DNA of 64,000 nt, taken from NCBI GenBank assembly GCA_016192135.1, contig JACPUR010000017.1, positions 124,001-188,000 of the forward strand. The letters run 5' to 3'. Shown piece by piece: positions 1 through 64,000 of the stretch (position 1 is the first letter of the stretch; every line of letters starts with the position of its first letter). This DNA is from Candidatus Tectomicrobia bacterium. GTDB taxonomy: Bacteria > UBA8248. Made by a program: the position numbers and the translations under genes. The notes beneath the pieces are model-generated. The model did no database searches. It saw nothing but the letters and a program-made list of their open reading frames with translations, and was not told the origin of the DNA.

Positions 1-87
1 GAGCGGGGGCTGCGCCACGCGGGGAAGTTTTCCTGGGCTCAGGCGGCCGAGGAAACCTTCCGCGTCTATCAGGATGCCCAGGGATGA
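1..87 (+). CDS. Glycosyltransferase, C-terminal end only (partial)
   Basis: Frame 1 is open from the first base to a TGA at 85-87 and encodes 28 residues ending KFSWAQAAEETFRVYQDAQG. The motif F-S-W-x-x-A-A-E-x-T-x-x-x-Y is the usual last helix of GT-B fold family 4/1 glycosyltransferases. Only this end is in the window, so substrate and role cannot be read. No downstream gene is close enough to suggest an operon. Confidence 0.6.
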   Translation, partial: ERGLRHAGKFSWAQAAEETFRVYQDAQG

Positions 88-139
88 CCGGAAAAAGAGG
101 TTATTCCATCGGCTAGTATGGGTGGGGTTGCATGAAATC

Positions 140-165
140 TCATCTTGAGACATGCTATAATATAC
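140..165 (+). promoter_or_regulatory. Possible sigma-70 -10 element (TATAAT)
   Basis: A perfect TATAAT lies at 156-161 in a locally AT-rich stretch about 50 bp before the start at 211. No good -35 hexamer sits 16-18 bp upstream, so this is only a candidate promoter for the small membrane protein that follows. Confidence 0.3.
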
Positions 166-210
166 GGAGGGCGATTTTCAGGTTTCGCCCGATTGTAACT
201 TGCGGTTGAG

Positions 211-504
211 ATGAGGCAACGTATCGATATGGACAGCATGCCGATGTCAGGCTTGGAATTCCTCCTCGTGCTCGCCCTCTTCGCGGTCGTCCTGTGGCCG
301 TCCAAGAAGGGGAAGGGGGTCTTCTCGCGCGCGGGCGGATGGCTCGCCCGAAGGCGTACCCTCGCGACCCGGATCAAGGCCGCCGAGGCTTCCCGCGCGG
401 CCGCGGCGGCACCGCCCCAGGAACCGGTGAAACCGGCCCCCGTCCCCGCCGTCCGCGTGGGCCGGGCGCGCCGGGCCTACGTGAGCACCGCCGGCCGGGC
501 CTGA
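211..504 (+). CDS. Small single-pass membrane protein, unknown; TatA/B-like layout
   Basis: A 97-residue protein with one hydrophobic segment at about residues 14-29, then P-S-K-K, a basic stretch that could form an amphipathic helix (GVFSRAGGWLARRR) and an Ala/Pro-rich tail. The order of membrane helix, Pro-Lys hinge, amphipathic helix and loose tail resembles TatA/TatB, but the usual FGPKKLP motif is not conserved, so I do not assign it. Start choice is uncertain: Met1, Met7, Met10 and Met12 are all possible and no strong ribosome-binding site decides. It stands alone and converges on the antiporter gene on the other strand. Confidence 0.5.
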   Translation: MRQRIDMDSMPMSGLEFLLVLALFAVVLWPSKKGKGVFSRAGGWLARRRTLATRIKAAEASRAAAAAPPQEPVKPAPVPAVRVGRARRAYVSTAGRA

Positions 505-528
505 TCGCTCTTCCCGCCGTCCCCTGGC

Positions 529-2292
529 TCAACCCTGCCAAGGCGCCTCCCGGGCCTTGCGGACCTCCTCGCGGATCCGCTCCTCGCTCGCGCCCACCTC
601 TTCGAGCAGAAGCCGCGCCATGGCCGCCGCGACCTCGGCCTCCTCGCTGCAGACGGTGGTGGCGCCCACCCGCTCCAGCCATGCCCTCTCCTGAATGTAG
701 TGGCTCCGCGCCAGTATCTTCAGGTCCGGGTTCAGATCGCGCGCCGTCATGATGATGGCGGCCCTCGATGAGCGGTCCGGCGTGGTCACGAGAAGGTATT
801 TCGACTTCTCGGTCCCCGCCCGCCTCAGGATCTCCCGCTGCGTGGCGTCCCCGTACACGGCGGGCTTCCCCTCCGCCCCGAGGGCCCGGACGGTGTCCAG
901 GTTCAGGTCCACGATGACGGGCTGGATGCCGAACTCCTCGAGGATGTGCGAGGCGGCCTGCCCCGTCGGGCCGTAGCCCACCACGATGGCGCGCGGCCGG
1001 GCCCCGTCGCCCGTGTCCAGATGGAGAAGGAGCTCCTTCATCTCGCGGTTCAGCGCCCGCCCCCGCGCCCGCGCCTTGCGGTTGAGCAGGCGCCACAGGC
1101 GCGGCCGCCGCTGGAGCCACCGCTCGACCGGGTCCACGGCGCGGAAGACGATGGGGTTGAGGGAGATGGAAACGAGGGCGCAGGCGACGAGGAGGCCCTG
1201 CCCCTCGGCGGGGAGAATCCGGAGGTCGCGGGCCAGGCCGGCCAGGATGAAGGAGAATTCCCCGATCTGGGCCAAGCCCAGCGCCACGACGAGCCCCGTC
1301 CGGACGGAGTAGCCCAGGGCCCAGACGATGATCAGGGCCGAGAGCGGCTTCACGATCAGGATGATGGCGAGAAGGCTGAACAGGTAGAGCGGCTGCTCCC
1401 ACACCACCTTCGGGTCGAACAGCATCCCCACCGAGACGAAAAACAGCACGGCGAAGGCGTCCCGCATGGGGAGGGCGTCGGCCGCCGCCTGATGGCTCAC
1501 CTCCGACTGGCCCGCCACCAGGCCCGCGATGAAGGCGCCCAGCGCCATGGACACCCCGAAGACGGCCGCCGAGCCCGTCGCGATGGCGATGGCGAGGGCC
1601 AGGACGGTCAGGGTGAAGAGCTCGCGGGAGCGCGCGTAGGCGACCTGCCTGAGGACCCACGGCACGACGCGCGCCCCCACCACGAGCACCAGGAGGCCCA
1701 GCGCCCCCACCTTCAGCGCCGTCAGGCCCAGCGAAGAGAACACGCTCTCGCCGCGCGCCGCCGCCCCGCCGAGGAAGCCCGCGGCGCTCGGAAGGATCAC
1801 GAGTACCAGCACGGTGAAGATGTCCTCCACGATCAGCCAGCCCACGGCGATGTGGCCATGGCTCGTCTGGAGGAGGTTGTTGTCGGCGAGGACGCGGGTG
1901 AGCACGACCGTGCTGGCCACCGCGAGCGCGAGGCCCATCGTCAGGCCGAAGCCGAACCCGTGGCCGAACGCCGCCGACGCCGCGAGCCCGAAGGCGGTCG
2001 CGGCGGCGATCTGCGCGACGGCCCCCGGCAGGGCGATGTTCCGGACGGCCAGCAGCTCCCTCAGGTGGAAGTGGAGCCCCACCCCGAACATCAGCAGGAT
2101 CACTCCGATCTCGGCGAACTGGGCCGACATCTTCGGATCGGCGACGAATCCCGGCGTCTGGGGGCCGAGGGCGATCCCGGCGAGAAGGTAGCCCGCGATG
2201 GGCGAGAGCCCCAGGCGCTGGGTCAGCAACCCGAGCGCGAGCGCGGCGACGAGGCTCACGGAAAGGTTGATCAGCAGGCTCAAGTCGTGCAC
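529..2292 (-). CDS. KefB/CPA2-type cation:proton antiporter with RCK (TrkA-N) domain
   Basis: This 587-residue protein has a roughly 400-residue membrane domain of the Na+/H+ exchanger (CPA2) family with about 12 helices, then a cytosolic Rossmann domain starting VVGYGPTGQAA, the NAD-binding glycine motif of TrkA-N/RCK domains. Such proteins exchange K+ or Na+ for protons across the inner membrane, with the RCK domain sensing nucleotide or redox state. I chose the GTG at 2290-2292 (VHDLSLLINLSVS) because the family begins directly with a membrane helix; the open frame runs 34 codons further upstream, but that stretch is arginine-rich and unlike the family. The C-terminal tail is rich in Glu and Arg. 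Ion specificity cannot be read from the sequence. Confidence 0.88.
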   Translation of the reverse strand: MHDLSLLINLSVSLVAALALGLLTQRLGLSPIAGYLLAGIALGPQTPGFVADPKMSAQFAEIGVILLMFGVGLHFHLRELLAVRNIALPGAVAQIAAATAFGLAASAAFGHGFGFGLTMGLALAVASTVVLTRVLADNNLLQTSHGHIAVGWLIVEDIFTVLVLVILPSAAGFLGGAAARGESVFSSLGLTALKVGALGLLVLVVGARVVPWVLRQVAYARSRELFTLTVLALAIAIATGSAAVFGVSMALGAFIAGLVAGQSEVSHQAAADALPMRDAFAVLFFVSVGMLFDPKVVWEQPLYLFSLLAIILIVKPLSALIIVWALGYSVRTGLVVALGLAQIGEFSFILAGLARDLRILPAEGQGLLVACALVSISLNPIVFRAVDPVERWLQRRPRLWRLLNRKARARGRALNREMKELLLHLDTGDGARPRAIVVGYGPTGQAASHILEEFGIQPVIVDLNLDTVRALGAEGKPAVYGDATQREILRRAGTEKSKYLLVTTPDRSSRAAIIMTARDLNPDLKILARSHYIQERAWLERVGATTVCSEEAEVAAAMARLLLEEVGASEERIREEVRKAREAPWQG

Positions 2293-2419
2293 GGGACGGA
2301 AAGCCCCCTTTCGGGCAGTTCCTGGCGATCGCGGGTGGCTTGGGATGCGCTCGCGGCGGCGGCCATCATAGAAGAAGCATGCGCGGGGGGCCACTTGCCC
2401 GGCGTGGCCGGTTGGGCCG

Positions 2420-3001
2420 CTATTTCCATCCCTCGAAGGGTCCCGGGTCCTCGTCGAGCCCCAGGTGATAGGCGCGGATGCGGTTCCACAGCCGGAGCTT
2501 GGACCAGTCCGGCGAGCGCGCGGGGCGGAGGTCGTCCGTGAGGCAGGGGTTGGGGAGGAAGAAGGTGATCATCTGCTCGCCCCGGCCGTTCCAGAGGCCG
2601 AGGCTGTAGCTCAGCGGGGCGTGCCCGGCGATGGGCGGATCGGAGAACGTTCGGACGAGGGCCGCCCGCCCGCAGCGCCGCCACGCGGCAAGCCCCGGCG
2701 GGCAGGGGCGCCGCCCGTCCCCCTTGTGCTCCCCGATGCAGAGGTGCAGGTGCCAGTCGCCGAAATCCACGGTGAGGTAGCCGTCCAGGTAGCCGACGCG
2801 CCTGGGCGGGTGGCCGGTGCGGCACTCGAAGACGGCGCCCTGGATGCAGGGGCCGAACACGATGTCCCGGTAGTGGTTCTCGAAGAGGTCGCGCAGGAGC
2901 GCCTCGAGCGGCTCCCGCTCCGGGGTGAACTCCCACACCGCGGCCAGCCCGCCGTCGGGCTGCCGCTCCTCGCGCCGGGTGACTGCGGGCGGGGCGGGCA
3001 T
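2420..3001 (-). CDS. Conserved protein of unknown function (DUF7676-like)
   Basis: A 193-residue soluble protein without signal peptide or membrane segment. Its core motifs are IVFGPCIQGAVFECR, GYLDGYLTVDFGDWHLHLCIGEHKG and a closing aromatic-rich stretch. The His-x-His (HLHLC) and Glu-His pair look like possible ligands, and I recall this pattern in the DUF7676 family; no function is known to me. The start at 3001 (MPAPPAVT) is set by AAGGAG eight bases upstream. A palindromic dispersed repeat separates it from tonB, so it is probably not part of the cobalamin operon although it shares its strand. Confidence 0.75.
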   Translation of the reverse strand: MPAPPAVTRREERQPDGGLAAVWEFTPEREPLEALLRDLFENHYRDIVFGPCIQGAVFECRTGHPPRRVGYLDGYLTVDFGDWHLHLCIGEHKGDGRRPCPPGLAAWRRCGRAALVRTFSDPPIAGHAPLSYSLGLWNGRGEQMITFFLPNPCLTDDLRPARSPDWSKLRLWNRIRAYHLGLDEDPGPFEGWK

Positions 3002-3037
3002 CGGGGACTCCTTATGCGCGTTGCGGATGAGGGTTTC

Positions 3038-3110
3038 GTAGGGGCGAACCTTGTGTCCGCCCCATGTATCACCCGCGCGTAAGGGCGATGACAAGCATCG
3101 CCCTTACGGA
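3038..3110. repeat. Dispersed palindromic repeat, family A (GTAGGGGCGA type)
   Basis: Starts GTAGGGGCGAACCTTGTGTC and includes GGGCGATGACAAGCATCGCCC, a near-perfect inverted repeat. Related copies recur in at least nine other intergenic gaps of this window. Confidence 0.75.
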
Positions 3111-3150
3111 CTGCTGGAGACTTCTGTAGGGAAACTAGCCGGATCTGCAG

Positions 3151-4032
3151 CTACCGCTCGGCTTCCCGGAGAGTATACCGGACGGGGAGCACCAGCGCAT
3201 GGCGGACGTGGGGGAGGGGCTGCGCCCGCCGGACGGCCTCGAGCGTCGCCTCGTCCAGCGCGGGGTGCCCCGAGGTCTCGCGGATGGCGAGGCCCTCCAC
3301 CCGGCCGTCGGGCCGGATGCGGAAGGCCACGACCGCCGTGCCCTCGACCCCCATGAGCCGGGCGGCCTCGGGATAGCGCTTGGCCCTCTCGATGCGCGCC
3401 ACGATCTGGGCGAGGCGCTCCCGCAGGAGCCGGGGCGAGAGCGTTTCCTCCCCGGGGAGGGGAGGAAGCGACGCCGTCCGGGAGCCTTCCGCCCGGGGCG
3501 CGGGGGCCGGGGATGCGGGCTTCGTTGCGGCCGGTGGGGGAGGGGATTCTTCTTTCGGTGGAGAGGTGGGCGCTTGGCCCGGACGGGCGAAGGGCTTCGC
3601 CTCCTGGGAAGGCGCCGGGGGGACTTGGCGCGGCGCGCGCCCGGCGGACGCGGCCTCGCGCGGCGGGATGACCTTCTTTTTCTCCGCTCGTGCACCCGGC
3701 GGCGGGACCGCGCGCTCCGGTGCCCGGGGTGCGGCGGTCCCCTGGGGCGCGGCCTGCCCGGGCGAAGAAGTTTGCCCGGGCGGTGGGAGAGGGGAGGGAG
3801 GCGTGCGGGGCTTGGGTTCGCGGATGGGCGCCGCCTCGGGGGCGGGCGCCTTCTCCTCCGGCGCGAGGCGCACCAGCCGGACGGGGTAGCCCGGCTCAGG
3901 CGCGCCCCCGGGGGGGAGGAGGGCCAGGCCCCCCAGCAGGCCCGCATGGACGGCGGCCGAGAGGAGCCAGTGGAGCTTCAGCCCCCCGCCCTTTCCCGCC
4001 GTCCGGTAGATGGTCCGCACCGTCTTGATCAT
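3151..4032 (-). CDS. tonB: TonB energy-transducing protein
   Basis: A 293-residue protein with TonB architecture: one N-terminal membrane anchor (about residues 20-40, LLSAAVHAGLLGGLALL), a long Pro/Lys/Ala-rich periplasmic linker (about 45-200) and a C-terminal TonB domain (about 205-290) with the typical YPEAARLMGVEGTAVVAFRI and a closing LPVRYTL strand. It would couple the ExbB/ExbD proton motor, not encoded here, to TonB-dependent receptors. It starts one base after the stop of the beta-propeller lipoprotein gene, so it is probably the last gene of the cobalamin operon. This suggests a TonB dedicated to the B12 receptor encoded upstream. Confidence 0.88.
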   Translation of the reverse strand: MIKTVRTIYRTAGKGGGLKLHWLLSAAVHAGLLGGLALLPPGGAPEPGYPVRLVRLAPEEKAPAPEAAPIREPKPRTPPSPLPPPGQTSSPGQAAPQGTAAPRAPERAVPPPGARAEKKKVIPPREAASAGRAPRQVPPAPSQEAKPFARPGQAPTSPPKEESPPPPAATKPASPAPAPRAEGSRTASLPPLPGEETLSPRLLRERLAQIVARIERAKRYPEAARLMGVEGTAVVAFRIRPDGRVEGLAIRETSGHPALDEATLEAVRRAQPLPHVRHALVLPVRYTLREAER

Positions 4033-4033
4033 G

Positions 4034-5671
4034 TCAGTAGAGGATGTGCAGGCGGCTCTTGCCCCGGGGAGGCCGCCCGTCCGGGATGGCCGCGGGGGAC
4101 TCCACCACGGCGATGAGGGAGCCGTCCGGGCTGATCGCCGCCTGATCGTAGGGGATGGGGCCCTCGGTGTGGTATTCGCCCGCGTAGGGGTTCCCCTCCC
4201 GCCTCGTGTCGAAGAGGACGAGGGCGTTCACATCCTCGCGGCGGAAGGCCCGGCTCTGGCTCAAGGGTACCGCGAGCCAGCGGCCGTCCGCCGAGAGGGC
4301 GAGGCCGTTCGGGCGGTTGGGGGCGGCCCAGCGGTGGCGCAGCCGCCCGTCCCAGCCGAAGAAGAGGAGCGTGTTGCTGTTCGGGTGAGGCTGATTCGTC
4401 GAGGCCCCCGCCGGCGCGGCCTGGAGGGGGACATATCCCCCGCCCAGGGAGAAGATGGCCAGCTCCCGCGTGGCCCCCAGCAATCCCGTCTCGGCCACCA
4501 CCGGGAAGCCCCCCGTCTGGACGGGCCCGCCCCGCGCCTCGGTCCAGCGCGCGCGGCCCCGCTCGATGATGTAGAGCCGGCCGTCCCCCGTCGAGGCGTT
4601 GACGGCGCCCCCGTCCGGGCGCACGGCCACGCTCCTCCAGGTGGTGACGCTCTTGAAGGGGGGGAGGGGCTCGAAGGGATGGCGCCAGCGCTCCTCCCCC
4701 GTCCCGAGGTCCACCGCGTAGAGCCCCGGCGGCATCGGGAGCCCCGGCTCCCAGTTCCGCGCCATGCCGAGCACGCCGACGGCCACGCGCGCCTTCTCAT
4801 CGTGGCTGAACCACGTCAGCGAGAGGGGCGCGGGCTTCTCGCGCGGCCATTTCCAGCGCAGGGCGCCCGTCCTCCCGTCGAAGCGGTAGAGGTGGGAGAG
4901 CTGGCGGACGGGCGATCCGGGGTCGGGATACCAGTTGTGGAGACCCCCCACGAGGAGATCGCCCTCCGGCGTCACGGCCATCCGGTAGGGGCCGGGGAAC
5001 TCCACCCAGGCGAGCTCGTTGCCCGGATCGCGGGGGCCGCCGCTCCCCAGGTCCTTCGAGAGGTCGTAGCGCCAGGCCTCCCGCCCGCCCGGAAGCTCCA
5101 CCGCCCGGATGCTCCCCTCCCGCGTCTGCTCTCCGATGAAGAGAACGCGCTCGTCCGGGGAGAAGGCGGCCGCCTTCGCCAAGCCCTCGGCCACGCGGCG
5201 CTCGAAGACCGTCTTCCCGGTCTCCACTTCCATCACCCGCACCTGTCCCCGCTGGTTCCCCAGGGCGAGGAGCCTCCCCGAGGGGCTGAAGAGGACGAAG
5301 GTGGACTCGCCGCTTCCCGCGTGGCCCGGGCCCGCGAGCATGCCCTCCAGCTCCACGACCCGCACCGGGACGGGGTCGGCCAGGGCGGGCGCGACGGCCT
5401 CCATCCGCTGCTTCCCATTCTCACCCCAGCGGAGGGTGCACGCTTCGCGCGGCTCCCAGCGGAAGGCGAGGAGGAGCTTTTCGCCCATGACGCGCGGGGC
5501 CGCGGCCTGAGCGGCCCTGCCGCCGCAGGAGACGGCTACCTGCTTCGCCTCGCCCGGGGGCACCCCCTCGATCACCCCGCCCAGGCGGGCGAAGGTGAAG
5601 CGGGGCGCCGCGGGCTCCGCGCCGCAGCCCGGGAGCAGGAGCGCGAGGGCGAGGGCGAGCCGGGCGGTCAT
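4034..5671 (-). CDS. PQQ/WD40-like beta-propeller lipoprotein
   Basis: A 545-residue protein with a lipoprotein signal (MTARLALALALLLPGCGAE, lipobox LPGC). The mature part contains repeated blades of the pattern h-h-x-P-D-G-x-x-h-h (FSPSGRLLALG, FSPDERVLFIG, LSADGRWLAVP, ISPDGSLIAVV) and PQQ-like phrases such as YAVDLGTGEERW, consistent with a seven- or eight-bladed propeller facing the periplasm. Function is unknown; propellers of this kind often mediate protein contacts. It overlaps the EcfT stop codon by one base and ends one base before tonB, so it sits firmly inside the cobalamin-uptake operon. That position suggests a scaffold between receptor, binding protein and ECF transporter, which is inference. 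Confidence 0.75.
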   Translation of the reverse strand: MTARLALALALLLPGCGAEPAAPRFTFARLGGVIEGVPPGEAKQVAVSCGGRAAQAAAPRVMGEKLLLAFRWEPREACTLRWGENGKQRMEAVAPALADPVPVRVVELEGMLAGPGHAGSGESTFVLFSPSGRLLALGNQRGQVRVMEVETGKTVFERRVAEGLAKAAAFSPDERVLFIGEQTREGSIRAVELPGGREAWRYDLSKDLGSGGPRDPGNELAWVEFPGPYRMAVTPEGDLLVGGLHNWYPDPGSPVRQLSHLYRFDGRTGALRWKWPREKPAPLSLTWFSHDEKARVAVGVLGMARNWEPGLPMPPGLYAVDLGTGEERWRHPFEPLPPFKSVTTWRSVAVRPDGGAVNASTGDGRLYIIERGRARWTEARGGPVQTGGFPVVAETGLLGATRELAIFSLGGGYVPLQAAPAGASTNQPHPNSNTLLFFGWDGRLRHRWAAPNRPNGLALSADGRWLAVPLSQSRAFRREDVNALVLFDTRREGNPYAGEYHTEGPIPYDQAAISPDGSLIAVVESPAAIPDGRPPRGKSRLHILY

Positions 5672-6534
5672 CAGATGGCCTCCCGCGTGAAGGTGTAAAG
5701 CGGCGCGAGGGCCGGGTGGTAGTAGAGGCCCGAGGCGTAGAGGAGGTAGAGCGCCTTGGCCGCCGCCACGGCGGCCGCTCCCAGCAGCGCCGCCGAGAGG
5801 ATGGCCCGCTCCCAGGCCTTCATGCGGAGGGGATGGAGGCTCGTGCGCCGCCGGGAGGGGTCGTAGCCCCGGCTGGCGGCCGCGAGGGCGGCGGTCTCGG
5901 CCCGCCGGATGGAGGCCGCCAGCACGGGCCGGGCGATGGAGAGCAGCGCCCGGAAGGCGTTCGCGCCGAGGCCGCCCCCGAGCCTCAGGCCGCGCATCCG
6001 CTGGGCGCGCAGGGCGATCCGGGCCTCCTCCGCCGTCACGGGCAGGAAGCGGATGGCCGCCGTCGCGCAGAAGGCCAGGGCGTGGGGCAGGCGCAGCGAG
6101 GAGAAGCCGGCGAGGAGGCCGCTCGGCTCCATCGTCCAGGCCGCCGCCAGCCCCGCGCTCAGGGTGGCCGCCAGGCGCAGGGACTGGACCGCGCCGTGGA
6201 CGATCCCTTCCCGGTAGATCGCGAGGCCGCCCGTGAGCGTCCCGATGAGGGGCGTATCGGGCGGCGCGAGGACGAAGAGGGCCGTGCGCGGGAGGTGGTT
6301 GTAGAAGATGGCCTGGGAGGCCATCAGGCTCCAGGCGGAGAGCCCCAGCGCGGCGGCCAGGAGGATGAGGGCCCGGAGGCCCGGGCAGGCGGCAAGGGCC
6401 CAGCCGAGACCGAGGGCGGCCAGCAGGGCGAGCGACGCGGCGTTGTCCAGCGCCACGGCCATTGTCCCGATGGCGAGGAGGCAGCCGGCCAGGAAGCGCG
6501 GGTCGCGGCCCGCGGCGCGCGCGGGGGAGATCAT
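5671..6534 (-). CDS. ecfT: ECF transporter T component (CbiQ/EcfT family permease)
   Basis: A 287-residue membrane protein with about six hydrophobic segments and a central cytosolic helical part. It carries two Ala-Arg-Gly type signatures, AQRMRG (about residue 180) and AAASRGYDP (about residue 220), the diagnostic EcfT coupling helices that contact the ATPases. T components link the S component to the ATPase pair in energy-coupling-factor importers. The start Met at 6534 overlaps the end of the ATPase gene by four bases (ATGA), showing translational coupling. The neighbours make cobalamin the likely substrate of the whole complex; CbiQ homologues also serve cobalt, so the family alone does not decide. 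Confidence 0.85.
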   Translation of the reverse strand: MISPARAAGRDPRFLAGCLLAIGTMAVALDNAASLALLAALGLGWALAACPGLRALILLAAALGLSAWSLMASQAIFYNHLPRTALFVLAPPDTPLIGTLTGGLAIYREGIVHGAVQSLRLAATLSAGLAAAWTMEPSGLLAGFSSLRLPHALAFCATAAIRFLPVTAEEARIALRAQRMRGLRLGGGLGANAFRALLSIARPVLAASIRRAETAALAAASRGYDPSRRRTSLHPLRMKAWERAILSAALLGAAAVAAAKALYLLYASGLYYHPALAPLYTFTREAI

Positions 6535-8075
6535 GGCGCCATCCTCGCGGGGGCGGGCTCGAGATCCTCGAGCGCGCCCTGCCCCGCCCCGGCCAGCACC
6601 CCGGCCGCCGGCCCCAGGGCGGCGGTCCTTCCCTCGCGCAGGACGAGCGCCCGGTCCGCGCACTGGAGGGCGGACCCGGTGTCGTGGGTGCAGAGGACGA
6701 TCCCGCGCTCCTCCGGCGCCTCGTCCACCCATCGGCGGAGGTCCGCGAGCAGGCGCTGGCGGAGGCCCCGGTCCAGGCCCGCCGTGGGCTCGTCCAGCAG
6801 AAGGACCCGGGGGGCGCAGGCCAGCAGCGCCGCGAGCGCCACCCTAAGCCTCTCCCCCCGGCTCACCGAAAAGGGGTTGCGGCCCGCCAGCGGGGCGAGC
6901 CCCACCCCCTCCAGGGCGCGCGCCACGGCCTCCCGGGCCTCGGCGGGGGGACGGCGGAGGAGCCTGGGCCCGAGCGCGACTTCGTCCCGGATGGTGCCCG
7001 CGCTGAGCATGAGGTCCGGGTTCTGGAAGAGGAAGCCCACTTTTCCGGTGAGGGAGGAGAGGGAGAGCCGGGGGCGGACTTGGCCGAACCACTCGATTTG
7101 GCCTTCCTGGGGGCGCAGGAGGCCCGCGAGGAGCCCGAGGAGGGTGCTCTTGCCGGCGCCGTTGGGGCCCATCAGGGCGAGGATCTCCCCGGCCCGCAGT
7201 TCGGCGGTGACATCATCGAGGGCCGGGGGACTCTCTTTCGCGTAGCGGTGGCACAGGCCCCGGAAGCGGACGAGGGCGGGCTTCTCCGCGCGGATGGAGA
7301 TAGGCGCCGCGTGAGGGGCGGGGAACTCGTCCCCCGGTGCCTCGAGGCCCAGCTCGCGGAGGAGGGGCATCGCCTCGCCGAAGCGCCCGCGCGGGAAGAC
7401 GCCCCGGATGGTTCCTTCCTCCAGGACGACCAGCCGGTCCGCGAGCGGGAGAACGCGCCCGACGCGGTGCTCCGCGATGAGGAGGGTGAGGCCCTGTTCC
7501 CCGCGCATGGCGGCGAGGGCGCGGAGGATTTCCCGGCTCGCGCGCCCGTCGAGCTGGCTCGTGGGCTCGTCCAGGGCGAGGACGCGGGGGTGAAGGGCGA
7601 GGGCGCTGGCGAGAGCCACTCGCTGTTTCTCCCCGCCCGAAAGCTCGGCGCACGGCGAGTGGCGCTTTGCGGAGGCCGAAGCGCGCGCGAGCGCCTCCTC
7701 CACGCGCTGCGCGATCACCCCGGGCGGCTCGGCCAGGTTCTCGGGGCCGAAGGCCACCTCGTCCTCCACCCGGCCGCAGAGGAGCTGGTCCTCGGGGTTC
7801 TGGAAGAGGAAGCCCACCGCCGAGCGCAGGGCGGGGGAGGGGATCGAGGCGGCGTCCCGCCCGCCGATTTCGATTCGGCCCTCGAGGCGGCCCGCGCTCT
7901 CGCGGGGAATGAGGCCGTTCGCCGTCTTGAGCAGGGTGCTCTTCCCGCAGCCGGTGGGACCGGTCAGGAGGACGCACTCCCCCTCGCGCGCCGCGAGGTC
8001 GATCCCCCGCAGGGCCTCCCGGGCCGCCCCGGCGTAGCGGAAGCGCACGCCGCTCCAGGAGATGGCGGGGGTCAT
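6531..8075 (-). CDS. ecfA: ECF transporter double ATPase (EcfA and EcfA' in one chain)
   Basis: This 514-residue protein contains two complete ABC ATPase domains. Domain 1 (about 3-240) has Walker A GPTGCGKST (39-47), signature LSGGEKQ and Walker B RVLALDEPTS. Domain 2 (about 265-495) has Walker A GPNGAGKST, a degenerate signature VSRGERLR and Walker B RVLLLDEPTAG. ECF transporters normally use two separate ATPases; here both are joined, as in YkoD-like proteins. The degenerate second signature implies one weaker ATP site, common in asymmetric ABC pairs. The start at 8075 overlaps the S-component gene by four bases. It powers uptake through EcfT and the S component. Confidence 0.9.
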   Translation of the reverse strand: MTPAISWSGVRFRYAGAAREALRGIDLAAREGECVLLTGPTGCGKSTLLKTANGLIPRESAGRLEGRIEIGGRDAASIPSPALRSAVGFLFQNPEDQLLCGRVEDEVAFGPENLAEPPGVIAQRVEEALARASASAKRHSPCAELSGGEKQRVALASALALHPRVLALDEPTSQLDGRASREILRALAAMRGEQGLTLLIAEHRVGRVLPLADRLVVLEEGTIRGVFPRGRFGEAMPLLRELGLEAPGDEFPAPHAAPISIRAEKPALVRFRGLCHRYAKESPPALDDVTAELRAGEILALMGPNGAGKSTLLGLLAGLLRPQEGQIEWFGQVRPRLSLSSLTGKVGFLFQNPDLMLSAGTIRDEVALGPRLLRRPPAEAREAVARALEGVGLAPLAGRNPFSVSRGERLRVALAALLACAPRVLLLDEPTAGLDRGLRQRLLADLRRWVDEAPEERGIVLCTHDTGSALQCADRALVLREGRTAALGPAAGVLAGAGQGALEDLEPAPARMAP

Positions 8076-10012
8076 CCGGCCACCTCCCTGAGGGGCGCGC
8101 CCAGCCGCAGGCCCAGCGCGAAGCCGATGAGGGTGTAGAGCACGCTCCCGACCGCCAGGTAGAGCAGGATGTACCAGTCCGCCAGGATGAGCCGGTAGAA
8201 GAAGATGTGCAGGTGCATGCTCGCGCCCGCCAGCAGGAGGTCCGCCCCCACGAAGGCCAGCCCCGCGGCCAAGGCGGGGCGCCAGCGCTCCTGGGGCCAG
8301 CGGTCGAGGAGCCTCCGGCCGGGGGCCCCGCGCGTGATGCCCGCCAGCCAGGCGGCCCCCTCCAGGAAGACGATCTCGGCCGCGAGGAGGAGGACCGGGA
8401 TGATCTGGAAGGACTCCAGGGTGAGGGCCAGGATGAGTCTCCGGATGGCGGCGAAGAGGGCGAGCGCGCCGGGCACGGGGTAGCGCATCAGGAAGGCCGC
8501 CGCGAGGGCGTAGAGCGGCACGTGGCTGAAGAGGCCCGTCACCAGGAAGGAGAAGGGACCGAGGAATAGCCGGGTGGTGCTCCCGACCAGGAACTCCGGC
8601 AGGCTCGCCAGGACGAAGGCCGCCGCCGCGAACATGGCCGCCCCGGTCATCACCCGCAGGGGCATGGCCCGCAGCACGCGCCCCCCGCGCCAGGCGAGGA
8701 GGGCGCTCCCTGCGATGGCGACGGCCAGGGTGGCCGCCGTCACGAGGAAAGCCCTGAGGCTCGGGCGCCTCAGTTCGAGCGGGAGATCGAGCGCGAGGAG
8801 ATCCGTCTCGGTGCCCAGCAGGCGCACCTGGACCCGGCGCACGTAATGTCCCGGCGCCGCCTCGCGCGGGTCGAGGAAGATGGGAAGGACGACGGGCGCC
8901 GTCCCCCCCGCCGGCAGCGCCGCGAAGGCGATGCTCCGGCCCGAGCCCCCGCTGATGAGATCGGGCGCCCGGAAGAAGGCGGCCTCCCGATCCGTCCCCG
9001 CGACGAGGATGCGCGAGGCGACGGTCAGGGCCAGCGCGCCCTCCGAGGCGTTGCGCAGCCACAGCGTCTGGTGGCGGTAGGGGAAGAAGGGATTGACCGG
9101 GGGGCCGCCGCGCCCGGTCAGGGTCAAGAGGAAGTGCCCCGGCCCGCCCGGCAGCAGCATGGTGTCCGGGAGCTGGAAGGGGTCGGCGTTCCCCTCCTCG
9201 TCCGTGGGGAGGGCGGCCCGCTCCAGCCGCACCGCGCGCGCCAGCTCCCCGGCGGGCCGCAGGAGGACCTCGGTCCGCACCTGGAGCGGAGGGTGGCCGC
9301 CCCCGGGGCGAAGCGCCGCCTCGAAGGCGAGGGAGCCGGACGCGCGCTCCGGGAGGCGGAGCTTCACCTGGCGGAACCAGATGTCCCCCGCCGCGCCGAG
9401 GCTTCCAGAGGCGGAGAGGGCGAAGCCCCCGCCGCCGGTGGAATGGAGGAGCTCCCAGCCTTCCGGCAGCGATTCCACCTCGACGCCCGGCGGGAGCCGC
9501 AGGAGGGCCTCGAAGCCGCCCGCGCCCCCGTTCGGGGTGGCCTCCCCAAGGGAGGCCACCTTAAGCGTCGCGTGGAGAGCGGCCCCGGCGGGCAGGAAGG
9601 CGCGCGGGGAGGCGAGGCCGTGGGGGATTTCGAGGGTGAGGGCGAATGGCGCCGGGCGCGCGGCGGGGGCCGGCGCGGACGCCTCGATCCAGGCGCCTCC
9701 TCCGTCTCCCCCGGCGCCCTCCCGCATGCGGAGCCGCACGCGGTAGGTTTCCCCCGGCCGCCAGGGGAACTCGACCCGGAATTCGCGGCCGGACCGGCCC
9801 GCCAGCTCGCGGCGGAGGAGTACCCGCCCCTCCCCGGAGAGGACCTGGACCTCCTCGGCCGGAGCGGCGCGGGAGAGGTGCAGATGGATGCGATCCGGGC
9901 CGAAGGCGAAGCGGGAGAGCCGCACGGGCTCCCCGCCGCCCCCGCACCCCCCGAAGGCGAGGGGCGCGAGGAGCAGCAGGAGCCAGAGAAGCCGGCTCAG
10001 AAAGGCTCCCAT
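8072..10012 (-). CDS. Lipoprotein fused to ECF S-component-like membrane domain (probable cobalamin-specific subunit)
   Basis: A 646-residue protein with an unusual layout. It begins with a lipoprotein signal (lipobox FGGC at about 20-23), followed by roughly 390 residues of beta-rich extracytoplasmic sequence. A first membrane helix lies near residue 430, and five or six more run to the C terminus, including the stretch around SFLVTGLFSHVPLYALAAAF and the final VLYTLIGFALGLRLGAPL. The last 190 residues have the size and helix spacing of ECF S components such as YkoE or CbrT. It lies between btuF and the ECF ATPase and overlaps both genes (by 16 and 4 bases), so it should be the substrate-binding S subunit. 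The extracytoplasmic part may dock the binding protein or receptor. The S-component identity is inferred from position and topology. Confidence 0.65.
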   Translation of the reverse strand: MGAFLSRLLWLLLLLAPLAFGGCGGGGEPVRLSRFAFGPDRIHLHLSRAAPAEEVQVLSGEGRVLLRRELAGRSGREFRVEFPWRPGETYRVRLRMREGAGGDGGGAWIEASAPAPAARPAPFALTLEIPHGLASPRAFLPAGAALHATLKVASLGEATPNGGAGGFEALLRLPPGVEVESLPEGWELLHSTGGGGFALSASGSLGAAGDIWFRQVKLRLPERASGSLAFEAALRPGGGHPPLQVRTEVLLRPAGELARAVRLERAALPTDEEGNADPFQLPDTMLLPGGPGHFLLTLTGRGGPPVNPFFPYRHQTLWLRNASEGALALTVASRILVAGTDREAAFFRAPDLISGGSGRSIAFAALPAGGTAPVVLPIFLDPREAAPGHYVRRVQVRLLGTETDLLALDLPLELRRPSLRAFLVTAATLAVAIAGSALLAWRGGRVLRAMPLRVMTGAAMFAAAAFVLASLPEFLVGSTTRLFLGPFSFLVTGLFSHVPLYALAAAFLMRYPVPGALALFAAIRRLILALTLESFQIIPVLLLAAEIVFLEGAAWLAGITRGAPGRRLLDRWPQERWRPALAAGLAFVGADLLLAGASMHLHIFFYRLILADWYILLYLAVGSVLYTLIGFALGLRLGAPLREVAG

Positions 10013-10917
10013 CCCACGCCCCTGTGGCCGAAGTCGAAGCGGTGCGGGTGGAGGATCTCGGCCAGGATCTCCAGCGACTCGGCCACCCGCGGCCCCGGCC
10101 GGTTGAAGAACTGGTTCCCGTCCGTCAGGGCCACCCGGCCCTCGCGCACCGCCCGCAGGCGCGGCCAGCCGGGCCGGGCGGCGAGGGCGCGCATCTCCTT
10201 CCGTGTCTTATGGAGGCCATAACCGCACGGGAGGACCACGATGACCTCGGGGTCCCGCGCGGCGAGGTCGTCCCATTCCATCCAGGGAGAGTGGGCGCCG
10301 GCTTTTCCAAAGAGGTTCTCGCCGCCCGCCATCTCCACCAGCTCCGGCACCCAGTTCCCCCCCGCCATGAGCGGGTCGATCCATTCGATGCAGGCGACGG
10401 AGGGGCGGCGCAGGCCGCCCGCCTCCCGCGCCACGGCCGCCATCCGGCTCTTCATTTGAGCAATGAGGCTTTCCCCCCGCTCCGGCACCCCCAGGGCCTC
10501 CGCCACCTTGGCGATGTCCCGCCAGATGTCGGCGAGGGCGTTCGGCTCCAGGGAGACGATGCGCGTTTCGGCGCCCGCCCACTGGCTCACCGCGCGCTCC
10601 ACGTCCTTGAGGCTCACCGCGCACACCTCGCACTGGGACTGGGTGACGATGACGTCCGGCGCGAGGGCGCGGAGCCTCGCCTCGTCCACCCGATAGACCG
10701 AGAGGGCGTCCCGCAGCGCCGCCTTCACCCGGGCGTCCACCTCGGCGCTCGTGCCGCGCGGGTCGAAGCGGGGCTCCGTGCAGACGGGGAGGTCCTCGAC
10801 CCGGGGAGGGTAATCGCACTCGTGCGAGCGGCCCACGAGGCGGCCGCCGAAGCCCAGCGCGCAGACGATCTCGGTCGCGCTGGCGATGAGGGAGACGACG
10901 CGGAGCTCCTCTGGCAT
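9997..10917 (-). CDS. btuF: BtuF-like cobalamin-binding protein without signal peptide
   Basis: A 306-residue protein of the BtuF/FecB-type binding-protein fold. It begins almost at once with VVSLIASATEIVCALG and GRLVGRSHECDYP, the hallmark of cobalamin-binding BtuF homologues, and has a long backbone helix in the middle and a closing domain with FFNRPGPRVAES. No signal peptide or lipobox precedes the fold at the start at 10917, and none is seen in frame just upstream, so export is not explained; many BtuF-like proteins of this subfamily also lack one. Downstream of the BtuB-like receptor and overlapping the S-component gene by 16 bases, it should hand B12 to the ECF transporter. Confidence 0.85.
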   Translation of the reverse strand: MPEELRVVSLIASATEIVCALGFGGRLVGRSHECDYPPRVEDLPVCTEPRFDPRGTSAEVDARVKAALRDALSVYRVDEARLRALAPDVIVTQSQCEVCAVSLKDVERAVSQWAGAETRIVSLEPNALADIWRDIAKVAEALGVPERGESLIAQMKSRMAAVAREAGGLRRPSVACIEWIDPLMAGGNWVPELVEMAGGENLFGKAGAHSPWMEWDDLAARDPEVIVVLPCGYGLHKTRKEMRALAARPGWPRLRAVREGRVALTDGNQFFNRPGPRVAESLEILAEILHPHRFDFGHRGVGWEPF

Positions 10918-10931
10918 GGATTCTCCTTCGC

Positions 10932-13025
10932 TCAGAAGTGGAAGCGGATGCCCGCCAGCCAGTTGATGCCCGGCGCGTTGAAGCCGAACACGTCGTCGTA
11001 GTCCTCGTCGAGGAGATTGTTCACCTTGAGCTCCACCGTCAGGCGCCTCACCCCGGGCAGGGAGACGCCGCCGGGGACGGGCTTGCCGTCCCGGATGAGG
11101 TCGTAGGCCAGGGCCAGGTCGGTGCGGGCGTAGCCCGCGTTGTGGACCCTGGGGAAGGTGAAGCTCCCCTCGATCAGGGGCGTGAAGTCGCGGTCGGGCC
11201 GCTGGCCCACCTGCTGCAGGATCAAAGTGCCGCGGAAGCGCCCCGGGTGGTAGCTCACCGAGCCGGTCCACCACCAGTGCGGGCGGCGCAGCAGGCCCTG
11301 CCCCGCCATGAAGTCCTGGCCGCCCCGGCCCCCCCGGTCGTCCGCGACGACGGTGTCGAGGTAGTTCCAGTTCGCGCGCACGGTGAAGTCGCGGTAGTCC
11401 ACGAGGGCGGCGGAGAGCTCCACCCCCTTGGTCTCCACCTTGGAGATGTTCTCGAAGTTGGTGCCGTTCGGGAAGCCGGCGAAGCTGAAGGAGATGAGGT
11501 CCTTGAGGGTGTTCTCGAAGTAGGTGGCGCTCAGGACGATCTGGCGGCCGAGGAGATACTGGTCCACCCCCGCCTCCCAGCTCTCCTGGCGCTCGCTCTT
11601 GAGGTTGGGGTTGCCGCGCAGGACGAGGAAGCCCTGGTCCGAGAAGAAGAAGAGATCGTTGAAGGAGGGCCGCTTGGCGCCGTTCCCCGCCGCCCCGCGG
11701 ACGCGGGTGCCCGTCCGCTCGAAGAGGTAGGAGGCGGAGAGCTTGCCGGTCACGTCGTCCGCCCCCTTGTCGTAGTCGTCCACCCGGGCGCCGCCCGTCA
11801 GGGTGAGGCGGTCCCAGAAAGTGAGCTGTTCCTGGAAGTAGAGGGAGCGCGCCAGGCGCGTGTGGTTCTGGGTGGTGCTCTGCGTGCCGCGCACGGTCTG
11901 GAAGAAGCGCTCCTCCTCCCACTGGAATCCCAATGTCGTGACGGAGGAAGTGAGGGCGTCCCAGCGGAGGTCCTGCCCCGTGAAGCGCAGGTTCACCGGG
12001 TGATCCGTCAGGTAGCGGGTCTGGGTATTGTCGCTCTTGAATTCGGAGAAGAAGGGCCGGGTGACATCCAGGGCGTCGGCCGGGTCGTGGAAGGTGAAGT
12101 CGCGCTGGTAGAAGGAGGCGCGGGGGACGTACTCGAGCCACCGCGTGGGGCGCAGCTCGAGGCTCGCTCCCGCCATCTGATCCGCCGCGTCCTGGTAGGC
12201 GTTCAGCTCGCGGTCGGTGAGCCCCGCCGGGAGGCGGAACTCCGTGTTGGTCGCGCCGGCGTCCGAGGTCTGGTCGCGGCGGTTGCGGTTTCCCATGACG
12301 AGCAGGCGGAGCTTCGCGGCGGGGGAGGGGAAGTAGTCGAGTGCGCCCAGGGCGGCGGTGCGGTAGTAGCCGTCGTTCGTGTAGCGGCCCTCGCTGTCCA
12401 CACGGCTGAGGGTGGCGAGGTAGCCCCCCTTCTCCCAGCCCCCCTTCGCCTTGAGCACTTCCTCGAAGGTGGAGTCGGAGCCGAAGCGGAAGGCGGTCTC
12501 GAGGGAGGGCCGCTCGCCCGGCCGGCCCAGGTCGAGCAGGAGGTTGATCACGCCCGCGGCGGCGTCCGAGCCGTAGAGGGAACTCTGGGGCCCGCGCAGC
12601 ACCTCGGCCCCCCGGAGCCACTCGGCCGGGATGTGGGCGTAGTCGAAGACGTCGCCGTCGGGGGGGGTGAGCTTGAAGCCGTCGAGCAGCACGCTCGTGA
12701 AGTTGTTCTCGCTCCCCCGGATGCGGATGCTGGCGGTGGCCCCCCGGGCGCCGGTCTGGTCCATGTTGAGGCCGATGCCCTGGCGGAGGAGGTCGCCGAA
12801 GTCGGTGGGCAGAGTCAGTTCGATCCGGTCCTGGGCGAAGACCTCGACGGAGTCCCCCACGGTGCTGACGGGCCGGGGGGTGCGGGTGGCGGTGACGGTC
12901 AGGGGATCCAGCAGGAGCTCCCGCCCCTGCGGTGCCTGGGCGAGGGAGTCGCCGGCGGCGGCGAGCAGGAGCGCCAAGGCGGCGAAGAGCGGAATCGGGG
13001 ATAGGAGAGATCGGCGGCGGGCCAT
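10932..13025 (-). CDS. btuB: TonB-dependent outer-membrane receptor, BtuB-like
   Basis: A 697-residue protein with a signal peptide (MARRRSLL to about SLAQA), then a TonB-box-like segment (DPLTVTATRT), a plug domain (about 45-160, with RIRGSENNFTSVLLDGFKL and RGPQSSLYGSDAAAGVINL) and a 22-strand barrel. It ends in the aromatic outer-membrane signal GIRFHF. Two cobalamin riboswitches directly upstream identify the ligand as B12 or a related corrinoid. I chose the Met at 13025 because it starts the signal peptide behind GGAGAA; the frame is open for 46 more codons, but that part overlaps the riboswitch. It is the first gene of the uptake operon. Confidence 0.92.
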   Translation of the reverse strand: MARRRSLLSPIPLFAALALLLAAAGDSLAQAPQGRELLLDPLTVTATRTPRPVSTVGDSVEVFAQDRIELTLPTDFGDLLRQGIGLNMDQTGARGATASIRIRGSENNFTSVLLDGFKLTPPDGDVFDYAHIPAEWLRGAEVLRGPQSSLYGSDAAAGVINLLLDLGRPGERPSLETAFRFGSDSTFEEVLKAKGGWEKGGYLATLSRVDSEGRYTNDGYYRTAALGALDYFPSPAAKLRLLVMGNRNRRDQTSDAGATNTEFRLPAGLTDRELNAYQDAADQMAGASLELRPTRWLEYVPRASFYQRDFTFHDPADALDVTRPFFSEFKSDNTQTRYLTDHPVNLRFTGQDLRWDALTSSVTTLGFQWEEERFFQTVRGTQSTTQNHTRLARSLYFQEQLTFWDRLTLTGGARVDDYDKGADDVTGKLSASYLFERTGTRVRGAAGNGAKRPSFNDLFFFSDQGFLVLRGNPNLKSERQESWEAGVDQYLLGRQIVLSATYFENTLKDLISFSFAGFPNGTNFENISKVETKGVELSAALVDYRDFTVRANWNYLDTVVADDRGGRGGQDFMAGQGLLRRPHWWWTGSVSYHPGRFRGTLILQQVGQRPDRDFTPLIEGSFTFPRVHNAGYARTDLALAYDLIRDGKPVPGGVSLPGVRRLTVELKVNNLLDEDYDDVFGFNAPGINWLAGIRFHF

Positions 13026-13094
13026 GCGGTTCTCCTCGGCGTCCCAAGACGCCACAGGGGCCCCGGCGGGAGCGATCCCGCGCGGGGCGCGTGG

Positions 13095-13250
13095 AGAATC
13101 CGGCAGGCCGGTCTTCTGGCTCGCGCCGATGGCCGGCTCCCGCCCCTTCCCGGATGCGCGCATCCAGTGGGACTTGCGGGAGCCGCGTCGCTCACAGCTG
13201 CTGGGCAGCCCCGGTTTCGCACCGGGTTCCCGGGCACCTGCCGGATCGGC
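13095..13250 (-). promoter_or_regulatory. Cobalamin riboswitch, proximal copy
   Basis: On the minus strand the aptamer core GGGAACCCGGTGCGAAACCG (complement of 13212-13231) is followed by CAGCTGTGAG and then the B12 box AGCCAGAAGACCGGCCTGCC (13102-13121). The closing stem is visible: CCGGCAGG at 13237-13244 pairs with CCTGCCGG at 13100-13107. Between it and the btuB start, a GC hairpin (13060-13088, stem GCGGGA/TCCCGC with GCGA loop, extended by GCCCC/GGGGC) without a U tract could be the expression platform, acting on the ribosome-binding site GGAGAA just downstream. Confidence 0.9.
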
Positions 13251-13428
13251 TCGGAGGCGGCGCGTCCGCCTCCGCTTAGAATGCTTCGGTACAGCGTCTG
13301 GGGGTGAGGAGGCTGCGAGGCCGGAGGGTTCCCGCCGGGAGGCCTTGAATGGCCATCCCCGCAGAAATGATGAATCCCTTTGGCTGAAGCCGCACTTCCC
13401 GATCCCCGAGGAGGCGACGTGGATGCAG

Positions 13429-13600
13429 CGGGCGAAACCGGTCTCCTGGCTCCCGGATCGTCCTACTCGCGGCGGCCTTCCCGGCGGCTGGGCGCCCGTG
13501 GCCTCTTGGACCGCTTTCGTCTCCGGTTACAGTGGCGGGTCCGCGCCGGATTCTCACCGGCTTCCCTGTCCTCCCCGCGGGAGGACGCCTCACCCGATGG
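13429..13600 (-). promoter_or_regulatory. Cobalamin riboswitch, distal copy (tandem with the proximal one)
   Basis: The minus strand reads GGGAAGCCGGTGAGAATCCG, then CCGCCACTGTAACCGG and the B12 box GAGCCAGGAGACCGGTTTC, an excellent match to the cobalamin aptamer consensus. A P1 stem can be drawn between 13587-13596 and 13429-13438. It lies about 180 bases before the proximal copy in the same orientation, so a single leader would contain two B12 sensors in series. Confidence 0.92.
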
Positions 13601-13638
13601 GCGCAACCTACTCTTTTCCCGAGGGGCTTTCAAGCGGC

Positions 13639-13980
13639 TCAGCCGCCCGGGCCTCCGATCTCCTGATCCAGGAGCATCTGCGACTCGGCCATCTCGTGGA
13701 TCATCTGGCAGGTGGAGCGGAAGTCCCTCTCCAGGCCGGCGAAAAGCTGCTGGATCTGCAAGGGGGTGAGGATCTGCGAGAGCTCCGAGAACACCACTTC
13801 CCAACTGTCCCGCTGCCGCTTGCCCCGCTCCAGGACCTTCCGCTCCTTCGTCATTTCGTCGTAGATCTCGTGCTCATGATCCAGAAGATCGCGGAGCACG
13901 GGCTCGTAGTTCGGATCGTGGGAGTGGATGTAGCGCATGAGATATGGCTTGAAGTTTCGTACTTTTTGGAGCCTTTCCAT
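13639..13980 (-). CDS. Small helical soluble protein of unknown function
   Basis: A 113-residue charged protein rich in Glu, Arg and Leu and predicted almost wholly helical (e.g. HEHEIYDEMTKERKVLERGKRQ). No signal peptide, membrane segment or motif I recognise. ATG at 13980 is preceded by GGAGG. It ends about 40 bases before the riboswitch leader on the same strand, so the B12 operon promoter must lie within or after this gene, or the gene is cotranscribed upstream of the leader. Amino-acid composition supports real coding. Confidence 0.65.
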   Translation of the reverse strand: MERLQKVRNFKPYLMRYIHSHDPNYEPVLRDLLDHEHEIYDEMTKERKVLERGKRQRDSWEVVFSELSQILTPLQIQQLFAGLERDFRSTCQMIHEMAESQMLLDQEIGGPGG

Positions 13981-14129
13981 ATCGAGGTTCCTCCAGCCAC
14001 GGGGCCCGGCGAAGGAGGGAGGTGAGATGCGGCCAGCCAGCGGGCTAAGATGATGGATTTTATTATATCATTGCCGAAGGCCCGTCAGGCATTTTCTTGT
14101 CCTTGGGCCGCCGGAGGAGGGATTACGGC

Positions 14130-15251
14130 ATGGAAGATGTCCGGGTAAGCCGGATGGCGGAGACGATTGTCCGCTATTCGGCCCGCGTCGGCAGGGGCGA
14201 TTTGGTCTGCATCCGGGGCGGCGTCCAGTCCACTCCCTTGATCCGGGAGGTCTACCGCGAGTGCCTGAGAGGGGGCGCCTTCCCCTACGTCCAGGCCGGG
14301 CTTCCCGGGCTGGAGGAGATCTTCTACCGGCACGCTGGCCCCGAGCAGTTGAGCTTTCTGTCGCCGATCGCCCAGTTCGAGATCGAGCGGGTGGACGTCC
14401 TCATCAGCATCCTCTCCGAAACCAACACGCGGCGCCTCTCGGGCACCAACCCCAAGAAGCAGGCCGCCGCGTCCAAGGCGCGCCAGCCCATCATGCGAAC
14501 CTTCATGAAGCGCGCCGCCGAGTACGACCGCACCCGCAGGAAGGGCCTCCGCTGGACCCTCACCCTCTTCCCCACCGAGGCCTACGCGCAGGACGCCGAG
14601 ATGTCCCTCGCCGAGTACGAGGAGTTCGTCTTCGGCGCCTGCTTCGCCGACCGGGCGGGCGGGGTGGGCCGGTGGAAGGCGGTGGAGAAGCGCCAGCAGG
14701 AGATCATCCGCTACCTCAAGGGCCGCAAGACGGTGGAGCTCTCGGGCCCGGGCACCGAGCTGCGCGTCGGCATCCGGGGGCGCAAGTTCATCAACTGCAG
14801 CGGCCACCACAACTTCCCGGACGGCGAGGTCTTCACCGGCCCGGAGGAGACGCGGGTGGACGGCCGCATCCGCTACTCCTTCCCCGCCTGCCTCTCGGGC
14901 CGCGAGGTGGACGGCGTGGAGCTCACCTTCGAGCGCGGCAGGGTGGCGAAGGCCTCCGCGGGGAAGAACGAGGCCTTCCTGAAGAGCATGATCGGGATGG
15001 ATCCGGGCGCCGCGCGGGTGGGCGAGTTCGCCTTCGGCCTGAACGGCGGCATCCAGCGCTTCACCAAGAACATCCTCTTCGACGAGAAGATAGGCGGAAC
15101 CGTCCACCTGGCCTTGGGCAAGGGCTATCCCGAGAGCGGCTCACGGAACGACTCCGCCCTCCACTGGGACATGGTGTGCGACCTCCGGAAGAACGGCGAG
15201 GTCCGCGTGGACGGCCGCCCCTTCATGAAGAACGGACGAATCCTGGTCTAG
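14130..15251 (+). CDS. M29 family metallo-aminopeptidase (AmpS/thermophilic aminopeptidase)
   Basis: A 373-residue protein of peptidase family M29. It has the N-terminal domain of the family (RVGRGDLVCIRGG) and, in the second half, the conserved metal-binding parts: NFPDGEVFTGPEE with the Glu ligands, then HLALGKGYPESG and the closing LHWDMVCDL, where His, Tyr, His and Asp line the two-metal site. It would release N-terminal amino acids from peptides in the cytoplasm. The start at 14130 is set by GGAGGAGG nine bases upstream; an earlier in-frame GTG/ATG extension lacks a site. The next gene follows after 11 bases. Confidence 0.88.
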   Translation: MEDVRVSRMAETIVRYSARVGRGDLVCIRGGVQSTPLIREVYRECLRGGAFPYVQAGLPGLEEIFYRHAGPEQLSFLSPIAQFEIERVDVLISILSETNTRRLSGTNPKKQAAASKARQPIMRTFMKRAAEYDRTRRKGLRWTLTLFPTEAYAQDAEMSLAEYEEFVFGACFADRAGGVGRWKAVEKRQQEIIRYLKGRKTVELSGPGTELRVGIRGRKFINCSGHHNFPDGEVFTGPEETRVDGRIRYSFPACLSGREVDGVELTFERGRVAKASAGKNEAFLKSMIGMDPGAARVGEFAFGLNGGIQRFTKNILFDEKIGGTVHLALGKGYPESGSRNDSALHWDMVCDLRKNGEVRVDGRPFMKNGRILV

Positions 15252-15262
15252 CGGGGCGCCCA

Positions 15263-15739
15263 ATGGGAGAGCGCATGGTCCGACACCGGCGCGAGATGAT
15301 GGTGGGGGTGTGCTTCCTGGCGGTCTTCCTGGCCGTGCTGGGCCTGGAGGTCCGGCGGATCCAGTCGGAGGCGGACGCCATGGCCCGGCGCCTGTCCCTC
15401 GAGCTCGCCCGCTCCGGCGGCCGGCTGCCCAGAATCCTCCAGCCCTTCCTCCAGGAGGGGGAACTGGAGTCCATGAACCTCTTCGATCGCGAGGGCCGGC
15501 TGGTGCACGAGTCGATCAACCTCCTTCAGGAGGGGGAGCCCGGCCTGCGCCTCTCCGTCCGCTCCGCCGTGCGCGACCTGGGCACGGGCCGCGAAATCTT
15601 CCATCTGGTGGCGTACCGCGACATCCACGGTGGCGCGGTTCGGGCCGGCCTCGCCGGTCTTGCCGCGGCCCTCCTGGCGGGCCTCGCGCTCTGGCTCGCC
15701 GGCCGGCGCCGCGGGGCGGAACCCGCCGCTTCCGCCTGA
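15263..15739 (+). CDS. Two-helix membrane protein with small extracytoplasmic domain, unknown
   Basis: A 158-residue protein with a membrane helix at about 13-30 (VGVCFLAVFLAVLGLEV), an extracytoplasmic region of about 95 residues and a second helix at about 127-148 (AGLAGLAAALLAGLALWLAG). The loop contains MNLFDREGRLVHESIN and a strand pattern reminiscent of a small PAS-like or Cache-like sensor, but no output domain follows, so it may be a truncated or stand-alone sensor. It starts 11 bases after the aminopeptidase and is probably cotranscribed with it. Confidence 0.6.
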   Translation: MGERMVRHRREMMVGVCFLAVFLAVLGLEVRRIQSEADAMARRLSLELARSGGRLPRILQPFLQEGELESMNLFDREGRLVHESINLLQEGEPGLRLSVRSAVRDLGTGREIFHLVAYRDIHGGAVRAGLAGLAAALLAGLALWLAGRRRGAEPAASA

Positions 15740-15794
15740 CATCATCCAGGTGTCCTTTCTCCGGCCTGGTGATATGCTTTCCCTGCCCCATCAT

Positions 15795-15870
15795 GGGCGG
15801 GTAGCTCAGCTGGCAGAGCGGCGCCCTTACAAGGCGCATGTCGCAGGTTCGATCCCTGTCCCGCCCACCA
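15795..15870 (+). tRNA. tRNA-Val (anticodon TAC)
   Basis: A 76-base cloverleaf with all arms: acceptor GGGCGGG/CCCGCCC, D-stem GCTC/GAGC, anticodon stem GCGCC/GGCGC with loop CTTACAA (anticodon TAC), T-arm GCAGG-TTCGATC-CCTGT and an encoded CCA end. Its 3' half is the target of the adjacent integrated island. Confidence 0.97.
15834..15869 (+). repeat. attL: tRNA-Val 3' end, 36-bp direct repeat
   Basis: The 36 bases from GCGCATGTCGCAGGTTCGAT to the ACC of the tRNA end recur exactly at 27257-27292 in the same orientation. A tyrosine-integrase remnant lies 86 bases inside, the standard arrangement of a tRNA-targeting element. Confidence 0.92.
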
Positions 15871-15955
15871 GTAAAATTAATGGGTTTGAATAGGCTGAAT
15901 GTGGGGTATAACCCAAGTTTGTCCGTGTTTTGTCCGTGTTCTGACTTGAAATTTT

Positions 15956-16348
15956 TTATCCTGCCGTTGTTCGAGCCTCCTCGATATTCACCACATTGGG
16001 CTCAGTCGGGAGGGAGAGGTAGGCGTCCCGCTTCTTCATGGCGTCCCGTAGGTCCTCAGCGTCCACGATGTCATAGCACCTGAACACGGCGGCGGTTTTG
16101 TGGCCGGAAATTTGCATTGCCACGTTCTGGGACACCCCTGCCCGCACCATGTCCCGGATGGCCGCGCGCCTGAGGTCGTACGGGATGAGCCCTTCGACGC
16201 CTGCCGCCTTGCAAGCGGCCTTCCAGGTCTTGCGGAAGGTACTGATGGGCTTCCCCTTCCCAGGGCTAGGCTTCCTGAGCGCGGCTTCCTCCTGGAATCG
16301 AAGATCCCGCCATCGAAATTCTCTTTCTCCCCAGGCACTTACGATCAT
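15956..16348 (-). pseudogene. Tyrosine recombinase (integrase), C-terminal catalytic fragment
   Basis: This 130-residue reading frame matches only the end of phage-type integrases: GKGKPISTFRKTWKAACKAA, then PYDLRRAAIRDMVRAG (second catalytic Arg, with the usual His replaced by Tyr), ISGHKT (catalytic His) and FRCYDIV (nucleophilic Tyr). The N-terminal arm-binding and core-binding domains and the first catalytic Arg are missing, and I find no integrase-like sequence in the 400 bases upstream. It is therefore most likely inactive. It reads toward the tRNA, as expected for the recombinase of an element inserted at the tRNA 3' end. Confidence 0.85.
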
Positions 16349-16775
16349 CTCGCACTTCCCCTACAAGTGAAACGACGGCTGCGGCGAAAGGGCAGGTGAT
16401 GGAGCTCCCCGTGTCTTCGCAGAGGGCGGAACAAGATAAAAGCTGGTGCTGCCTCCGCCGTGTCTACGTACCGGCTGTAGTTCATCTGTCTCGAGCGGAC
16501 AAAAAACTCTTCGCTAGCCGGTGGTTTTCTCGCAATAGTTCCAACCGAAGATGCCGATGTGGAGGGCAGATCTTGCTGCTTGGCAAGCATCCACCCTAAC
16601 AAAAAGGAATATCAAGCGGTAACACAGCCCATCTGAGAAGGTCGCCGTGGGCTGTGGTTGATTGCCCCGGGAGAAAATCCTCTGACCCTATCATGTAGAC
16701 ATGGGACCGCCGACTGCTATACTTAAATCATTTCAGTAGGCTTTGACTAATATCCAACTCGGTTGGGGGCCAACC
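16349..16775. other. Gene-free stretch behind the integrase remnant
   Basis: Short frames here on either strand (up to about 85 codons) have no recognisable composition or motif. The lost N-terminal part of the integrase would have lain here, but no remnant can be recognised. The last 60 bases are AT-rich and probably hold the promoter of the receiver gene at 16776. Confidence 0.4.
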
Positions 16776-17147
16776 ATGGCCAGAATATTGGTGGTAGAGG
16801 ACGATGCCGAGGTCCGCGAAATGATAAAGAGAGTTTTGTCGGACGCCGGCCATTCCGTCGTTGAGGCATGCAATGGGAATGAGGCACTGCGCTTCGTCTC
16901 GGAGCAGCGATTTGCAGTCGCCATCATTGATATTCTCATGCCCGAATGCGATGGGTTTGAAACTATTCAAGCCCTAAAGAAAACGCAGAGCCATCTCAAA
17001 ATTCTCGCCATCTCCGGGGCCCCTTCTTTCAGATCCTACAGCCCTCTCGATGCCGCGGAAACCTTGGGGGCTCATATGTCCATAGCCAAACCCTTCGATG
17101 TGACCCTCCTCCTAAAATGCACTCACCAGCTTTTGCCTCAAGACTGA
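16776..17147 (+). CDS. Stand-alone response-regulator receiver protein
   Basis: A 123-residue CheY-like receiver domain with no output domain. The acidic pair is in ILVVEDDAEV, the phospho-acceptor Asp is in AIIDILMPECDG (about residue 53) and the conserved Lys is in SIAKPFD. The switch region reads AISGAPS. Start at 16776 (MARILVVEDD), where the family begins; the frame is open 11 codons further up. First of four such proteins on the island, and without a kinase next to it; the hybrid kinase encoded at 22374 is the nearest likely partner. Confidence 0.85.
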   Translation: MARILVVEDDAEVREMIKRVLSDAGHSVVEACNGNEALRFVSEQRFAVAIIDILMPECDGFETIQALKKTQSHLKILAISGAPSFRSYSPLDAAETLGAHMSIAKPFDVTLLLKCTHQLLPQD

Positions 17148-17429
17148 TTTTTAAAGACTGAATTCCGGGGCGCTATACAGCCCGAGTTGCCCGTATCAAA
17201 ATGATACGCACCTGCCATTATTTTAAATTTTGAATAACGAGAGAAGTTTTTAATGTTTTATGGGCACATTGATATAAAATATGAAACACATTAGACTTTG
17301 CCAGTTTCGGGGCACATTGGGCGGGATGTGAACCATCCCCGTAAGCGGCGGAGCATCTTGACGGTCGGCCGCTGTTTCTCTCAGCTCGCGAGCCAGGGGT
17401 GAATTTCCCCCGGTCATAAGGTCGGCCTC
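17148..17429. other. Intergenic stretch with a possible regulator remnant
   Basis: The first half is AT-rich. In the second half (about 17330-17425, minus strand) two frames together read SPLAREL and then RPTVKMLRRLRG, which looks like the frameshifted N-terminal helix-turn-helix of a WYL/DeoR-type regulator. This is weak and I would not annotate a gene. Confidence 0.25.
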
Positions 17430-17879
17430 ATGTGGCGGTTCATTAGGAACGAAATCGATTCTTGGATCACTCGAAGAATTCCCGCTCCTTCCCTGACCAT
17501 CCTCGTTGTGGAGGATGAAAGGCCTCTCTGTGACCTGTTCGTAAAGGTGTTATCCCCCCTGGGTCATGTGGTTCATGCCGCCGTTCGGGGAGAAGAGGCA
17601 ATCTCCCTCCTCCAGACGCAGACATTCGATCTCGTTTTCCTAGATCTCCTTCTCCCGGGCATCAGCGGCATTGAGGTCTATCGGGAAATCGATCGGCTGC
17701 CTCTCCCTCCCGAGGTCATCGTCATCACCTCATTCGCTTCCAGCAATCTACTTGTGCAAGCCCTCGATATCGGATTGCTGACCGTCATCCAGAAGCCATT
17801 CCAGATGGAGACGATCATCGAGGCGGTGGATCGAGCAGCCCTACGAAAGGCTGGTGCCCTCCGCTCAAGCCAGAAGTAA
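17430..17879 (+). CDS. Stand-alone receiver protein with N-terminal extension
   Basis: A 149-residue protein with a 22-residue lead (MWRFIRNEIDSWITRRIPAP) before a receiver domain: ILVVEDERPL (acidic pair), LVFLDLLLPGISG (phospho-acceptor Asp, about residue 72), VITSFAS and QKPFQ (conserved Lys). No output domain follows. The extension contains Trp and Arg residues and may be amphipathic, perhaps for membrane or partner contact. It lies 114 bases before the dehydrogenase/ThDP fusion gene and could share its promoter. Confidence 0.83.
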   Translation: MWRFIRNEIDSWITRRIPAPSLTILVVEDERPLCDLFVKVLSPLGHVVHAAVRGEEAISLLQTQTFDLVFLDLLLPGISGIEVYREIDRLPLPPEVIVITSFASSNLLVQALDIGLLTVIQKPFQMETIIEAVDRAALRKAGALRSSQK

Positions 17880-17993
17880 ACCGCGGGCCTCCTCCGCCCG
17901 GTTGCGGAAAATCTCACGTTCAAGCGTTCCACGGGCTTCCAGGGGAAGCGCGTTGAGTGGGACGTAATCCGCGACACCCAAGGAGGAACCGGT

Positions 17994-20840
17994 ATGGGAA
18001 AGCTAAAGATCGTTGTGACGGATCATCGCTTCGGGGAGATTCGGCATGAGGAAGAAGTCCTCCGCCCGCTGGGGGCGGAGGTCATTCTGTGCACCTGCAA
18101 GACCGAAGACGATGTGATTGAACAAGTTTGGGATGCGGACGGAGTCTTGAACTCAGCGGTTCCCATCGGGCGCAGGGTGATCGAGAAGATGCAGAAGTGC
18201 AAGGTAATCGCCTACTACGGCACGGGCGTGGACGCCATCGAAGTGGACGCGGCCACCGAAAGAGGAATATACGTCACGAATGTGCGGGACTACTGCTCCC
18301 AAGAAGTGGCCGAGCATGTGATGGCCTTCCTGCTTTCTCTCGCCCGGAAACTTCCCAACTTCGACTCGTCGGTCCGGGCTGGACGTTGGAAGGAAAGCCT
18401 CCCCCAGCCCATCCGTAGCCTGAAGGGCCTGAAGCTTGGCCTTTTCGGGTTTGGCAAGATCGCCCAGGCGGTTGCGGAAAAGGCCAAGGGCCTAGGCTTG
18501 GAGATCCTCGTGTGCTCCCGGCGGGAAATTGCGCCCTCCGCCCAATTGAGGGTGGTCGACTTTGAGACACTTCTCAGGGAATCTGACTTTCTCAGTCTTC
18601 ACACGGCGCTCACCCATCAAACCCACGGCCGGTTCGGCGAGCGGGAATTCCGGATGATGAAGCCGTCCGCATACTTCATCAATGCGGCGCGGGGTGGACT
18701 CGTGGACGAAAACGCCTTGGCGCGCGCGCTGTCCGAGAAGTGGATCGCCGGCGCCGGCCTGGACGTGCTGAAGTCGGAACCGCCCCAGCCCGAAAACGAT
18801 CTTCTCAAGCTGGATTCTGTAATCTTGAGTCCCCATGTCGGCTGGTTCTCGCACGATTCAAATCAGCGGCTTCGTGAATCCGCCGCGCGGGAGGTGCTCC
18901 GGGTGCTGAAGGGTGAACCTCCCTTATCCGCGGTGAATTTCGAGGAAGTCGCGAAGACCAAATCCGGGGGAAAGCCTCCGGTTGCCGCCCCGCCAGCCCA
19001 GGAGGCCGCTTGGAACGGGAACGAGTTGAAAGGGGCGAACGGCATAGGAAGCGGGAATGGTAACGGCAGCAAAAACGGGAACGGCTACCACAGGAAGACC
19101 ATTCGAACGGCAGAATACATCATCCGGTATCTCGAGCGGATGGGCGTCCAGTACATCTTCGGTGTCTCGGGGGGGACCATCAGCCCCCTGTACAGGGCAA
19201 TCGCCGACAGCGGGATCCGGGACGTCTTGACCAAGCACGAGGGCGGTGCCTCCTTCATGGCCGATGGGTATGCGAGGGTCTCGGGACGCCTAGGAGTGTG
19301 CATGGCCACCGCCGGACCCGGGGCGACCAATCTCATCACCGGAGTCACATCCGCGCATGCGGACTCCATCCCCATGCTCGTCCTGACGGGCCAGGTTTCG
19401 ACCGATTACTTCGGCCGGGGGGCTTCCCAGGAGGGCTCCCCGGAGGCGGGGGATATCGTTCAGATGTTTAAGCACGTCACCCGGTACAGCGGCCTCGCGT
19501 TCAAGGCGGGCAAGGTACCTGAACTGCTCCGGAAGGCCTTGACCCACGCGCTCCATGGACGAAAAGGTCCCGTCCATTTGTCGCTGCCCTCGGATGTCCT
19601 CCGCGAGGAGATAGACGGCATCCCGGAGCTGGAGCGGCGGCTTCCTTCCGCGTCGGCTGGATTCGACCGGGAGGCCATCCGCAAGGCAGCGACCGCCATT
19701 CTGCGGGCCAAACACCCGGCCATGCTAATCGGTCACGGCTGCTTGCTCTCGGACGCATGCGAAGAGGCACGGCGGCTAGCGGAGATGTTCCGCATCCCTG
19801 TGGCCACCACGCCCAAGGCGAAGGGCGCCCTGCCGGAAGATCATGTGCTGTCCATGGGCTGCTTCGGTTTCTCGGGCACCCCGCTGGCGGACGAGTATCT
19901 CCTCTCTGGCAAGGTGGATGTGCTAATCGCGGTCGGGACGTCGTTCAACGAGTGGGCGACCCAAGGTTGGAAGAAAGAGCTCGCTCCTACCCAGGCGCTC
20001 CTGCAGATCGATATCGATCCGCGCGAAATAGGGAAGAATTATCCGGCCGCCGTCCCATTGGTGGGAGAGGCCAAGGTCATCCTGACCGAACTCCTGTATG
20101 AGATCCAGCGCCAGCGAAAATGGGTGGTATATGAAGGGAATGGACATTTTGAGGAGCTCACGGAACTCCGCTCCCGGGTCGGTCTAATGAAGCGCCCCGA
20201 GCGGATGAAATCGGACGAGCTCCCGCTGAAGCCTCAGCGCCTGATGGCCGATCTGCGGGCGAGCCTTCCGGCCGATGCGCTCGTGTTTGTGGATGGAGGG
20301 GCGAACCGATCCTGGGCCACACACTATTTCTCGGCCCTGGCACCCCATACGTTTTTCTCCGCGACGGGGATGGCCTCCATGGGATATGGCGTGGCAGCCG
20401 CGGTTGGCGCCAAGTTCGCGGCGCCTGACCGGATCGTTGCTTCCATCGTGGGTGATGGCGGGTTCTTGATGAACGGGATGGAGGTGGCCACGGCGGTGGC
20501 TTACAACAAACCGGTGATCTGGGTGGTCCTGAACGATGGGCGCTATGGGATGATCTATCACGGCCGGCAGATTCTGGGATATCCTACGGTGTCAAGCGAA
20601 TATCCGATGTGCGATGTGGCCAAGGTGGCCGAGGGACTGGGCGCACGGGGCATCCAGATCCATGAGCCAGGCGAAATCTGCCCCTCTTTGATCCGGGAGA
20701 TTGTCGAAAGCGGGACACCTACGGTCCTAGATGTTCGAATCGACCCGGAGGAAGTCCCGTTGATCGCCGAGCGGGTATCTTCTCTGAAGCGGGGGTTCGC
20801 CGAGCGGAAGGAACATGCGGCCGATCGTGTTCATGCCTAG
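17994..20840 (+). CDS. Fusion of D-2-hydroxyacid dehydrogenase and ThDP-dependent acetolactate-synthase-like enzyme
   Basis: A 948-residue two-enzyme protein. Residues 3-315 form a CtBP/PGDH-type D-2-hydroxyacid dehydrogenase with NAD motif GFGKIA (152-157) and the catalytic triad Arg233 (NAARGG), Glu262 (SEPPQ) and His281 (SPHVG). A flexible linker follows, ending in a Gly/Asn/Ser-rich tract (GNGNGSKNGNG, about 340-365). Residues 366-935 form a full ThDP enzyme: N-terminal domain with catalytic Glu416 (KHEGG), a central domain, and the ThDP/Mg motif GDG (820-822) followed by Asn847, exactly 24 residues later. ALS-like enzymes decarboxylate 2-oxo acids; the dehydrogenase would interconvert a 2-oxo acid and a 2-hydroxy acid, so the fusion may channel a 2-oxo acid. 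Substrate unknown. Both active sites look complete. GGAGG precedes the start. Confidence 0.88.
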   Translation: MGKLKIVVTDHRFGEIRHEEEVLRPLGAEVILCTCKTEDDVIEQVWDADGVLNSAVPIGRRVIEKMQKCKVIAYYGTGVDAIEVDAATERGIYVTNVRDYCSQEVAEHVMAFLLSLARKLPNFDSSVRAGRWKESLPQPIRSLKGLKLGLFGFGKIAQAVAEKAKGLGLEILVCSRREIAPSAQLRVVDFETLLRESDFLSLHTALTHQTHGRFGEREFRMMKPSAYFINAARGGLVDENALARALSEKWIAGAGLDVLKSEPPQPENDLLKLDSVILSPHVGWFSHDSNQRLRESAAREVLRVLKGEPPLSAVNFEEVAKTKSGGKPPVAAPPAQEAAWNGNELKGANGIGSGNGNGSKNGNGYHRKTIRTAEYIIRYLERMGVQYIFGVSGGTISPLYRAIADSGIRDVLTKHEGGASFMADGYARVSGRLGVCMATAGPGATNLITGVTSAHADSIPMLVLTGQVSTDYFGRGASQEGSPEAGDIVQMFKHVTRYSGLAFKAGKVPELLRKALTHALHGRKGPVHLSLPSDVLREEIDGIPELERRLPSASAGFDREAIRKAATAILRAKHPAMLIGHGCLLSDACEEARRLAEMFRIPVATTPKAKGALPEDHVLSMGCFGFSGTPLADEYLLSGKVDVLIAVGTSFNEWATQGWKKELAPTQALLQIDIDPREIGKNYPAAVPLVGEAKVILTELLYEIQRQRKWVVYEGNGHFEELTELRSRVGLMKRPERMKSDELPLKPQRLMADLRASLPADALVFVDGGANRSWATHYFSALAPHTFFSATGMASMGYGVAAAVGAKFAAPDRIVASIVGDGGFLMNGMEVATAVAYNKPVIWVVLNDGRYGMIYHGRQILGYPTVSSEYPMCDVAKVAEGLGARGIQIHEPGEICPSLIREIVESGTPTVLDVRIDPEEVPLIAERVSSLKRGFAERKEHAADRVHA

Positions 20841-22377
20841 ATGCTGTTGCCTGTTTCTTGCCCTCTGCCTCCCCGGGTTGTTGCTCGGGGAGGCGGGGGC
20901 GTCTCCTTCGGGGGATGAGATCCGAATCGCCCACATGACGAGCCAGCCGGAGACGCTCGACCCGTTCAAGGTTTATGGAACCGAATCGCAGTCCTTCTAC
21001 CGCCAGATCTACGACACGCTCATTTCTCGGGACGAAAAGGGACAGCTCACCCCCGCCTTGGCCCTCCGGTGGGAACACCGGCCCGGCAATGTGTGGCGCC
21101 TGCACCTGCGCCCGGATGCGGTTTTCCAGAACGGAAGAGCCGTATCCGCAAGGGACGTGAAGTTCTCTCTCGACCGACTGACCTCGTCGGCTTCCGTCCG
21201 CTCGCGCAGGCGGGATTTCGCATTCATGCGGCGAGTCGGCGTGGTGAATGAGAAAACCATCGATATTCACTCGAATGGACCAGCCCCGACTCTTCCGGCC
21301 CGCTTGGCACAGTTCAGCATGGTTCTTCCCGAGCGGGAGCTCCGGGAGAAGGGAGAGAAGGCCTTTTTTGAAGCACCCTTTGGGGCAGGTCCCTTCCGCC
21401 TGGTCCGGCTGGACCGTGAAGGCGCGGTTTTGGAGCGTCATGAATCCTATTACCTTGGAAAGCCCGCCGCCCGCCGGATCCGGTTTTTGTTCATCGAGGA
21501 CACGCGGGAGCGTTTGAAGAAGCTTTTCGCGGGCGAACTTGATATTGTTCCCAATATCCAGCCCGCCTTCGCTCCCCAGATTGTGGCCCATCCGGCCGTT
21601 TCGGTGCTCAAAAAGCCCGCTCTTCAGTTCACCTACATCCTCTTCGACACCCTGACCCCTGGTCCCCTCTCGGACGTCCGTGTCCGGCGTGCTCTGGCAC
21701 ATTGGACGGATGTGGATGCCCTCATCCGCTACGTCGCGCATGGAAATGGACGCCGGATCGCCACGTTTGTCATGCCCGAGGAATTTGGATTCCATCCAGA
21801 GCTCCGGCCATATGCATTCCGGCCGGATCTCGCAAAGTGGCTGTTGACCGAGTCCGGGTATGGCGGCGGATTTGAGATTTCCGCGCTAGCTAGCGATGAA
21901 ATGGAACGCCTCGCTAGGGCGGTCATCCAGCAGTGGGGGTACCTGGGGATCAAGGTCCGCCTAAAGGTCGCCGCCAGGTCGGAAGCCATTCGGCTGTGGA
22001 CACGGAGCCGGGAGTACCAAGCCTATTTCTTCGCGCCGACGAACCTCCTCTTCGACGCAAGCTACCATCTCACCTCAAAGCTAGACCCTAGCCATCCAGT
22101 GAGCCGGTTTAGCCATCCCCAGGTAGGGAAGCTTATCCAGGATGTCGAACGAGAGACTGATTCGGACCGCCGCCGGGAGCTGCTTTACCGGATGCAGGAG
22201 ATCGCGCTCCAAGAGCTACCCGCGCTCGCCCTCTATCAAGTGGTCAATATTTATGGAGTATCGGACCGCCTTAAGGGATTCCAGGGATATCCCGACACCA
22301 TCTTGCGGCTGCAGCAAGTTGTGTCTCCAAGGCCTCCAGAGGCGCCAGCCGGCCTTGGGGGGCGGAGAATCCCATGA
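20815..22377 (+). CDS. Family-5 (DppA/OppA-like) solute-binding protein, no permease nearby
   Basis: A 520-residue SBP_bac_5 protein with a signal peptide ending near LLLGEAGASPS. Typical family features are EIRIAHMTSQPETLDPFK, ALRWEHRPGNVWRLHLRPDAVFQNG, the KFSLDRL segment and the late QEIALQELPALALYQ. These proteins bind peptides, nickel complexes, sugars or other ligands in the periplasm. The start at 20815 lies 26 bases inside the preceding fusion gene (a Met at 20833 is the alternative), and the stop overlaps the kinase start. No ABC permease or ATPase lies on the island, so the protein may present a ligand to the kinase encoded next rather than feed a transporter. That is inference. Confidence 0.85.
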   Translation: MRPIVFMPRCCCLFLALCLPGLLLGEAGASPSGDEIRIAHMTSQPETLDPFKVYGTESQSFYRQIYDTLISRDEKGQLTPALALRWEHRPGNVWRLHLRPDAVFQNGRAVSARDVKFSLDRLTSSASVRSRRRDFAFMRRVGVVNEKTIDIHSNGPAPTLPARLAQFSMVLPERELREKGEKAFFEAPFGAGPFRLVRLDREGAVLERHESYYLGKPAARRIRFLFIEDTRERLKKLFAGELDIVPNIQPAFAPQIVAHPAVSVLKKPALQFTYILFDTLTPGPLSDVRVRRALAHWTDVDALIRYVAHGNGRRIATFVMPEEFGFHPELRPYAFRPDLAKWLLTESGYGGGFEISALASDEMERLARAVIQQWGYLGIKVRLKVAARSEAIRLWTRSREYQAYFFAPTNLLFDASYHLTSKLDPSHPVSRFSHPQVGKLIQDVERETDSDRRRELLYRMQEIALQELPALALYQVVNIYGVSDRLKGFQGYPDTILRLQQVVSPRPPEAPAGLGGRRIP

Positions 22378-25280
22378 AGCCTCTTTTGCGCCGGCTGCTG
22401 CACCTTTCGCTTACGACAAAACTTTTCTTCCTCCTTTTGCCGCTCGCCTTCGTTCCCCTTCTCGCCGTGAGCATGCAGTGGCATTTCCTGGCCAAGAGAC
22501 AAATCACGAGCGAGGTGAGGATGCGGCTCGAAACCCGCTGGTCCTTCGTGGAGCAGGGGGTGAAAGCGTTCGTCTCCAGGAAGGCCGATAGGATCCGCGA
22601 GGTGGCTGAAACCCCGCTCATGCAGGACCTGCAAGGCTATCTGGAATATGGCCTCATCGAAGAAACGGCCAGCGTCCAGGAGAGGATCCGAGAGTTCTTC
22701 ACCCGCCTCATGCAGGACCCAAATGACACGGCAATCCACCGCATCTGCCTCGTGGCGCCCTCCAAGAACCTGGCGCTGAAAGTGACGCGCCATTCGACCA
22801 CTCCCAAGGGCGAGAAAGGGGTGGATGGGTGCCCACGGCAGGGATTGATTCCCCCAGCGGAAATGACGTCGCAGGGACCTGACAAGGAGATTCAAGACCG
22901 GTTCTTGCGGCTATCCATTCCGGTTCTGGATCGGTGGCAGCGGATATGGGGGCAACTTACTTTCGACATGCCGTTCAAGGAACTCGCTGAAATGATGGCG
23001 CATTTGCCACTTCCGGAGGACGGCGCCGGTATCATCCTGGACGATGTCGGAAGAGTGGTGGCCTGCACAGATACCAATCGCCTGCCCTCGGAATCCGGCC
23101 TCTGCTCCAACATAGATATTTTATTCCGATTGATTGCCCGCATTATGGAAGATCATCGGCCCAATCCACATGGGGAGATAGCCGACGGGCATGTACTTTT
23201 CATTGGGGTTCTTCCGGTCCAGGAAGGGTGGAGGATTGCCCTGGCGGTACCACTTGAGCGATACGAGAGGACTGTTCGGCAGCTAGGATGGACGAGCGTT
23301 CTCGCCGGGTTCCTTTTTTTTGGGATCGCCATCGCCGTCCTCTTGCCCCTGACGCGCCGGGCGACAGCGCCGCTCCGGCGCCTGGAAGAGCACGCCCGGC
23401 AGATTTCGACGGGGGACTTTCATCAGAAGCTTTCCGATTCCGCATTCGGCCTCGATGAAATCGGAAAACTCGCCCGGGCCTTCAATATGATGGTGGATTC
23501 GCTCTCGATCCGCGACCTCCGTCTCCGTCAGCAGGCTGAGATTCTCACAGCCCGTAACGAAGAATTGGTCACGCTAAACCGCGTGGTCAAACGGGCGGCT
23601 TCGACCCTTCAACTGGGCGATCTCCTGCCCGCCTTGCTGGATGAGATCCTATCCGCAATGGGGCTCAAGATTGGGGTAATTCGTTTGCTCGATGAGACAA
23701 GGGGAAATCTCTATCTCGCGGCTTATCGGGGCCTTGACGAGGAATATGCGAAGAATGCCCCGTGCATTCCGCTCGGAGAGGAAATGACTGGAAAGGTGGC
23801 GCTGACCGGCGAACCGGTCTTCATGCCGGATGTCCAGAACGATCCAATGCACCACCACCTTCTTGCCCGGGTCCATTCGGACGAGCCGATGCGGGGATTC
23901 GCGGCGGTCCCCATAGTTGCACAGACCCAAATCATCGGTACGCTCGCCTTCGGGTCCACCGGATCGAGGACGTTCAACCAGACGGATCTCGCCAGCCTGA
24001 TTTCAATTGGCGTCGGGATAGGCGCGTGCATCCGAAACGCCCACCTTCATCATGAATTGTCGGAGGCGTATGAACGGCTGCGGACGTTGCAGGACCATCT
24101 CATCCGGACTGAAAAGCTTTCGGCCATGGGGCAATTGATCGCCGGGGTGGCACACGAGATCAGCAATCCCCTCACGACCATCATGGGTTATGCGCAGCTT
24201 CTCCAAGGAGAACTGGACAACCCGGAGATCCGGGATCAAATCCGGACCATCATTGAACAGGCCAGAAGGTGCGCGCGCGTCATGGAAAAGCTCCTGGCTT
24301 TCGCGCGCGAGACGGAGAAGAAGGCGGAAGTTCTGGATCTCCATGAAGTCGTCGGGGAGGTCCTGGAACCGGCGAGGCTCAACCTGGTTCTGCAAGGGAT
24401 AGAGATTGTCGATAGGAGGAAGATGGGCATTTGCTTCGTACTGGCCGACCGCTATCAATTGCAGCAAGTGTTTCTGAATCTGATCACAAATGCGCAGCAG
24501 GCGGTCGAGGAGAAGGAGTCGCCGAGGGTTCTCGAAATCGAGCTCGATGTCAGCGAATGCCGGTGCATCGCGACCTTCTCGGACAACGGCATTGGGATGC
24601 GCCCCGAGGTTCTAAGGCGGGTCTTCGATCCCTTCTTTACCACGAAGACGCATGGAAAGGGGACGGGGCTCGGATTGAGCGTCTCCTATGGAATCGTGAA
24701 GGACCACGGCGGCGAAATCTCCATTGAAAGCGAGCCGGGAAAGGGGACCCGCGTCAGGGTGCAGCTCCCCCGGGCCTCGAAGGACGCTGCGGCGGTGGCG
24801 AACAGCAACGAATCTGCGGGAGCGGCGGCGATCGCGTGGCCCGGCAGGAAGGTCCTCGTTATCGACGATGAGCCAAGCATCTGCCGCCTCATGGAAGATG
24901 CGCTCCATCAGATTCAGGTGGATGTGTTGACGGCGGGGTCGGTGGAAGAGGCGCGTAATATTCTTCGGTTGGCCGCGCCGGATCTGATTCTTTCCGACAT
25001 CCGCCTCCCGGACGGGGATGGGTTTGACATCTTGGATAGCCTAGCCCTCGAGCCGGGTTCGCCATGGTTCGCCTTCATGAGCGGTGACGTTGTCAGCGAA
25101 GAAACCCGGGAGCGCCTGAGGCAGAGCGGCTCCGAATGCCTCCAGAAACCGTTCGAGGTCAAAGACATCCACAAATTTGTTTCCGCATGCCTCCAGCGGA
25201 TCGAGAAACGGACAGTTCCGGCATCTCAATCCGTTCGGGGGCAAGCCGGCCTTCAACAGACGAGAAAAGAGAGGCCATGA
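22374..25280 (+). CDS. Hybrid sensor histidine kinase (sensor-HAMP-GAF-HisKA-HATPase-REC)
   Basis: A 968-residue membrane kinase. A first helix lies at about 12-34 and a periplasmic sensor domain of about 265 residues (Cache-like) extends to the second helix at about 304-328. HAMP follows (about 328-382), then a coiled segment, a GAF domain (about 405-555), HisKA with phospho-acceptor His594 in GVAHEISNP, HATPase_c with N, G1 (DNGIGM) and G2 (GTGLGLS) boxes, and a C-terminal receiver with Asp875 in ILSDIRLPDGDG. It lacks a histidine phosphotransfer domain, so the fused receiver probably regulates kinase activity or competes for phosphate. The gene overlaps the binding-protein gene by four bases and the EamA gene by four, evidence of one transcript. 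The four stand-alone receivers on the island are candidate targets. Confidence 0.93.
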   Translation: MKPLLRRLLHLSLTTKLFFLLLPLAFVPLLAVSMQWHFLAKRQITSEVRMRLETRWSFVEQGVKAFVSRKADRIREVAETPLMQDLQGYLEYGLIEETASVQERIREFFTRLMQDPNDTAIHRICLVAPSKNLALKVTRHSTTPKGEKGVDGCPRQGLIPPAEMTSQGPDKEIQDRFLRLSIPVLDRWQRIWGQLTFDMPFKELAEMMAHLPLPEDGAGIILDDVGRVVACTDTNRLPSESGLCSNIDILFRLIARIMEDHRPNPHGEIADGHVLFIGVLPVQEGWRIALAVPLERYERTVRQLGWTSVLAGFLFFGIAIAVLLPLTRRATAPLRRLEEHARQISTGDFHQKLSDSAFGLDEIGKLARAFNMMVDSLSIRDLRLRQQAEILTARNEELVTLNRVVKRAASTLQLGDLLPALLDEILSAMGLKIGVIRLLDETRGNLYLAAYRGLDEEYAKNAPCIPLGEEMTGKVALTGEPVFMPDVQNDPMHHHLLARVHSDEPMRGFAAVPIVAQTQIIGTLAFGSTGSRTFNQTDLASLISIGVGIGACIRNAHLHHELSEAYERLRTLQDHLIRTEKLSAMGQLIAGVAHEISNPLTTIMGYAQLLQGELDNPEIRDQIRTIIEQARRCARVMEKLLAFARETEKKAEVLDLHEVVGEVLEPARLNLVLQGIEIVDRRKMGICFVLADRYQLQQVFLNLITNAQQAVEEKESPRVLEIELDVSECRCIATFSDNGIGMRPEVLRRVFDPFFTTKTHGKGTGLGLSVSYGIVKDHGGEISIESEPGKGTRVRVQLPRASKDAAAVANSNESAGAAAIAWPGRKVLVIDDEPSICRLMEDALHQIQVDVLTAGSVEEARNILRLAAPDLILSDIRLPDGDGFDILDSLALEPGSPWFAFMSGDVVSEETRERLRQSGSECLQKPFEVKDIHKFVSACLQRIEKRTVPASQSVRGQAGLQQTRKERP

Positions 25281-26146
25281 CCATCGAGACGCCCGTCGCC
25301 TTGGCGCTCGCCAGCGCCGCCGTTTATGGGGCTTCCAACGTCTTCGCCAAGCTCAGCCTGGGACATCTTCATCCCATGGCGGTCGCGGCCCTTTTCACCC
25401 TGACGAATTTAATAGTCGCCGCGCCAATCGGGTTTTCCACGGTTCCGCTCGAAGCCTACCGCTGGGAAGGGGTACTGAGCTTTGCGTTGATGGGTCTCAT
25501 CGGATATGCGGGGTTGAGGCTCGTCTTCGCGCTGGGTATCCAGCTCCTGGGGGTGAACCGGCACGCCCCCATCGCCGGAATCTATCCGCTGTTCACCATC
25601 TTTGGAGCCGTTCTTTGGCTGGGGGAGACGCCCGGTCCCTGGATATGGTCGGGGACCGCGGTGATCGTCATGGGGATTTTGACCTTGGGCATCGGGGAAA
25701 GCGATGGTACCTGGAGTCGAAAGCACTTAGCCTTGCCCGCGGTGCAGGCCATTCTCCGGGCCCTCGGTGCACTTCTGCGGAAATTCGGCCTTCTGTACAT
25801 GAACACGCCGATGCTTGCGATTGCCATCGGAGGGGTTTCAGGCCTCGCCTGCCTGCTCGGGTATCTGTGGATTTACAGGAAGGACGAAACGATTTGGAAA
25901 TTCAGCGTAAGAGGCATCTGGCTTGGCCTCATGCTCGGGCTCACCAATACGCTAGCCCAATATTTGTATACAATCGCCTTGGCGAAGAGCACGGTGTCTA
26001 TTATTGTCCCCGCTGTCAGCACGGCGCCCGTTTTCGCGGTAATTTTCACTTGGTTTTTTTCGCGTGAGGCGGAAAGCTTCGGATTGCGGACCCTGCTCGG
26101 AGGTTTTGGGGTGGTGGGCGGAACCGTGCTCATCACCTTGCGGTAA
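25277..26146 (+). CDS. EamA/DMT-family permease
   Basis: A 289-residue protein with ten hydrophobic segments in two EamA repeats, starting LALASAAVYGASNVFAKLSLG, with the usual end-of-repeat motif (FGAVLWLGETPGPWIWSGTAVIVMGI). DMT permeases export or import small metabolites such as amino acids, or drugs, across the inner membrane. ATG overlaps the kinase stop (ATGA at 25277-25280). As the last structural gene of the operon it may move the substrate or product of the dehydrogenase/ThDP fusion; this is inferred from position only. The direction of transport cannot be read. Confidence 0.88.
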   Translation: MTIETPVALALASAAVYGASNVFAKLSLGHLHPMAVAALFTLTNLIVAAPIGFSTVPLEAYRWEGVLSFALMGLIGYAGLRLVFALGIQLLGVNRHAPIAGIYPLFTIFGAVLWLGETPGPWIWSGTAVIVMGILTLGIGESDGTWSRKHLALPAVQAILRALGALLRKFGLLYMNTPMLAIAIGGVSGLACLLGYLWIYRKDETIWKFSVRGIWLGLMLGLTNTLAQYLYTIALAKSTVSIIVPAVSTAPVFAVIFTWFFSREAESFGLRTLLGGFGVVGGTVLITLR

Positions 26147-26179
26147 TAGGGACTTGGCCCAGTGAGGAAGGGAATTGCC

Positions 26180-26551
26180 TTGAAGAAAATCCTGATTGTA
26201 GAGGACGATGAACCTGTGAGAAAGATGCTGGCGAGGCTTCTCCGGGGGAAGGAGCGCGACCTATGCATGGCAGGAACAGGCCAGGAAGCTCTCGACGCCA
26301 TCCGCGTTCAGCGACCGGATCTGATCCTTCTGGATTTTTTCCTTCCAGATATGGTCGCCGTGACTTTCATGTCCCAGATCAAAAACATGTATCCTGCGAT
26401 TCCCATCATCATCGTATCGAACTTCTGGAATATGGAGTACGCTAAACTCGCAGCGCAGCAAGGTGCGGTGGACTTCATCCCCAAGCCGATTGACCCGCAG
26501 CAGCTTGTTGAGATAGTCAACATTCGTCTCAGTGAGGGAACGGCTGCTTAA
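26180..26551 (+). CDS. Stand-alone receiver protein (third on the island)
   Basis: A 123-residue receiver domain starting (M)KKILIVEDDEPVRKML, with phospho-acceptor Asp in LILLDFFLPD, VSNFWN in the switch loop and the conserved Lys in IPKPID. I chose the TTG at 26180 because AGGAAGGGA lies seven bases upstream and the product then begins as receivers do; a GTG at 26162 gives six more residues. It follows the EamA gene by about 30 bases and probably belongs to the same operon, making it the most likely output of the hybrid kinase. Confidence 0.83.
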   Translation: MKKILIVEDDEPVRKMLARLLRGKERDLCMAGTGQEALDAIRVQRPDLILLDFFLPDMVAVTFMSQIKNMYPAIPIIIVSNFWNMEYAKLAAQQGAVDFIPKPIDPQQLVEIVNIRLSEGTAA

Positions 26552-26812
26552 TGGCTTGGGTAACTCATTTTGCCTGAAGTGGCTGGCAAAGCCTAAGCCT
26601 TCCGATGACGACTCGGTCTAAAGTCAGCCTTGGGCCCAGATCGACATAAACAAATGCGCCAGTTGGATTGTCCTCAGGGAGCCATAGGCGAGAACCGCCT
26701 TTGAATTCTCAATTCGAGACTTGCGCAGATTTTGCTTCTCCCTTTTGCGTTCGAAATATTATAATAACCTATCATGTATGTACGGCGGCTATCATGGAAT
26801 CTGGAGGGGAAT

Positions 26813-27172
26813 ATGGAGCGGGTTTTGGTAGCGGATGACGAAAAGGGTATCGTTCAGTTTGTTGGCGAGGCTTTGCGGAGAAAAGGGTACTCCGTTCATG
26901 TCGCGTCGAATGGAGCGGAAGCATTCGAAATGGCAAAGCTTCATCGCCCGCATCTAGTGCTGCTGGATATCCGTATGCCTGGAATGGATGGTCTGGAAGC
27001 GTTGCGCCGGATAAAGTCCGTGGACCCAATCATTAGAGTAATCGTGATTACCGCCGTCCACGATCGTGAGATTATTGACGCAGCATACAGCATGGGTGCA
27101 AGTAGATATATGACCAAGCCTTTTGAACTGGATTCCTTAGCGGAGGCTATGGAAGAAGCACTCAAGCAGTAA
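26813..27172 (+). CDS. Stand-alone receiver protein (fourth on the island)
   Basis: A 119-residue receiver domain: VLVADDEKG, phospho-acceptor Asp in LVLLDIRMPGMDG, VITAVHD and conserved Lys in MTKPFE. The start at 26813 is set by GGAGGGG; an ATG at 26774 would add 13 residues. It is preceded by 261 gene-free bases with a TATAAT at 26760-26765, so it may have its own promoter. It is the last gene before the right attachment repeat. Confidence 0.83.
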   Translation: MERVLVADDEKGIVQFVGEALRRKGYSVHVASNGAEAFEMAKLHRPHLVLLDIRMPGMDGLEALRRIKSVDPIIRVIVITAVHDREIIDAAYSMGASRYMTKPFELDSLAEAMEEALKQ

Positions 27173-27256
27173 CAGTCTCTGAGTTGGACGAGGTAGCGAT
27201 CGAGATTCTTGAGCGCTTGCCTTCCCGCTTCGAAGCTCGGCGGGAAGAGGTCAGTA

Positions 27257-27292
27257 GCGCATGTCGCAGGTTCGATCCCTGTCCCGCCCACC
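27257..27292 (+). repeat. attR: 36-bp direct repeat of tRNA-Val 3' end
   Basis: An exact duplicate of 15834-15869; the identity stops at once on both sides, and the 5' half of the tRNA is absent, so this is not a tRNA gene. Just inside the element is a perfect hairpin (CTTCCCGC at 27221-27228 with GCGGGAAG at 27240-27247). Confidence 0.92.
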
Positions 27293-27668
27293 GCTGAATC
27301 AACTCCAGGGGCGGTTTCTGCCCCCAATCCCTCGATGCCTGAATAGTGTGCCTACCGGGCCTCGCTCGCGGCCTCCCCGGAGGCCTTTCTTCGGGGCCTG
27401 GCCGGCGCGCCTTCTCCGCTTCGCGAAAGCGATCCGGCGCGAGATGCCGATGCCTTCGATTGTTTTACTCTTTTGCGAGGTCTTATTCGGAGAGATCGGG
27501 GAAAATCCCCGGTGATTTTTCAACTGCCTTGGGCCTAGGTTTTTCGGTGTGGCCCGCCGCTTGGGCTCCATGCCAAGCGGGGGCAAGATTCGAAAGAGCG
27601 AAAAAGAGCGAAAAAGTCACCGAATTCCAATTCGGGGATTTGCTCTTTGAGAATAAGGAGATTTGGGC
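27293..27668. other. Intergenic region after the island
   Basis: No gene seen. The stretch returns to high GC. Near 27589-27616 it holds a short imperfect tandem repeat of the unit GAGCGAAA, then AT-rich sequence and AAGGAG before the DUF1328 gene. Confidence 0.4.
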
Positions 27669-27851
27669 ATGCTGTCGTGGGCCTTAACCTTTTTCGTGGT
27701 TGCAATCATCGCCGCGCTTCTCGGCTTTGGCGGGATCGCGGCGGGGGCGGCGGAAATCGCGAAGCTGTTGTTCGTTTTATTCTTGGCCCTCTTTGCGATC
27801 ACGCTGATAGTGGGCCTCGTGCAGGGACGTTCTCCGCGTCCTCCGGTATAG
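27669..27851 (+). CDS. DUF1328 family small membrane protein
   Basis: A 60-residue protein of two membrane helices: [20 protein letters not shown], then [20 protein letters not shown] and ITLIVG. This matches the highly conserved DUF1328 (YtjA) pattern over its full length. Function is unknown; homologues are inner-membrane proteins often linked to envelope stress. AAGGAG lies eight bases before the ATG at 27669. No operon partner: the next gene converges. Confidence 0.88.
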
Positions 27852-27918
27852 ATAAGCTGGCTTCTACCTTTGAGTGGCTGTTTGCCGGAGCCGCGGCGGA
27901 TGCTCTTAGGGGGGCGGT

Positions 27919-28653
27919 TCATTCCTGCTGCGCCGCGGCCTCTTGCCCGGCCGGCAGGATGTCGGCCCGCGAATAGGGCGGGATGGCCGCCCCCTTCCGG
28001 ACGCCGCGGATGATCTGGTCGATCCGCGCCTGGCGCTCCTCCGGGAGCGGGTGGGTGTCGAAGAGGCCGCCGTCCCCTTCCTGGCCCCTGGCCTTCAATT
28101 CCGCCGCGTGTCGCCGCAGGAAGACGTTGATGTATCTCGTCCGCGCGGAGTTCCCGTGCCGCTTCTCCATGAGCGCGGCCGCGATGGCGTCGGCCTCGAA
28201 TTCTTGCTCGCGGCTGTAGGCCCGGTGGACGAGCGGCTGGGCGATGAGGCCTAGCGTGGCTCCCGGCACGAGCGCCCCCAGGGCCACGAAGACCCCCGTC
28301 ACGGCCACCGACGCCATCTGGAGCTTGGCGTTGTGTCCGGCGATCTCGTGGGCCACCTCGTGGGCGGCCAGCGCGTCCAGCTCCTCGTCCGGGATCCGGG
28401 TGAGCGCGCCCTCCGTCACATAGAAGTTCCCGCCCCCGGTGCTGTACGCGTTGACGGCGCCGCTCCGGACGATCCCGATCTTCCAATCGTTGGGCTTGCA
28501 GTCCGGGCAGGCGATCTTCTGGTATTCGATGAGGATTCCGGCGAAGCGGCGGAACTGCGGGTGGGCGCCCGGGTTGGGCATCGTGTTTCTCGATACGGCC
28601 CCGCAGCCGGATAGGATCAGGGCGAGCAATAAGGCGGCGATCTTGCCGTGCAT
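27919..28653 (-). CDS. M48 family metalloprotease, lipoprotein
   Basis: A 244-residue protein with a lipoprotein signal (lipobox LSGC, Cys about 17). The zinc protease motif HEVAHEIAGH supplies HExxH, and the third ligand Glu lies in SREQEFEADAIA, as in M48 (HtpX/BepA/LoiP) peptidases; the end has the family TDTHPLPEER-like sequence (FDTHPLPEERQARI). It is a periplasmic protease without TPR repeats, probably acting in outer-membrane protein quality control, as LoiP does. The start at 28653 (MHGKIAAL) gives a normal signal peptide; the frame is open nine codons further upstream. Confidence 0.88.
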   Translation of the reverse strand: MHGKIAALLLALILSGCGAVSRNTMPNPGAHPQFRRFAGILIEYQKIACPDCKPNDWKIGIVRSGAVNAYSTGGGNFYVTEGALTRIPDEELDALAAHEVAHEIAGHNAKLQMASVAVTGVFVALGALVPGATLGLIAQPLVHRAYSREQEFEADAIAAALMEKRHGNSARTRYINVFLRRHAAELKARGQEGDGGLFDTHPLPEERQARIDQIIRGVRKGAAIPPYSRADILPAGQEAAAQQE

Positions 28654-29033
28654 TGGTTCCCTTCCGCGCGTTCTGGGCATTCACTGACCCGGATCGAAGC
28701 ACGCGGAGCGTATAATAGGTTCGGTTTTTCTTTCAATGAAAATATGGGGGTTGGTCCGGAAAACCGGCCGCGCGCGGTTCTCGTGCTTGCGGTTCTTTCA
28801 CCTCTTTCGCTATCGGCGGTAAGGCGCCCGTTGCGCAGGTGTGAAGAGCGCATGTCCGGTGCAGTCCGCCCACTCGCCGCACAAGAACGCGCGAGCCCTA
28901 CCCTGAACCGTTTCTTAACGTTCGCTTCACGCGCGGGAGACGCGGTTTTGGGGCCGATCCATCTCTGCTAGAATCCTGGCGCCCGCTTCTGTGCCCATCG
29001 CTCGAAATGACGAGGAAAGGAAAGGGAAAGATC
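28654..29033. other. Gene-free divergent region
   Basis: Between the M48 gene and the small protein at 29034. It contains a TATAAT at 28711-28716 (plus strand) without a clear -35. No reading frame with protein-like composition and no RNA gene that I can recognise. Confidence 0.35.
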
Positions 29034-29264
29034 ATGGCGGAAAACATCTTCCGGGGGGTTCCCAAGAAGGACGGCGGCGATCATCCCGAGTGCGCCCCGG
29101 ACGAGATCTTCATCGGCAACCACCACCAGGCGGGCTTCCGGGAGCTGCCCTGGAAGACGAAACGCGCCGGGAACGTGGCGTATGACGACCGGGGCAACCC
29201 GGTGGACGACGCGCAGTTCTTCCCCGTCTTCGTGAAGCGGGCCGAGTACCAGCAAAAATCCTGA
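29034..29264 (+). CDS. Small conserved-looking protein of unknown function
   Basis: A 76-residue soluble protein (MAENIFRGVPKKDGG...) rich in Asp, Lys and Pro, with no signal or membrane segment and no motif I recognise. The phrase VAYDDRGNPVDDAQFFPVFV suggests a small beta fold. GGAAAGGGAAAG precedes the ATG at 29034; an ATG at 29007 is possible but would include that site. Isolated, 215 bases before the SDR gene, with a dispersed palindrome between. Confidence 0.55.
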   Translation: MAENIFRGVPKKDGGDHPECAPDEIFIGNHHQAGFRELPWKTKRAGNVAYDDRGNPVDDAQFFPVFVKRAEYQQKS

Positions 29265-29282
29265 CAATTCAGCCGGATTTCC

Positions 29283-29312
29283 GCAGGGGCGGGCTTCAAA
29301 CACGCCCCTGCC
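29283..29312. repeat. Dispersed palindromic repeat, family A
   Basis: GCAGGGGCGGGCTTCAAACA followed by CGCCCCTGCCGG, an inverted repeat related to the GTAGGGGCG family, directly after the stop of the small gene. Confidence 0.6.
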
Positions 29313-29479
29313 GGCTCCGTCATGGCGGTGGATATCCCCGCCTGATCAGAGCGCGCCCGGCCCGGATTCTCTCTCCGCCCCGGATGCCCTATACTCCCGG
29401 CCTCCGAACCCAATCCCGGCCCAGGCGGCGCTTCGGGCGCGCCAGGGTTTGGTTTTGTCTTCCCTCACGGAGGTCCCGC

Positions 29480-30265
29480 ATGCAGATTCGGATGGAAGGA
29501 CGCTCGGCCCTCATCACCGGCGGCAGCCGGGGCCTGGGCCGGGCGATGGCGCTCAAGTTCGCCCAGGCGGGCGCGAAGGTGGCCATCCTGGCCCGGCGGC
29601 CCGGCGTGCTGGACGAGACGAAGAGGGAGATCGAGGCCGCGGCCCCCGGGGCCAAGATCAAGGCCTGCCCCTGCGACGTGAGCGACCCCGGGCAGATCCG
29701 GGACGCCTTTCAGGCCGTGGTCCGGGACTTCGGCCAGGTGGACATCCTCGTCAACAACGCCGGCACGTCGGTGCGGGGCAAGTTCGAGGAGCTGACGGAC
29801 GAGGTCTGGATGGAGGACTTCAACCTCAAGCTCTTCGCCGCGGTACGCCTCTGCCGGCTGGCGCTGCCGGGGATGAAGGAGCGCCGCTGGGGCCGGATCA
29901 TCAACGTGCTGAACACGGCCGCCAAGGCGCCCGCCGGGGAAGGCGCGCCGACGGCGGTCACCCGAGCCGCCGGCATGGCCATGACCAAGGTGCTCTCGAA
30001 GGAGGCCGCCCCCTACAACGTGCTGGTCAACGCGCTGTGCGTGGGGCGCTTCGTCACGGACCAATGGCTGGGCCATCACAAGAAGCAGGCGCCGGAGAAG
30101 ACCTTCGAGCAGTACATGACGGACATGGGGAAGACCATCCCGCTGGGCCGGGTGGGGGACGCCGGGGAGTTCGCCAGCGTCGCGTGCTTCCTGGCCTCGG
30201 ACGCGGGCTCCTACGTCTCCGGCGTGGCCATCAACGTGGACGGGGGCGCCTCGCCGGTGGTGTAG
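29480..30265 (+). CDS. SDR-family protein lacking the usual catalytic Tyr and Lys
   Basis: A 261-residue short-chain dehydrogenase/reductase with a normal cofactor motif (TGGSRGLG, 14-21), DVSD, NNAG and the C-terminal DGG. At the active site, however, the Ser-Tyr-x3-Lys pattern is replaced: the region reads LNTAAKAP and then PTAVTRAAG, with Thr in place of Tyr and Arg in place of Lys. I recall a subfamily of SDRs with this sequence, so this is probably a divergent enzyme or binding protein rather than a sequencing error. The substrate is unknown. The gene stands alone; GGAGG precedes the start. Confidence 0.82.
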   Translation: MQIRMEGRSALITGGSRGLGRAMALKFAQAGAKVAILARRPGVLDETKREIEAAAPGAKIKACPCDVSDPGQIRDAFQAVVRDFGQVDILVNNAGTSVRGKFEELTDEVWMEDFNLKLFAAVRLCRLALPGMKERRWGRIINVLNTAAKAPAGEGAPTAVTRAAGMAMTKVLSKEAAPYNVLVNALCVGRFVTDQWLGHHKKQAPEKTFEQYMTDMGKTIPLGRVGDAGEFASVACFLASDAGSYVSGVAINVDGGASPVV

Positions 30266-30304
30266 GGTGCGCGCAACCAGGTGTGAAATTCCCCCGGATG
30301 ATTT

Positions 30305-30485
30305 GCCCCCTCCCCCTCCGGGGGAGGGTTGGGGTGGGGGAGATTCGCGCGGGCTTTTCCCTCCCCCTGCCCCTTCCCGCCTGCGCGGACCGAAGCCCTT
30401 CCGCCTAGGCGAAATTCGCTTCGGCGGGCGAAGGCCCGGAGGGAGGGGGAAAGGCGGCCGTCTCATCCCGAGGGAGAGGAGATGA
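30305..30485. repeat. Dispersed repeat, family B (GGGAGGGTTGGGGTGGGG type)
   Basis: A palindromic head CCCCCTCCGGGGGAGGG followed by TTGGGGTGGGG, a loop and a second inverted arm. Related copies at 34905 and 48241. Confidence 0.7.
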
Positions 30486-30494
30486 GAGCATAAA

Positions 30495-30520
30495 GGCGAC
30501 CCTTGTGGTCGCCCGTTTTT
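30495..30520 (+). terminator. Rho-independent terminator
   Basis: GGCGACC (30495-30501), loop CTTGT, GGTCGCC (30507-30513), then CGTTTTT. It would end transcripts from the SDR side and lies before the convergent EamA gene. Confidence 0.65.
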
Positions 30521-30524
30521 ATTC

Positions 30525-30554
30525 GGCGAGGGCGGGCGCAAGGCCCGCCCCTAC
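30525..30554. repeat. Dispersed palindromic repeat, family A
   Basis: GGCGAGGGCGGGCGCAAGGC followed by CCGCCCCTAC, a half copy of the GTAGGGGCG palindrome. Confidence 0.6.
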
Positions 30555-30590
30555 AAGTTCACCGTGCGGGGCTGACAAAGTTGCCTTCTC

Positions 30591-31457
30591 CTATTTCAAG
30601 TTCACCAGAACCGCCCCCGCCACGGTGACAGCCGCCCCGGCCGGGACGCGCCAGGTGATGTATTCCACCTGCCGGAGGAGGGCCAGGGCGAAGAGCACGG
30701 TGAGGAGGGGGGAGGTCTGGATGAGGGCGGTCATCCGGTACACCTCGCCCCGCTGAAGCGCCCCCGCGAAGAAGTAGGCCCCCATGGACGCGGCCAGGCC
30801 CATGATCAGCAGGGGCCTCCACGCCTTCCGCATGTCCTTCAGAATTGCCCCCCGCATGAAGAGAAAGGTGTAGCCTCCCACCAGCAGGAAGGAGGCCACC
30901 ATCCCGAGGAGGGCCCCCACCGAGGCGTCCGGGAATTTGGAGAGTCCCGTCCGCCAGAAGATGGCGCCGAGGCCCGAGACGGCCGCCGCGGCAATGGGCC
31001 ACAGAGCGTCGATGCGCCGCCAGCGGCCCTGCGTCTTTCCCGAGGAGAGGAGCACGATCCCCGCCACGACCAGCAGCACCCCCGCCAGCCCGTACCACCG
31101 GGGCTCCTCGCCCAGGAACAGGATGGCCAGCAGCGACGCGAAGACGGGGGAGCTCCCCTTGATGGGGGCGGCGCGCGAGACGCCGATCTTGGAGATCCCG
31201 AACATGAAGAGAAGGGTGAAGAGGCCGGGGGTGCAGATGCCTCCTGCCACCACCCACAGGTAGTGCCACCCCAGAGGCGGGACCGCCGCCCCCGAGGCCA
31301 GGGCGATCGCTCCGAGCACCACCAGCGAGACGGCCCGTGAGAACGTGACCGCGATGAAGGGGCTCGTGTGCTGGACGCTGTAGCGCGCCCCCATGTCGGC
31401 GACGGCATAGGAGAGGGCGGCGCCAAGCGCGAAGAGCAGGGCGGCGTCGAAGATCAA
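30591..31457 (-). CDS. EamA/DMT-family permease
   Basis: A 288-residue membrane protein with ten hydrophobic segments in two EamA repeats (LGAALSYAVADMGARYSVQ; later AVSGLGAIFWRTGLSKFP) and the end-of-repeat motif SSPVFASLLAILFLGEEPRW. Inner-membrane metabolite or drug transporter; substrate not readable. It differs from the island EamA protein. It lies alone between two dispersed repeats and a PilZ gene. Confidence 0.87.
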   Translation of the reverse strand: MIFDAALLFALGAALSYAVADMGARYSVQHTSPFIAVTFSRAVSLVVLGAIALASGAAVPPLGWHYLWVVAGGICTPGLFTLLFMFGISKIGVSRAAPIKGSSPVFASLLAILFLGEEPRWYGLAGVLLVVAGIVLLSSGKTQGRWRRIDALWPIAAAAVSGLGAIFWRTGLSKFPDASVGALLGMVASFLLVGGYTFLFMRGAILKDMRKAWRPLLIMGLAASMGAYFFAGALQRGEVYRMTALIQTSPLLTVLFALALLRQVEYITWRVPAGAAVTVAGAVLVNLK

Positions 31458-31682
31458 AAATGAGGCCTCCGCAAAAGAGAGGGGTTTATCCCATTTCGGC
31501 GGGGATTTGTAAATCCGGAGCGCGGTGTATTTGTTTCGACCGCAGCCAGCAGGTTCCTCGGCCGCTTCATCTCCCGGAATGAATGGGGAGGCTGGCGGAA
31601 CGTGGAGGGAAACGCCCGCTCCCCCCCGGGATGCGGAGATCCCCGCGGGGGCGGAAGTGAGCCCTTTCGGGATGGCCCGGGG

Positions 31683-32027
31683 CTAGTTTCCGTCGCCCAG
31701 GATCTTCCGCAGATGGCTCTCGAAGCTCCGCCGGGCGTCCTCGGGAAGCACGAACTCGAAGCCCACGATCCAGGTGGAGGGATTCAACTCGTTCTCGTCC
31801 ACCCATACCGGCTTGGCCCGTATCCCCTTCATTTCGTGCTCGTAGACGAAGACGGAGCAGTCGATCTCCATCTCGAGGGAGGGCTTGCTCAGAACCACCA
31901 CCTGAAAGCCGCTCGCGCTCAGGTCCTCGGGGATGAGCCGCAGGTCCGAGAGCATGGGGGCCTTGACCATGACGGGGACGGGGATGTGGTAGCGGATGTA
32001 CCGGCGCTTGTCGCCCGGGGAAGACAT
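31683..32027 (-). CDS. PilZ-domain protein
   Basis: A 114-residue single PilZ domain. The c-di-GMP binding motifs are present: RRYIRY near the N terminus (R-x-x-x-R) and LSASGFQV (D/N-x-S-x-x-G variant, here LSASG). Such proteins act as c-di-GMP receptors in motility, adhesion or surface-polymer control. A diguanylate cyclase is encoded elsewhere in the window (51241-52398). Stand-alone gene, 92 bases after the capA gene in the direction of transcription, so possibly in the same operon. Confidence 0.85.
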   Translation of the reverse strand: MSSPGDKRRYIRYHIPVPVMVKAPMLSDLRLIPEDLSASGFQVVVLSKPSLEMEIDCSVFVYEHEMKGIRAKPVWVDENELNPSTWIVGFEFVLPEDARRSFESHLRKILGDGN

Positions 32028-32118
32028 TGCCCGAATCTCCTCGATGCGGGTTCTCCGGCGGGGCGGCGCGCCGCCCCGAAAACGTAATGGCTATTTTACC
32101 CCGCAACCCGCCCCAGTT

Positions 32119-33171
32119 CTACGCTGGGGGCAGGATCGCCACCCGGCCCCCCTTCCGCTCCAGCTTTACCCCGTAGGGCGCGGATAAGTCGTTGAGCTGC
32201 CGCACGATTTCCGCCTCCGGGGCCTCCCCGGGGGAGAGGACCTGGCAGGGCTCCCCGACGCCGCACTTGCAGGGGACGATGTAGGGGTCCTTCAGCCCTT
32301 CCTTCGTGAGGGTGGCCCCGAAGAGGAAGGTCTTGAGGGTCTCCCCCGTGAAGAAGGGCTCGAACTTGTCGAAGATCAGGTTCCCGGTGCAGTGGAGGAT
32401 GGGCTTGCCCTTGTGGTACTCGATGGCCGAGAGCACGTGCTGGTGGCCGCCGAAGACGGCGTCCGCCCCGGCCTCGATGGCGGCGTGGCCTATCTCCCGC
32501 TGGAAGTCGTTCACCCGGGGCGTCATGCTGGTGCCCCAGTGCTGGCTCACGAGCACGATGTCCACCTTGCGCTTGAGGGCCCAGATGTCGTCCCGCATGC
32601 GCTCGAGATCCTCGGGCACCGCCCAGGTGACGATCTCGGGAGCGACGCCGGGGTAATCGTTCGCGTCCCGCCCGGGCGCGGAGCGGTAGGCCGTGACGGC
32701 CCGGAGCGGGTTCACGCCGGCCGCCTCCTCCCCCGCGGGGAAGCCCATGGGGAGAGTGGAGGAGTAGGCGAGCACCCCGACCTTGAGGCCCTTGCGCTCC
32801 AGCACCACCGGCGCCGCCGCCTCCTCCAGGTTCCGGCCCGCCCCGGTGAAGGGGAGGTTGTGCTTTTTCAGCACCTGCATGGTTTCGAACAGGGACTCCT
32901 CCCCCCAGTCCAGCATGTGGTTGTTCGCGATGGTCAGGACGTCGAAGCCCGCCTCCACCAGGCCCGCCACGAGCTCGGGATGGCCCCGGTGGAAGAAGGG
33001 CTTCCCCTTCATGAGCTTGCCGCTGCGGGCGAGGGCGTGCTCCAGGTTGGCGGTAGCCACGTCCGCCGCCTTGAACAGGGGAGCGGCCGCCCCCATGAGG
33101 CTTTTTCCGGACTCGCGCATCGGGGCGATGTCCCCGCCGATCAGCAGGCTGCAGGATGGCTCGTTGGGCAT
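32119..33171 (-). CDS. CapA/PgsA-type metallophosphatase-fold protein
   Basis: A 350-residue protein of the CapA family (poly-gamma-glutamate synthesis protein, calcineurin-like fold): LLIGGDIAP, ATANLEHALA, TIANNHMLDWG, VSQHWGTSM and GGHQHVLSAIEYHKG supply the Asp, Glu, Asn, His and GGHxH metal ligands. There is no signal peptide, and no PgsB/PgsC genes nearby, so polyglutamate synthesis is doubtful; many such proteins have unknown substrates. Start at 33171 (MPNEPSCS) preferred; the upstream open frame is Arg-rich. CGVGEPC near the end may bind a metal. Confidence 0.83.
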   Translation of the reverse strand: MPNEPSCSLLIGGDIAPMRESGKSLMGAAAPLFKAADVATANLEHALARSGKLMKGKPFFHRGHPELVAGLVEAGFDVLTIANNHMLDWGEESLFETMQVLKKHNLPFTGAGRNLEEAAAPVVLERKGLKVGVLAYSSTLPMGFPAGEEAAGVNPLRAVTAYRSAPGRDANDYPGVAPEIVTWAVPEDLERMRDDIWALKRKVDIVLVSQHWGTSMTPRVNDFQREIGHAAIEAGADAVFGGHQHVLSAIEYHKGKPILHCTGNLIFDKFEPFFTGETLKTFLFGATLTKEGLKDPYIVPCKCGVGEPCQVLSPGEAPEAEIVRQLNDLSAPYGVKLERKGGRVAILPPA

Positions 33172-33356
33172 GTTCCACTCCGCGGGATGGCGCCGGCGCG
33201 GCCCGCGCCGGGTATGGGAACGGATAAAAGCTTGACGAGGGACACTCTTTCGCAAATTGCCCTCCCCGGCAAGCGCCGGAGCCCCTTTCGCGGCCCCCGA
33301 AGCGTTGGTCGGCGCGCCGGGCCGTTCTATACTGATGCCTCGCGCGGGAGGCGGCG

Positions 33357-33797
33357 TTGCTGAGCGAGCGGGAGATCCGGTTCCTGGCCGGGGCCCGGGT
33401 GGGCCGGCTGGCCACCGCGGACGCGGCGGGGCGTCCCCACGCGGTCCCGGTGGTGTTCGTCTGGAGCCGGGGGCGCCTCTATCTTCCCATCGACGCCAAG
33501 CCCAAGGGCGACCCCCGGAGGCTGCGGCGGGTGCGGAACATCCGGGAGAACCCGCGGGTGGCGCTCCTCGTCGACCACTACGAGGAGGACTGGGGCCGCC
33601 TGGGCTTCCTCCTGGTGCGGGGGCGGGCCGCCCTCCTGGAGGGGGGAGGTCCGGAGCAGGAGGAGGCGGAGCGGCTCCTGCGCGAGAAGTACCCGCAATA
33701 CCGCGCGCTCCCCGTCTCGGCCGAGCCGGGGCTCATGATCCGCATCGATCTGGAGAGCCGGGCCGCCTGGGGCCGGCTCGGAGAAGAGGCCGGGTAG
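33357..33797 (+). CDS. PPOX-class F420-dependent oxidoreductase-type protein
   Basis: A 146-residue split-barrel flavin/F420 protein: LAGARVGRLATADAAGRPHAVPV, PIDAKPK and NPRVALLVDHYEEDW follow the PPOX-class pattern of the subfamily known as TIGR03668. F420 use is inferred from the family. TTG start at 33357 behind GGGAGG; the first residues (LSEREIRFLAG) match the family N terminus. The 2-hydroxyacid dehydrogenase gene follows after 21 bases and is probably cotranscribed. Confidence 0.8.
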   Translation: MLSEREIRFLAGARVGRLATADAAGRPHAVPVVFVWSRGRLYLPIDAKPKGDPRRLRRVRNIRENPRVALLVDHYEEDWGRLGFLLVRGRAALLEGGGPEQEEAERLLREKYPQYRALPVSAEPGLMIRIDLESRAAWGRLGEEAG

Positions 33798-33818
33798 CCC
33801 GGCCGGGAGAGGAGAACG

Positions 33819-34868
33819 ATGGATCGGCCCATCCGCGTCGTCGCCAGCTACATGCCGTGCCTCCTGGCCCTCCGGGGCCGTCCCTATGCCCCCGCCATCC
33901 AGAAGCGCATCGACGCCGCCCTGGACCCGGCGCGGGTGGAGTTCATCCTGGAGCCCGATCCGGCGGCCCGCCTCAAAGCCCTGGAGGAGGCGGTGGTCTA
34001 CATCCACCGCAACGAGACGCTGCCGCCGGAGCTCTTCGAGCGGGCGAAGAAGCTGAAGCTCGTTCAGGCGGGGACGCCCTGGGGCGAGCGCATCAATATG
34101 GAGGAGGCCGCCCGGCGCGGGGTGGCGGTGGCCCTCATGCGCCGGCCCATCAGCGAGACGGTGGCGGACCTCGCCGTGGCCCTCATGCTCTATCTCGTCC
34201 GCAACATGCGCGAGAGCGACCGGCGCATCCGCGGGGGCTGGGACGGCCCCCTCTCCCCCACCCGGCCGGACGGGAGCGCCTACAACTGGACCCAGCTCCC
34301 GGACTCGCGGGGGCTGCGCAAGATGCGGCTCGGCATCCTGGGCATGGGGGAGATCGCCCGCTTCTTCTCCGAGCGCGCCAAGGGCTTCGGGATGGACATC
34401 CGCTACTGGAACCGGACGCCGCTGCCCCGGCCCATCGAGCGCAAGCTGGGCGCCAGGTACCTCGAGAAGGACAAGCTCCTCAAGACCTCCGAGGTGCTCT
34501 ACGTGGGGGTGGGGATGCGGCCCGACACTCGCCATTTCGTGGGCGAGAAGGAGCTGGCCGCGATGCGGAAGGGGGCCGTCCTCCTCAACCTGGGCCGGGG
34601 GCCCCTGGTGGACCAGGAGGCCCTCCTGGCGGCCCTCCAGAGCGGCCGCCTGGGCGGGGCGGGGCTGGACGTCTTCTACCCCGAGCCCTTGCCGGCGGAC
34701 CATCCGCTCCTCCAGCACCCGCGGGTCGTGGCCACCCCCCACGTCGGAGGGGGGGACGACGGGATGATCGTGAGCGAGCTCGAGGCCTTCATGAAAAATG
34801 CCCACCGCATCGTGGACGGCAAGCGCCCCGTCGGCATCGCGAACGGGGTGAAGTGGGGGGAGGGCTAG
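33819..34868 (+). CDS. D-2-hydroxyacid dehydrogenase family protein
   Basis: A 349-residue NAD(P)-dependent 2-hydroxyacid dehydrogenase. The Rossmann motif is GILGMGEIAR; catalytic residues are seen in NLGRGPLVD (Arg), YPEPLP (Glu) and TPHVGGG (His). It has an internal insertion with GWDGPLSPTRPDGSAYN before the Rossmann fold. It reduces a 2-oxo acid or oxidises a D-2-hydroxy acid; substrate unknown. GGAGAGGAGAACG precedes the ATG. One of three members of this family in the window, and not close in sequence to the other two. Confidence 0.87.
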   Translation: MDRPIRVVASYMPCLLALRGRPYAPAIQKRIDAALDPARVEFILEPDPAARLKALEEAVVYIHRNETLPPELFERAKKLKLVQAGTPWGERINMEEAARRGVAVALMRRPISETVADLAVALMLYLVRNMRESDRRIRGGWDGPLSPTRPDGSAYNWTQLPDSRGLRKMRLGILGMGEIARFFSERAKGFGMDIRYWNRTPLPRPIERKLGARYLEKDKLLKTSEVLYVGVGMRPDTRHFVGEKELAAMRKGAVLLNLGRGPLVDQEALLAALQSGRLGGAGLDVFYPEPLPADHPLLQHPRVVATPHVGGGDDGMIVSELEAFMKNAHRIVDGKRPVGIANGVKWGEG

Positions 34869-34904
34869 TTCACCCGCTATTTTCGCAGGATGGGTTCGGT
34901 TCTG

Positions 34905-34999
34905 CTCCCTCTCCCTCCGGGAGAGGGTTGGGGTGAGGGAGGGTTTCAGGAGCCGTCATTCCCTCACCCCCGTCCCTTCTCCCAATGGGAGAGGGGGGA
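34905..34999. repeat. Dispersed repeat, family B
   Basis: CTCCCTCCGGGAGAGGGTTG, then GGGTGAGGG, a 20-base spacer and a second inverted arm CCTCACCCCC...GGGAGAGGGG. Same organisation as 48241-48328. Confidence 0.8.
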
Positions 35000-35079
35000 A
35001 TACCTCTTCGATTGGTGGGCTGGGACGAGCCGGAGAAGCAATCAAACCTGAAGTTCCGCTGGCCCTGCCGGAGGACACC

Positions 35080-35505
35080 ATGAGTGACAATACCCTGAAG
35101 GTCCAGGTGGAGTGGCGGGGGGGCAAGCGCATCCACGTCGAGGCCCGGGGCAACCGGCTCGTGGTGGACGAGGCGAAGGAGGGGGGCGACGGCTTCCGGC
35201 CCACCGAGCTCCTCCTGGGGGCGCTCGGCGCCTGCACCATGGGCACCCTCCTCAACTTCTGCAAGAACATGGACATCCCCGTCGAGAGCTTCACTATCGA
35301 TCTGGAGGGGAAGCGCGAGACGGCCCCCGAACGGGTGGGGGAGATCCGCCTCTCGCTCGTCCTCGCGGGCCAGGTGCCCGAGGACCGCCTCGAGACGCTC
35401 CGGCGGGTGGCCAAGGGCTGCCGGGTGCACTACACCATGACCCACCCGCCCCGGATCGAGCTGGAGCTGCGGGCGGCCGAGGGGAAGGTACAAGAGAGGG
35501 TGTAG
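35080..35505 (+). CDS. OsmC-family protein
   Basis: A 141-residue OsmC/Ohr fold protein: FRPTELLLGALGACTMGTLLNFCKN contains the first catalytic Cys (about residue 52), and VAKGCRVHYTM contains the second (about 117). The pair forms the thiol peroxidase site that reduces organic hydroperoxides. The start at 35080 follows GGAGGACACC. Its TAG stop lies inside the GTAGGGG of the next dispersed repeat. Confidence 0.88.
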   Translation: MSDNTLKVQVEWRGGKRIHVEARGNRLVVDEAKEGGDGFRPTELLLGALGACTMGTLLNFCKNMDIPVESFTIDLEGKRETAPERVGEIRLSLVLAGQVPEDRLETLRRVAKGCRVHYTMTHPPRIELELRAAEGKVQERV

Positions 35506-35559
35506 GGGTAGTCCTTGCGGCTGCCCGCAACAGGGCGGGCACGAGGCCTGCCCCTACAG
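35502..35559. repeat. Dispersed palindromic repeat, family A
   Basis: GTAGGGGTAG...CTGCCCGCAACAGGGCGGGC...GCCTGCCCCTAC. It overlaps the stop codon of the OsmC gene and ends 27 bases before the next start. Confidence 0.65.
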
Positions 35560-35585
35560 AGGCCTGGGGTTTGCCTGGAGATCCG

Positions 35586-36677
35586 ATGCCTATCGAACTT
35601 GCCTGGTACATGTCCTGCGACGGGGATAGCAGCCACATCGGCCAGAAGTTCGCGGATCACTCGCCCAGCTACGAAACCTTCACCCGCATCGCCCGCAACG
35701 CCGAGCGCGCGGGCTTCACTACCCTCCTCGTCCCCACCAGCCAGATGAGCGGCCACTACAGCCAGCAGGCGCCCGCCTGGGACAGCATCGTGAACGCCGC
35801 CGTCGTCGCCCCCGCGACGAAGACGATCAAGCTCCTGCTGGCCGTCCGGATGGGCATCATGGATCCGGCCATCTGCGCCCGGATGCTCGCCTCCCTGGAC
35901 GAGCTGAGCGGAGGGCGCATCCTCCTGAACGTGGTGACGGGGGGCGCCCCGCTCGCGAGCTACGGCGAGGAGATGGACCACGACACCCGCTACGAGCGCA
36001 CGGAGGAATACCTCCAGGTGCTCGATGGCCTCTGGACGCGGGAGAAGTTCACCTTCGAGGGTAAGTACTACCGGCTCAAGGACGCCTCCGTCTTCCCGCA
36101 CCCGGTCCAGAAACCGCGCATCCCCTTCTTCATGGCGGGGGCCTCGGACGTCGCCCGGGCCATCGCGGCGCGGCGGGCGGAGTATTCGGTCTTCTGGGGC
36201 GAGACGCCCGAGCAGGTGGCGGGGGAGGTGCGGAAGATCGAGGACATGCTCCAGGGCACGGGCAAGAAGCTCAGGTACGTCACCCGCTTCCAGATCATCG
36301 CCCGCGAGACCGAGCGCGAGGCCTGGGAGGCAGCGGAGGAGGTCCTGAGCCGAATCGACCCCGAGGTCCTCGCCCATCACCGCGGCGTCATTTCGAAGTT
36401 CGAGAGCCGGGGGACCCAGAACCAGCAGAAGCGGACCGCGGAGGAGATGGTGGGCCCCAACCTCTGGGCGGGGATGGGCCGCATCCGCTCGGGCTCGGCC
36501 GTGGCCATCGTGGGCGACTACGCGCAGTGCGCGGAGAAGATCGTCGAGCTGGAGCGGGCGGGGGTGGACTTGCTCATCCTCTCGGGGTTTCCCCTGCACT
36601 CGGAGTGCGAGCGCGTGGGCCGGCACGTCATCCCCCTGGTTCGGGAGATGGAGCGGGCGCTCCCCGCGCGGGGGTAG
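35586..36677 (+). CDS. LLM-class flavin-dependent monooxygenase, SsuD-like
   Basis: A 363-residue luciferase-like monooxygenase with the alkanesulfonate monooxygenase pattern: SQMSGHYSQQAPAWDS, ILLNVVTGGAP, DHDTRYERTEEYLQV, FFMAGAS, then the SsuD-type loop GTQNQQKRTAEE and NLWAGMGRIRSG. The enzyme would oxidise a sulfonate or similar substrate with reduced flavin. No sulfonate transporter or SsuE reductase lies near; a rhodanese and an OsmC protein flank it, which suggests sulfur or thiol metabolism. Substrate uncertain. Confidence 0.85.
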   Translation: MPIELAWYMSCDGDSSHIGQKFADHSPSYETFTRIARNAERAGFTTLLVPTSQMSGHYSQQAPAWDSIVNAAVVAPATKTIKLLLAVRMGIMDPAICARMLASLDELSGGRILLNVVTGGAPLASYGEEMDHDTRYERTEEYLQVLDGLWTREKFTFEGKYYRLKDASVFPHPVQKPRIPFFMAGASDVARAIAARRAEYSVFWGETPEQVAGEVRKIEDMLQGTGKKLRYVTRFQIIARETEREAWEAAEEVLSRIDPEVLAHHRGVISKFESRGTQNQQKRTAEEMVGPNLWAGMGRIRSGSAVAIVGDYAQCAEKIVELERAGVDLLILSGFPLHSECERVGRHVIPLVREMERALPARG

Positions 36678-36708
36678 AAGGCATCCAGGTCCAGGGTTTC
36701 CCGAATCT

Positions 36709-36764
36709 GTAGGGGCGATGCTTGTCATCGCCCCAAGGGGGGCGAACACGAGGTTCGCCCCTAC
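36709..36764. repeat. Dispersed palindromic repeat, family A
   Basis: Two linked palindromes: GTAGGGGCGATGCTTGTCAT...CGCCCC and GGGCGAACACGAGGTTCGCC followed by CCTAC. Confidence 0.8.
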
Positions 36765-36829
36765 AGAAAGAACGGATACGGCAATCGTAGCGTCGTTGGC
36801 TTTTTCCCAATTCCTGAAAGGGCAGTCCC

Positions 36830-37669
36830 GTGACCCAAGACCCACCCCTCGTTTCCACCCAGTGGCTGGCCGATCGCCTGAACGATCCCAATGTCCGGGT
36901 CATCGAGGTCTCCTCCTCGGCCGAGGACAAGCGCTACCGCGAGGGGCACATCCCCGGCGCGGCCTGGTTCTTCTGGAAGGACCTGTGCTGGGACGACACC
37001 GACCGCGAGTTCCTCACTCCCCAGCAGATGTCCGCGCGCCTGGGCAGGATCGGCATCACGCACGACGCCACCCTCGTCATCTACGGCGACCCGGTCCAGT
37101 TCGGCACCTACCCCTTCTGGGCGCTCACCATGGCGGGGCACCCCAGGCTCAGGCTCCTCGACGGGGCCAAGACGCGCTGGAAGGCGGAGGGGCGGCCCAT
37201 GACGCAGGAAATCCCCTCGTTCAAGCCCGCGGACTACAAGCCGCCCAAGGGCGGGGACAGCTCCATGCGGGTGGGGCGGGACGAGGTGCGGGCCAACCTC
37301 AAGAAACCGGGCCGGCTTCTTCTCGACGTGCGCTCCCCCGAGGAGTACAGCGGGGAGCGGGTGATGGCCCACGGCTCCTTCGACCATGGGGCGGAGCGGA
37401 AGGGACGCATCCCGGGCGCCGTCCATCTCTTCTACAAGGAGCTCTACAACGCGGACGAGACCTTCAAGCGGCCCGAGGAGCTGCGCGCCGCCCTGGAGCG
37501 CGCCGGGGCCACCCCGGACCGGGAGGTCGTGGTCTACTGCCGCCTCAGCCACCGGGCCACGCTCGCCTGGTTCGCCATGAGGCACCTGCTCGGCTACCCG
37601 GACGTGAAGATCTACGACGGCTCCTGGACCGAGTGGGGGAGCATCGTGGGCTTCCCGGTGGAGAAGTAG
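36830..37669 (+). CDS. Sulfurtransferase (two rhodanese domains)
   Basis: A 279-residue two-domain rhodanese. Domain 1 (about 8-130) is inactive: it has the fold (YREGHIPGAAWFFWKDLCW) but no Cys in the loop (IYGDPVQFG). Domain 2 (about 150-275) has LLDVRSPEEYSG and the active loop VVYCRLSHRAT with the catalytic Cys (about 231). It transfers sulfane sulfur from thiosulfate or 3-mercaptopyruvate to thiol or cyanide acceptors. GTG start at 36830 behind GAAAGGG. It is followed after 13 bases by an AT-rich foreign gene. Confidence 0.87.
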   Translation: MTQDPPLVSTQWLADRLNDPNVRVIEVSSSAEDKRYREGHIPGAAWFFWKDLCWDDTDREFLTPQQMSARLGRIGITHDATLVIYGDPVQFGTYPFWALTMAGHPRLRLLDGAKTRWKAEGRPMTQEIPSFKPADYKPPKGGDSSMRVGRDEVRANLKKPGRLLLDVRSPEEYSGERVMAHGSFDHGAERKGRIPGAVHLFYKELYNADETFKRPEELRAALERAGATPDREVVVYCRLSHRATLAWFAMRHLLGYPDVKIYDGSWTEWGSIVGFPVEK

Positions 37670-37682
37670 GGGGGCCGCCGAG

Positions 37683-38987
37683 ATGGGATCAGGTGGAATT
37701 TTTGAGTTAAAAAACCGCTTGATTGGCTTTTTTGATATTCTTGGGTTTTCAAGCCTTCTCGAATCCCAAGACTTAAAAAGTATCTATAAAATCTATTCAG
37801 AATTGATAGATGAAGCGAACATGAGAGTTTTTCAGAGTCCACCTTTGCCTGGTAGTCCTCCACCACCCCCAACCAAATTTGAATTTGCCCGGTTCCTTTT
37901 CGATTCGATCATTTTAGTTTCTCATCCGGTTGACCAATTGATAGGCGTAAATGATTTCATCGAAGGTTGTATTCAGATCATGGAGAATTCCTTTAAGCGA
38001 AAATTGCCTCTGAGGGGATGCGTCAGTATTGGAGATTTTCTTGAGGATCGAGACCGGGGAATTTTTCTCTCTAAGGTTTTCTCGCGGCTTGTTCGTGCGG
38101 AGAAAAATCAAGAGTGGTCCGGCTGTTACATATTGCCGGATGCCGAAGATCTGGTTGTTCAAAGTGTGCTCGATGAAAAAGGGGTTTCTCGTGATTTGGT
38201 CGGCTTTTATTGTGGTTGTCCGTTAATACCCTTTCAGATTCCTACCAAAGATAAAAAGGTAACACTGAAATGTTGGTGCCTCAACTGGGTGTATATGCTG
38301 GATGCATCGGTACTTATCTCAACTTTTGACCATTTGGTCGAACCGAAGAGGAGTGAGACTAAAAAATTTGTTGACTATGTCTATTCTCTTGTAGACGATT
38401 CTGTCAAACTTAAGCAGGATTATCTTCCTGCGGCGAAGCTACAAATGATGCGCTTTCGGACGAAGCTTCGTACTCGCATAATTGATGCCGGTGGTGACGC
38501 GGTGGAGCCGCGAAGAAAGAAACCTACGGCCGCCGAGTATATGAAGATGCTGAATGATCACAAAGAGATCATTCAATCATTGGGTAAAAGGGGCGAATTT
38601 CGACTCGAAATTAAAAGCAAGTTTACCTGTGCTCAGCCCACCCGGTACTTGAGGGGCTTGCCCTTCAGGCAGCGCACGACCTCGAGCGCCGCCTTGCGGC
38701 GCAGGTCGTCCTGGGCGGCGGTGCTGTACCAGGCGCTGTGCGGGGTGACGTGGCAGTTCGGGAGCGCCACGAGCGGGTGCCCCGCGCGCGGGGGCTCCTC
38801 GGAGAGGACGTCCAGGCCCGCCGCCCGGATGCGCTTCTCGCGCAGCGCCCCGGCCAGGGCCCCCTCGTCCACCAGCTCCCCGCGGGCCACGTTCACGAGC
38901 ACCGCGTCCGGCTTCATCCGGGCGAGGGCCTCCCGGCCGATGATCCCCCGCGTCCCGGGGGTCAGGGGAGCGTGGAGGGAGATGTAG
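37683..38987 (+). CDS. AT-rich foreign gene with nucleotidyl-cyclase-like motifs; 3' end runs into the neighbour's antisense
   Basis: The reading frame gives 434 residues, but only the first 315 or so (to about 38625) lie in AT-rich, protein-like sequence; the rest is read through the antisense of the convergent dehydrogenase gene and looks like shadow. The natural stop seems to have been lost at the junction. The real part contains LIGFFDILGFSSLL, LFDSIILVS and PLRGCVSIGDF, spaced like the two metal Asp motifs and hairpin of class III nucleotidyl cyclases, but diverged. No signal peptide or membrane helix. Function unknown. Base composition, far poorer in GC than both flanks, shows recent transfer. 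Confidence 0.55.
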   Translation: MGSGGIFELKNRLIGFFDILGFSSLLESQDLKSIYKIYSELIDEANMRVFQSPPLPGSPPPPPTKFEFARFLFDSIILVSHPVDQLIGVNDFIEGCIQIMENSFKRKLPLRGCVSIGDFLEDRDRGIFLSKVFSRLVRAEKNQEWSGCYILPDAEDLVVQSVLDEKGVSRDLVGFYCGCPLIPFQIPTKDKKVTLKCWCLNWVYMLDASVLISTFDHLVEPKRSETKKFVDYVYSLVDDSVKLKQDYLPAAKLQMMRFRTKLRTRIIDAGGDAVEPRRKKPTAAEYMKMLNDHKEIIQSLGKRGEFRLEIKSKFTCAQPTRYLRGLPFRQRTTSSAALRRRSSWAAVLYQALCGVTWQFGSATSGCPARGGSSERTSRPAARMRFSRSAPARAPSSTSSPRATFTSTASGFIRARASRPMIPRVPGVRGAWREM

Positions 38988-39604
38988 TCCGAGCGCCGGT
39001 AGAGGTCGTCCAGCTCCACCTTCTCCGCCCGCAGCTTCTTGAAGACGGCCTCTGGGGCGTAGGGATCGCAGGCGAGGAGCTTCATGCCGAAGGCCCGCGC
39101 CTTACGGCCCAGCGCCGCCCCGATGCGCCCGATGCCCAGGATGCCCAGGACCGCGCCCTTCAGCGGCGCGATGGGCCGGATGGGCGCCACCCCCCAGCCC
39201 CCCCGCCGCACCTCGGCCACCCCCGCATCGAGCTTCCGCGCGAAGAACAGGATGAAGGCCATGGCGTGGTCGGAGACCTCGTCGATGCAGTAGTCCGGCA
39301 CGTTGGTGACGGCGATGCCTCGCCGCTTGGCGGCCTCCACGTCGATGTTGTCCACCCCGATGCCGCCGCGCGCGATGATGCGGCACCTCTCGAAGGCGTT
39401 GATGGCCGTCCCGGTGAAGCGGGGGATGGAGCCCGAGATGACGGCGTCGGCCTCCCGGCAGAGCTCGATGAGGGAGGAGTCGTCCGCGCCCGGGCCCTCG
39501 ACGACGCGGCACTTGAGGGGGGCGAGAACCTCCCGCTCCAGGTCGAGGGGGCCGAAGCGGGTGCCGGCGACGGCGACGGTGAGGGGTTGCTTGGCGGCAT
39601 TCAT
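38633..39604 (-). CDS. D-2-hydroxyacid dehydrogenase, CtBP-like
   Basis: A 323-residue NAD-dependent 2-hydroxyacid dehydrogenase of the CtBP-like group: GILGIGRIGAALG (Rossmann), NVARGELVDEGAL (Arg), SEEPPRAGH (Glu) and TPHSAWYS (His). The stretch RGIAVTNVPDYCIDEVSDHAMAF closely parallels the N-terminal domain of the island fusion protein (RGIYVTNVRDYCSQEVAEHV), so the two are of the same subfamily. Substrate unknown. Its stop codon lies a few bases from the edge of the AT-rich insertion, and the C terminus (KGKPLKYRVG) looks complete. Confidence 0.87.
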   Translation of the reverse strand: MNAAKQPLTVAVAGTRFGPLDLEREVLAPLKCRVVEGPGADDSSLIELCREADAVISGSIPRFTGTAINAFERCRIIARGGIGVDNIDVEAAKRRGIAVTNVPDYCIDEVSDHAMAFILFFARKLDAGVAEVRRGGWGVAPIRPIAPLKGAVLGILGIGRIGAALGRKARAFGMKLLACDPYAPEAVFKKLRAEKVELDDLYRRSDYISLHAPLTPGTRGIIGREALARMKPDAVLVNVARGELVDEGALAGALREKRIRAAGLDVLSEEPPRAGHPLVALPNCHVTPHSAWYSTAAQDDLRRKAALEVVRCLKGKPLKYRVG

Positions 39605-39710
39605 GCGGGCTCCTGAGCGTTCGGGACGGCTGCGGATGACGCGCCCGGCGCCCTCTGCCGGGGCGCGGGCGAGTATAGAGGGGCCGGGGCCGGGGCGGCA
39701 ATCGCAGAAG

Positions 39711-39743
39711 CAAAAAGCCGCGGCCCCCGGAGGGGCCGCGGCC
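39711..39743 (-). terminator. Rho-independent terminator of the ferredoxin gene
   Basis: On the minus strand: GCCGCGGCCCC-TCCG-GGGGCCGCGGC, an 11-bp GC stem, followed by TTTTTG. It lies 20 bases after the ferredoxin stop. Confidence 0.85.
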
Positions 39744-39762
39744 GGATGGGGGGCTTCTCAGC

Positions 39763-40074
39763 CTAGCGGAGCTTGTTCTCGGGGCGGCGCGGAGGATCGT
39801 TCGCGGGCCGGGGATCGACGGGTTCATTGTTCTTGAAGCTGGGCGCCAGCTCGGCGTTGATCTTCGCCCACTCGGGATTCTCGTCCTCGCTCTCCAGGAT
39901 GGCGTCGATCGGGCACTCGGGCTGGCAGACGCCGCAGTCGATGCACTCCTCGGGATCGATGATCAGGAAGGGCTGCCCCTTGTACTCGCCTGGATGCATA
40001 CAATCGACCGGGCATACGCTCACACACGTCGCGTAGCGCTCACCGAGGCACTTCTCCGAGATCACAAAAGTCAT
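39763..40074 (-). CDS. 4Fe-4S ferredoxin
   Basis: A 103-residue ferredoxin starting MTFVISEKCLGERYATCVSV. The cysteines CVSVCPVDC and CIDCGVCQPECPIDAI give two clusters, probably one 3Fe-4S or 4Fe-4S and one 4Fe-4S, as in FdxA-type 7Fe/8Fe ferredoxins. It would carry electrons to unknown partners in the cytoplasm. Start at 40074 behind GGAGG; followed by its own terminator, so it is monocistronic. Confidence 0.9.
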   Translation of the reverse strand: MTFVISEKCLGERYATCVSVCPVDCMHPGEYKGQPFLIIDPEECIDCGVCQPECPIDAILESEDENPEWAKINAELAPSFKNNEPVDPRPANDPPRRPENKLR

Positions 40075-40428
40075 TGAACCGAACCTCCTCCGAAGAAACT
40101 CTGGCAACGGGAGCGCCGGGACGGTCGAAGCGGGCCGCCTTGCGCCTGCGCAAGCGTTCTCCACCCTGCACCGGCCTAGCTTGCCGGACGCCCCATGATG
40201 CTAGCAGAGGCCCTCGGGGCGAGGCAAGCGGCCTGGGGCCTGGAAGGAGAGCCGCGTCTTCGCGCCCGTCCCGGCCGCCCGGCGCCGCGGGAGAGCCGGA
40301 TCCGGGGCCTGTTTCCCCGGTTTTCCGCCGGGCGGGAAATTTTTTCCCCCTTCCGTTGTTCTATTCGAAGAACAGGACATTCCAGGCATGCCGCGGCCTG
40401 CCCCCCAGCGGGCCGGAAGGAGCGAGCC
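40075..40428. other. Divergent gene-free region
   Basis: Between the ferredoxin and PilZ genes. No frame with protein-like composition. The stretch near 40335-40375 is T-rich and includes AAATTTTTTCCCCC; promoters for both genes should lie here. Confidence 0.35.
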
Positions 40429-40761
40429 ATGGACCGCCCGGAAAAACGCCGGCACGCCCGCACCCGGGGCTCCGTTTGGATTGAGTGCCCCCTTCTCTCG
40501 GGGGCGTCCTTCCAGGCGCGGGACATTTCGGCGGGGGGATTCCGGGCGATGCTGGCGCACAAGCCGCTCGAGCGCCATCCCTATCATGTGACCCTGCGGG
40601 TGGGCGAGGCGGCTTTCGGACCCTGGCCCGCTTTCCTGGCCTGGCGGCAGGAACATGCGCAGCGGCCGGGCATGTGGTCGTTCGGGATGCTGGTCATGAT
40701 GCAGGACGAGCAGCGGGAGCATCTGGCCGCTCTGCTGGACGGCGTGACCGAGGCAGCCTGA
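40429..40761 (+). CDS. PilZ-domain-like protein
   Basis: A 110-residue protein with RRHARTRGS (R-x-x-x-R variant), then ARDISAGGFRAML, the D-x-S-x-x-G motif that binds c-di-GMP, and a short beta barrel. It is therefore a probable c-di-GMP receptor; the N-terminal Arg motif is less typical than that of the protein encoded at 31683-32027. The ATG at 40429 follows GGAAGGAG. Isolated gene. Confidence 0.75.
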   Translation: MDRPEKRRHARTRGSVWIECPLLSGASFQARDISAGGFRAMLAHKPLERHPYHVTLRVGEAAFGPWPAFLAWRQEHAQRPGMWSFGMLVMMQDEQREHLAALLDGVTEAA

Positions 40762-40776
40762 TCGCCGGCGGGCGCC

Positions 40777-41556
40777 TCAGCCCGCGCCGCCGGGCGCGGG
40801 TATCGCGAAGGCCTCCGCGCGGGGGAGGAGGATGGCGCCCTCGGCGGCGCTCCCCGCCACCTCCCACTTCTCGGCCCCCCATCTCCAGAAGTGGAACACC
40901 GTGATGGCGCACACCAGGGCGTCCACTAGGTCGCCCTGGCGCTCGAAGTCCGCCCCGCGCAGCAGGGCCGGGTTGCGTCGCAGCCGGCCCGCCAGCTCCC
41001 CCCCCAGCTCGACCGGCGGGTCGAGCCTCCCCAGCCGCTCGTAGAGCCGGGCCTGGAAGGCCGCGAGCCCCTCCTGGTGCTGGGAGGTGGCGCTGCGCTT
41101 GTACTTGAAGATTCTCTCCAACCCCAGGAGCGCCACCGAGGAGGGGTGCGGGTAGACCTCCATCGCCGCCCGGGCGGGGACGCCGGCCTCGATGTCGTAG
41201 CGGTGCGGGAAGGCGGCCCCGGCCAGCCAGGCGAGGAGCCTCCCGCCCCGGGGCGGATCCCCGCAGAGCTTCTTGTTGGCCGGGAGGGCCCCCGCGTCGT
41301 AGGCGTGCCACTTGGCGGTGCACTCGAGGTCGCAGGGGCGGGCGCCGCTGCCGTTCGGCACGACGAGCGGCGCGTCGATGCCGACGATGCCCCCGCCCGG
41401 CGTGTGGCTGACGATGAAGTCCCCCATCTCCTCGACGTGCTCCAGCCCGCTCGAGAAGGCGATGGGCCGGGCCGGGCCTTCGCCCCCGCCCTCGAGGACC
41501 ACGATGGCGCTCGGCTTGCGATCCGCCCACGCCAGATCCACCCCGACGAAGCGCAT
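40777..41556 (-). CDS. DUF429 family protein (RNase H-like fold)
   Basis: A 259-residue protein beginning MRFVGVDLAWADRKPSAIVV, the first strand of the RNase H-like fold with its Asp. It also has VGIDAPLVVPN (second Asp), a central AMEVYPHPS and a late DLVDALVCAITV (third acidic site), the usual set of DUF429. Predicted nuclease or phosphotransferase; no known role. Start at 41556, where the family begins, although the frame is open for 14 more codons. It ends close to the PilZ stop. Confidence 0.8.
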   Translation of the reverse strand: MRFVGVDLAWADRKPSAIVVLEGGGEGPARPIAFSSGLEHVEEMGDFIVSHTPGGGIVGIDAPLVVPNGSGARPCDLECTAKWHAYDAGALPANKKLCGDPPRGGRLLAWLAGAAFPHRYDIEAGVPARAAMEVYPHPSSVALLGLERIFKYKRSATSQHQEGLAAFQARLYERLGRLDPPVELGGELAGRLRRNPALLRGADFERQGDLVDALVCAITVFHFWRWGAEKWEVAGSAAEGAILLPRAEAFAIPAPGGAG

Positions 41557-41601
41557 CGGGGGCGGCTGGGGCAGGTTTCCGCCGGGTCGCCGTGGCACGG
41601 G

Positions 41602-42507
41602 TCAGCCCTCCAGGTTGGCCAGGCGGGCCGGGTTGCGCTGCACCATCCACCGGACGTCGTCCGGAGAGAGGCCCAGGAGCAGCATCGAGGCGATGAACAT
41701 GCGGAGCATCTCGGGGGGCGTGGGGTTCACGTCCCCCTGCGCGTCGGTGGTCATGATGCAGCGCTCGGGCCCGAGCATCTTCGCCGCGGCCGCGATCTTC
41801 TTCGGGTCGAGCCCCTGCCACATGGGGAAGGCCGAGATCCAGGTGAACTCGACGATGTAGCCCATGTCCGCCACCTCGCGCATCTGGGCGTCCGAGGCGT
41901 GGACGATGTGGATGATGGGGTGGGTGTAGACGAACTTCTTGAGGCCCACCTCCTTGGCGCACCGGGCCAGGGCCAGGCCCTCCTCCGCCGAGAGATGGCC
42001 GGTGGCCACCACGATGTCCGCGTCGCGGGCGATCTCCAGGATGGCCACCGCCTCGGGGAGCACTTTCCCGTCCCTCCCGAGCACCGTCAGGCCTCCCTCC
42101 GCGGGGGGATGGGGGGGCCTGTTCTTGTAGGTCGCCGCCACCCGGCGGCTGAAGGCGTTCACCTTGATGTCGTTCGCGCTCGTGTAGGTGGGCATCCAAA
42201 TGACCTTGGCCCCGAGGCGTGCCGCGCTCTCGGCCGCGAAGGGGGAGAGCCCGCCCACGTTCGTGTTGAGGACGATGCTCCCCATGGCCGTCACGCCCGG
42301 GTAGACCTCGCTCAGCACCCGGGCCTGGGCCACGGTGGGCCAGAGGTGGCTCTTCATCACGAAGCCGCGCATCCCGTGCTGCCGGGCCACCTCCGCCCAT
42401 TCGTGGTCCAGGACGCGCCCGGACTCCTCCAGGGTGAGCTGGGGATAGATGTGGGCGTGGAAGTCGATGGCGCCCTCGAGGAGCTCGTCGGCTTGGGTCT
42501 TGGGCAT
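41602..42507 (-). CDS. Amidohydrolase-fold protein (DUF6282-like)
   Basis: A 301-residue metal-dependent hydrolase: AIDFHAHIYP (His-x-His), VMKSHLWP, VATGHLSAEE (His), YTHPIIHIVH and TTDAQGD (Asp) give the TIM-barrel amidohydrolase site. The overall pattern matches what I recall as DUF6282. Substrate unknown. The start at 42507 (MPKTQADELL) has GGAGG nine bases upstream. It precedes the DUF429 gene by 45 bases on the same strand and may be cotranscribed. Confidence 0.8.
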   Translation of the reverse strand: MPKTQADELLEGAIDFHAHIYPQLTLEESGRVLDHEWAEVARQHGMRGFVMKSHLWPTVAQARVLSEVYPGVTAMGSIVLNTNVGGLSPFAAESAARLGAKVIWMPTYTSANDIKVNAFSRRVAATYKNRPPHPPAEGGLTVLGRDGKVLPEAVAILEIARDADIVVATGHLSAEEGLALARCAKEVGLKKFVYTHPIIHIVHASDAQMREVADMGYIVEFTWISAFPMWQGLDPKKIAAAAKMLGPERCIMTTDAQGDVNPTPPEMLRMFIASMLLLGLSPDDVRWMVQRNPARLANLEG

Positions 42508-42747
42508 GGAATGAAGCCTCCGGTCCATCTGCCAGGAATACGGGAAATCGGCCTTTCGGGTCCGCTATGATGCGCGATGGCCCGCCCCGGGGCAAGCGCT
42601 GCGCCGGCTTGCGCTCCCCCCGCCCCGGGGCTATCCCTTGGGCCGCGGGAGGCATCCGGCCGGCCGGGCCCCTCGGAGGGCGCCCGCCCTCCCCCGCGCC
42701 GTTCATTCTTTCCCGCGCCGCATTTTAAGCTGACGAAGGAGGCTCCC

Positions 42748-43113
42748 ATGAAGGTCGCCTACGTGTTCGCCACGTCCGGGCACACCGCCAGCTACAAGCT
42801 CGGCAAGATGATCCTCCCCCAGCTCGAGGAGAAGCGCCACGGCGCGGAGGTCGTCGGGATGATGTTCTTCGACGACAACAACTACGTCCTCCGAAAGGGC
42901 GACCCCATCGGGGAGCGCCTCGCCAAGGTGGCCCGGGAGCGGAACATCCTCCTCATGATGTGCGACCAGTGCGCCCTGGAGCGCGGCCTGGCGGTGGGCG
43001 AGGCCTGCGGCGCCACCCCCTCCGGCACGGTGGACGGGGTGAGGGTGGGCTGCTTCCCGGACCTCTACGCCGCCCTGGCCGCGAATCCGCCCGACCAGGT
43101 CATCAGCCTGTAG
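42748..43113 (+). CDS. DsrE-like protein (SaoD-type)
   Basis: A 121-residue DsrE/TusD-fold protein: KVAYVFATSGHTASYKLGKM at the N terminus and LLMMCDQCALERGLAVGEAC with three Cys in the second half, one at the usual DsrE active position. DsrE-like proteins relay sulfur or interact with sulfur carriers. The sequence resembles the family I recall as SaoD, linked to a selenocysteine-containing oxidoreductase, but no other sao-like gene lies near. GGAGG precedes the ATG. Confidence 0.75.
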   Translation: MKVAYVFATSGHTASYKLGKMILPQLEEKRHGAEVVGMMFFDDNNYVLRKGDPIGERLAKVARERNILLMMCDQCALERGLAVGEACGATPSGTVDGVRVGCFPDLYAALAANPPDQVISL

Positions 43114-43152
43114 GGGGGATCCCCAGAGTTTGTCAGGAGGTTGTGAAAAGCT

Positions 43153-43265
43153 GTCATTCCGAGCGCCAGCGAGGAATCTGCTTCTTGAAATAAGCAGATT
43201 CCTCAGTCGCCCTCTTTCCGGGTTCCCAGGCGGCGAGCCACCTGGGCGGGCTCCCTCGGAATGAC
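43153..43265. repeat. Dispersed repeat, family C (GTCATTCCGAGCG...GGAATGAC)
   Basis: GTCATTCCGAGCGCCAGCGAGGAATCTGC at one end and its inverted form ending CTCGGAATGAC at the other, about 113 bp. Two further copies at 46368 and 47086. Confidence 0.8.
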
Positions 43266-43393
43266 AGATGGCGCCATACTCGTTGATTTCCCGGATTCAA
43301 TCATCCCTCCCGCCGGTTCCCGCCCGGGAGAGGGGGTGGTATCCTCCCGTTCTCTCGTTGTCCTATCGTCCAGCGCATGCGGAGGAAGCCCCC

Positions 43394-44524
43394 ATGCCCG
43401 AGACTCCGGCCCCCGGCGCCCCCGTGCGGGAACTCGAAACCCCGGCCCTGCTGGTGGACCTCGACGCCATGGAGCGCAACCTCCAGCGCATGGCGGACAA
43501 CTTGAAGGGCACGGGCCTGCACCTCCGGGCCCACGCCAAGACCCACAAGAGCCCCCTCCTCGCCCGCAAGCAGATGGACCTGGGCGCGGTGGGGGTGTGC
43601 TGCCAGAAGGTGGGCGAGGCCGAGGTGATGGTGGAAGGGGGGATCGGGGACATCCTCGTGAGCAGCGAGGTGGCCTCCCCCTCCAAGCTCCGCCGGCTGG
43701 CCGCCCTGGCCCGCCACGCCCAAATCATGGTGGTGGTGGACCACCCCCAGGGCGCCCAGATGCTCTCGGAGGCCGTGACGGCCGCCAGGGTGGAAGTGGG
43801 CGTCCTCGTGGACGTGGACGTGGGCCACGGCCGCTGCGGGATCGCCCCCGGGGAGCCCGCCGCCGAGCTCGCCCGCCGGGTGGACCGCCTGCCCGGCCTC
43901 GTCCTCCGCGGCTTCCAGGCCTACGAGGGGAAGGTGCAGCACTGCGAGGGCTTCGAGGCCCGCCGCGCGGCCTACGGCCTGGCCGTGGACCGCATGAAGG
44001 AGACGTTGAAAGCCTTCGCCCGGGCGGGGCTCTGCACGGATGTCCGCAGCGGGGGCGGCACCGGCTCCTGGCGCTGGGACGCCGAGACCGGCGTCCTGAA
44101 CGAGCTCCAGTCCGGGAGCTACCTCTTCATGGACGCCCACTACCGCCGCATCGGGGGGCCCTCCGGCCCCGTGAACGACGACTTCGAGCCCAGCCTCTTC
44201 GTCCTGACCTCCGTCGTGAGCACCCCGGCCAATGACCGCATCGTGGTGGACGGGGGCCACAAGGCCCTCTCCTCGGACAGCGGCTGGCCCGTCTGCCTGG
44301 AATTGGAGGGCGCCTCCTACCGCGCCGGGGGGGACGAGCACGGCATCCTCGACCTCGCCCCCGGCGCCCGCCGGCCCGAACTGGGCGAGACGCTGCTCTT
44401 CCAGCCCAGCCACTGCGACACCACCATCAACCTCTACGACACCTACCACGCCATCCGGGGCGGGATGGAAAATGGCGTCCTCGAGGCCGTCTGGCCCGTC
44501 GCCGCGCGGGGGAGGGTGTGGTGA
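43394..44524 (+). CDS. PLP-dependent D-threonine aldolase/DSD1-like enzyme
   Basis: A 376-residue fold-type III PLP enzyme (alanine-racemase-like N-terminal barrel). ELETPALLVDLDAMERNLQRM opens the barrel, RAHAKTHKSP carries the PLP Lys (about residue 52), and the C-terminal domain has LQPSHCDTTINLY-like FQPSHCDTTINLYD, with the His and Cys ligands of the metal site found in D-threonine aldolase and D-serine dehydratase. It cleaves or dehydrates a D-3-hydroxy-amino acid. The start at 43394 follows GGAGGAAG. An AT-rich foreign gene follows after 10 bases. Confidence 0.87.
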   Translation: MPETPAPGAPVRELETPALLVDLDAMERNLQRMADNLKGTGLHLRAHAKTHKSPLLARKQMDLGAVGVCCQKVGEAEVMVEGGIGDILVSSEVASPSKLRRLAALARHAQIMVVVDHPQGAQMLSEAVTAARVEVGVLVDVDVGHGRCGIAPGEPAAELARRVDRLPGLVLRGFQAYEGKVQHCEGFEARRAAYGLAVDRMKETLKAFARAGLCTDVRSGGGTGSWRWDAETGVLNELQSGSYLFMDAHYRRIGGPSGPVNDDFEPSLFVLTSVVSTPANDRIVVDGGHKALSSDSGWPVCLELEGASYRAGGDEHGILDLAPGARRPELGETLLFQPSHCDTTINLYDTYHAIRGGMENGVLEAVWPVAARGRVW

Positions 44525-44534
44525 GGGGGAACAA

Positions 44535-45470
44535 ATGGACGTGAATGAATGGCAATCGAGATTGGAAAACACCTTCCCAATCAGACCTAGCCCTCGACTG
44601 GAAGCAATAATCCGTCGAGAGGAGGAATATGCACTTTATGTGAACTCAACTTATCACGGGTATAGAGTGTTCGCGGAGAGTTTTTTTGATTTCTATTTGG
44701 AGACATTACAGAAAGTGGGTCAGTATATGCAGGAACATGGTATCCCGCGCGAATTCCCCATGTATCAGTCAATCGCATTACTCTATGCCATTAATTATAG
44801 AAGTTTGAGGGCCGCAGAAAATCTCTTGCTATGCGGATATCCACTCGGTGGGTACTCGTTATTTAGAGACATCAAGGACCGCGCTATTTTTCTAGCAGCA
44901 ATTGTGAATGGCTATACATCTTTGTGGTCTCTTTTTGGTTTTCTTGATATTGCAGCGGCGGCTGACCGCTCTCCTTTGTCACTCGAAGAATATCGGAGGA
45001 TCCGGAATAGAAGAAAAAAGGAGGAGCGAAAAGTTTTTGAACTAATGACAGGAGAAAAATCTGGACTTGCAGAACCGGATGTGAACGAATTGAAATCTTG
45101 GGAAGAGTTATTCCATGAGGAGGTGCATTCGTCTCGATTGACGTTTTTTGGGGAGGGTGGCCGTTGGCTTATGGGCAAGGGGCCATTTCCGATCGGACCG
45201 GTTCCAGACGATTCATCAATAGCTATGTATATGAATAGGTCGTACGAAATTAGATGGATGCTTTTGCGGATGCTTCCTTACCTTCAGGTTGCCGAAGATG
45301 AATTTGGAGGAGAATGGACTAAGAAATGGCAGATTTTGGATGAATCCTTTCGCTTTGTACATTCTAATTCTAAGGAACCCGGCAAAGCGTTAGCCGATGC
45401 AATTGTGGCGTTGATTGAACATAAGTTCTCCTTTTCACCATCTTTGAAATATACGGAATGCGATGGCTGA
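44535..45470 (+). CDS. AT-rich foreign gene, helical protein of unknown function
   Basis: A 311-residue protein with mainly helical, charged sequence and no signal peptide. The motif SLRAAENLLLCGYPLGGYSLFRDI, with an Arg and an acidic residue set one helix apart, recalls HEPN-like or DUF5677-type helical domains, but the match is weak and I do not assign it. GC content is about 40% in the part counted, against roughly 70% on both sides, so it was recently acquired. ATG at 44535 behind GAGGGGG. It lies between the D-threonine-aldolase-type gene and an F420-type LLM gene. Confidence 0.72.
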   Translation: MDVNEWQSRLENTFPIRPSPRLEAIIRREEEYALYVNSTYHGYRVFAESFFDFYLETLQKVGQYMQEHGIPREFPMYQSIALLYAINYRSLRAAENLLLCGYPLGGYSLFRDIKDRAIFLAAIVNGYTSLWSLFGFLDIAAAADRSPLSLEEYRRIRNRRKKEERKVFELMTGEKSGLAEPDVNELKSWEELFHEEVHSSRLTFFGEGGRWLMGKGPFPIGPVPDDSSIAMYMNRSYEIRWMLLRMLPYLQVAEDEFGGEWTKKWQILDESFRFVHSNSKEPGKALADAIVALIEHKFSFSPSLKYTECDG

Positions 45471-45516
45471 GCAGAAAAAGCAAGAGATGGTCTCTCGGTG
45501 ACATAGGAGCCCCCCA

Positions 45517-46359
45517 ATGCAATACGGCCTGTGCATCTTCCCGACGGACTACGCGATGATGCCCGCGGACCTCGCGCGGGCGGCGGAGGAGCGGGGCTTC
45601 GAGTCGCTGCTCTTCCCGGAGCACACCCACATCCCCTCCTCGCGCAAGACCCCCTGGCCGGGGGGAGCCGAGATTCCGAAGGAGTACCTCCACAGCCTGG
45701 ACCCCTTCGTGTCCATGGGGGCCGCGGCGGCGGTGACCCGGACGCTCAAGGTGGGGACGGGCATCTGCCTCGTCATCCAGCGCGACCCGATCGTCACGGC
45801 CAAGGAGGTGGCGAGCGTGGACTTCATGTCGGGGGGGCGCGTCCTCTTCGGGGTGGGCGGGGGCTGGAACCGGGAGGAGATGGAGAACCACGGCACCCGC
45901 TTCGAGAGCCGCTGGGCGGTGATGCGCGAGCGCATCGAGGCCATGAAGGAGATCTGGACGAAGGACGCGGCCACCTACCACGGCCAGCACGTGAACTTCG
46001 AGGCCATCTGGTCCTGGCCCAAGCCGGCCAAGAAGCCCCACCCGCCCGTCCTGGTGGGCGGGGACGGCCCCCGGACGCTGGAGCGCGTCGTCCGCTACGG
46101 GGACGAGTGGATGCCCATCCCCCGCGGGAAGGACGTCTCCTTCAAGGAGAAGATGGACCGGCTGAACGAGATGGCGGCCAAGGCGGGGCGGGGGAAAATC
46201 CCCGTCTCGCTCTTCTTCGCGCCCCCCGAGGCGGGAGCGCTCGAGCGCCACAAGAAGGACGGCGTCCACCGCTGCCTCTTCTACCTCCCCTCGGCCGGGA
46301 AGGACATTCTTCTCCCCAAGCTGGACGAGCTGGCGGCGCTGGCGCGGAAGGTGGGGTAG
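45517..46359 (+). CDS. LLM-class F420-dependent oxidoreductase
   Basis: A 280-residue luciferase-like protein of the F420-type: YGLCIFPTDYAMMPADLARAAEERGFESL, EHTHIPSSRKT, VGTGICLVIQRDPI, ASVDFMSGGRVLFGVGGGWN and a truncated C-terminal region. These enzymes transfer hydride between F420 and small organic substrates. F420 use is inferred from the family. The ATG at 45517 follows GGAG. Isolated after the AT-rich gene. Confidence 0.87.
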   Translation: MQYGLCIFPTDYAMMPADLARAAEERGFESLLFPEHTHIPSSRKTPWPGGAEIPKEYLHSLDPFVSMGAAAAVTRTLKVGTGICLVIQRDPIVTAKEVASVDFMSGGRVLFGVGGGWNREEMENHGTRFESRWAVMRERIEAMKEIWTKDAATYHGQHVNFEAIWSWPKPAKKPHPPVLVGGDGPRTLERVVRYGDEWMPIPRGKDVSFKEKMDRLNEMAAKAGRGKIPVSLFFAPPEAGALERHKKDGVHRCLFYLPSAGKDILLPKLDELAALARKVG

Positions 46360-46367
46360 GCCTTGTT

Positions 46368-46448
46368 GTCATTCCGAGCGCAGCGAGGAATCTAGGAGGA
46401 TGGCCGCTGACGAAGATTCCTCGCTCCCGTTGGTCGCTCGGAATGACA
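46368..46448. repeat. Dispersed repeat, family C
   Basis: GTCATTCCGAGCGCAGCGAG...GAATCT and inverted AGATTCCTCGCTCC...GCTCGGAATGAC. Confidence 0.85.
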
Positions 46449-46473
46449 TCTTTTGGTTGGTTGGCTTTTTTCT

Positions 46474-46610
46474 GTAGGGGCGGGTTTCAAACCCGCCCCT
46501 ACGGGTAGCCGGATGATGGATGTCGTAGGTGCAGGCACAGGGATCTGCCCCTAGGATGCGCGGATACGGATTTGTAGGGGCGGCCTCTGTGTCCCCTCTG
46601 CGAAGGGCCT
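46474..46610. repeat. Dispersed palindromic repeats, family A (cluster)
   Basis: GTAGGGGCGGGTTTCAAACC...CGCCCCTAC, then degenerate copies at about 46522 and 46573. Confidence 0.7.
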
Positions 46611-46626
46611 GACAATCCTTGGTGTT

Positions 46627-47052
46627 TCAGGGCAGAAGGTGCATCCCCAGGAAGGCCACGGCCAGGGCGAGGAAGATCGTCACGAAGGCGGCGTAGGCGT
46701 GGACCTGGCGCAGGTCCTCCCGCCCGATGGCTAGGCGCAGGCGGCGGCCCAGCCAGGCTGTCAGGAAGAGGAGGGCGAGCGCCAGGGTGGCGAAGAAGGC
46801 GTGGGCGGTCTGGAGGACGGTTTCCCGCAGGGCGAGGCCCATCCCCGCCACCCCCAGGAGATAGCCCACCGGGAGGAGGGCGGCGAACCAGCGGCCCAGG
46901 CGCATGTGCCGGGCCGCGAGGTGGGCCCGCGCCGGCCCCGCCCCCGCGCGGCGCGCCCGGCGCAGCCTGAGCCCATAGGTCAGGACCGCCAGCCCTAGCC
47001 CCAGGACCAGCACCTGGAAGGCAGGGTGGAGGTAGGGGGAGAGGCCGGTCAC
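46627..47052 (-). CDS. DUF4079-like four-helix membrane protein
   Basis: A 141-residue protein with four hydrophobic segments: YLHPAFQVLVLGLGLAVLTYG, GRWFAALLPVGYLLGVAGMG, TAHAFFATLALALLFLTAWLG and HAYAAFVTIFLALAVAFLGMH. Histidines at the ends of helices 1, 3 and 4 could hold heme, as in cytochrome-b561-like DUF4079 proteins; this is inferred. GTG start at 47052 behind GAGAGGA; the open frame upstream lies in a repeat and is not protein-like. Confidence 0.7.
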   Translation of the reverse strand: MTGLSPYLHPAFQVLVLGLGLAVLTYGLRLRRARRAGAGPARAHLAARHMRLGRWFAALLPVGYLLGVAGMGLALRETVLQTAHAFFATLALALLFLTAWLGRRLRLAIGREDLRQVHAYAAFVTIFLALAVAFLGMHLLP

Positions 47053-47085
47053 GGGGGGATTCCTCTCTGGCGCATAAAAGAAGAT

Positions 47086-47167
47086 GTCATTCTGAACGGA
47101 GCGAAGCGGAGTGAAGAATCTTCGCGTATCGCCGCCCGCGAAGATTCCTCGCTGCGCTCGGAATGAC
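47086..47167. repeat. Dispersed repeat, family C
   Basis: GTCATTCTGAACGGAGCGAA...GAATCTTCG and inverted CGAAGATTCCTCGCTGCGCT then CGGAATGAC. Confidence 0.8.
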
Positions 47168-47215
47168 ACCCTCTTTGGCCGGGTCGACCCTACAAAATCC
47201 CATACGACGTCCACC

Positions 47216-47247
47216 CGTAGCGGCCTATTGCAATATGCCCCTACGGG
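47216..47247. repeat. Dispersed palindromic repeat, family A
   Basis: CGTAGCGGCCTATTGCAATA followed by TGCCCCTACGGG; the same core as 48188-48214 and 53361. Confidence 0.6.
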
Positions 47248-47351
47248 ACCAACGAAATTCCGCCCCCCATTGTCGCCCCTTGGGCGCGGGGCTACAATGC
47301 CCGCGTCCCAAGAAGCGCGGCGCGCACTCTCTCTCATCCGGCGAGGTCCGC

Positions 47352-48146
47352 ATGAACATCGAGGAGATCCGCGCCATCGCGCGCGGCAGCAAGGTGTACG
47401 ACCTGGGCGTGGAGCTCTTCCCGGGGATGCCCCACATCCCCCTGCACGGCCCCTTCGGCTACTCCATGATCCGCGAGCACGGGGACCTCATGTACCCCGA
47501 GGGCGCCTGCGCGGCGGTGGACATGTTCTTCTGCACCGGCCACACCGGCACCCACGTGGACGCCTTCGGCCACGTCTCGAAGGACATGAAGCTCCACGGC
47601 GGCGTGGACGCGGCCTCCCACCAGACCAAGACCGGGGGCATCGTGGGGCTCGGCATCGAGACCGTGGCCCCCATCGTGCGGCGGGGGGTGCTCCTCGACG
47701 CGGCCGCCCACTTGAAGAAGGACGTGCTCGAGCCCGCCCGGCCCGTCACCCGGGAGGAGCTCCAGGCCGTGGCCTCCGCCCAGGGCACCCGGATCGAGGC
47801 GGGGGACGTGGTGCTCGTCCGCACCGGGCACATCCGCCACTGGCCCAAGAAGGACTTCTACCACCAGAAGGGAGGGGTCCCCGGCGTCCACATCGAGGCC
47901 GCCCGCTGGCTCGCGGACCAGGGCATCTTCATGCTCGGGGGGGACAACTTCGCCGTCGAGGTCGTCCCCGCCCCGAGCCTCCCCGTCCACTGCCACATGC
48001 TGGTCGAGAAGGGCATCCACCTGCTGGAGGTGGGCTTCTTCGAGGAGCTGAGCCGCGACCGCGCCTACGAGTTCCTCCTCGTCGCGCTCCCCCTCAAGAT
48101 CCGGGGCGGCACCGGCTCCCCGACAAGGCCGGTGGCGATCGTGTGA
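47352..48146 (+). CDS. Cyclase-family protein (kynurenine formamidase-like metal hydrolase)
   Basis: A 264-residue protein of the cyclase family (PF04199): LGVELFPGMPHIPLHGPF, the metal motif HTGTHVDAFGH (H-x-G-T-H-x-D), then VLVRTGHIRHW, GVHIEAARWLADQ and GGDNFAVEVVP. Family members are Zn- or Mn-dependent hydrolases acting on N-formylkynurenine, isatin or similar compounds. ATG at 47352 behind GAGG. The RidA gene follows after a dispersed repeat; both may act in catabolism of nitrogen compounds, which is inference. Confidence 0.87.
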   Translation: MNIEEIRAIARGSKVYDLGVELFPGMPHIPLHGPFGYSMIREHGDLMYPEGACAAVDMFFCTGHTGTHVDAFGHVSKDMKLHGGVDAASHQTKTGGIVGLGIETVAPIVRRGVLLDAAAHLKKDVLEPARPVTREELQAVASAQGTRIEAGDVVLVRTGHIRHWPKKDFYHQKGGVPGVHIEAARWLADQGIFMLGGDNFAVEVVPAPSLPVHCHMLVEKGIHLLEVGFFEELSRDRAYEFLLVALPLKIRGGTGSPTRPVAIV

Positions 48147-48187
48147 AATCGAGAATCCAAAGAAAGATGGACGAGGGTGATGAAGGT

Positions 48188-48214
48188 GTAGGGACGTATT
48201 GCGATGCGCCCCTA
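48188..48214. repeat. Dispersed palindromic repeat, family A
   Basis: GTAGGGACGTATTGCGATGC followed by GCCCCTAC. Confidence 0.65.
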
Positions 48215-48240
48215 CGTGTCCGATAGGAGCAAGGTTTAGC

Positions 48241-48328
48241 CCCCTCTCCCCTTGGGAGAGGGTTGGGGTGAGGGGGATTCACCTCATGGGTTTTCCCTCA
48301 CCCTGCCCTCTCCCGGAGGGAGAGGGAA
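48241..48328. repeat. Dispersed repeat, family B
   Basis: CCCTCTCCCCTTGGGAGAGG, GTTGGGGTGAGGG, a spacer, then CCCTCACCCTGCCCTCTCCC and GGAGGGAGAGGG. Confidence 0.85.
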
Positions 48329-48374
48329 ACCCTGCAAAGCCGTCAGTGCGGAAAGCTCTCCTGGAGACTCACCC

Positions 48375-48812
48375 ATGATCCAGCGCTTCAACGTCTTCCC
48401 CTCGGACATGTACCGCGTGGCGGGGAACAACCAGGTGCTCTACACCCCGGTCGTGGCGGTTCGGACGGGGGACCACGTGCACATCTACGTCTCCGGGCGC
48501 ACCTCGCGCCTCCTGGACGGCTCCCTGGCCGGGGAGGGGGACATGCGCGCCCAGATACGGCTCACCTGCGAGAACGTGGGCAAGGCCCTCGCGGGGGTGG
48601 GGGCGGGCTTCGCGGACGTGGTGCGCACCAACACCTACGCCACCGACCTCGAGGCCTACTACCGCTGCGTGGACGAGCGGGCCCGGTTCTTCACCGCGCC
48701 GCTGCCCACGAGCACTGTGGTGGGGGTCACCCGCCTCGCCATGCCCGGGATGCTCGTCGAGATCGAGGTGGAGGCCATCATCGAGCCGGAGCGGCTGAGG
48801 GTGGAGGGGTAG
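48375..48812 (+). CDS. RidA family protein
   Basis: A 145-residue RidA/YjgF/YER057c protein: GDHVHIYVSGRTS, the helix around TCENVGKALAGVGAGFADVV, then VRTNTYATDLEAYYRC and the C-terminal strand MLVEIEVEAIIEP. The catalytic Arg of archetypal RidA lies in the family motif R-x-x-x-x-x; here VVRTNTY carries Arg in that region, so imine deaminase activity is possible. Cytoplasmic trimer by family. Isolated gene after a family B repeat, ahead of a convergent EamA gene. Confidence 0.85.
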   Translation: MIQRFNVFPSDMYRVAGNNQVLYTPVVAVRTGDHVHIYVSGRTSRLLDGSLAGEGDMRAQIRLTCENVGKALAGVGAGFADVVRTNTYATDLEAYYRCVDERARFFTAPLPTSTVVGVTRLAMPGMLVEIEVEAIIEPERLRVEG

Positions 48813-48840
48813 GAGGGCGGCTTGGCCTTTTCGCCCTTTC

Positions 48841-49785
48841 TCAGGATGCGGGGAGGCTTGTCGCTTCCCGCCAGCTCCGGCTCAGGTTGCTGAGCACGAC
48901 GAACGCCGAATACAGAGCGATGCAGACCAGGGTGTATCCCGAATACAAGACGCGGCCCTCGAACATCTGGATGATGAAAACGAGCATCGGCCCGGCGGCC
49001 CGGATGACGTTGGTGGTGATGGACGGCGTATGGGAGATGCCGATCTGGAACAGGTAGTTGGGCGCGATGATCAGGAGCACCAGGGCCACGGAGACGGACG
49101 CGAGGGCGCCATAGGAATGTTGGCCCGCCGCTCCCGCGCCTCCGGCCAGAATCGCGGCGAATGAGACGAGGGCGATCGCGACGAAGCGGACGGACACGAT
49201 CGCCTCCGGGGACACGCCGTTCTCGTTCATGCGCTTGCTGATGAGATTGTAAAGAGCCAGCGATACGCCCCCCAGGAAGGCCAGCGCGAGGCTGTGGATG
49301 CTCGCCGCCGCGCCGGGGGTCCTCAGCCCTGACAGCCCCGCAATCTCCACCCCCGCCAGCAGGAGCAGCGAAGCCAGGATTCCGCCGTTGAGCCATTTCT
49401 CAATGGTGCGGATGGGGGTGGGAAGCGCGATATGGACCCCCAGGATTCGCAGGAAAACAACGGTGAACGGGCCGATCCCGACATAGAGGGTGTTGGCGAT
49501 GGAGGGCTCGATGTTCTTCAGCGCGTGGAAATATGAAAGCCACGCCGCCGCCGTGACGAGGTTGACCCAGACGGCGTCGCGCCAGTGGCGGCGGAGCCTC
49601 GCCCACTGGTCCGGCTGCCTGAGGCCGACCGCGGCGGCGAAATAGAGCGTACAGAGAATGGAAACCAGGGCGACAACTTCGAAATAGCTGAACGTCTGGA
49701 ACACGCCGCCCAGATAGACGTCCCTGACCGCCGAGAAGAGGACGAACAGCACGATGGTGAGGGGCCACCAATTGATTCTGCCCAT
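48841..49785 (-). CDS. EamA/DMT-family permease
   Basis: A 314-residue protein of ten helices in two repeats, with the middle region WLSYFHALKNIEPSIANTLYVGIGPFTV and second repeat FLGGVSLALYNLISKRMNENG. It is the third DMT permease in the window, longer than usual because of an N-terminal extension. The start at 49785 (MGRINWWPLT) is set by GGGAGG; the frame opens six codons earlier. Its start lies 15 bases after the end of the ada gene in the direction of transcription, so the two may be cotranscribed. Confidence 0.85.
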   Translation of the reverse strand: MGRINWWPLTIVLFVLFSAVRDVYLGGVFQTFSYFEVVALVSILCTLYFAAAVGLRQPDQWARLRRHWRDAVWVNLVTAAAWLSYFHALKNIEPSIANTLYVGIGPFTVVFLRILGVHIALPTPIRTIEKWLNGGILASLLLLAGVEIAGLSGLRTPGAAASIHSLALAFLGGVSLALYNLISKRMNENGVSPEAIVSVRFVAIALVSFAAILAGGAGAAGQHSYGALASVSVALVLLIIAPNYLFQIGISHTPSITTNVIRAAGPMLVFIIQMFEGRVLYSGYTLVCIALYSAFVVLSNLSRSWREATSLPAS

Positions 49786-49799
49786 TGGCGCGCCTCCCT

Positions 49800-50867
49800 T
49801 CACCTTTTCGCGGCGGTTTTTTTCTTCCTCCCCTTGTGTTCCGCGGCCAGCAGCCTCTCCTTCCGATCCAGCCCCCAGCGGTAGCCGGCGAGGGCGCCGT
49901 CCGAGCGCACGGCCCGGTGGCAGGGGACGAGGAGGCAGACGGGGTTCCGGGCGCAGGCGCTCCCCACGGCGCGGGCGCCGTTCTTCATCCCCAGCGCCCG
50001 GGCGATCCCGGCATAGCTCCGGGTTTCACCGGGCGGAATTTCCTGCAGGTGCTCCCACACCCGCCGCTGGAAGGCCGTCGCCCGCACGTCGAGGGGCAGC
50101 GCCGCAGCGGGCGCCTTCCCGTCCATGAGGCCCAGGACGGCCCGGAGCGCCCCGCCCAGGCCCCGGTCGTCGCGCGAGAGCCCGGCGCGGGGGAACTCCC
50201 GGCGGATCTCCTCTTCGAGAAAAGCCTCGGTGTCCCCGAGCTGGACGGCGCAAACGCCCCGCTCCGTCGCCGCCACCAGGACGCGCCCCAGGGGGCAGGG
50301 CGCCGTGGCGTAGCGGATGGCGAGCCCCGTCCCGCCCCGGCGGTAGCGGCCCGGCGTCATGCCGAGGAGCGCCCCCGCCTTCTCATAGAGGCGGCTCGCG
50401 GAGCCGTAGCCGGCCTCGTAGAGGGAGGGGGCGATGGCGGCGCCCGCGCGGAGCGAGCCCTTCAGGCGGCCGAGGCGCAGGGCGTCGGCGTACTGGCGGG
50501 GGGTGACGCCCACCGCCCGCTTGAACTCGCGCTGGAGGTGGAAGGGGCTCGCGCCCGCCCGGGCGGCCAGGGCGGCCAGCGGAAGAGCCTCCCCGTCATT
50601 CTCCTCGATGAGCCGGACCGCTCGCCGCACCCGGTCGAGCCCAGGGGCCCAGCCGGCCTCGCGGGGCCGGCAGCGGCGGCAGGGCCGGAAGCCCTCGGCC
50701 TCGGCCAGCTCGGGGAGGGGGAAGAAGCGCACCTGCTCCCGGCCCGGCCTTCGGCTCGGGCAGGAGGGGCGGCAGTAGACGCCGGTCGAGCGCACGGCGT
50801 ACACGAAGCGGCCGTCGAAGCGGGCGTCCCGCCCCGCGACGGCTTTCCACAGCTCCTTATCGTTCAT
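49800..50867 (-). CDS. ada: Bifunctional Ada: methylphosphotriester-DNA methyltransferase/transcriptional activator and O6-methylguanine methyltransferase
   Basis: A 355-residue Ada protein. N-terminal Ada_Zn domain (about 5-80) with the Cys set of STGVYCRPSCPSRRP and FRPCRRCRP; AraC-type HTH (about 85-165, ASPFHLQREFKRAVGVTPRQY); and MGMT domain (about 175-345) with the alkyl-acceptor Cys in VCLLVPCHRAV. It repairs O6-methylguanine and phosphotriesters and activates the adaptive response. The start at 50867 follows GGAGGGG. A cluster of dispersed palindromes fills the upstream gap, so its promoter or operator lies near these repeats. Confidence 0.92.
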   Translation of the reverse strand: MNDKELWKAVAGRDARFDGRFVYAVRSTGVYCRPSCPSRRPGREQVRFFPLPELAEAEGFRPCRRCRPREAGWAPGLDRVRRAVRLIEENDGEALPLAALAARAGASPFHLQREFKRAVGVTPRQYADALRLGRLKGSLRAGAAIAPSLYEAGYGSASRLYEKAGALLGMTPGRYRRGGTGLAIRYATAPCPLGRVLVAATERGVCAVQLGDTEAFLEEEIRREFPRAGLSRDDRGLGGALRAVLGLMDGKAPAAALPLDVRATAFQRRVWEHLQEIPPGETRSYAGIARALGMKNGARAVGSACARNPVCLLVPCHRAVRSDGALAGYRWGLDRKERLLAAEHKGRKKKTAAKR

Positions 50868-51005
50868 GACATTCCCCTCCGAGGCCGTCTTCATCATGTG
50901 TCCACCCTGGGGGGAAGGCTAGCGGAGGGGAGGCGGGGGAATCTATCCGATCCTTGCGGCCAAAGTGGGGGACAATGGAGCCCCGGCCAATCTCGCGGGA
51001 TCACC

Positions 51006-51208
51006 GTAGGGGCGAACCTCGTGTTCGCCCCTCGTTCCGCTTCGCGAAGGGCGATGACGGACATCGCCCCTACGGGCAGGAACGCGGCGGTTTCGTAGGG
51101 GCGGCCCCCCGTGGCCGCCCTTGCCGGGGCAGGCACTGGGGCCTGCCCCTACGGGTGGGCATGGGCGGATGGGTTTGCCGAGGGGGCGAACACAAGGTTT
51201 GCCCCTAC
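51006..51208. repeat. Cluster of dispersed palindromic repeats, family A
   Basis: Four palindromic units in series: GTAGGGGCGAACCTCGTGTT..., GGGCGATGACGGACATCGCC..., GTAGGGGCGGCCCCCCGTGG... and GGGGCAGGCACTGGGGCCTG..., closing with GGGGGCGAACACAAGGTTTG and CCCCTAC. The longest accumulation of this family in the window. Confidence 0.8.
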
Positions 51209-51240
51209 AAATGCGGTCGTCAGCGGCCTCCCCCCATGCC

Positions 51241-52398
51241 CTACTCGAACTTCCCCGGCACCACCCGGTTCCGGCCGCCCTGCTTGGCCTGGTAGAGCAG
51301 CTCGTCGCACATCTTGTACATCTCGGCCATGCTCGCCCGGCGGTTCGCGTAGATGCAGAGCGCCCCCATGCTGATGGTGACGGCCCCGGCCCCGGGCATG
51401 GCCTCGAAATGGGTCTTCTCCACCTCGGCCCGGATGCGCTCGGCCACGAGGAGCATCTCGGGGAAGTCGGTGTGGGGGAGGAGGAGGCCGAACTCCTCCC
51501 CCCCGAAGCGGATGGCGTGGTCGAGGGCCCGGATCTCGCGGCGGAGGACGCGCGCCAGCTCGCGCAGCACGCTGTCCCCGGCGGGGTGGCCGTGGGTGTC
51601 GTTGATCTTCTTGAAGTGGTCGATGTCCAGGATGACGAGCCCCAAGGAGCCCTTGGTGCGGCTGACGCGGCTCAGCTCCCGGGCGGACATCTCGTTGAAG
51701 CCCGCGCGGTTGGTGAGGCCGGTCAGGGGGTCGGTGAAGGTGACGCGGTGGAGCTGCTCGCGGCCCACGCGGTGGGCGAGGAAGATCATCTCCAGGTCGC
51801 GCCGGGCGAGGGAGAGCCGGAGCAGGGGCTCGAGGCCGCGCGAGAGGGCGGCGTCCGGCAGGGAGAGCGGGAGCACGGCATGGGCCCACGCGGGGGGCGC
51901 CGCCAGGAGGGGCGAGCGCTCGTCCGGCACCAGGAGGACGGTCATCGGCCGGGGGACATCCCCCTTCTCGAACGCCATCTGGAGGAAGACCTCGGCGATG
52001 GCGGGGTTGTCCCTCACGTGGACCAGGAGGAGCTGGGGCGGGCTCTCGCGCAGGGCGCGGACGGTGTCGTGCGCGGGCTCGGGGTGGTTGCGGAGCTGGG
52101 CGGCATCGAGCAGGGCGGCCGCGCGCCGCGCCGCCTCCGGCGGGAGCCACAGGGCCGTCACCCAGGGCTTGGCCGGGCCCCCCGAGAGGAAGGCCTGGAT
52201 CAGGGCGTCCCCCTCGAGCTCGGCGAGCGGGGAGAGGGCCTCCCGCGAGGGCGCCGAGAGGAGGTTCATCAGGAAGGCGCTCTCCCCATAGCTCGGGGCG
52301 GTCCTGGCCTCCTCCGGGCCGGGGGGGATAGCCTCCTCCTCGGGTTCCGGGACCGGCCATCCTTCTTCGTCGAGCGGATCGGGCGCCATCTTCGCCAT
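51241..52398 (-). CDS. Diguanylate cyclase (GGDEF domain)
   Basis: A 385-residue soluble protein. The N-terminal 220 residues are an unrecognised, mostly helical region with acidic residues and a Pro-rich start; there is no membrane segment. The C-terminal GGDEF domain has TDPLTGLTNRAGFNE, LVILDIDHFKKINDTHGHPAGD and the active loop FGGEEFGLLL (GGEEF), so it should make c-di-GMP. An RxxD inhibitory site is not obvious. The two PilZ proteins in the window could respond to its product. Start at 52398 (MAKMAPDPL). Confidence 0.9.
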   Translation of the reverse strand: MAKMAPDPLDEEGWPVPEPEEEAIPPGPEEARTAPSYGESAFLMNLLSAPSREALSPLAELEGDALIQAFLSGGPAKPWVTALWLPPEAARRAAALLDAAQLRNHPEPAHDTVRALRESPPQLLLVHVRDNPAIAEVFLQMAFEKGDVPRPMTVLLVPDERSPLLAAPPAWAHAVLPLSLPDAALSRGLEPLLRLSLARRDLEMIFLAHRVGREQLHRVTFTDPLTGLTNRAGFNEMSARELSRVSRTKGSLGLVILDIDHFKKINDTHGHPAGDSVLRELARVLRREIRALDHAIRFGGEEFGLLLPHTDFPEMLLVAERIRAEVEKTHFEAMPGAGAVTISMGALCIYANRRASMAEMYKMCDELLYQAKQGGRNRVVPGKFE

Positions 52399-52454
52399 CC
52401 CAGGGGCAGTCTCGGGGGAGCCGGTTGGCCCCACACTGCCACAGACGGCCGGAG

Positions 52455-53297
52455 TCAGGAAACCCGCTCCAGGAAGCCCCGGAGGGCGCGCAGGAAGGCC
52501 TCGGGCTCGTCCATGAAGACGTGGTGATGGGCCCCCGGCACGACCTCCACCTTCACGTGGGCGAGGTCCCGCCGGAACCACTCCTTGTCCTCGGGGGTGA
52601 GGCGGTCGGAGAGCTCCCCGGCGAGGTACATGGCCGGGGCCTTCACCCGCAGCCAGGAGCCCCGGTTGTCAAACCCCTTGCGGTCGCGGTGGAAGCCGCG
52701 GTCGGCCTTGAGGAGCCAGGTGCCGTCCTCCAGTTGGCGCACGCTGTGGCGGGCGATGTAGGCGATGCGCTCCGGGTCGGCCTTGCCCGCGGTGGGGATC
52801 ATGCGGAACTTGGCCACGAACTCCTCCAGCGAGGCCCAGGGGCGGCTCGGCCGGCTGCCGACCTGGCGCACCTCCTGGAGGATCTCCTCCCGAAGGCGGA
52901 GGGCGGTGTCCACCACCACGAGGGCCGAGATCTCGGGCTCGCGGAAATCGTGCAGGTGAAGGGCGATCATCCCGCCCATGGAGTGGCCCACGACGGCGGG
53001 GGGGCGGCCCGTCTCGCGCCGCGCCCAGTCGATCCAGGCCTGGAGGTCGCCGGTGAAGGCCTCGGCGCCGTAGTCGTCGGCCCAATCGCTGTCGCCGTGC
53101 CCGCGCACGTCCAGCGCCACGGGCCGGAAGAGGTCGCACAGCGCGGGGGCGGTCCAGTCCCACCAATGCGCGTGGGCCGCCGTGCCGTGCAGGAGGAGGA
53201 GGATGGGCTTGCTCTTTTCGCCGGGGGCGTGGTCGAGGGCGTGGAGGCGCACGCCCCCGCGCTCCAGGAAGACGCTGGCCGGATCACTCATGTGCAT
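52455..53297 (-). CDS. Alpha/beta-fold hydrolase
   Basis: A 280-residue alpha/beta hydrolase. LLLLHGTAAHAHWW has the oxyanion HG motif, VVGHSMGGM is the nucleophile elbow (Ser about 105), VVVDTAL carries the acid region and VPGAHHHVFMDEP the catalytic His. No signal peptide. Substrate unknown; the size and lid region suit haloalkane, ester or ring-cleavage hydrolases. GAGGGGAG precedes the start at 53297; a second Met two residues later is also possible. Confidence 0.87.
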   Translation of the reverse strand: MHMSDPASVFLERGGVRLHALDHAPGEKSKPILLLLHGTAAHAHWWDWTAPALCDLFRPVALDVRGHGDSDWADDYGAEAFTGDLQAWIDWARRETGRPPAVVGHSMGGMIALHLHDFREPEISALVVVDTALRLREEILQEVRQVGSRPSRPWASLEEFVAKFRMIPTAGKADPERIAYIARHSVRQLEDGTWLLKADRGFHRDRKGFDNRGSWLRVKAPAMYLAGELSDRLTPEDKEWFRRDLAHVKVEVVPGAHHHVFMDEPEAFLRALRGFLERVS

Positions 53298-53360
53298 GGG
53301 GTCTCCCCTCGGGCTCGGATGAGGCGGGGAGGATCGCCCATCGGCCGCGCGGGTGCAAGC

Positions 53361-53445
53361 CGCAGGGGCGTATGGCAATGCGCCCCCATAACGGACGATG
53401 GGCCTCTTCCGTAGGGGCGAGGCATGCCTCGCCCCTACGGAATCA
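53361..53445. repeat. Dispersed palindromic repeats, family A
   Basis: GCAGGGGCGTATGGCAATGC...GCCCCCATAAC and GTAGGGGCGAGGCATGCCTC then GCCCCTAC. Confidence 0.75.
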
Positions 53446-53485
53446 ATCCATGGGAATTGCTTGGAAGCCGCTTTGCGGCGGGCCG

Positions 53486-54052
53486 TCAGGCCGAGGGGTC
53501 CCCGCCGAGCTTCTCGATGAAGCGCTCCTCGCGTTCCTGCCAGCTCTCGCTCCGGGGCCGGAGAGCGTGGAGCTCCTCGTAGAGGTGGTCGATGACCTTG
53601 TTCGCCATCTTGAGCTTCTCGCTGCCCGTCATGGCGATGTTGCGGATGAGCTTGAGGGAGAGGCCGGTGGGCAGCAGGTGGAGGAGCGAGGGCTGCATCG
53701 TGAGGAGGAGGGTCGGCCGCCGGGCCCGCGCGGTGGCCGTCCGCGCGCTCTCCCCGAGGAGGCCGATCTCGCCGAAGCAGGAGCCCTTCCCGAGGAGGCC
53801 CAGGAACTCCTCCTCCTCGCCGATCAGGCGGGTAAGGTACACCTCGCCATCGAGGATGTAGTAGAGGGCCTCGCCCGGCTCGTTCTCGGCGCAGATGATA
53901 TCGAAGGTGCCGGCCTGCATCCGGCCGCACCGGCGGAGGAGGAGCTTCACCTCCTCGCCCGCCAGGCCGCGGAACAGGGTGGTGGACTGGAGCCAGCGCA
54001 CCAGTTGGGCGACGGGCCCGTCGGAAGAGTGCGAGACCGAAGGCGGCTTCAT
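53486..54052 (-). CDS. Cyclic-nucleotide-binding-domain protein without DNA-binding domain
   Basis: A 188-residue protein with one CNB (Crp-like) domain at about 25-145. The phosphate-binding cassette is FGEIGLLGESARTATARA, with Glu and Arg at the cAMP/cGMP contact positions. The C-terminal 40 residues are a charged helix, not an HTH, so it is not a Crp transcription factor; it may regulate a partner protein. The gene lies between the alpha/beta hydrolase and the NtrC-like regulator on the same strand. Confidence 0.82.
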   Translation of the reverse strand: MKPPSVSHSSDGPVAQLVRWLQSTTLFRGLAGEEVKLLLRRCGRMQAGTFDIICAENEPGEALYYILDGEVYLTRLIGEEEEFLGLLGKGSCFGEIGLLGESARTATARARRPTLLLTMQPSLLHLLPTGLSLKLIRNIAMTGSEKLKMANKVIDHLYEELHALRPRSESWQEREERFIEKLGGDPSA

Positions 54053-54230
54053 CGTGCGGCATCCGACCGGTTTGGGATTGGTTCCAGTGCGGTAACTTAC
54101 TTCACCTGCGGCCCCGGGCGCAATATCGCCTCTCCGGGTGCCGCGGGGCGCCGCGAGATCGCCCCTCCCCGGGGGGAGAAGGGAGGCGCGCCCGCGCCGT
54201 CCCGCCCCGGGGGCGGAATCCCGGCCCGGG

Positions 54231-55613
54231 CTAGAGGTTCTCGCGGGAGATCTGGAGGGCCTTCAGCCGCCGGTAGAGGGTGGCCCGGCTGATGCCGAGG
54301 AGAGAGGCCGAGCGGTTCACGTCCCAGCCGGTCTGGGCCAGGGACTGCCGGATGAGCCGCTCCTCCACCTCCTTGATGGGACTGATGGGCTCGGCCTCGG
54401 GGGCCGGCTCGGCCTCGGCCCGCTTGGCCGCGGCCTCGCGGATGGAGGGAGGCAGATCCTCCGCCCGGAGGACGGGCGCGCTGGACAGGCTGCACACTTG
54501 CCGCAGGACGTTCTTCAGCTCCCGGATGTTTCCCGGCCAGGGGTAGTTCTCCAGGGTCTCCATCGCCTCGGGCGAGAGCACGCGCTCGGGGCGGTGCTCC
54601 TGGAGCGCGATCTCGTTGAGGATCCGCTGGGCGAGCAGGGGGATGTCCTCCAGGCGCTCCCGCAGGGGCGGCATCACCACCCGGAAGGGGGCCAGGCGGT
54701 TGACCAGCTCGGGGCTGAAACGGCCCGCCTCGACCTCCTGGGCGAGATCCTTGCGGGCGGCGCAGATGATGCGGATGTCCATGGCCGTGGCGCCCGGCTC
54801 CTTCTCCCGCTCGAGCTGGCGCAGCAGGGCATCCTGGAGGGGGGCGGGCAGCTCGCTCACGTCGTCGAGGAAAAGGGTGCCGCCGTTGGCGCGGTCCCAC
54901 TTGCCGGGGCGCCGCACGCCCGAGGGGGAGCTGCCGCCGAAGAGCTCCGCCGAGACGAGGTCGGGCCGCAGGTCGCCGCAGTTGAGGTAGACGAAGGGTC
55001 CCTCGCCCCGGCGGCTGTTGTAGTGGATGGTGCGCCCGACGAGCTCCTTGCCCGTCCCCGCCTCGCCCTGGATGAGGACGGGCAGATCGCTCCCGGCGAG
55101 GCGCTCGATGCTGGCCAGCACCCGGGTGATGGCCGGGCTCACGCCGATGAGGTTGCGGAAGTCGAACTGGATGCGCAACTCGTCCTGGAGCTTGCGGACC
55201 TCGCGCGTGAGGTCCTTGGTCCGCAGGGCGTTGTGGATGGAGACGCTCAGGCGCCCGGCCTCGAAGGGCTTGGGGATGAAATCGTAGGCGCCGAGCCGCA
55301 TGGCCTGGAAGGCGTTCTCGGCCGTCCCCTGACCGGTGAGGAGGATGACTGGCGCCTCGAGCTGGAGCTGGTTGAGGCGGGAGAGGGTCTCCAGGCCGCC
55401 GATGCCGGGCAGCAGCAGGTCCAGGAGGATCACGTCCGGGGACTGCTTGGCGGCGTGGGCCAGGAAGGATTCGGCGTCCGAGAAGCCGAGGACGGTGAAT
55501 CCCTCCCGCCGCAGGAGGAGCTCGACGAGGGACAGGTCGCGGGGGTCGTCCTCCACCACGTGGATGACGGCGGGCCGGGCCTTCCCCGCCGGGGCCGTCT
55601 CGGGCGTGTTCAT
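54231..55613 (-). CDS. NtrC-family response regulator lacking the GAFTGA motif
   Basis: A 460-residue protein: REC domain (about 15-130, phospho-acceptor Asp in ILLDLLLPGIGG), AAA+ domain (about 155-385, Walker A GEAGTGKE, Walker B GGTLFLDDVSE, arginine finger region VNRLAPFRVVMPPLRERLEDI) and an Fis-type HTH (about 415-455, NRSASLLGISRATLYRRL). In the AAA+ domain the L1 loop that should hold GAFTGA reads instead SSPSGVRRPGKW. Without it the protein should not remodel sigma-54 closed complexes, so it may act as a repressor or on sigma-70 promoters, as TyrR and some NtrC variants do. No kinase gene is adjacent. Confidence 0.88.
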   Translation of the reverse strand: MNTPETAPAGKARPAVIHVVEDDPRDLSLVELLLRREGFTVLGFSDAESFLAHAAKQSPDVILLDLLLPGIGGLETLSRLNQLQLEAPVILLTGQGTAENAFQAMRLGAYDFIPKPFEAGRLSVSIHNALRTKDLTREVRKLQDELRIQFDFRNLIGVSPAITRVLASIERLAGSDLPVLIQGEAGTGKELVGRTIHYNSRRGEGPFVYLNCGDLRPDLVSAELFGGSSPSGVRRPGKWDRANGGTLFLDDVSELPAPLQDALLRQLEREKEPGATAMDIRIICAARKDLAQEVEAGRFSPELVNRLAPFRVVMPPLRERLEDIPLLAQRILNEIALQEHRPERVLSPEAMETLENYPWPGNIRELKNVLRQVCSLSSAPVLRAEDLPPSIREAAAKRAEAEPAPEAEPISPIKEVEERLIRQSLAQTGWDVNRSASLLGISRATLYRRLKALQISRENL

Positions 55614-55692
55614 GGCGTCTTCCCCCGGGCCGGAAGCCCGATGGCTTCCGGAAGCAGCGCGCATCGATTCGAGACTCCCGGTTTCCCAGGCT

Positions 55693-56067
55693 TCAAATAT
55701 GCTCACTTATATCATTTTTCGGCTGTGATGTTGATCTCTCTCGCTGTAAATACGGCCCATATTCGTCCAGGCGGGTGACCTCGGCCAGCGCCGGGCCCCG
55801 CCGGTAGGCCGCCCGGGCGATGAGGTGGGCGGCCACCGGAACCGTCAGGAAAATGAAGAAAATGGCCAGGATGGCGTGAGTGGACACGGCCGCCTCCTGG
55901 AAATAGAGGATGACGGCCAGGAGGATGCCGAGCATCCCGAAGGTCGCCGCCTTGGTGGCGGCGTGCATCCGGGAGTAGACGTCGGGAAGCCGGATGAGGC
56001 CGATGCTCGCCACCAGCATGAAGAAGGCGCCGATGAGGAGCGCCGCGGCGGCCAGGAAGTCACTCAA
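55693..56067 (-). CDS. mrpG: Mrp Na+/H+ antiporter subunit G
   Basis: A 124-residue protein with three helices: LAAAALLIGAFFMLVASIGLIRLPDVYSRMHAATKA is the MnhG signature, followed by AVILYF and ILAIFFIFLTVPVAAHLI. Smallest Mrp subunits F and G complete the hetero-oligomeric antiporter. TTG start at 56067, overlapping the mrpF stop (GAGTGA), last gene of the seven-gene operon. The C-terminal tail is charged. Confidence 0.9.
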   Translation of the reverse strand: MSDFLAAAALLIGAFFMLVASIGLIRLPDVYSRMHAATKAATFGMLGILLAVILYFQEAAVSTHAILAIFFIFLTVPVAAHLIARAAYRRGPALAEVTRLDEYGPYLQRERSTSQPKNDISEHI

Positions 56068-56329
56068 TGATGGCGCCCCTTTCCAGGAACTTGGCGTACA
56101 CCACCGTCCCCACGAAGCTGAGGATTGCCAGGGCCAGCAGGGCGAGGATGAAGTAGGGCTCTTCCGACCGGATGGCGAAGAGGGCGATGAGGCCGAGGAT
56201 GTTGATGGAGAGGGTGTCGGCGGCCACCACGCGGTCGGCGGTGGTGGGGCCCACCACCAGGCGCAGGAAGCACAGGAGCAGCGAGAGGCCCGTCATCCCC
56301 ATCCCGATCTCGACCGCGATCTGGATCAT
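56060..56329 (-). CDS. mrpF: Mrp Na+/H+ antiporter subunit F
   Basis: An 89-residue three-helix protein of the MrpF/MnhF family: GLSLLLCFLRLVVGPTTADRVVAADTL contains the family GPTxADRVVA motif, followed by two hydrophobic helices. Start at 56329 overlapping the mrpE end by four bases. Required for the complete antiporter complex. Confidence 0.92.
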   Translation of the reverse strand: MIQIAVEIGMGMTGLSLLLCFLRLVVGPTTADRVVAADTLSINILGLIALFAIRSEEPYFILALLALAILSFVGTVVYAKFLERGAIIE

Positions 56330-56799
56330 TCCACGGCCCCCAGCACCGGCTCCTCCAGCCCCCGCCGGATGCTCTCGCGCACCTCGTCGGGGTGCGAGAT
56401 GTCCAGCGTGTGGACGAAGATGGTCCGGTTGTCCTCCGAGATGTCCACGCTCAGGGTGCCCGGCGTGAGCGTGATGGAGTTCGCGAGCATGGTGACGCCG
56501 AAGGGCGACCGGCAGCGGGTCTGGTAGGCGAGGATGCCCGGCTGGATCCGGATGCGCGGGGAGAGCACGATCCGCAGCACCTGGAGATTGGCGACGACGA
56601 GTTCCCGGCTGAAGCTCAGGAGGTAGCGCCCGATGTTGCGGACGCGGATGAAGGATGTCTCCTGGCGGTAGCTCTTCCGGAGGAAGCGGACGATCAGCAC
56701 CGCCAGGATGATGCCCACGAAGAAGTCGCCCGCGGAGCCCGTCCCCTTCATCAGGATCCAAATGGCCGCCAGGAGAAAGGCGATATCGGCCAGGTTCAC
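56326..56799 (-). CDS. mrpE: Mrp Na+/H+ antiporter subunit E
   Basis: A 157-residue protein with two or three N-terminal helices and a soluble C-terminal part: NSITLTPGTLSVDISEDNRTIFVHTLD is the MrpE/MnhE signature. Follows mrpD by ten bases and overlaps mrpF by four. Membrane subunit of the antiporter. Confidence 0.92.
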   Translation of the reverse strand: MNLADIAFLLAAIWILMKGTGSAGDFFVGIILAVLIVRFLRKSYRQETSFIRVRNIGRYLLSFSRELVVANLQVLRIVLSPRIRIQPGILAYQTRCRSPFGVTMLANSITLTPGTLSVDISEDNRTIFVHTLDISHPDEVRESIRRGLEEPVLGAVE

Positions 56800-56809
56800 G
56801 GCGCTCCTC

Positions 56810-58285
56810 CTAACCGGCGAGCCGCATCGCCGCGATATAGGGCGCGGGCGAGGCGAGCTGAGAGGCCACGAGCTGCGACCAGCCGTACAGCCACGGCACC
56901 CCCAGCCCGAAGATGACGGCGAAGGAGGCCAGGAAGGCCACCGCCGCGTACATCGCCGCGGGGGCCGAGCCCGTCTCCCCCTTGGGCGCCCCCCAGGCCA
57001 GCCGCTGGTAAGTCGAGAAATTGTAATACAAAGAGAATATCCCCGCCGCCAGGGCGATTCCGGTCGAGAGGTACGCCCCCTGCGCGAAGCCCGCCTGGAT
57101 CACGAAAAGCTTGGAGAAAAAGCCGGCGAGCGGGGGGATCCCCGCCAGGGAGAGGAGCCCCGTCAGCAGGAGCAGGGTGGAGAAGGGAGCCCGCTCCATG
57201 AGCCCCCCCATGTCGTCGAGGTCCACCGTGCCCGTGAGTTTCTGGCTGAGGCCCGCTCCCAGGAGGAGGGAGCTCTTCAGGAAGGCGTGCCCCACCGCGT
57301 AGAAGACGGCCGCCGCCCAGCCCGCCGGGGTGAGCAGCGCGATGGCGAAGACGATGTAGCCGAGCTGGTTGATGGTGCTGTAGGCCAGGATGCGCTTGAG
57401 GTTCCGCTGGGGGAGCGTCCCCAGCGCCCCGTAGAGGATGGTGGCCACCGCCAGCCCGATGAGGATGGCCTGGATGCGCTGGAAGGGCTCGGGGAAGATG
57501 AGGGTGGAGCACCGCAGGATGGCGTAGACGCCCACCTTCACCAGCACCCCGGCCAGGATGGCGCTCACCGGGGTGGGCGATATGGAGTGCGCCGAGGGGA
57601 GCCAGAGCTGCATGGGGAAGATCGCGGCCTTCACGCTGAAGACGAAGACGAAGGTGAGGGCCGTCAGCACCATCAGGGGGGTGGGGCCCACCTCGCGGAC
57701 CTTCACGGAGAGGTCGGCCATGTTCACCGTCCCCACCTGGGCGTAGAGCATGGCCACGCCCAGCAGGAAGAAGGCCGAGGCGATGAGGTTGAGGCAGGTG
57801 TACTTCAGGGCCATCTCGAGCTGGTCGAGGCCGTAGTAGAAGCCCAGCAGGGCGTAGGTCGAGATGAGCATGACCTCGAAGAAGACGAAGAGATTGAAGA
57901 TGTCGCCCGTGGCGAAGGCGCCCTGCATCCCCATCAGCAGGAAGTGGAGGAGGGGGTGGAAGACCTCGCGCCGCTGCTCCTCCGAGAGGTACTGGCAGGC
58001 GAACGCGCCCGAGGCCCCCACCACCGCGGCCGAGAGGCAGAGCATGGTGGCCGTCAGGCGGTCGGCCACGAGCAGGATGCCGTAGGGGAAGGGCCAGAAG
58101 CCCATCCGGTGGACGAAGATGTCGCCCCCGGCCGTCTCCCGCAGGAGCCACAGCGCGAGCGCCAGGTTGGCCGCCAGGGCGGCGAGGCTCAGGCTTTCCT
58201 GGAGCCTCGCGTTGCGCCTCACGAAGAAGAGCACCACCCCCGCCAGGAGAGGCCCCGCGGCGAAGAGGGGGAGCAGATCGCTCAT
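56810..58285 (-). CDS. mrpD: Mrp Na+/H+ antiporter subunit D
   Basis: A 491-residue protein with about 14 membrane helices, homologous to the NuoN/NuoM/NuoL family. The proton-channel residues are seen in FVFFEVMLISTYALLG (Glu of helix 5), VKAAIFPMQLWLPSAHS (Lys of helix 7) and GVLVKVGVYAILR (Lys of helix 8). It conducts ions with MrpA. Start at 58285 overlapping mrpC by four bases. Confidence 0.93.
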   Translation of the reverse strand: MSDLLPLFAAGPLLAGVVLFFVRRNARLQESLSLAALAANLALALWLLRETAGGDIFVHRMGFWPFPYGILLVADRLTATMLCLSAAVVGASGAFACQYLSEEQRREVFHPLLHFLLMGMQGAFATGDIFNLFVFFEVMLISTYALLGFYYGLDQLEMALKYTCLNLIASAFFLLGVAMLYAQVGTVNMADLSVKVREVGPTPLMVLTALTFVFVFSVKAAIFPMQLWLPSAHSISPTPVSAILAGVLVKVGVYAILRCSTLIFPEPFQRIQAILIGLAVATILYGALGTLPQRNLKRILAYSTINQLGYIVFAIALLTPAGWAAAVFYAVGHAFLKSSLLLGAGLSQKLTGTVDLDDMGGLMERAPFSTLLLLTGLLSLAGIPPLAGFFSKLFVIQAGFAQGAYLSTGIALAAGIFSLYYNFSTYQRLAWGAPKGETGSAPAAMYAAVAFLASFAVIFGLGVPWLYGWSQLVASQLASPAPYIAAMRLAG

Positions 58286-58629
58286 CCCATGAGCCTCCGC
58301 AGCCGGTCGATGTCGTCCGTCTTGAAGCGCTGGTAGATGTTCATGGCGAGGACGAGGAGGAAGGCGGTCACCGCGAAGCTGATCACGATGGCCGTCAGGA
58401 TCATGGCCTGGGGAAGGGGGTCCACGTATCCCGCCGGATCCACGGGGCCGTTCTCCGGCACGATGGGCACCTTCCCGTCCCCCACCCAACCCGAGGCGAT
58501 GAGCATGAGGTTGGTGGCGTGGCTCAGCAGCGAGAGGCCCAGCACGAGCTGGATGAGCCGCCGCTGCATGATGAGATAGGCCGCCGCGGCGACCGTGGCC
58601 CCGATCGTGAAGCAGATGAGCCAGGTCAT
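58282..58629 (-). CDS. mrpC: Mrp Na+/H+ antiporter subunit C
   Basis: A 115-residue three-helix protein homologous to Nuo[30 protein letters not shown] and [26 protein letters not shown] are the MrpC/MnhC signatures. Start at 58629 overlapping mrpB by four bases. Confidence 0.93.
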
Positions 58630-59060
58630 CCCCGCCTCCGGCCGGACGCCCGGCGGTCGCTCAGGTTGGTGAGGATCATCATCATCACGCCCACGACCAC
58701 CATGTAGACGCCCACGTCGAAGAGGAAGGCCGAGAAGAGCTCCACCTGGCCCACGAAGGGGAGGCCGAACTCGTAGACCGAGCTCTTCAGGAAGGCCCCC
58801 TTGAGCATGCCGAAGAAGCCCACCCCCGTCGCGAGGGCGAGGCCGCTCGCGAGAATCTTGTCCCAAGGCCATTGGAAGCGGCGCCATCCCTCGGTCGCGC
58901 CGAAGGCCACCCACTGGAGCACCAGCCCCACCCCCGTCATCAGCCCCGCGATGAAGCCGCCGCCCGGCTGGTTGTGCCCGTAGAGCAGGAGGAAGATCGA
59001 GAAGATGAGCGTCAGGTGGAGCACGATCGGGGCGACCGTCCACAGGATCAGCGATCTCAT
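58626..59060 (-). CDS. mrpB: Mrp Na+/H+ antiporter subunit B
   Basis: A 144-residue protein with four helices; [20 protein letters not shown] is the MnhB/MbhH signature, followed by [14 protein letters not shown] separate gene here, whereas some species fuse this part to MrpA. Start at 59060, overlapping mrpA by four bases. Confidence 0.93.
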
Positions 59061-61387
59061 TTCATCTCCCCCGCCAGCCGGATCATGGCGTAGATGGCGA
59101 TGCCGGCGATGGCCAGCACGGTGATCTCCCCCAGGGTGTCGTAGCCGCGGTAGTCCACGATGATGGCGTTGACGACGTTCTTGAAGCCCGCGACGGGCTT
59201 GCTGGTCCGCATGAAGTAGTCGGCGATGGTCCGCACCTGATGGCCGTTCATGGCGAGCGCCATGACGGCCGCGGCCGCCGTCCCCAGGCCCAGCGCGATG
59301 GCCCAGTCGCGGGCCTTCCGCCCCGCCCCGCGGGCGCCGGGCGCAAGCTCGGGGAGCGACCGGAAGACGATGAGGAAGAGGATGACCGAGGCCGACTCGA
59401 TCATGATCTGGGTCAGGGCGAGGTCGGGGGCCTTGAGGAGCAGGTAGAGGGCCGAGATGGCGTAGCCCGCCCCCCCCAGCGCCAGGATGGCCGGGATGCG
59501 CTGCGTGAAGAGCGCCGTCGCGAAGGCGAGCGCCGCGATGAGCGGGCAGAGCAGCCAGGGGAGGAACCCCGCCGGCTCGTAGGCCGGAAAGAGGCCCTCC
59601 CCCCAAGGAAGCTGGGGGGCGAGGAGCAGGAGGATGGCGGCGGGCGCCACCATCGTCCAGCGGAGGTAGCGGCGCAGGTTGCCGTCCTGGAGGAGGGTGA
59701 GGAGGCCCCAGGTGCGCTCCCGCGCCCACCGGAGAGAGCCGTCGTAGGCCTTGTCCGGCCCGGGCCCCCGGCGCCACAGGGCCGCGGCGGCGTCGAGGGC
59801 GGGCGCCACCTTCGCGAACCCCGCGTAGAGTCCCGCCCCCGCGATCAAGGTCACCATGGACATGAGGAGCGGCAGGTTCACCCCGTGCCAGAGGGCGAGG
59901 CGGAGCGGGAGGGGCTCCGTCCCGCCCAGGGTGGCCGCGGCGGCCGGGGCGGCGATCGGCTCCACCAGGCCCGGGGCCACTCCCAGGAGGAACGCCCCGG
60001 CCGCCAGCAGGGCCGGGGCGAGGAGCATCCCTCTCGGGGGGTCGTGCGGGTGCTTGGGCGGGCGGCCCCCCCCTTGCTGCCAGAAGGTCCCTCCCAGGAA
60101 GCGAAGGTGGTAGAGCGCCGTCACGATCCCCGCCCCGAGCGTGAGCCAGGGCCAGAAGGTCCCCCACGCCCCCGGCCCGCCCGGGTGGAGGCTCGCCTCG
60201 TAGAGCATCTCCTTGGTGAGGAAGCCTCCGAGGGGAGGGACGCCGATCAGGCTCAGGGCCGCAAGGAGCGTGAGGATGTGGGTGAGGGGCATGGCCCTGG
60301 CCAGCCCGCTCAGCAGGCGGATGTCGCGCGTGCCGGATTCATGGTCGATGATCCCCACCGCCATGAACATGGCCGCCTTGGCGGCCGCGTGGTTGTAGAG
60401 GTGAAGGGTCGCGCCGATGACGCCCGTCTCCCCGCCGTAGCCCAGGAAGGTCACGATGAGGCCCAGCTGGCTGATGGTGCCGTAGGCGAGGATGGCCTTG
60501 AGGTCGTTGGCCCGGAGCGAGAGGAGGCCCCCCGCGATCATGGTCGTCATGCCCAGGGCCGTCACCGCGTAGCCCCAGAGGGGGTGGCCTCCCAGCAGGG
60601 GGTAGAGCCGCATGAGGAGGAAGATGCCCGCCTTCACCATGGTGGCCGAGTGCAGGAAGGCGCTGATGGGGGTGGGCGCCTCCATGGCGTTGGGGAGCCA
60701 GACGTGGAAGGGCCACTGGGCGCTCTTCGAGGCCGCCCCGATCAGGATGAGGACGAAGGCCGCCGACGAGACGGCCCCGGCCGCCCCCGGGCCGGCCAGC
60801 AGCGCCGAGATGCGCCACTCCCCCGTGGCCTGGCCGACGAGGAGGAAGCCGCCCAGCATGGCGAGCCCCCCGCCCCCGGTGATGAGCATGGCCTTCTGCG
60901 CCCCGTAGACCGAGGCTTCCCGGTCGTGCCAGTAGCCGATGAGGAAGTAGGAGGTGATGCTGGTCAGCTCCCAGAAGACGAAGAGCCCGATCAGGTGGTC
61001 CGAGAAGACCACCCCCAGCATGGAACCCATGAAGGCGATGAGGAAGGCGTAGTAGCGGCCCAGGGCCTCATCGTGGCGCATGTACCAGTGGGAATAGAGG
61101 ACGATGAGGGCCCCCATCCCCGCCACGAGGAAGCCCCACATCAGGCTCAGCCCGTCCACCCGGAAGGCCAGCTCCACGTTCGCGTCCCGAAGCCAGGGGA
61201 GGACGAAGTGCAGGGGCTTCATCCCCCCCGCCCGCCAGGCGGCGTGGAGGCCGAAGACGGCGTAGAGGCTCGCCAGGGGGGCGGCCATGGCGATCCAGGC
61301 CGCCCCGCGGCGGAGGCGCCTCACGAAGAGGGGCACGGCCAGGGCCGCGAGGAAGGGAAAGAAGACGGCGATCAGGATGGCAGTCAA
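59057..61387 (-). CDS. mrpA: Mrp Na+/H+ antiporter subunit A
   Basis: A 776-residue protein, the largest Mrp subunit, with about 20 helices. The N-terminal two thirds are NuoL-like ([63 protein letters not shown]), and the C-terminal part carries the MrpA-specific domains ([24 protein letters not shown] and the final [24 protein letters not shown]). I chose TTG at 61387 behind AGAGG because it starts the first helix ([15 protein letters not shown]); upstream ATG codons lie in non-membrane sequence. First gene of the operon mrpABCDEFG, which exports Na+ (and Li+) for protons and supports alkaline pH homeostasis. Confidence 0.94.
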
Positions 61388-61514
61388 AAGCTCGCCTCTT
61401 GGGCCGGGCCAAGGTCCAGTCGTGCGCGGGACATTTGCAGAATTTTTACATATAAAGGGCGCTCCGGCAAGGTTTTGGCCCGGCGCAGGCCCGGAATGAC
61501 ATCGGGAGGTTGCG

Positions 61515-62291
61515 ATGGCCGACACGACCTACGCCATCCACGCCCTCTGCCAGGGCTGGCGGGAGTGCGACGCCTCGCTCCTCCTCTACCTGGCCGACGC
61601 GGGCCGCAAGGCCCGGCTCCCCTACTTCTTCTGGCTCCTCGTGCCCGAAGGCCCGGCTCAAAGGCCCATCCTCGTGGACGCGGGCTTCACCGAGGGCCAG
61701 GCCCATGCCCGCTACCAGAACTTCCGGGACTACCGCCGCCACCGCGACCTCCTCGCCCCCTTCGGCCTCGAGCCGCGGGACGTCGAGACCGTCCTCCTGA
61801 CCCACCTCCACTGGGACCACTTCGGCGCGGCCCGCCTCTTCCCCGCGGCCGCGTTCCATCTCCAGCGCCGGGAGCTCGGCTTCTGGCGCGGCCCGGCCGG
61901 GGAGCACGCCTTCCTCCGCCACTACGCGGCCGATTTGGAGGACACCGCCTGGCTCGAAGCCGAGGGCCGGCTCCATCTCCTGGACGGCGACGCCGACGTC
62001 GCCCCCGGCCTGAGCCTCCACCTCGTGGGGGGCCACACCCCCGGCCTCCAGGCCGTGCGCGTCCGCACCCGGGAGGGGTGGGCCGTCCTCGCCGGGGACG
62101 CCGCCTACGTCCGCCGCAGCCTCGAATCCATGATCCCGCCGGGCATCCACGTGAGGGTGGACGAGTGCCTCGACGCCCTCGACCGCGTCAAGGCCCTGGC
62201 CGGCGAGCCCTCCCTCATCTTCCCCGGCCACGATTGGGAGATGGTGGAGCGGTACGAGGAAACCGCGCCGGGGGTGAGGCGGCTGGCCTAG
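61515..62291 (+). CDS. MBL-fold metallo-hydrolase, AHL-lactonase-like
   Basis: A 258-residue metallo-beta-lactamase-fold protein: VLLTHLHWDHFGAARLFP gives HxHxDH, GGHTPGLQAV the next His, LAGDAAYV the bridging Asp and FPGHDWEMV the last His. The layout (no signal peptide, about 250 residues, Trp in HLHWDH) suits N-acyl-homoserine lactonases and their relatives, but related sequences also serve other lactones. GGAGG precedes the ATG. Divergent from the mrp operon. Confidence 0.87.
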   Translation: MADTTYAIHALCQGWRECDASLLLYLADAGRKARLPYFFWLLVPEGPAQRPILVDAGFTEGQAHARYQNFRDYRRHRDLLAPFGLEPRDVETVLLTHLHWDHFGAARLFPAAAFHLQRRELGFWRGPAGEHAFLRHYAADLEDTAWLEAEGRLHLLDGDADVAPGLSLHLVGGHTPGLQAVRVRTREGWAVLAGDAAYVRRSLESMIPPGIHVRVDECLDALDRVKALAGEPSLIFPGHDWEMVERYEETAPGVRRLA

Positions 62292-62522
62292 CTCCGATTT
62301 CGGCGTCAAAAGGCGAAAGATTTAAGATAGAATGGTGAAACGTTCCCGCTGGGGCCGCCCTGGAGGTGCAAGATGATTCCGCGGGGGAGGGTGCGCGGCC
62401 GTTCGCCAGCGGGGCACTATGCGCCCGCGTCCCGCCCGCCCCCCCCGCGCGGGGCCCCTACCTGAGGCGGCGCTCCGCAAGGACCGTCCCTCGATTTCCC
62501 GCCAGCCCATGGGAGGCCGCAG

Positions 62523-63698
62523 ATGCACGCAAGCGGGGGTATCCTCGAGAACTGGATCTTCCAGCTCACCTTGATCCTGATCGCCTCGCGCGTCGGGGCC
62601 GTCGCGGTCGAGCGGGTCAAGATGAGCGCCGTCATCGGGGAGATCGGGGTGGGCATCATCCTGGGGGCGAGCATCCTGGGGGTGCTCCACCCGAACGAGT
62701 TCCTCCAGCGGATCTCCACGATGGGGGTCATCTTCATGATCTTCCTCGTGGGGCTGGAGACCAAGCTCGACCACATCCTCCGCGTCGGCAAGATGGCCCT
62801 GGTCGTCGCGCTGGCGGGCGTGGCGGTGCCCTTCGCCCTGGGCTACGGCTTCGGCGCGCTGGCGGGCTACGACTGGAAGACCTCGATGTTCTTCGGCGCC
62901 ATCATGACGGCCACCAGCGTGGCCATCACGGCGCGGGTGTTCATGGACATGGGCGTGGTCCGCTCGGGGGTGAGCCAGACCATCCTCGCGGCGGCCGTCA
63001 TCGACGACGTGGTGGGGCTCATCGTGCTCACCCTGGTGCTCGCCCTGACGGGGACGAGTGGGCGCCCCCTATGGGTGGACTTCGGCCTCATCCTGGGCTT
63101 CCTCGCGCTCGTGGTGCCCGCCTTCTGGTGGGGCGTCCTGCGGGCCCACGCCTGGCTCAAGAGCCACACGGGCGAGCGCATGCTCCTCCCCTTCGCCTTC
63201 AGCGCCCTGTTCCTCCTCAGCTTCCTGGCCGAGGAGGTGGGGCTCGCCGCCATCGTGGGCGCCTTCCTCATCGGGATGATGCTGGCCTCGACCCCCGACC
63301 ACATGTTCTTCCTGACCGGGGTGAACCCGGTGAACGTCCTGCTGGCCCCGGCCTTCTTCGTGGTGGCCGGGATCCAGGTGAACATGGGCGCCATGATGAC
63401 CGCCTTCGGCTTCACCCTGGTCTTCTTCGCCCTGGCGGTGCTGGGCAAGATCGGGGGCTGCGGCCTGAGCGCCCTGTGCCTGGGGGCCAACTGGCGGAAG
63501 AGCCTCCTCATCGGCGCGGGCATGATCCCCCGCGGGGAGGTGGGGCTCATCGTCGCCCTCATCGGCAAGCAGGCGAAGCTCCTCGATGACGCCGCCTTCA
63601 CGGCCGCCGCCATGATGGCGGTCCTCACCACCCTCATCGCCCCCCTGCTCCTCAAGCCCATGGCCGGCGCCTGGCCCGACGAGATGAAGGAGGCATGA
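62523..63698 (+). CDS. CPA2-family cation:proton antiporter, no RCK domain
   Basis: A 391-residue membrane protein with about 12 helices: VKMSAVIGEIGVGIILGASIL, FLVGLETKLDHIL and the core SQTILAAAVIDDVVGLIVLTLV with the IDD motif (two Asp residues that bind cations in NapA/CPA2 antiporters), then MIPRGEVGLIVALIG near the end. It exchanges Na+ or K+ for H+. Unlike the antiporter encoded at 529-2292 it lacks an RCK domain. It overlaps the CBS-domain gene by four bases (ATGA), so the CBS protein probably regulates it. Confidence 0.92.
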   Translation: MHASGGILENWIFQLTLILIASRVGAVAVERVKMSAVIGEIGVGIILGASILGVLHPNEFLQRISTMGVIFMIFLVGLETKLDHILRVGKMALVVALAGVAVPFALGYGFGALAGYDWKTSMFFGAIMTATSVAITARVFMDMGVVRSGVSQTILAAAVIDDVVGLIVLTLVLALTGTSGRPLWVDFGLILGFLALVVPAFWWGVLRAHAWLKSHTGERMLLPFAFSALFLLSFLAEEVGLAAIVGAFLIGMMLASTPDHMFFLTGVNPVNVLLAPAFFVVAGIQVNMGAMMTAFGFTLVFFALAVLGKIGGCGLSALCLGANWRKSLLIGAGMIPRGEVGLIVALIGKQAKLLDDAAFTAAAMMAVLTTLIAPLLLKPMAGAWPDEMKEA

Positions 63699-64000
63699 CC
63701 ATGCTGGTCGGAGACGCCTGCAAGACCTTCACCCCGCAGACGGAGACCGCCTCCGCCGACTCCTCCATCGAGGACCTCATCCGGGCCGTCGCCCGCGACC
63801 GGGGCACCCGCTACCTCCACATCGTGGACGGCGAGGGCAAGCTCCTCGGCATCGTCGGCGTGCGCGAGCTCATGCGGGTGGTGGGGAGCCAGCACATCAA
63901 CCGGGACATCCGCGTGGCCCTCGCCTTCGCCCGCGCCCAGACCGCGCGCGACATCATGCGCGAGGCCATCTCCGTGCGGACGGACGACACCGTCGAGAAG
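63695..64000 (+). CDS. CBS-domain protein, 5' part (cut by the window end)
   Basis: An open frame of 102 codons from the ATG at 63695 to the window end, encoding one CBS motif (IVDGEGKLLGIVGVRELMRVV) and the beginning of a second (TARDIMREAISVRTDDTVEK). CBS pairs bind adenine nucleotides and gate transporters and enzymes. Its start overlaps the stop of the antiporter gene, so it is likely its regulatory partner. The remainder is outside the window. Confidence 0.85.
   Translation, partial: MTMLVGDACKTFTPQTETASADSSIEDLIRAVARDRGTRYLHIVDGEGKLLGIVGVRELMRVVGSQHINRDIRVALAFARAQTARDIMREAISVRTDDTVEK

Follow-up and report, generated by a model that had tools for sequence, protein, structure and literature searches.

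The question raised by this locus is whether, in uncultured diderm bacteria of a little-known group, an ECF transporter can take the place of BtuCD in carrying B12 across the inner membrane. The first-pass annotation of the window (the whole stretch of 64,000 nucleotides that was analysed) had described a complete cobalamin route from the outer membrane to the cytoplasm, encoded by one riboswitch-led operon comprising receptor, binding protein, S-like subunit, fused ATPases, T component, propeller lipoprotein and TonB. In fact, all these genes were found in a single operon, at the place proposed and on the minus strand, and a cobalamin riboswitch does lie ahead of btuB, although as two tandem full-length RF00174 aptamers rather than one. 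In the following, genera of the phylum are designated g1 to g6, g2 being the sister genus. The parts of the locus are:

13419..13607, minus strand: first cobalamin riboswitch aptamer, full length (RF00174, 90 bits; gathering score 31.5)
13089..13256, minus strand: second, tandem cobalamin riboswitch aptamer, full length (RF00174, 87.5 bits), 64 nt ahead of the btuB start codon
10932..13025, minus strand: btuB, TonB-dependent outer-membrane corrinoid receptor, 697 aa (PF00593 and PF07715; best NCBIfam family TIGR01779)
9997..10917, minus strand: signal-less PF01497 "cobalamin-binding protein", probably an accessory, 306 aa (PF01497, 7.8e-19)
8072..10012, minus strand: S protein, 646 aa, a predicted lipoprotein with a beta-domain in the periplasm (~30-415), followed by an anchor helix and an S-like domain of six helices (~450-646)
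6531..8075, minus strand: fused EcfA-EcfA' ATPases, 514 aa (TIGR04520, TIGR04521; Walker and signature motifs)
5671..6534, minus strand: EcfT of the CbiQ family, 287 aa (PF02361, 3.2e-21)
4034..5671, minus strand: beta-propeller lipoprotein, 545 aa (PF13360 PQQ_2, 3e-10; lipobox LLPGC)
3151..4032, minus strand: TonB, 293 aa (PF03544, 5e-17; TIGR01352)
2420..3094, minus strand: DUF7676 gene after the operon (PF24724, 8e-55), a conserved end marker that is also present at the BtuCD locus in g2

The operon spans 13607-3151 with all its parts collinear, and the gaps between consecutive genes from btuB to tonB (+14, -16, -4, -4, -1 and +1 nt) are so small that a single transcription unit is very likely. 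Moreover, the gene set is no chance arrangement, since independently assembled genomes from three further genera contain its core. A 113-aa gene (window 13639-13980) lies directly upstream of the first riboswitch, and occupies the same place in g1 and g3 with 68-79% identity.

The reading that we hold to be most probable is that of a B12-regulated corrinoid uptake operon in which a dedicated ECF transporter, composed of an S component, EcfAA' and a CbiQ-like T component, replaces BtuCD at the inner membrane. Regulation is indicated by the aptamers, which were the only cobalamin riboswitches retrieved from the whole genome in the RF00174 search. The best curated family of the receptor is the vitamin B12 receptor family TIGR01779, with an E value of 1e-47, although the match stays below the curated cut-off. 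The fused ATPases score 331.3 bits with TIGR04520 (cut-off 315) and 330.3 bits with TIGR04521 (cut-off 330), keeping Walker A, signature and Walker B motifs in both halves, while EcfT carries the RAQRMRG and AASRG motifs, of the Ala-Arg-Gly type. The genome holds one CbiQ-family T component, and therefore the ECF module looks dedicated, that is, of the group I type. A search of a plasmid collection for relatives of the T component and the S protein gave no credible match.

The rest of the genome was then considered, since a functional BtuCD encoded elsewhere under a riboswitch of its own had been named as contrary evidence. The assembly is 96.8% complete and, like all the genomes compared, a draft; absences are therefore strong, though short of absolute. 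No BtuC was detectable, the FecCD profile giving one sub-threshold match only; this protein was rejected as BtuC, being ZnuB (PF00950, E 7e-74) with ZnuA close by. Neither a btuC nor a second cobalamin riboswitch locus was thus found. Those FecCD matches that were examined in the g1, g4 and g5 genomes, in g4 and g5 the best of the weak ones, were also rejected, as they proved to be ABC-3 metal permeases. SbmA/BacA, another known B12 importer, was not found in the genome either. Regarding synthesis, CbiC is needed in both routes to the corrin ring, and its absence from the genome means that the organism should depend on B12 uptake; nine matches to the B12-binding-domain family describe a B12 user without synthesis of its own.

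The strongest evidence for the role of the ECF set was obtained from gene order in related genomes. The search covered 18 genomes of the phylum, all belonging to one family. Three relatives are known by name, as Candidatus Tectomicrobia bacterium RIFCSPLOWO2_12_FULL_69_37, the uncultured Nitrospinae bacterium FO_M_Nitrospinota_01 and Nitrospinaceae bacterium UBA3496. Three mutually exclusive strategies were observed: the ECF set with the S-like protein, in genera g1, g3, g4 and g5 (five genomes); BtuC with BtuD and a signal-bearing BtuF, in six of the seven g2 genomes; and B12 synthesis, CbiC and a cobalamin synthesis operon being the mark of g6. The two remaining genomes gave no riboswitch match either, and their completeness is low, at 67% for G002 and 79% for G009. 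In g2 the locus reads riboswitch, riboswitch, btuB, btuF, btuC, btuD, tonB and DUF7676, whereas in the window it reads riboswitch, riboswitch, btuB, PF01497 protein, S, ATPases, T, propeller, tonB and DUF7676. The ends of both versions are homologous (btuB with 47% identity, DUF7676 with 63-66%), and it is the inner-membrane transporter in the middle that has been exchanged. Because the exchange takes place at the same position between homologous ends, the ECF set is taken to do the work of BtuCD, and the earlier proposal that an ECF importer stands where BtuCD would be is borne out by the relatives. This looks like an in-place gene displacement. The tandem riboswitch pair ahead of btuB is also found in g1, g2, g3 and g4 relatives, whichever transporter comes next, and the riboswitch is single in g5 and g6. 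The g5 operon is the most compact, with riboswitch, btuB, S, ATPases, T and tonB, and without the propeller and PF01497 genes. The DUF7676 gene (window 2420-3094; L062, L063, L064), found after tonB whether the locus contains the ECF set or BtuCD, may possibly be tied to B12.

The subunit which would bind the substrate of this transporter, the 646-aa protein, gave no match in Pfam, NCBIfam or PDB-chain sequence searches, solved structures included, and its S domain had no Pfam match even at E 10; single homologues gave scattered, chance-level matches in the Pfam, NCBIfam and PDB profile searches. Homologues are present in g1, g3, g4 and g5, and in all four genera the gene sits between btuB and the ATPase gene. 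In a pattern-based scan of contigs, which can miss distant relatives, the S domain turned up in no more than three genomes, all of them drafts from this group. Genome G001 has another, slightly deviating fragment of the S gene, interrupted by a stretch of N, on a different contig (L061 8474-9058; L060 9176-11095), probably as a result of strain mixture or an assembly break.

The window protein is apparently a lipoprotein, judging from a lipobox that is imperfect in this sequence (GGC after AF) and clear in its relatives (LAGC). Its periplasmic beta-structure extends over ~400 residues, with a pLDDT of roughly 65-85 over most of residues 31-255, and matches generic Ig/FN3-like beta-sandwich structures only. 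This domain is present in three genera, the g5 protein consisting of the anchor helix and the membrane domain only (225 aa). The membrane domain shows six helices after the anchor helix, in an S-domain model of low confidence (pLDDT 45) that gave no Foldseek match; in general, the AlphaFold models (pLDDT 55 for the full protein and 45 for the S domain alone) are too poor to judge the S-component fold. The domain follows a strong positive-inside pattern, with K+R ratios of 13:2 to 11:1, the segments having been set with the helices in view. An AxxxA motif in the first helix is invariant among the five homologues, and is kept even in the AT-rich g5 protein with its 5% alanine. AxxxA is the motif by which S components dock on EcfT, and is missing in S-like folds without an ECF partner (PMC11109136). 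Furthermore, identity among the S components known so far is as low as about 15% (PMC11109136), with which the failure of profile libraries to detect the domain is in keeping. The most conserved stretch, FFYRLxxAxWY, lies in the last predicted periplasmic loop, which would be the kind of place where S components bind their substrate; no cysteine of the domain is conserved among the five homologues. It is likely, but not proven, that the 646-aa protein is the S component of an ECF transporter, and it appears from its sequence to represent a previously undescribed substrate-binding subunit, whose family escapes the profile libraries now in use.

The binding-fold protein is a different matter. 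The first-pass annotation had listed it as part of the route, and as a periplasmic step of that route it is not supported. The 306-aa PF01497 protein has a weak similarity to solved BtuF chains; nevertheless, as a BtuF stand-in it was rejected, since neither it nor its orthologues carry a signal peptide or hydrophobic N-terminus (N-termini read by eye), and since its family coexists with a true BtuF in g2. There, the BtuF encoded beside BtuCD carries a signal peptide, and four genomes possess, besides BtuF and elsewhere than in the btu operon, a full-length orthologue of the signal-less protein with 60-63% identity. Moreover, no gene for it was found in the ECF operon of g5. ECF transporters need no separate binding protein. 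The signal-less protein is therefore probably an intracellular accessory. Members of the family (window 9997-10917; L112-L115) also stand alone in other bacteria, where "cobalamin-binding protein" is one of the annotations given to them, and in G014 one copy follows a btuB end (L109).

Periplasmic capture, if there is any, is more likely to be carried out by the N-terminal domain of the S protein or by the propeller lipoprotein. The latter has a lipobox in its relatives too (FSAGC and ITGC), and a phmmer search of the PDB matched it with WD40-type proteins only, no BtuG structure being among the matches. Whether the S protein and the propeller lipoprotein have N-terminal domains of common descent was considered, and no such relationship is claimed, the hhalign probability being 14-44%. 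The g5 operon (L070) is without all three of the S periplasmic domain, the propeller lipoprotein and the signal-less PF01497 protein, as if these formed one accessory module.

The part of the earlier proposal concerning the inner membrane stands, with the ECF set in place of BtuCD, and the following route can be suggested. When cobalamin is scarce, the riboswitches would, judging from their family, allow expression of the operon. BtuB, energised by the co-encoded TonB, would bring the corrinoid into the periplasm, where it may be captured or handed over with the help of the S protein's N-terminal domain and of the propeller lipoprotein. The S component, for which the C-terminal domain of the 646-aa protein is the candidate, would then take the corrinoid and topple on docking to EcfT, and the fused EcfAA' ATPases would power transfer across the inner membrane, as family membership and genomic context suggest for both steps. 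The substrate of the ECF transporter would be cobalamin or cobinamide. A bolder version, which we put forward only tentatively and think rather doubtful, is that the S protein represents a new architecture with a lipid-anchored corrinoid-capture domain built in, a single polypeptide of an ECF transporter thereby combining the roles of BtuF and BtuC, and fed by the propeller lipoprotein with corrinoid received from BtuB.

Other explanations of the same genes have to be weighed. The ECF set could import a B12 building block, such as alpha-ribazole or dimethylbenzimidazole, or another riboswitch-regulated compound, with the corrinoid itself crossing the inner membrane through an unrecognised transporter. 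Some ECF S components (CblT) do serve lower-ligand salvage, the S domain matches no characterised family and the ECF substrate is deduced from context, all of which would fit; nevertheless, the operon includes btuB and tonB, the ECF set lies precisely where BtuFCD would be and no other known importer was found, FecCD and SbmA/BacA being absent, so that we consider this explanation unlikely. An importer of cobalt or thiamine/HMP that just happens to sit in a B12 operon is scarcely credible, despite the T component being of the CbiQ family and a fused double ATPase being also found in the HMP importer subunit YkoD. Cobalt and thiamine were the substrates that the first-pass annotation had named as refuting its proposal, and the genomes point away from both: CbiM is absent in 18 of 18 genomes, the lack of CbiC means that there is no corrin ring synthesis in need of cobalt, and ThiC is present in the genome, so thiamine/HMP uptake is not needed. 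In addition, the S domain lacks a Pfam match, as stated, and btuB and tonB belong to the operon.

The 646-aa protein could also be an accessory membrane protein, the ATPases and the T component working with an S component encoded elsewhere. The poor model and the fact that sequence searches linked the protein to no S-component family or structure are what this explanation has in its favour; however, the low identity among known S components (PMC11109136) deprives the latter of much weight, the gene is placed between btuB and the ATPases in four genera, and it is the only other membrane gene in the minimal g5 operon. Together with the six-helix topology, the positive-inside pattern and the invariant AxxxA, these points make an accessory role highly improbable. 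The reading as a corrinoid importer with its own S component is consequently retained. At the level of the phylum, the locus would represent a case in which a complete ECF module has replaced BtuFCD in the same position, and if this is true it adds an S-component family that is invisible to present profile libraries, and perhaps a new domain architecture. The compact g5 version (225-aa S protein, EcfAA' and EcfT) is suited to direct testing.

Comparison with known systems delimits what this locus adds. The BtuB-BtuF-BtuCD system of E. coli and g2 has riboswitch, receptor and TonB as here, and in g2 the genomic place is shared as well; BtuCD, however, is a type II ABC importer with periplasmic BtuF, whereas here an unrelated ECF importer is found and no BtuC. 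YkoEDC and CbiMNQO are dedicated ECF modules, YkoD being a fused double ATPase and CbiQ giving its name to the T family, but the present system differs in having no CbiM, an S domain without Pfam match, and a B12 context rather than one of HMP or cobalt. The propeller lipoprotein, with its putative corrinoid role, brings to mind BtuG, which is also a beta-propeller, although its phmmer matches in the PDB were WD40-type proteins. BtuG and BtuH of Bacteroides are lipoproteins encoded with btuB under cobalamin riboswitches (PMC12751083).

Closest in function are two systems based on S-component proteins. ECF-CbrT of Lactobacillus delbrueckii is an ATP-driven ECF importer for cobalamin and cobinamide where BtuCDF is absent (PMC5997447). 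Its host is Gram-positive, without an outer membrane, whereas here a diderm operon provides btuB, tonB and its own module with fused ATPases; the S family is also different as seen by profile and PDB sequence searches, and in three genera it includes a periplasmic domain. BtuM of Thiobacillus denitrificans is an S-component-like B12 importer of Gram-negatives lacking BtuCDF, and btuM co-localises with btuB; it is solitary, with no ECF module, and its cobalt ligand is an invariant cysteine (PMC6072759). Here, a full ECF module is encoded in the same operon and the S domain conserves no cysteine. In many B12 auxotrophs that possess BtuB, BtuCDF cannot be recognised, and the passage of B12 across their inner membrane is largely open (PMC6072759). 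It is thus already known that S-component proteins can carry B12 (CbrT, PMC5997447; BtuM, PMC6072759) and that BtuM stands in for BtuCDF in Gram-negatives. What is new here, with no priority claimed for the general arrangement, is a complete dedicated ECF module in a btuB-tonB operon, exchanged in position with BtuFCD, together with an S family that goes undetected by profile libraries, and the periplasmic domain of that family.

Follow-up and report, generated by a model that had tools for sequence, protein, structure and literature searches.

The window analysed here is a stretch of 64,000 nucleotides from a Candidatus Tectomicrobia genome, and all positions without a locus name refer to it. 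On its minus strand, the gene for a btuB-type TonB-dependent receptor is preceded by a leader with two complete cobalamin riboswitch aptamers in the same orientation, RS1 and RS2 (Table 1). A search of the window with cmscan at the gathering thresholds (31.5 bits for RF00174) gave exactly two matches to this family; both are on the minus strand, cover the full model and score far above the threshold. A third copy was not found by an E-value scan of 12950-13700, and a search of the whole 3.9-Mb genome found no cobalamin riboswitches besides these two. The B12 boxes are 330 nt apart, the P1 stem closes in each copy in the covariance-model alignments, and the pair spans 13089-13607 with 162 nt between the copies. 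Score, B12 box and P1 stem all place both copies in the cobalamin riboswitch family. No gene lies between them; two aptamers of one class share one leader, presumably on a single transcript. An earlier note on this DNA had claimed two complete aptamers ahead of btuB at 13095-13600; the covariance models that it proposed as a check bear this out, and its interval differs from the true span by a few bases. A match to HOTTIP_1 over RS1 (21.5 bits, threshold 50) was dismissed as chance.

Table 1. Features of the btuB leader and the genes that follow it (positions in the window)
Feature	Positions	Strand	Details
Sigma-70-like promoter (candidate)	13633-13605	minus	TTGAAA (13633-13628), 17 nt, TAGGTT (13610-13605)
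RS1, first cobalamin riboswitch aptamer	13607-13419	minus	RF00174, 90.0 bits, E 6.2e-21, model positions 1-189/189
RS1 B12 box	13450-13440	minus	GCCAGGAGACC
RS1 platform hairpin	13412-13395	minus	UCCU-CGGGGAUC-GGGA, SD-like GGGAAG (13400-13395)
Linker RS1-RS2	13394-13275	minus	C-rich, no terminator-like site, no frame common between genera
GC-rich hairpin directly 5' of RS2	13274-13252	minus	9 bp, overlaps the first bases of the RS2 match
RS2, second cobalamin riboswitch aptamer	13256-13089	minus	RF00174, 87.5 bits, E 3.2e-20, model positions 1-189/189
RS2 B12 box	13120-13110	minus	GCCAGAAGACC
Anti-Shine-Dalgarno UUCUCC	13098-13093	minus	just 3' of RS2 P1, pairs with 13035-13030 (predicted)
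RS2 platform hairpin (P13-like)	13053-13038	minus	stem GGCGU/ACGCC, loop CUUGGG
btuB Shine-Dalgarno GGAGAA	13035-13030	minus	
btuB-type TonB-dependent receptor, 697 aa	13025-10932	minus	ATG 13025; PF00593, PF07715
Rest of likely operon	10931-3151	minus	BtuF-like, 646-aa protein, ECF ATPases, CbiQ-like, BamB-like, TonB

We believe that both copies are of the AdoCbl type, judging from the large P6 extension that each of them keeps and from what we take to be the distinguishing features of the cobalamin riboswitch classes. Class I and class IIb cobalamin riboswitches bind AdoCbl (the parts of PMC11260477 cited here).

The two top NCBIfam matches of the receptor are models for vitamin B12 receptors, and neither match reaches the curated cut-off of its model (the best is TIGR01779 TonB-B12, 162 bits). 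It is likely that btuB and the genes at 10931-3151 form an operon. For the inner membrane this operon seems to rely on an ECF-type system, with two ECF ATPases and a CbiQ-like protein, alongside a BtuF-like binding protein and a TonB gene; nothing in the genome reaches the cut-off for a BtuC-type permease (best 25.5 against 26.5 bits), and the 646-aa protein (8072-10012, minus strand) has no Pfam or NCBIfam match. In the source genome CbiD, CbiC and CobN have no matches, two matches each were obtained for B12-binding_2 (MetH-type) and methylmalonyl-CoA mutase, and there is one corrinoid adenosyltransferase. Since these synthesis proteins gave no match and the B12 enzymes and the adenosyltransferase are present, the organism probably imports B12 and makes AdoCbl from it. 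On the other side of the leader, a 113-aa reading frame without a Pfam match (13639-13980, minus strand) stops 31 nt short of RS1; genome G002 has a similar protein further upstream.

The phylum was sampled with 18 genomes, all of one family, and compared with 23 genomes from the rest of the domain, 20 of which have a riboswitch match. The pair is present in ten of the 18 (two matches on one strand of one contig, 322-703 nt from start to start), which rules out an assembly accident, and precedes a homologous btuB in all ten. Six genomes have one match, and two (67% and 79% complete) have none. An adjacent same-strand pair was found in none of the 20 matching outside genomes; one of them (G022) has a divergent pair. 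CbiC and CobN are each present in five of the 18 genomes, the same five (G004, G008, G010, G012 and G014; loci L042, L044-L047), all of genus g3 and with a single riboswitch; the tandem genomes, all ten of them, gave no match to either protein. In the two g3 genomes read by eye the switch precedes cob-like genes (an aminotransferase, CobQ-like), and no g3 stretch contains a receptor homologous to the btuB of the window. A btuB leader is found in 11 genomes, ten times doubled and once single (G005, also without CbiC and CobN). Considering how few the lineages are, no more than one or two events underlie the link between the tandem and lost synthesis.

Within a genome, RS1 and RS2 are 49-54% identical, compared with 53% among 15 riboswitches of other phyla. 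A recent duplication is thereby ruled out: the copies are as unlike as riboswitches of different phyla, so that the pair is old, and the descent of one copy from the other is not demonstrable. In the tree, all ten RS2 fall into a single clade with a support of 100 and a long branch; the ten tandem RS1 are joined by the lone copy of G005, with a support of 36. When the six single-switch leaders were searched for a decayed RS2, five remained below the 95% level of the shuffles; G014, with a score of 35, is just over its 95% level of 33 but short of the 43 reached by the best shuffle, and the positive control scored 205.

The low identity can be read in another way, namely, that the copies sense different corrinoids, which is the two-input control that the earlier note had allowed for. 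The differences fixed in RS2 (CAG before CUGU and GCCAGAAGACC in 10/10, no P2-P3 side arm) agree with this; however, both copies align with the whole RF00174 model and keep the large P6 extension, GCCAGAAGACC and GUCAGAAGACC are found in other phyla too, and no finding here links the RS2 differences to the ligand. Nothing that we found suggests different ligands, the suggestion of two inputs is left unsupported, and we consider it quite improbable.

Paired changes speak for two working aptamers. The number of alignment cells with two-sided pair changes goes beyond all 500 column shuffles in both copies and drops when the partners are slid; the count of pairs that show such changes separates less sharply from the shuffles, 42 and 21 of 500 of which reach it. 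MAFFT misplaces the variable arms (alignments A3 and A4 were excluded from the pair counts), so these counts understate RS1 P1 and the RS2 platform hairpin. It could still be proposed that RS1 is a vestige and RS2 alone works, considering that the btuB leader of G005 has one copy only and that the window contains no recognised output of RS1. We give this little chance: the paired changes of RS1 exceed all shuffles, RS1 has the higher score in every one of the ten tandem genomes (90-123.5 bits, as opposed to 78.8-97.1 for RS2), and the one copy of G005 groups with the tandem RS1, albeit with the low support given above.

Each copy is followed by a platform hairpin of its own, with a presumed output in the case of RS1. 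The RS1 hairpin pairs in all 16 RS1-type leaders and has an SD-like 3' arm; it is nearly invariant and for this reason exhibits no covariation, and the stability of this stretch alone is ordinary in the window (z 0.29). The RS2 hairpin, with the loop CU[U/C]GGG, stands just before the btuB Shine-Dalgarno in 10/10 tandem genomes, its whole stem being swapped between genera. The fold predicted in the window from RS2 P1 to the ATG lays UUCUCC on GGAGAA (z -3.88, 0/200 shuffles as stable); in the majority of genomes from genera other than g1, the anti-SD pairing does not surpass that of shuffles. Candidate L13 loops were found after both copies, with L5-L13 complementarity for a kissing loop judged by eye: in RS2, L5 CCCAG fits the loop CUUGGG; in RS1, L5 CCCG fits the loop CGNGG less regularly; and in G007 the fit is poor for both copies. 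The predicted fold makes an action of RS2 on translation the best supported step of the model proposed below.

Because the aptamers are adjacent in one leader, one could also imagine that they touch and bind cooperatively, like the paired glycine aptamers, with one shared platform. The separate platform hairpins speak against it, as do the variable start-to-start distance and the inserts of ~250-380 bp that lie between the riboswitches in five g5 genomes, with G015 as reference (L037:1569-1990 and the linkers of L035, L038, L039 and L041). We regard such contact as extremely unlikely; the inserts indicate independent units. The insert of G009 (L037) has inverted ends of 15 nt that are 87% complementary and, from its sequence, looks like a small transposable element; the search used for it found no inverted ends in G006 and the G013 stretch.

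The promoter-like site before RS1 overlaps the first bases of the aptamer. With assumed matrix values it scores 8.1 (95% null for this locus, 2.9); there are 26 sites like it in 128,000 positions. A stricter scan with a 9-of-12 cut-off gave no promoter in 12900-13700; the site lies below this cut-off and is therefore absent from its list too. Of the 16 riboswitch leaders of the phylum, 9 (5/10 tandem and 4/6 single) have a best site ahead of RS1 that exceeds the 95% null, the signal being weak in genus g5 (G009, G011, G013, G015 and G017 are below the 95% null). Before RS2, the best score in the window is 1.1 against the same null of 2.9. For the earlier note a promoter separating the copies would have spoken against a tandem; none stands out between RS1 and RS2.

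These data bear on the possibility of separate transcripts, in which the target of RS1 would be a leader peptide or a short RNA upstream, and a linker promoter would give rise to an RS2-only transcript beginning at the hairpin directly 5' of RS2. This hairpin is found in 10/10 tandem genomes with differing stems (only 0 to 26 of ~590 random 34-mers per locus are equally stable), and a stable hairpin in this position resembles many mRNA 5' ends; in addition, RS1 has its own SD-like platform, and in G007 a GATAAT precedes the hairpin (score 5.55, 95% null 5.7). Nevertheless, the best site before RS2 exceeds the 95% null in none of the ten tandem genomes, and there is none at the stricter cut-off; the reading frames after RS1, compared by eye, differ between genera, and some stop early, so that none is common; and the inserts in five genomes remove the linker sequence for a -35 box. 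We therefore consider separate transcripts unlikely. Insulating RS2, slowing the polymerase and marking a 5' end are conceivable roles for the hairpin.

Two scans, one of them over 12900-13700, found no intrinsic terminator in the leader of the window, so that an intrinsic terminator after RS1 is rejected there, and the leader is not of the kind in which each AdoCbl aptamer is followed by one. The fold of the whole leader is unremarkable (z -1.45). Terminator-like sites are present in 4/10 tandem leaders (G007, G009, G011 and G017) and in 3/6 single-switch leaders (G004, G010 and G012), and RS1 may thus use a terminator in some species; the site in G007 is the hairpin before RS2 followed by six T. 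In the linker, C exceeds G in 12/16 leaders measured (7/10 tandem); the exceptions are G005, G006, G013 (where the stretch measured takes in the linker insert) and G017.

The reading that we prefer is as follows. A transcript starting just upstream of RS1 would carry two independent AdoCbl-type switches in series, both of which reduce expression of the B12-uptake operon when B12 is abundant. In RS2, binding of the ligand would dock the platform hairpin on the aptamer, and the anti-SD 3' of P1 would hold the btuB SD. RS1 would act earlier on the same transcript: with ligand bound, the platform hairpin carrying the SD-like site would close, and Rho could then halt transcription, the C-rich linker being untranslated. 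The response could be tighter and steeper than with one switch. What the data show directly is the two complete aptamers, the lack of a recognisable promoter between them, the conserved pairing of the two, a leader free of terminators and a btuB SD that pairs in the predicted fold; the ligand, the OFF direction, the Rho step and the steepness are what we infer here. That two working OFF switches stand in series we hold to be highly probable, and that RS2 among them controls translation we hold to be probable. With no intrinsic terminator and no conserved leader gene, Rho is the likeliest route for RS1; it is favoured by the lack of a terminator, by the presence of Rho in 17/18 genomes of the phylum and by the precedent of E. 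coli btuB. We nonetheless propose Rho as the output of RS1 only tentatively. Taken as a whole, the picture of an old, phylum-wide double switch of mixed mechanism, with RS1 acting via Rho by hiding the SD-like site, RS2 blocking btuB translation, the pair belonging to the uptake operon in lineages that lack CobN and CbiC, and g3 having one switch before cob genes, seems to us possible, if somewhat unlikely.

For two series OFF switches of equal affinity, simple arithmetic (1/(1+x)^2 against 1/(1+x)) narrows the 90-to-10% range from 81-fold to about 40-fold. Steeper control, as the earlier note suggested, is plausible by analogy, since such pairs have been interpreted in print as OFF switches in series ('pseudo-cooperative', PMC9481103).

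AdoCbl tandems have already been published, so the kind is known. As far as the cited parts of these papers go, less than 1% of AdoCbl-riboswitch leaders have several aptamers (PMC2258182), 26 AdoCbl doublets were listed in 2022 with the 'pseudo-cooperative' series reading (PMC9481103), and cobalamin is counted among the contiguous riboswitches with experimental work (PMC12452182). This agrees with the rarity assumed in the earlier note. The phrase 'tandem cobalamin riboswitches' was not met in the literature searched, by which we do not claim its absence from print. The doublets in the part of PMC9481103 consulted are like the pair in the window: one class, one leader, the same orientation and a platform for each copy, putative in the case of RS1; however, the examples given there have intrinsic terminators with their independent platforms, and the leader of the window has none.

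The AdoCbl riboswitch of E. coli btuB, as we propose for RS2, controls a btuB-type receptor at translation initiation, and the Rho-dependent transcript loss described for it fits what we propose for RS1; in the portion of PMC11162775 cited, however, that leader has one aptamer, whereas the leader of the window has two and a role of Rho that is only presumed. The SAM-II/SAM-V tandem has the same proposed order, transcription and then translation, with one ligand; it differs, according to the section of PMC9481103 concerned, in having two classes and a terminator after the first, as opposed to one class and no terminator here. In the M. tuberculosis B12 riboswitches the platform masks an SD that is not that of the main gene, as may hold for RS1; there, an upstream ORF was shown to be translated (PMC11260477, as excerpted), whereas RS1 has no conserved ORF after it.

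A pattern scan of one genome per species (84,980 species) for two GCCAGRAGACC boxes with 290-320 bases between them gave 60 stretches. Rfam was run on 36 of these; the remaining 24 are repeats from a single Endozoicomonas strain, of which a 25th was scanned without a match. Among the 36 there are eight true tandems, of which this phylum contributes two and a single Desulfitobacteriaceae genome another two; given the spacing range and the exact boxes, this count is a lower bound and misses most tandems of this phylum. In four of the six other tandem loci compared the copies are 64-89% identical, as against 49-54% in the phylum of the window; in the remaining two they are 49% identical. One locus with 49% identity is in a Nitrospinae genome (L069:5705-6215, minus strand), upstream of cobalt-transport-like genes; its second copy covers only positions 47-167.

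What this case adds is a pair that is old, conserved and poor in terminators, standing ahead of a btuB uptake operon in a phylum that has received little study. Tandems for one ligand are usually explained as a sharpening of the response, and many look recently duplicated; old, divergent copies kept together across genera raise the question of what each of them adds. Relatives with one and with two switches occur in the same small phylum and differ in their B12-synthesis genes, so the value of the doubling can be tested by comparison.
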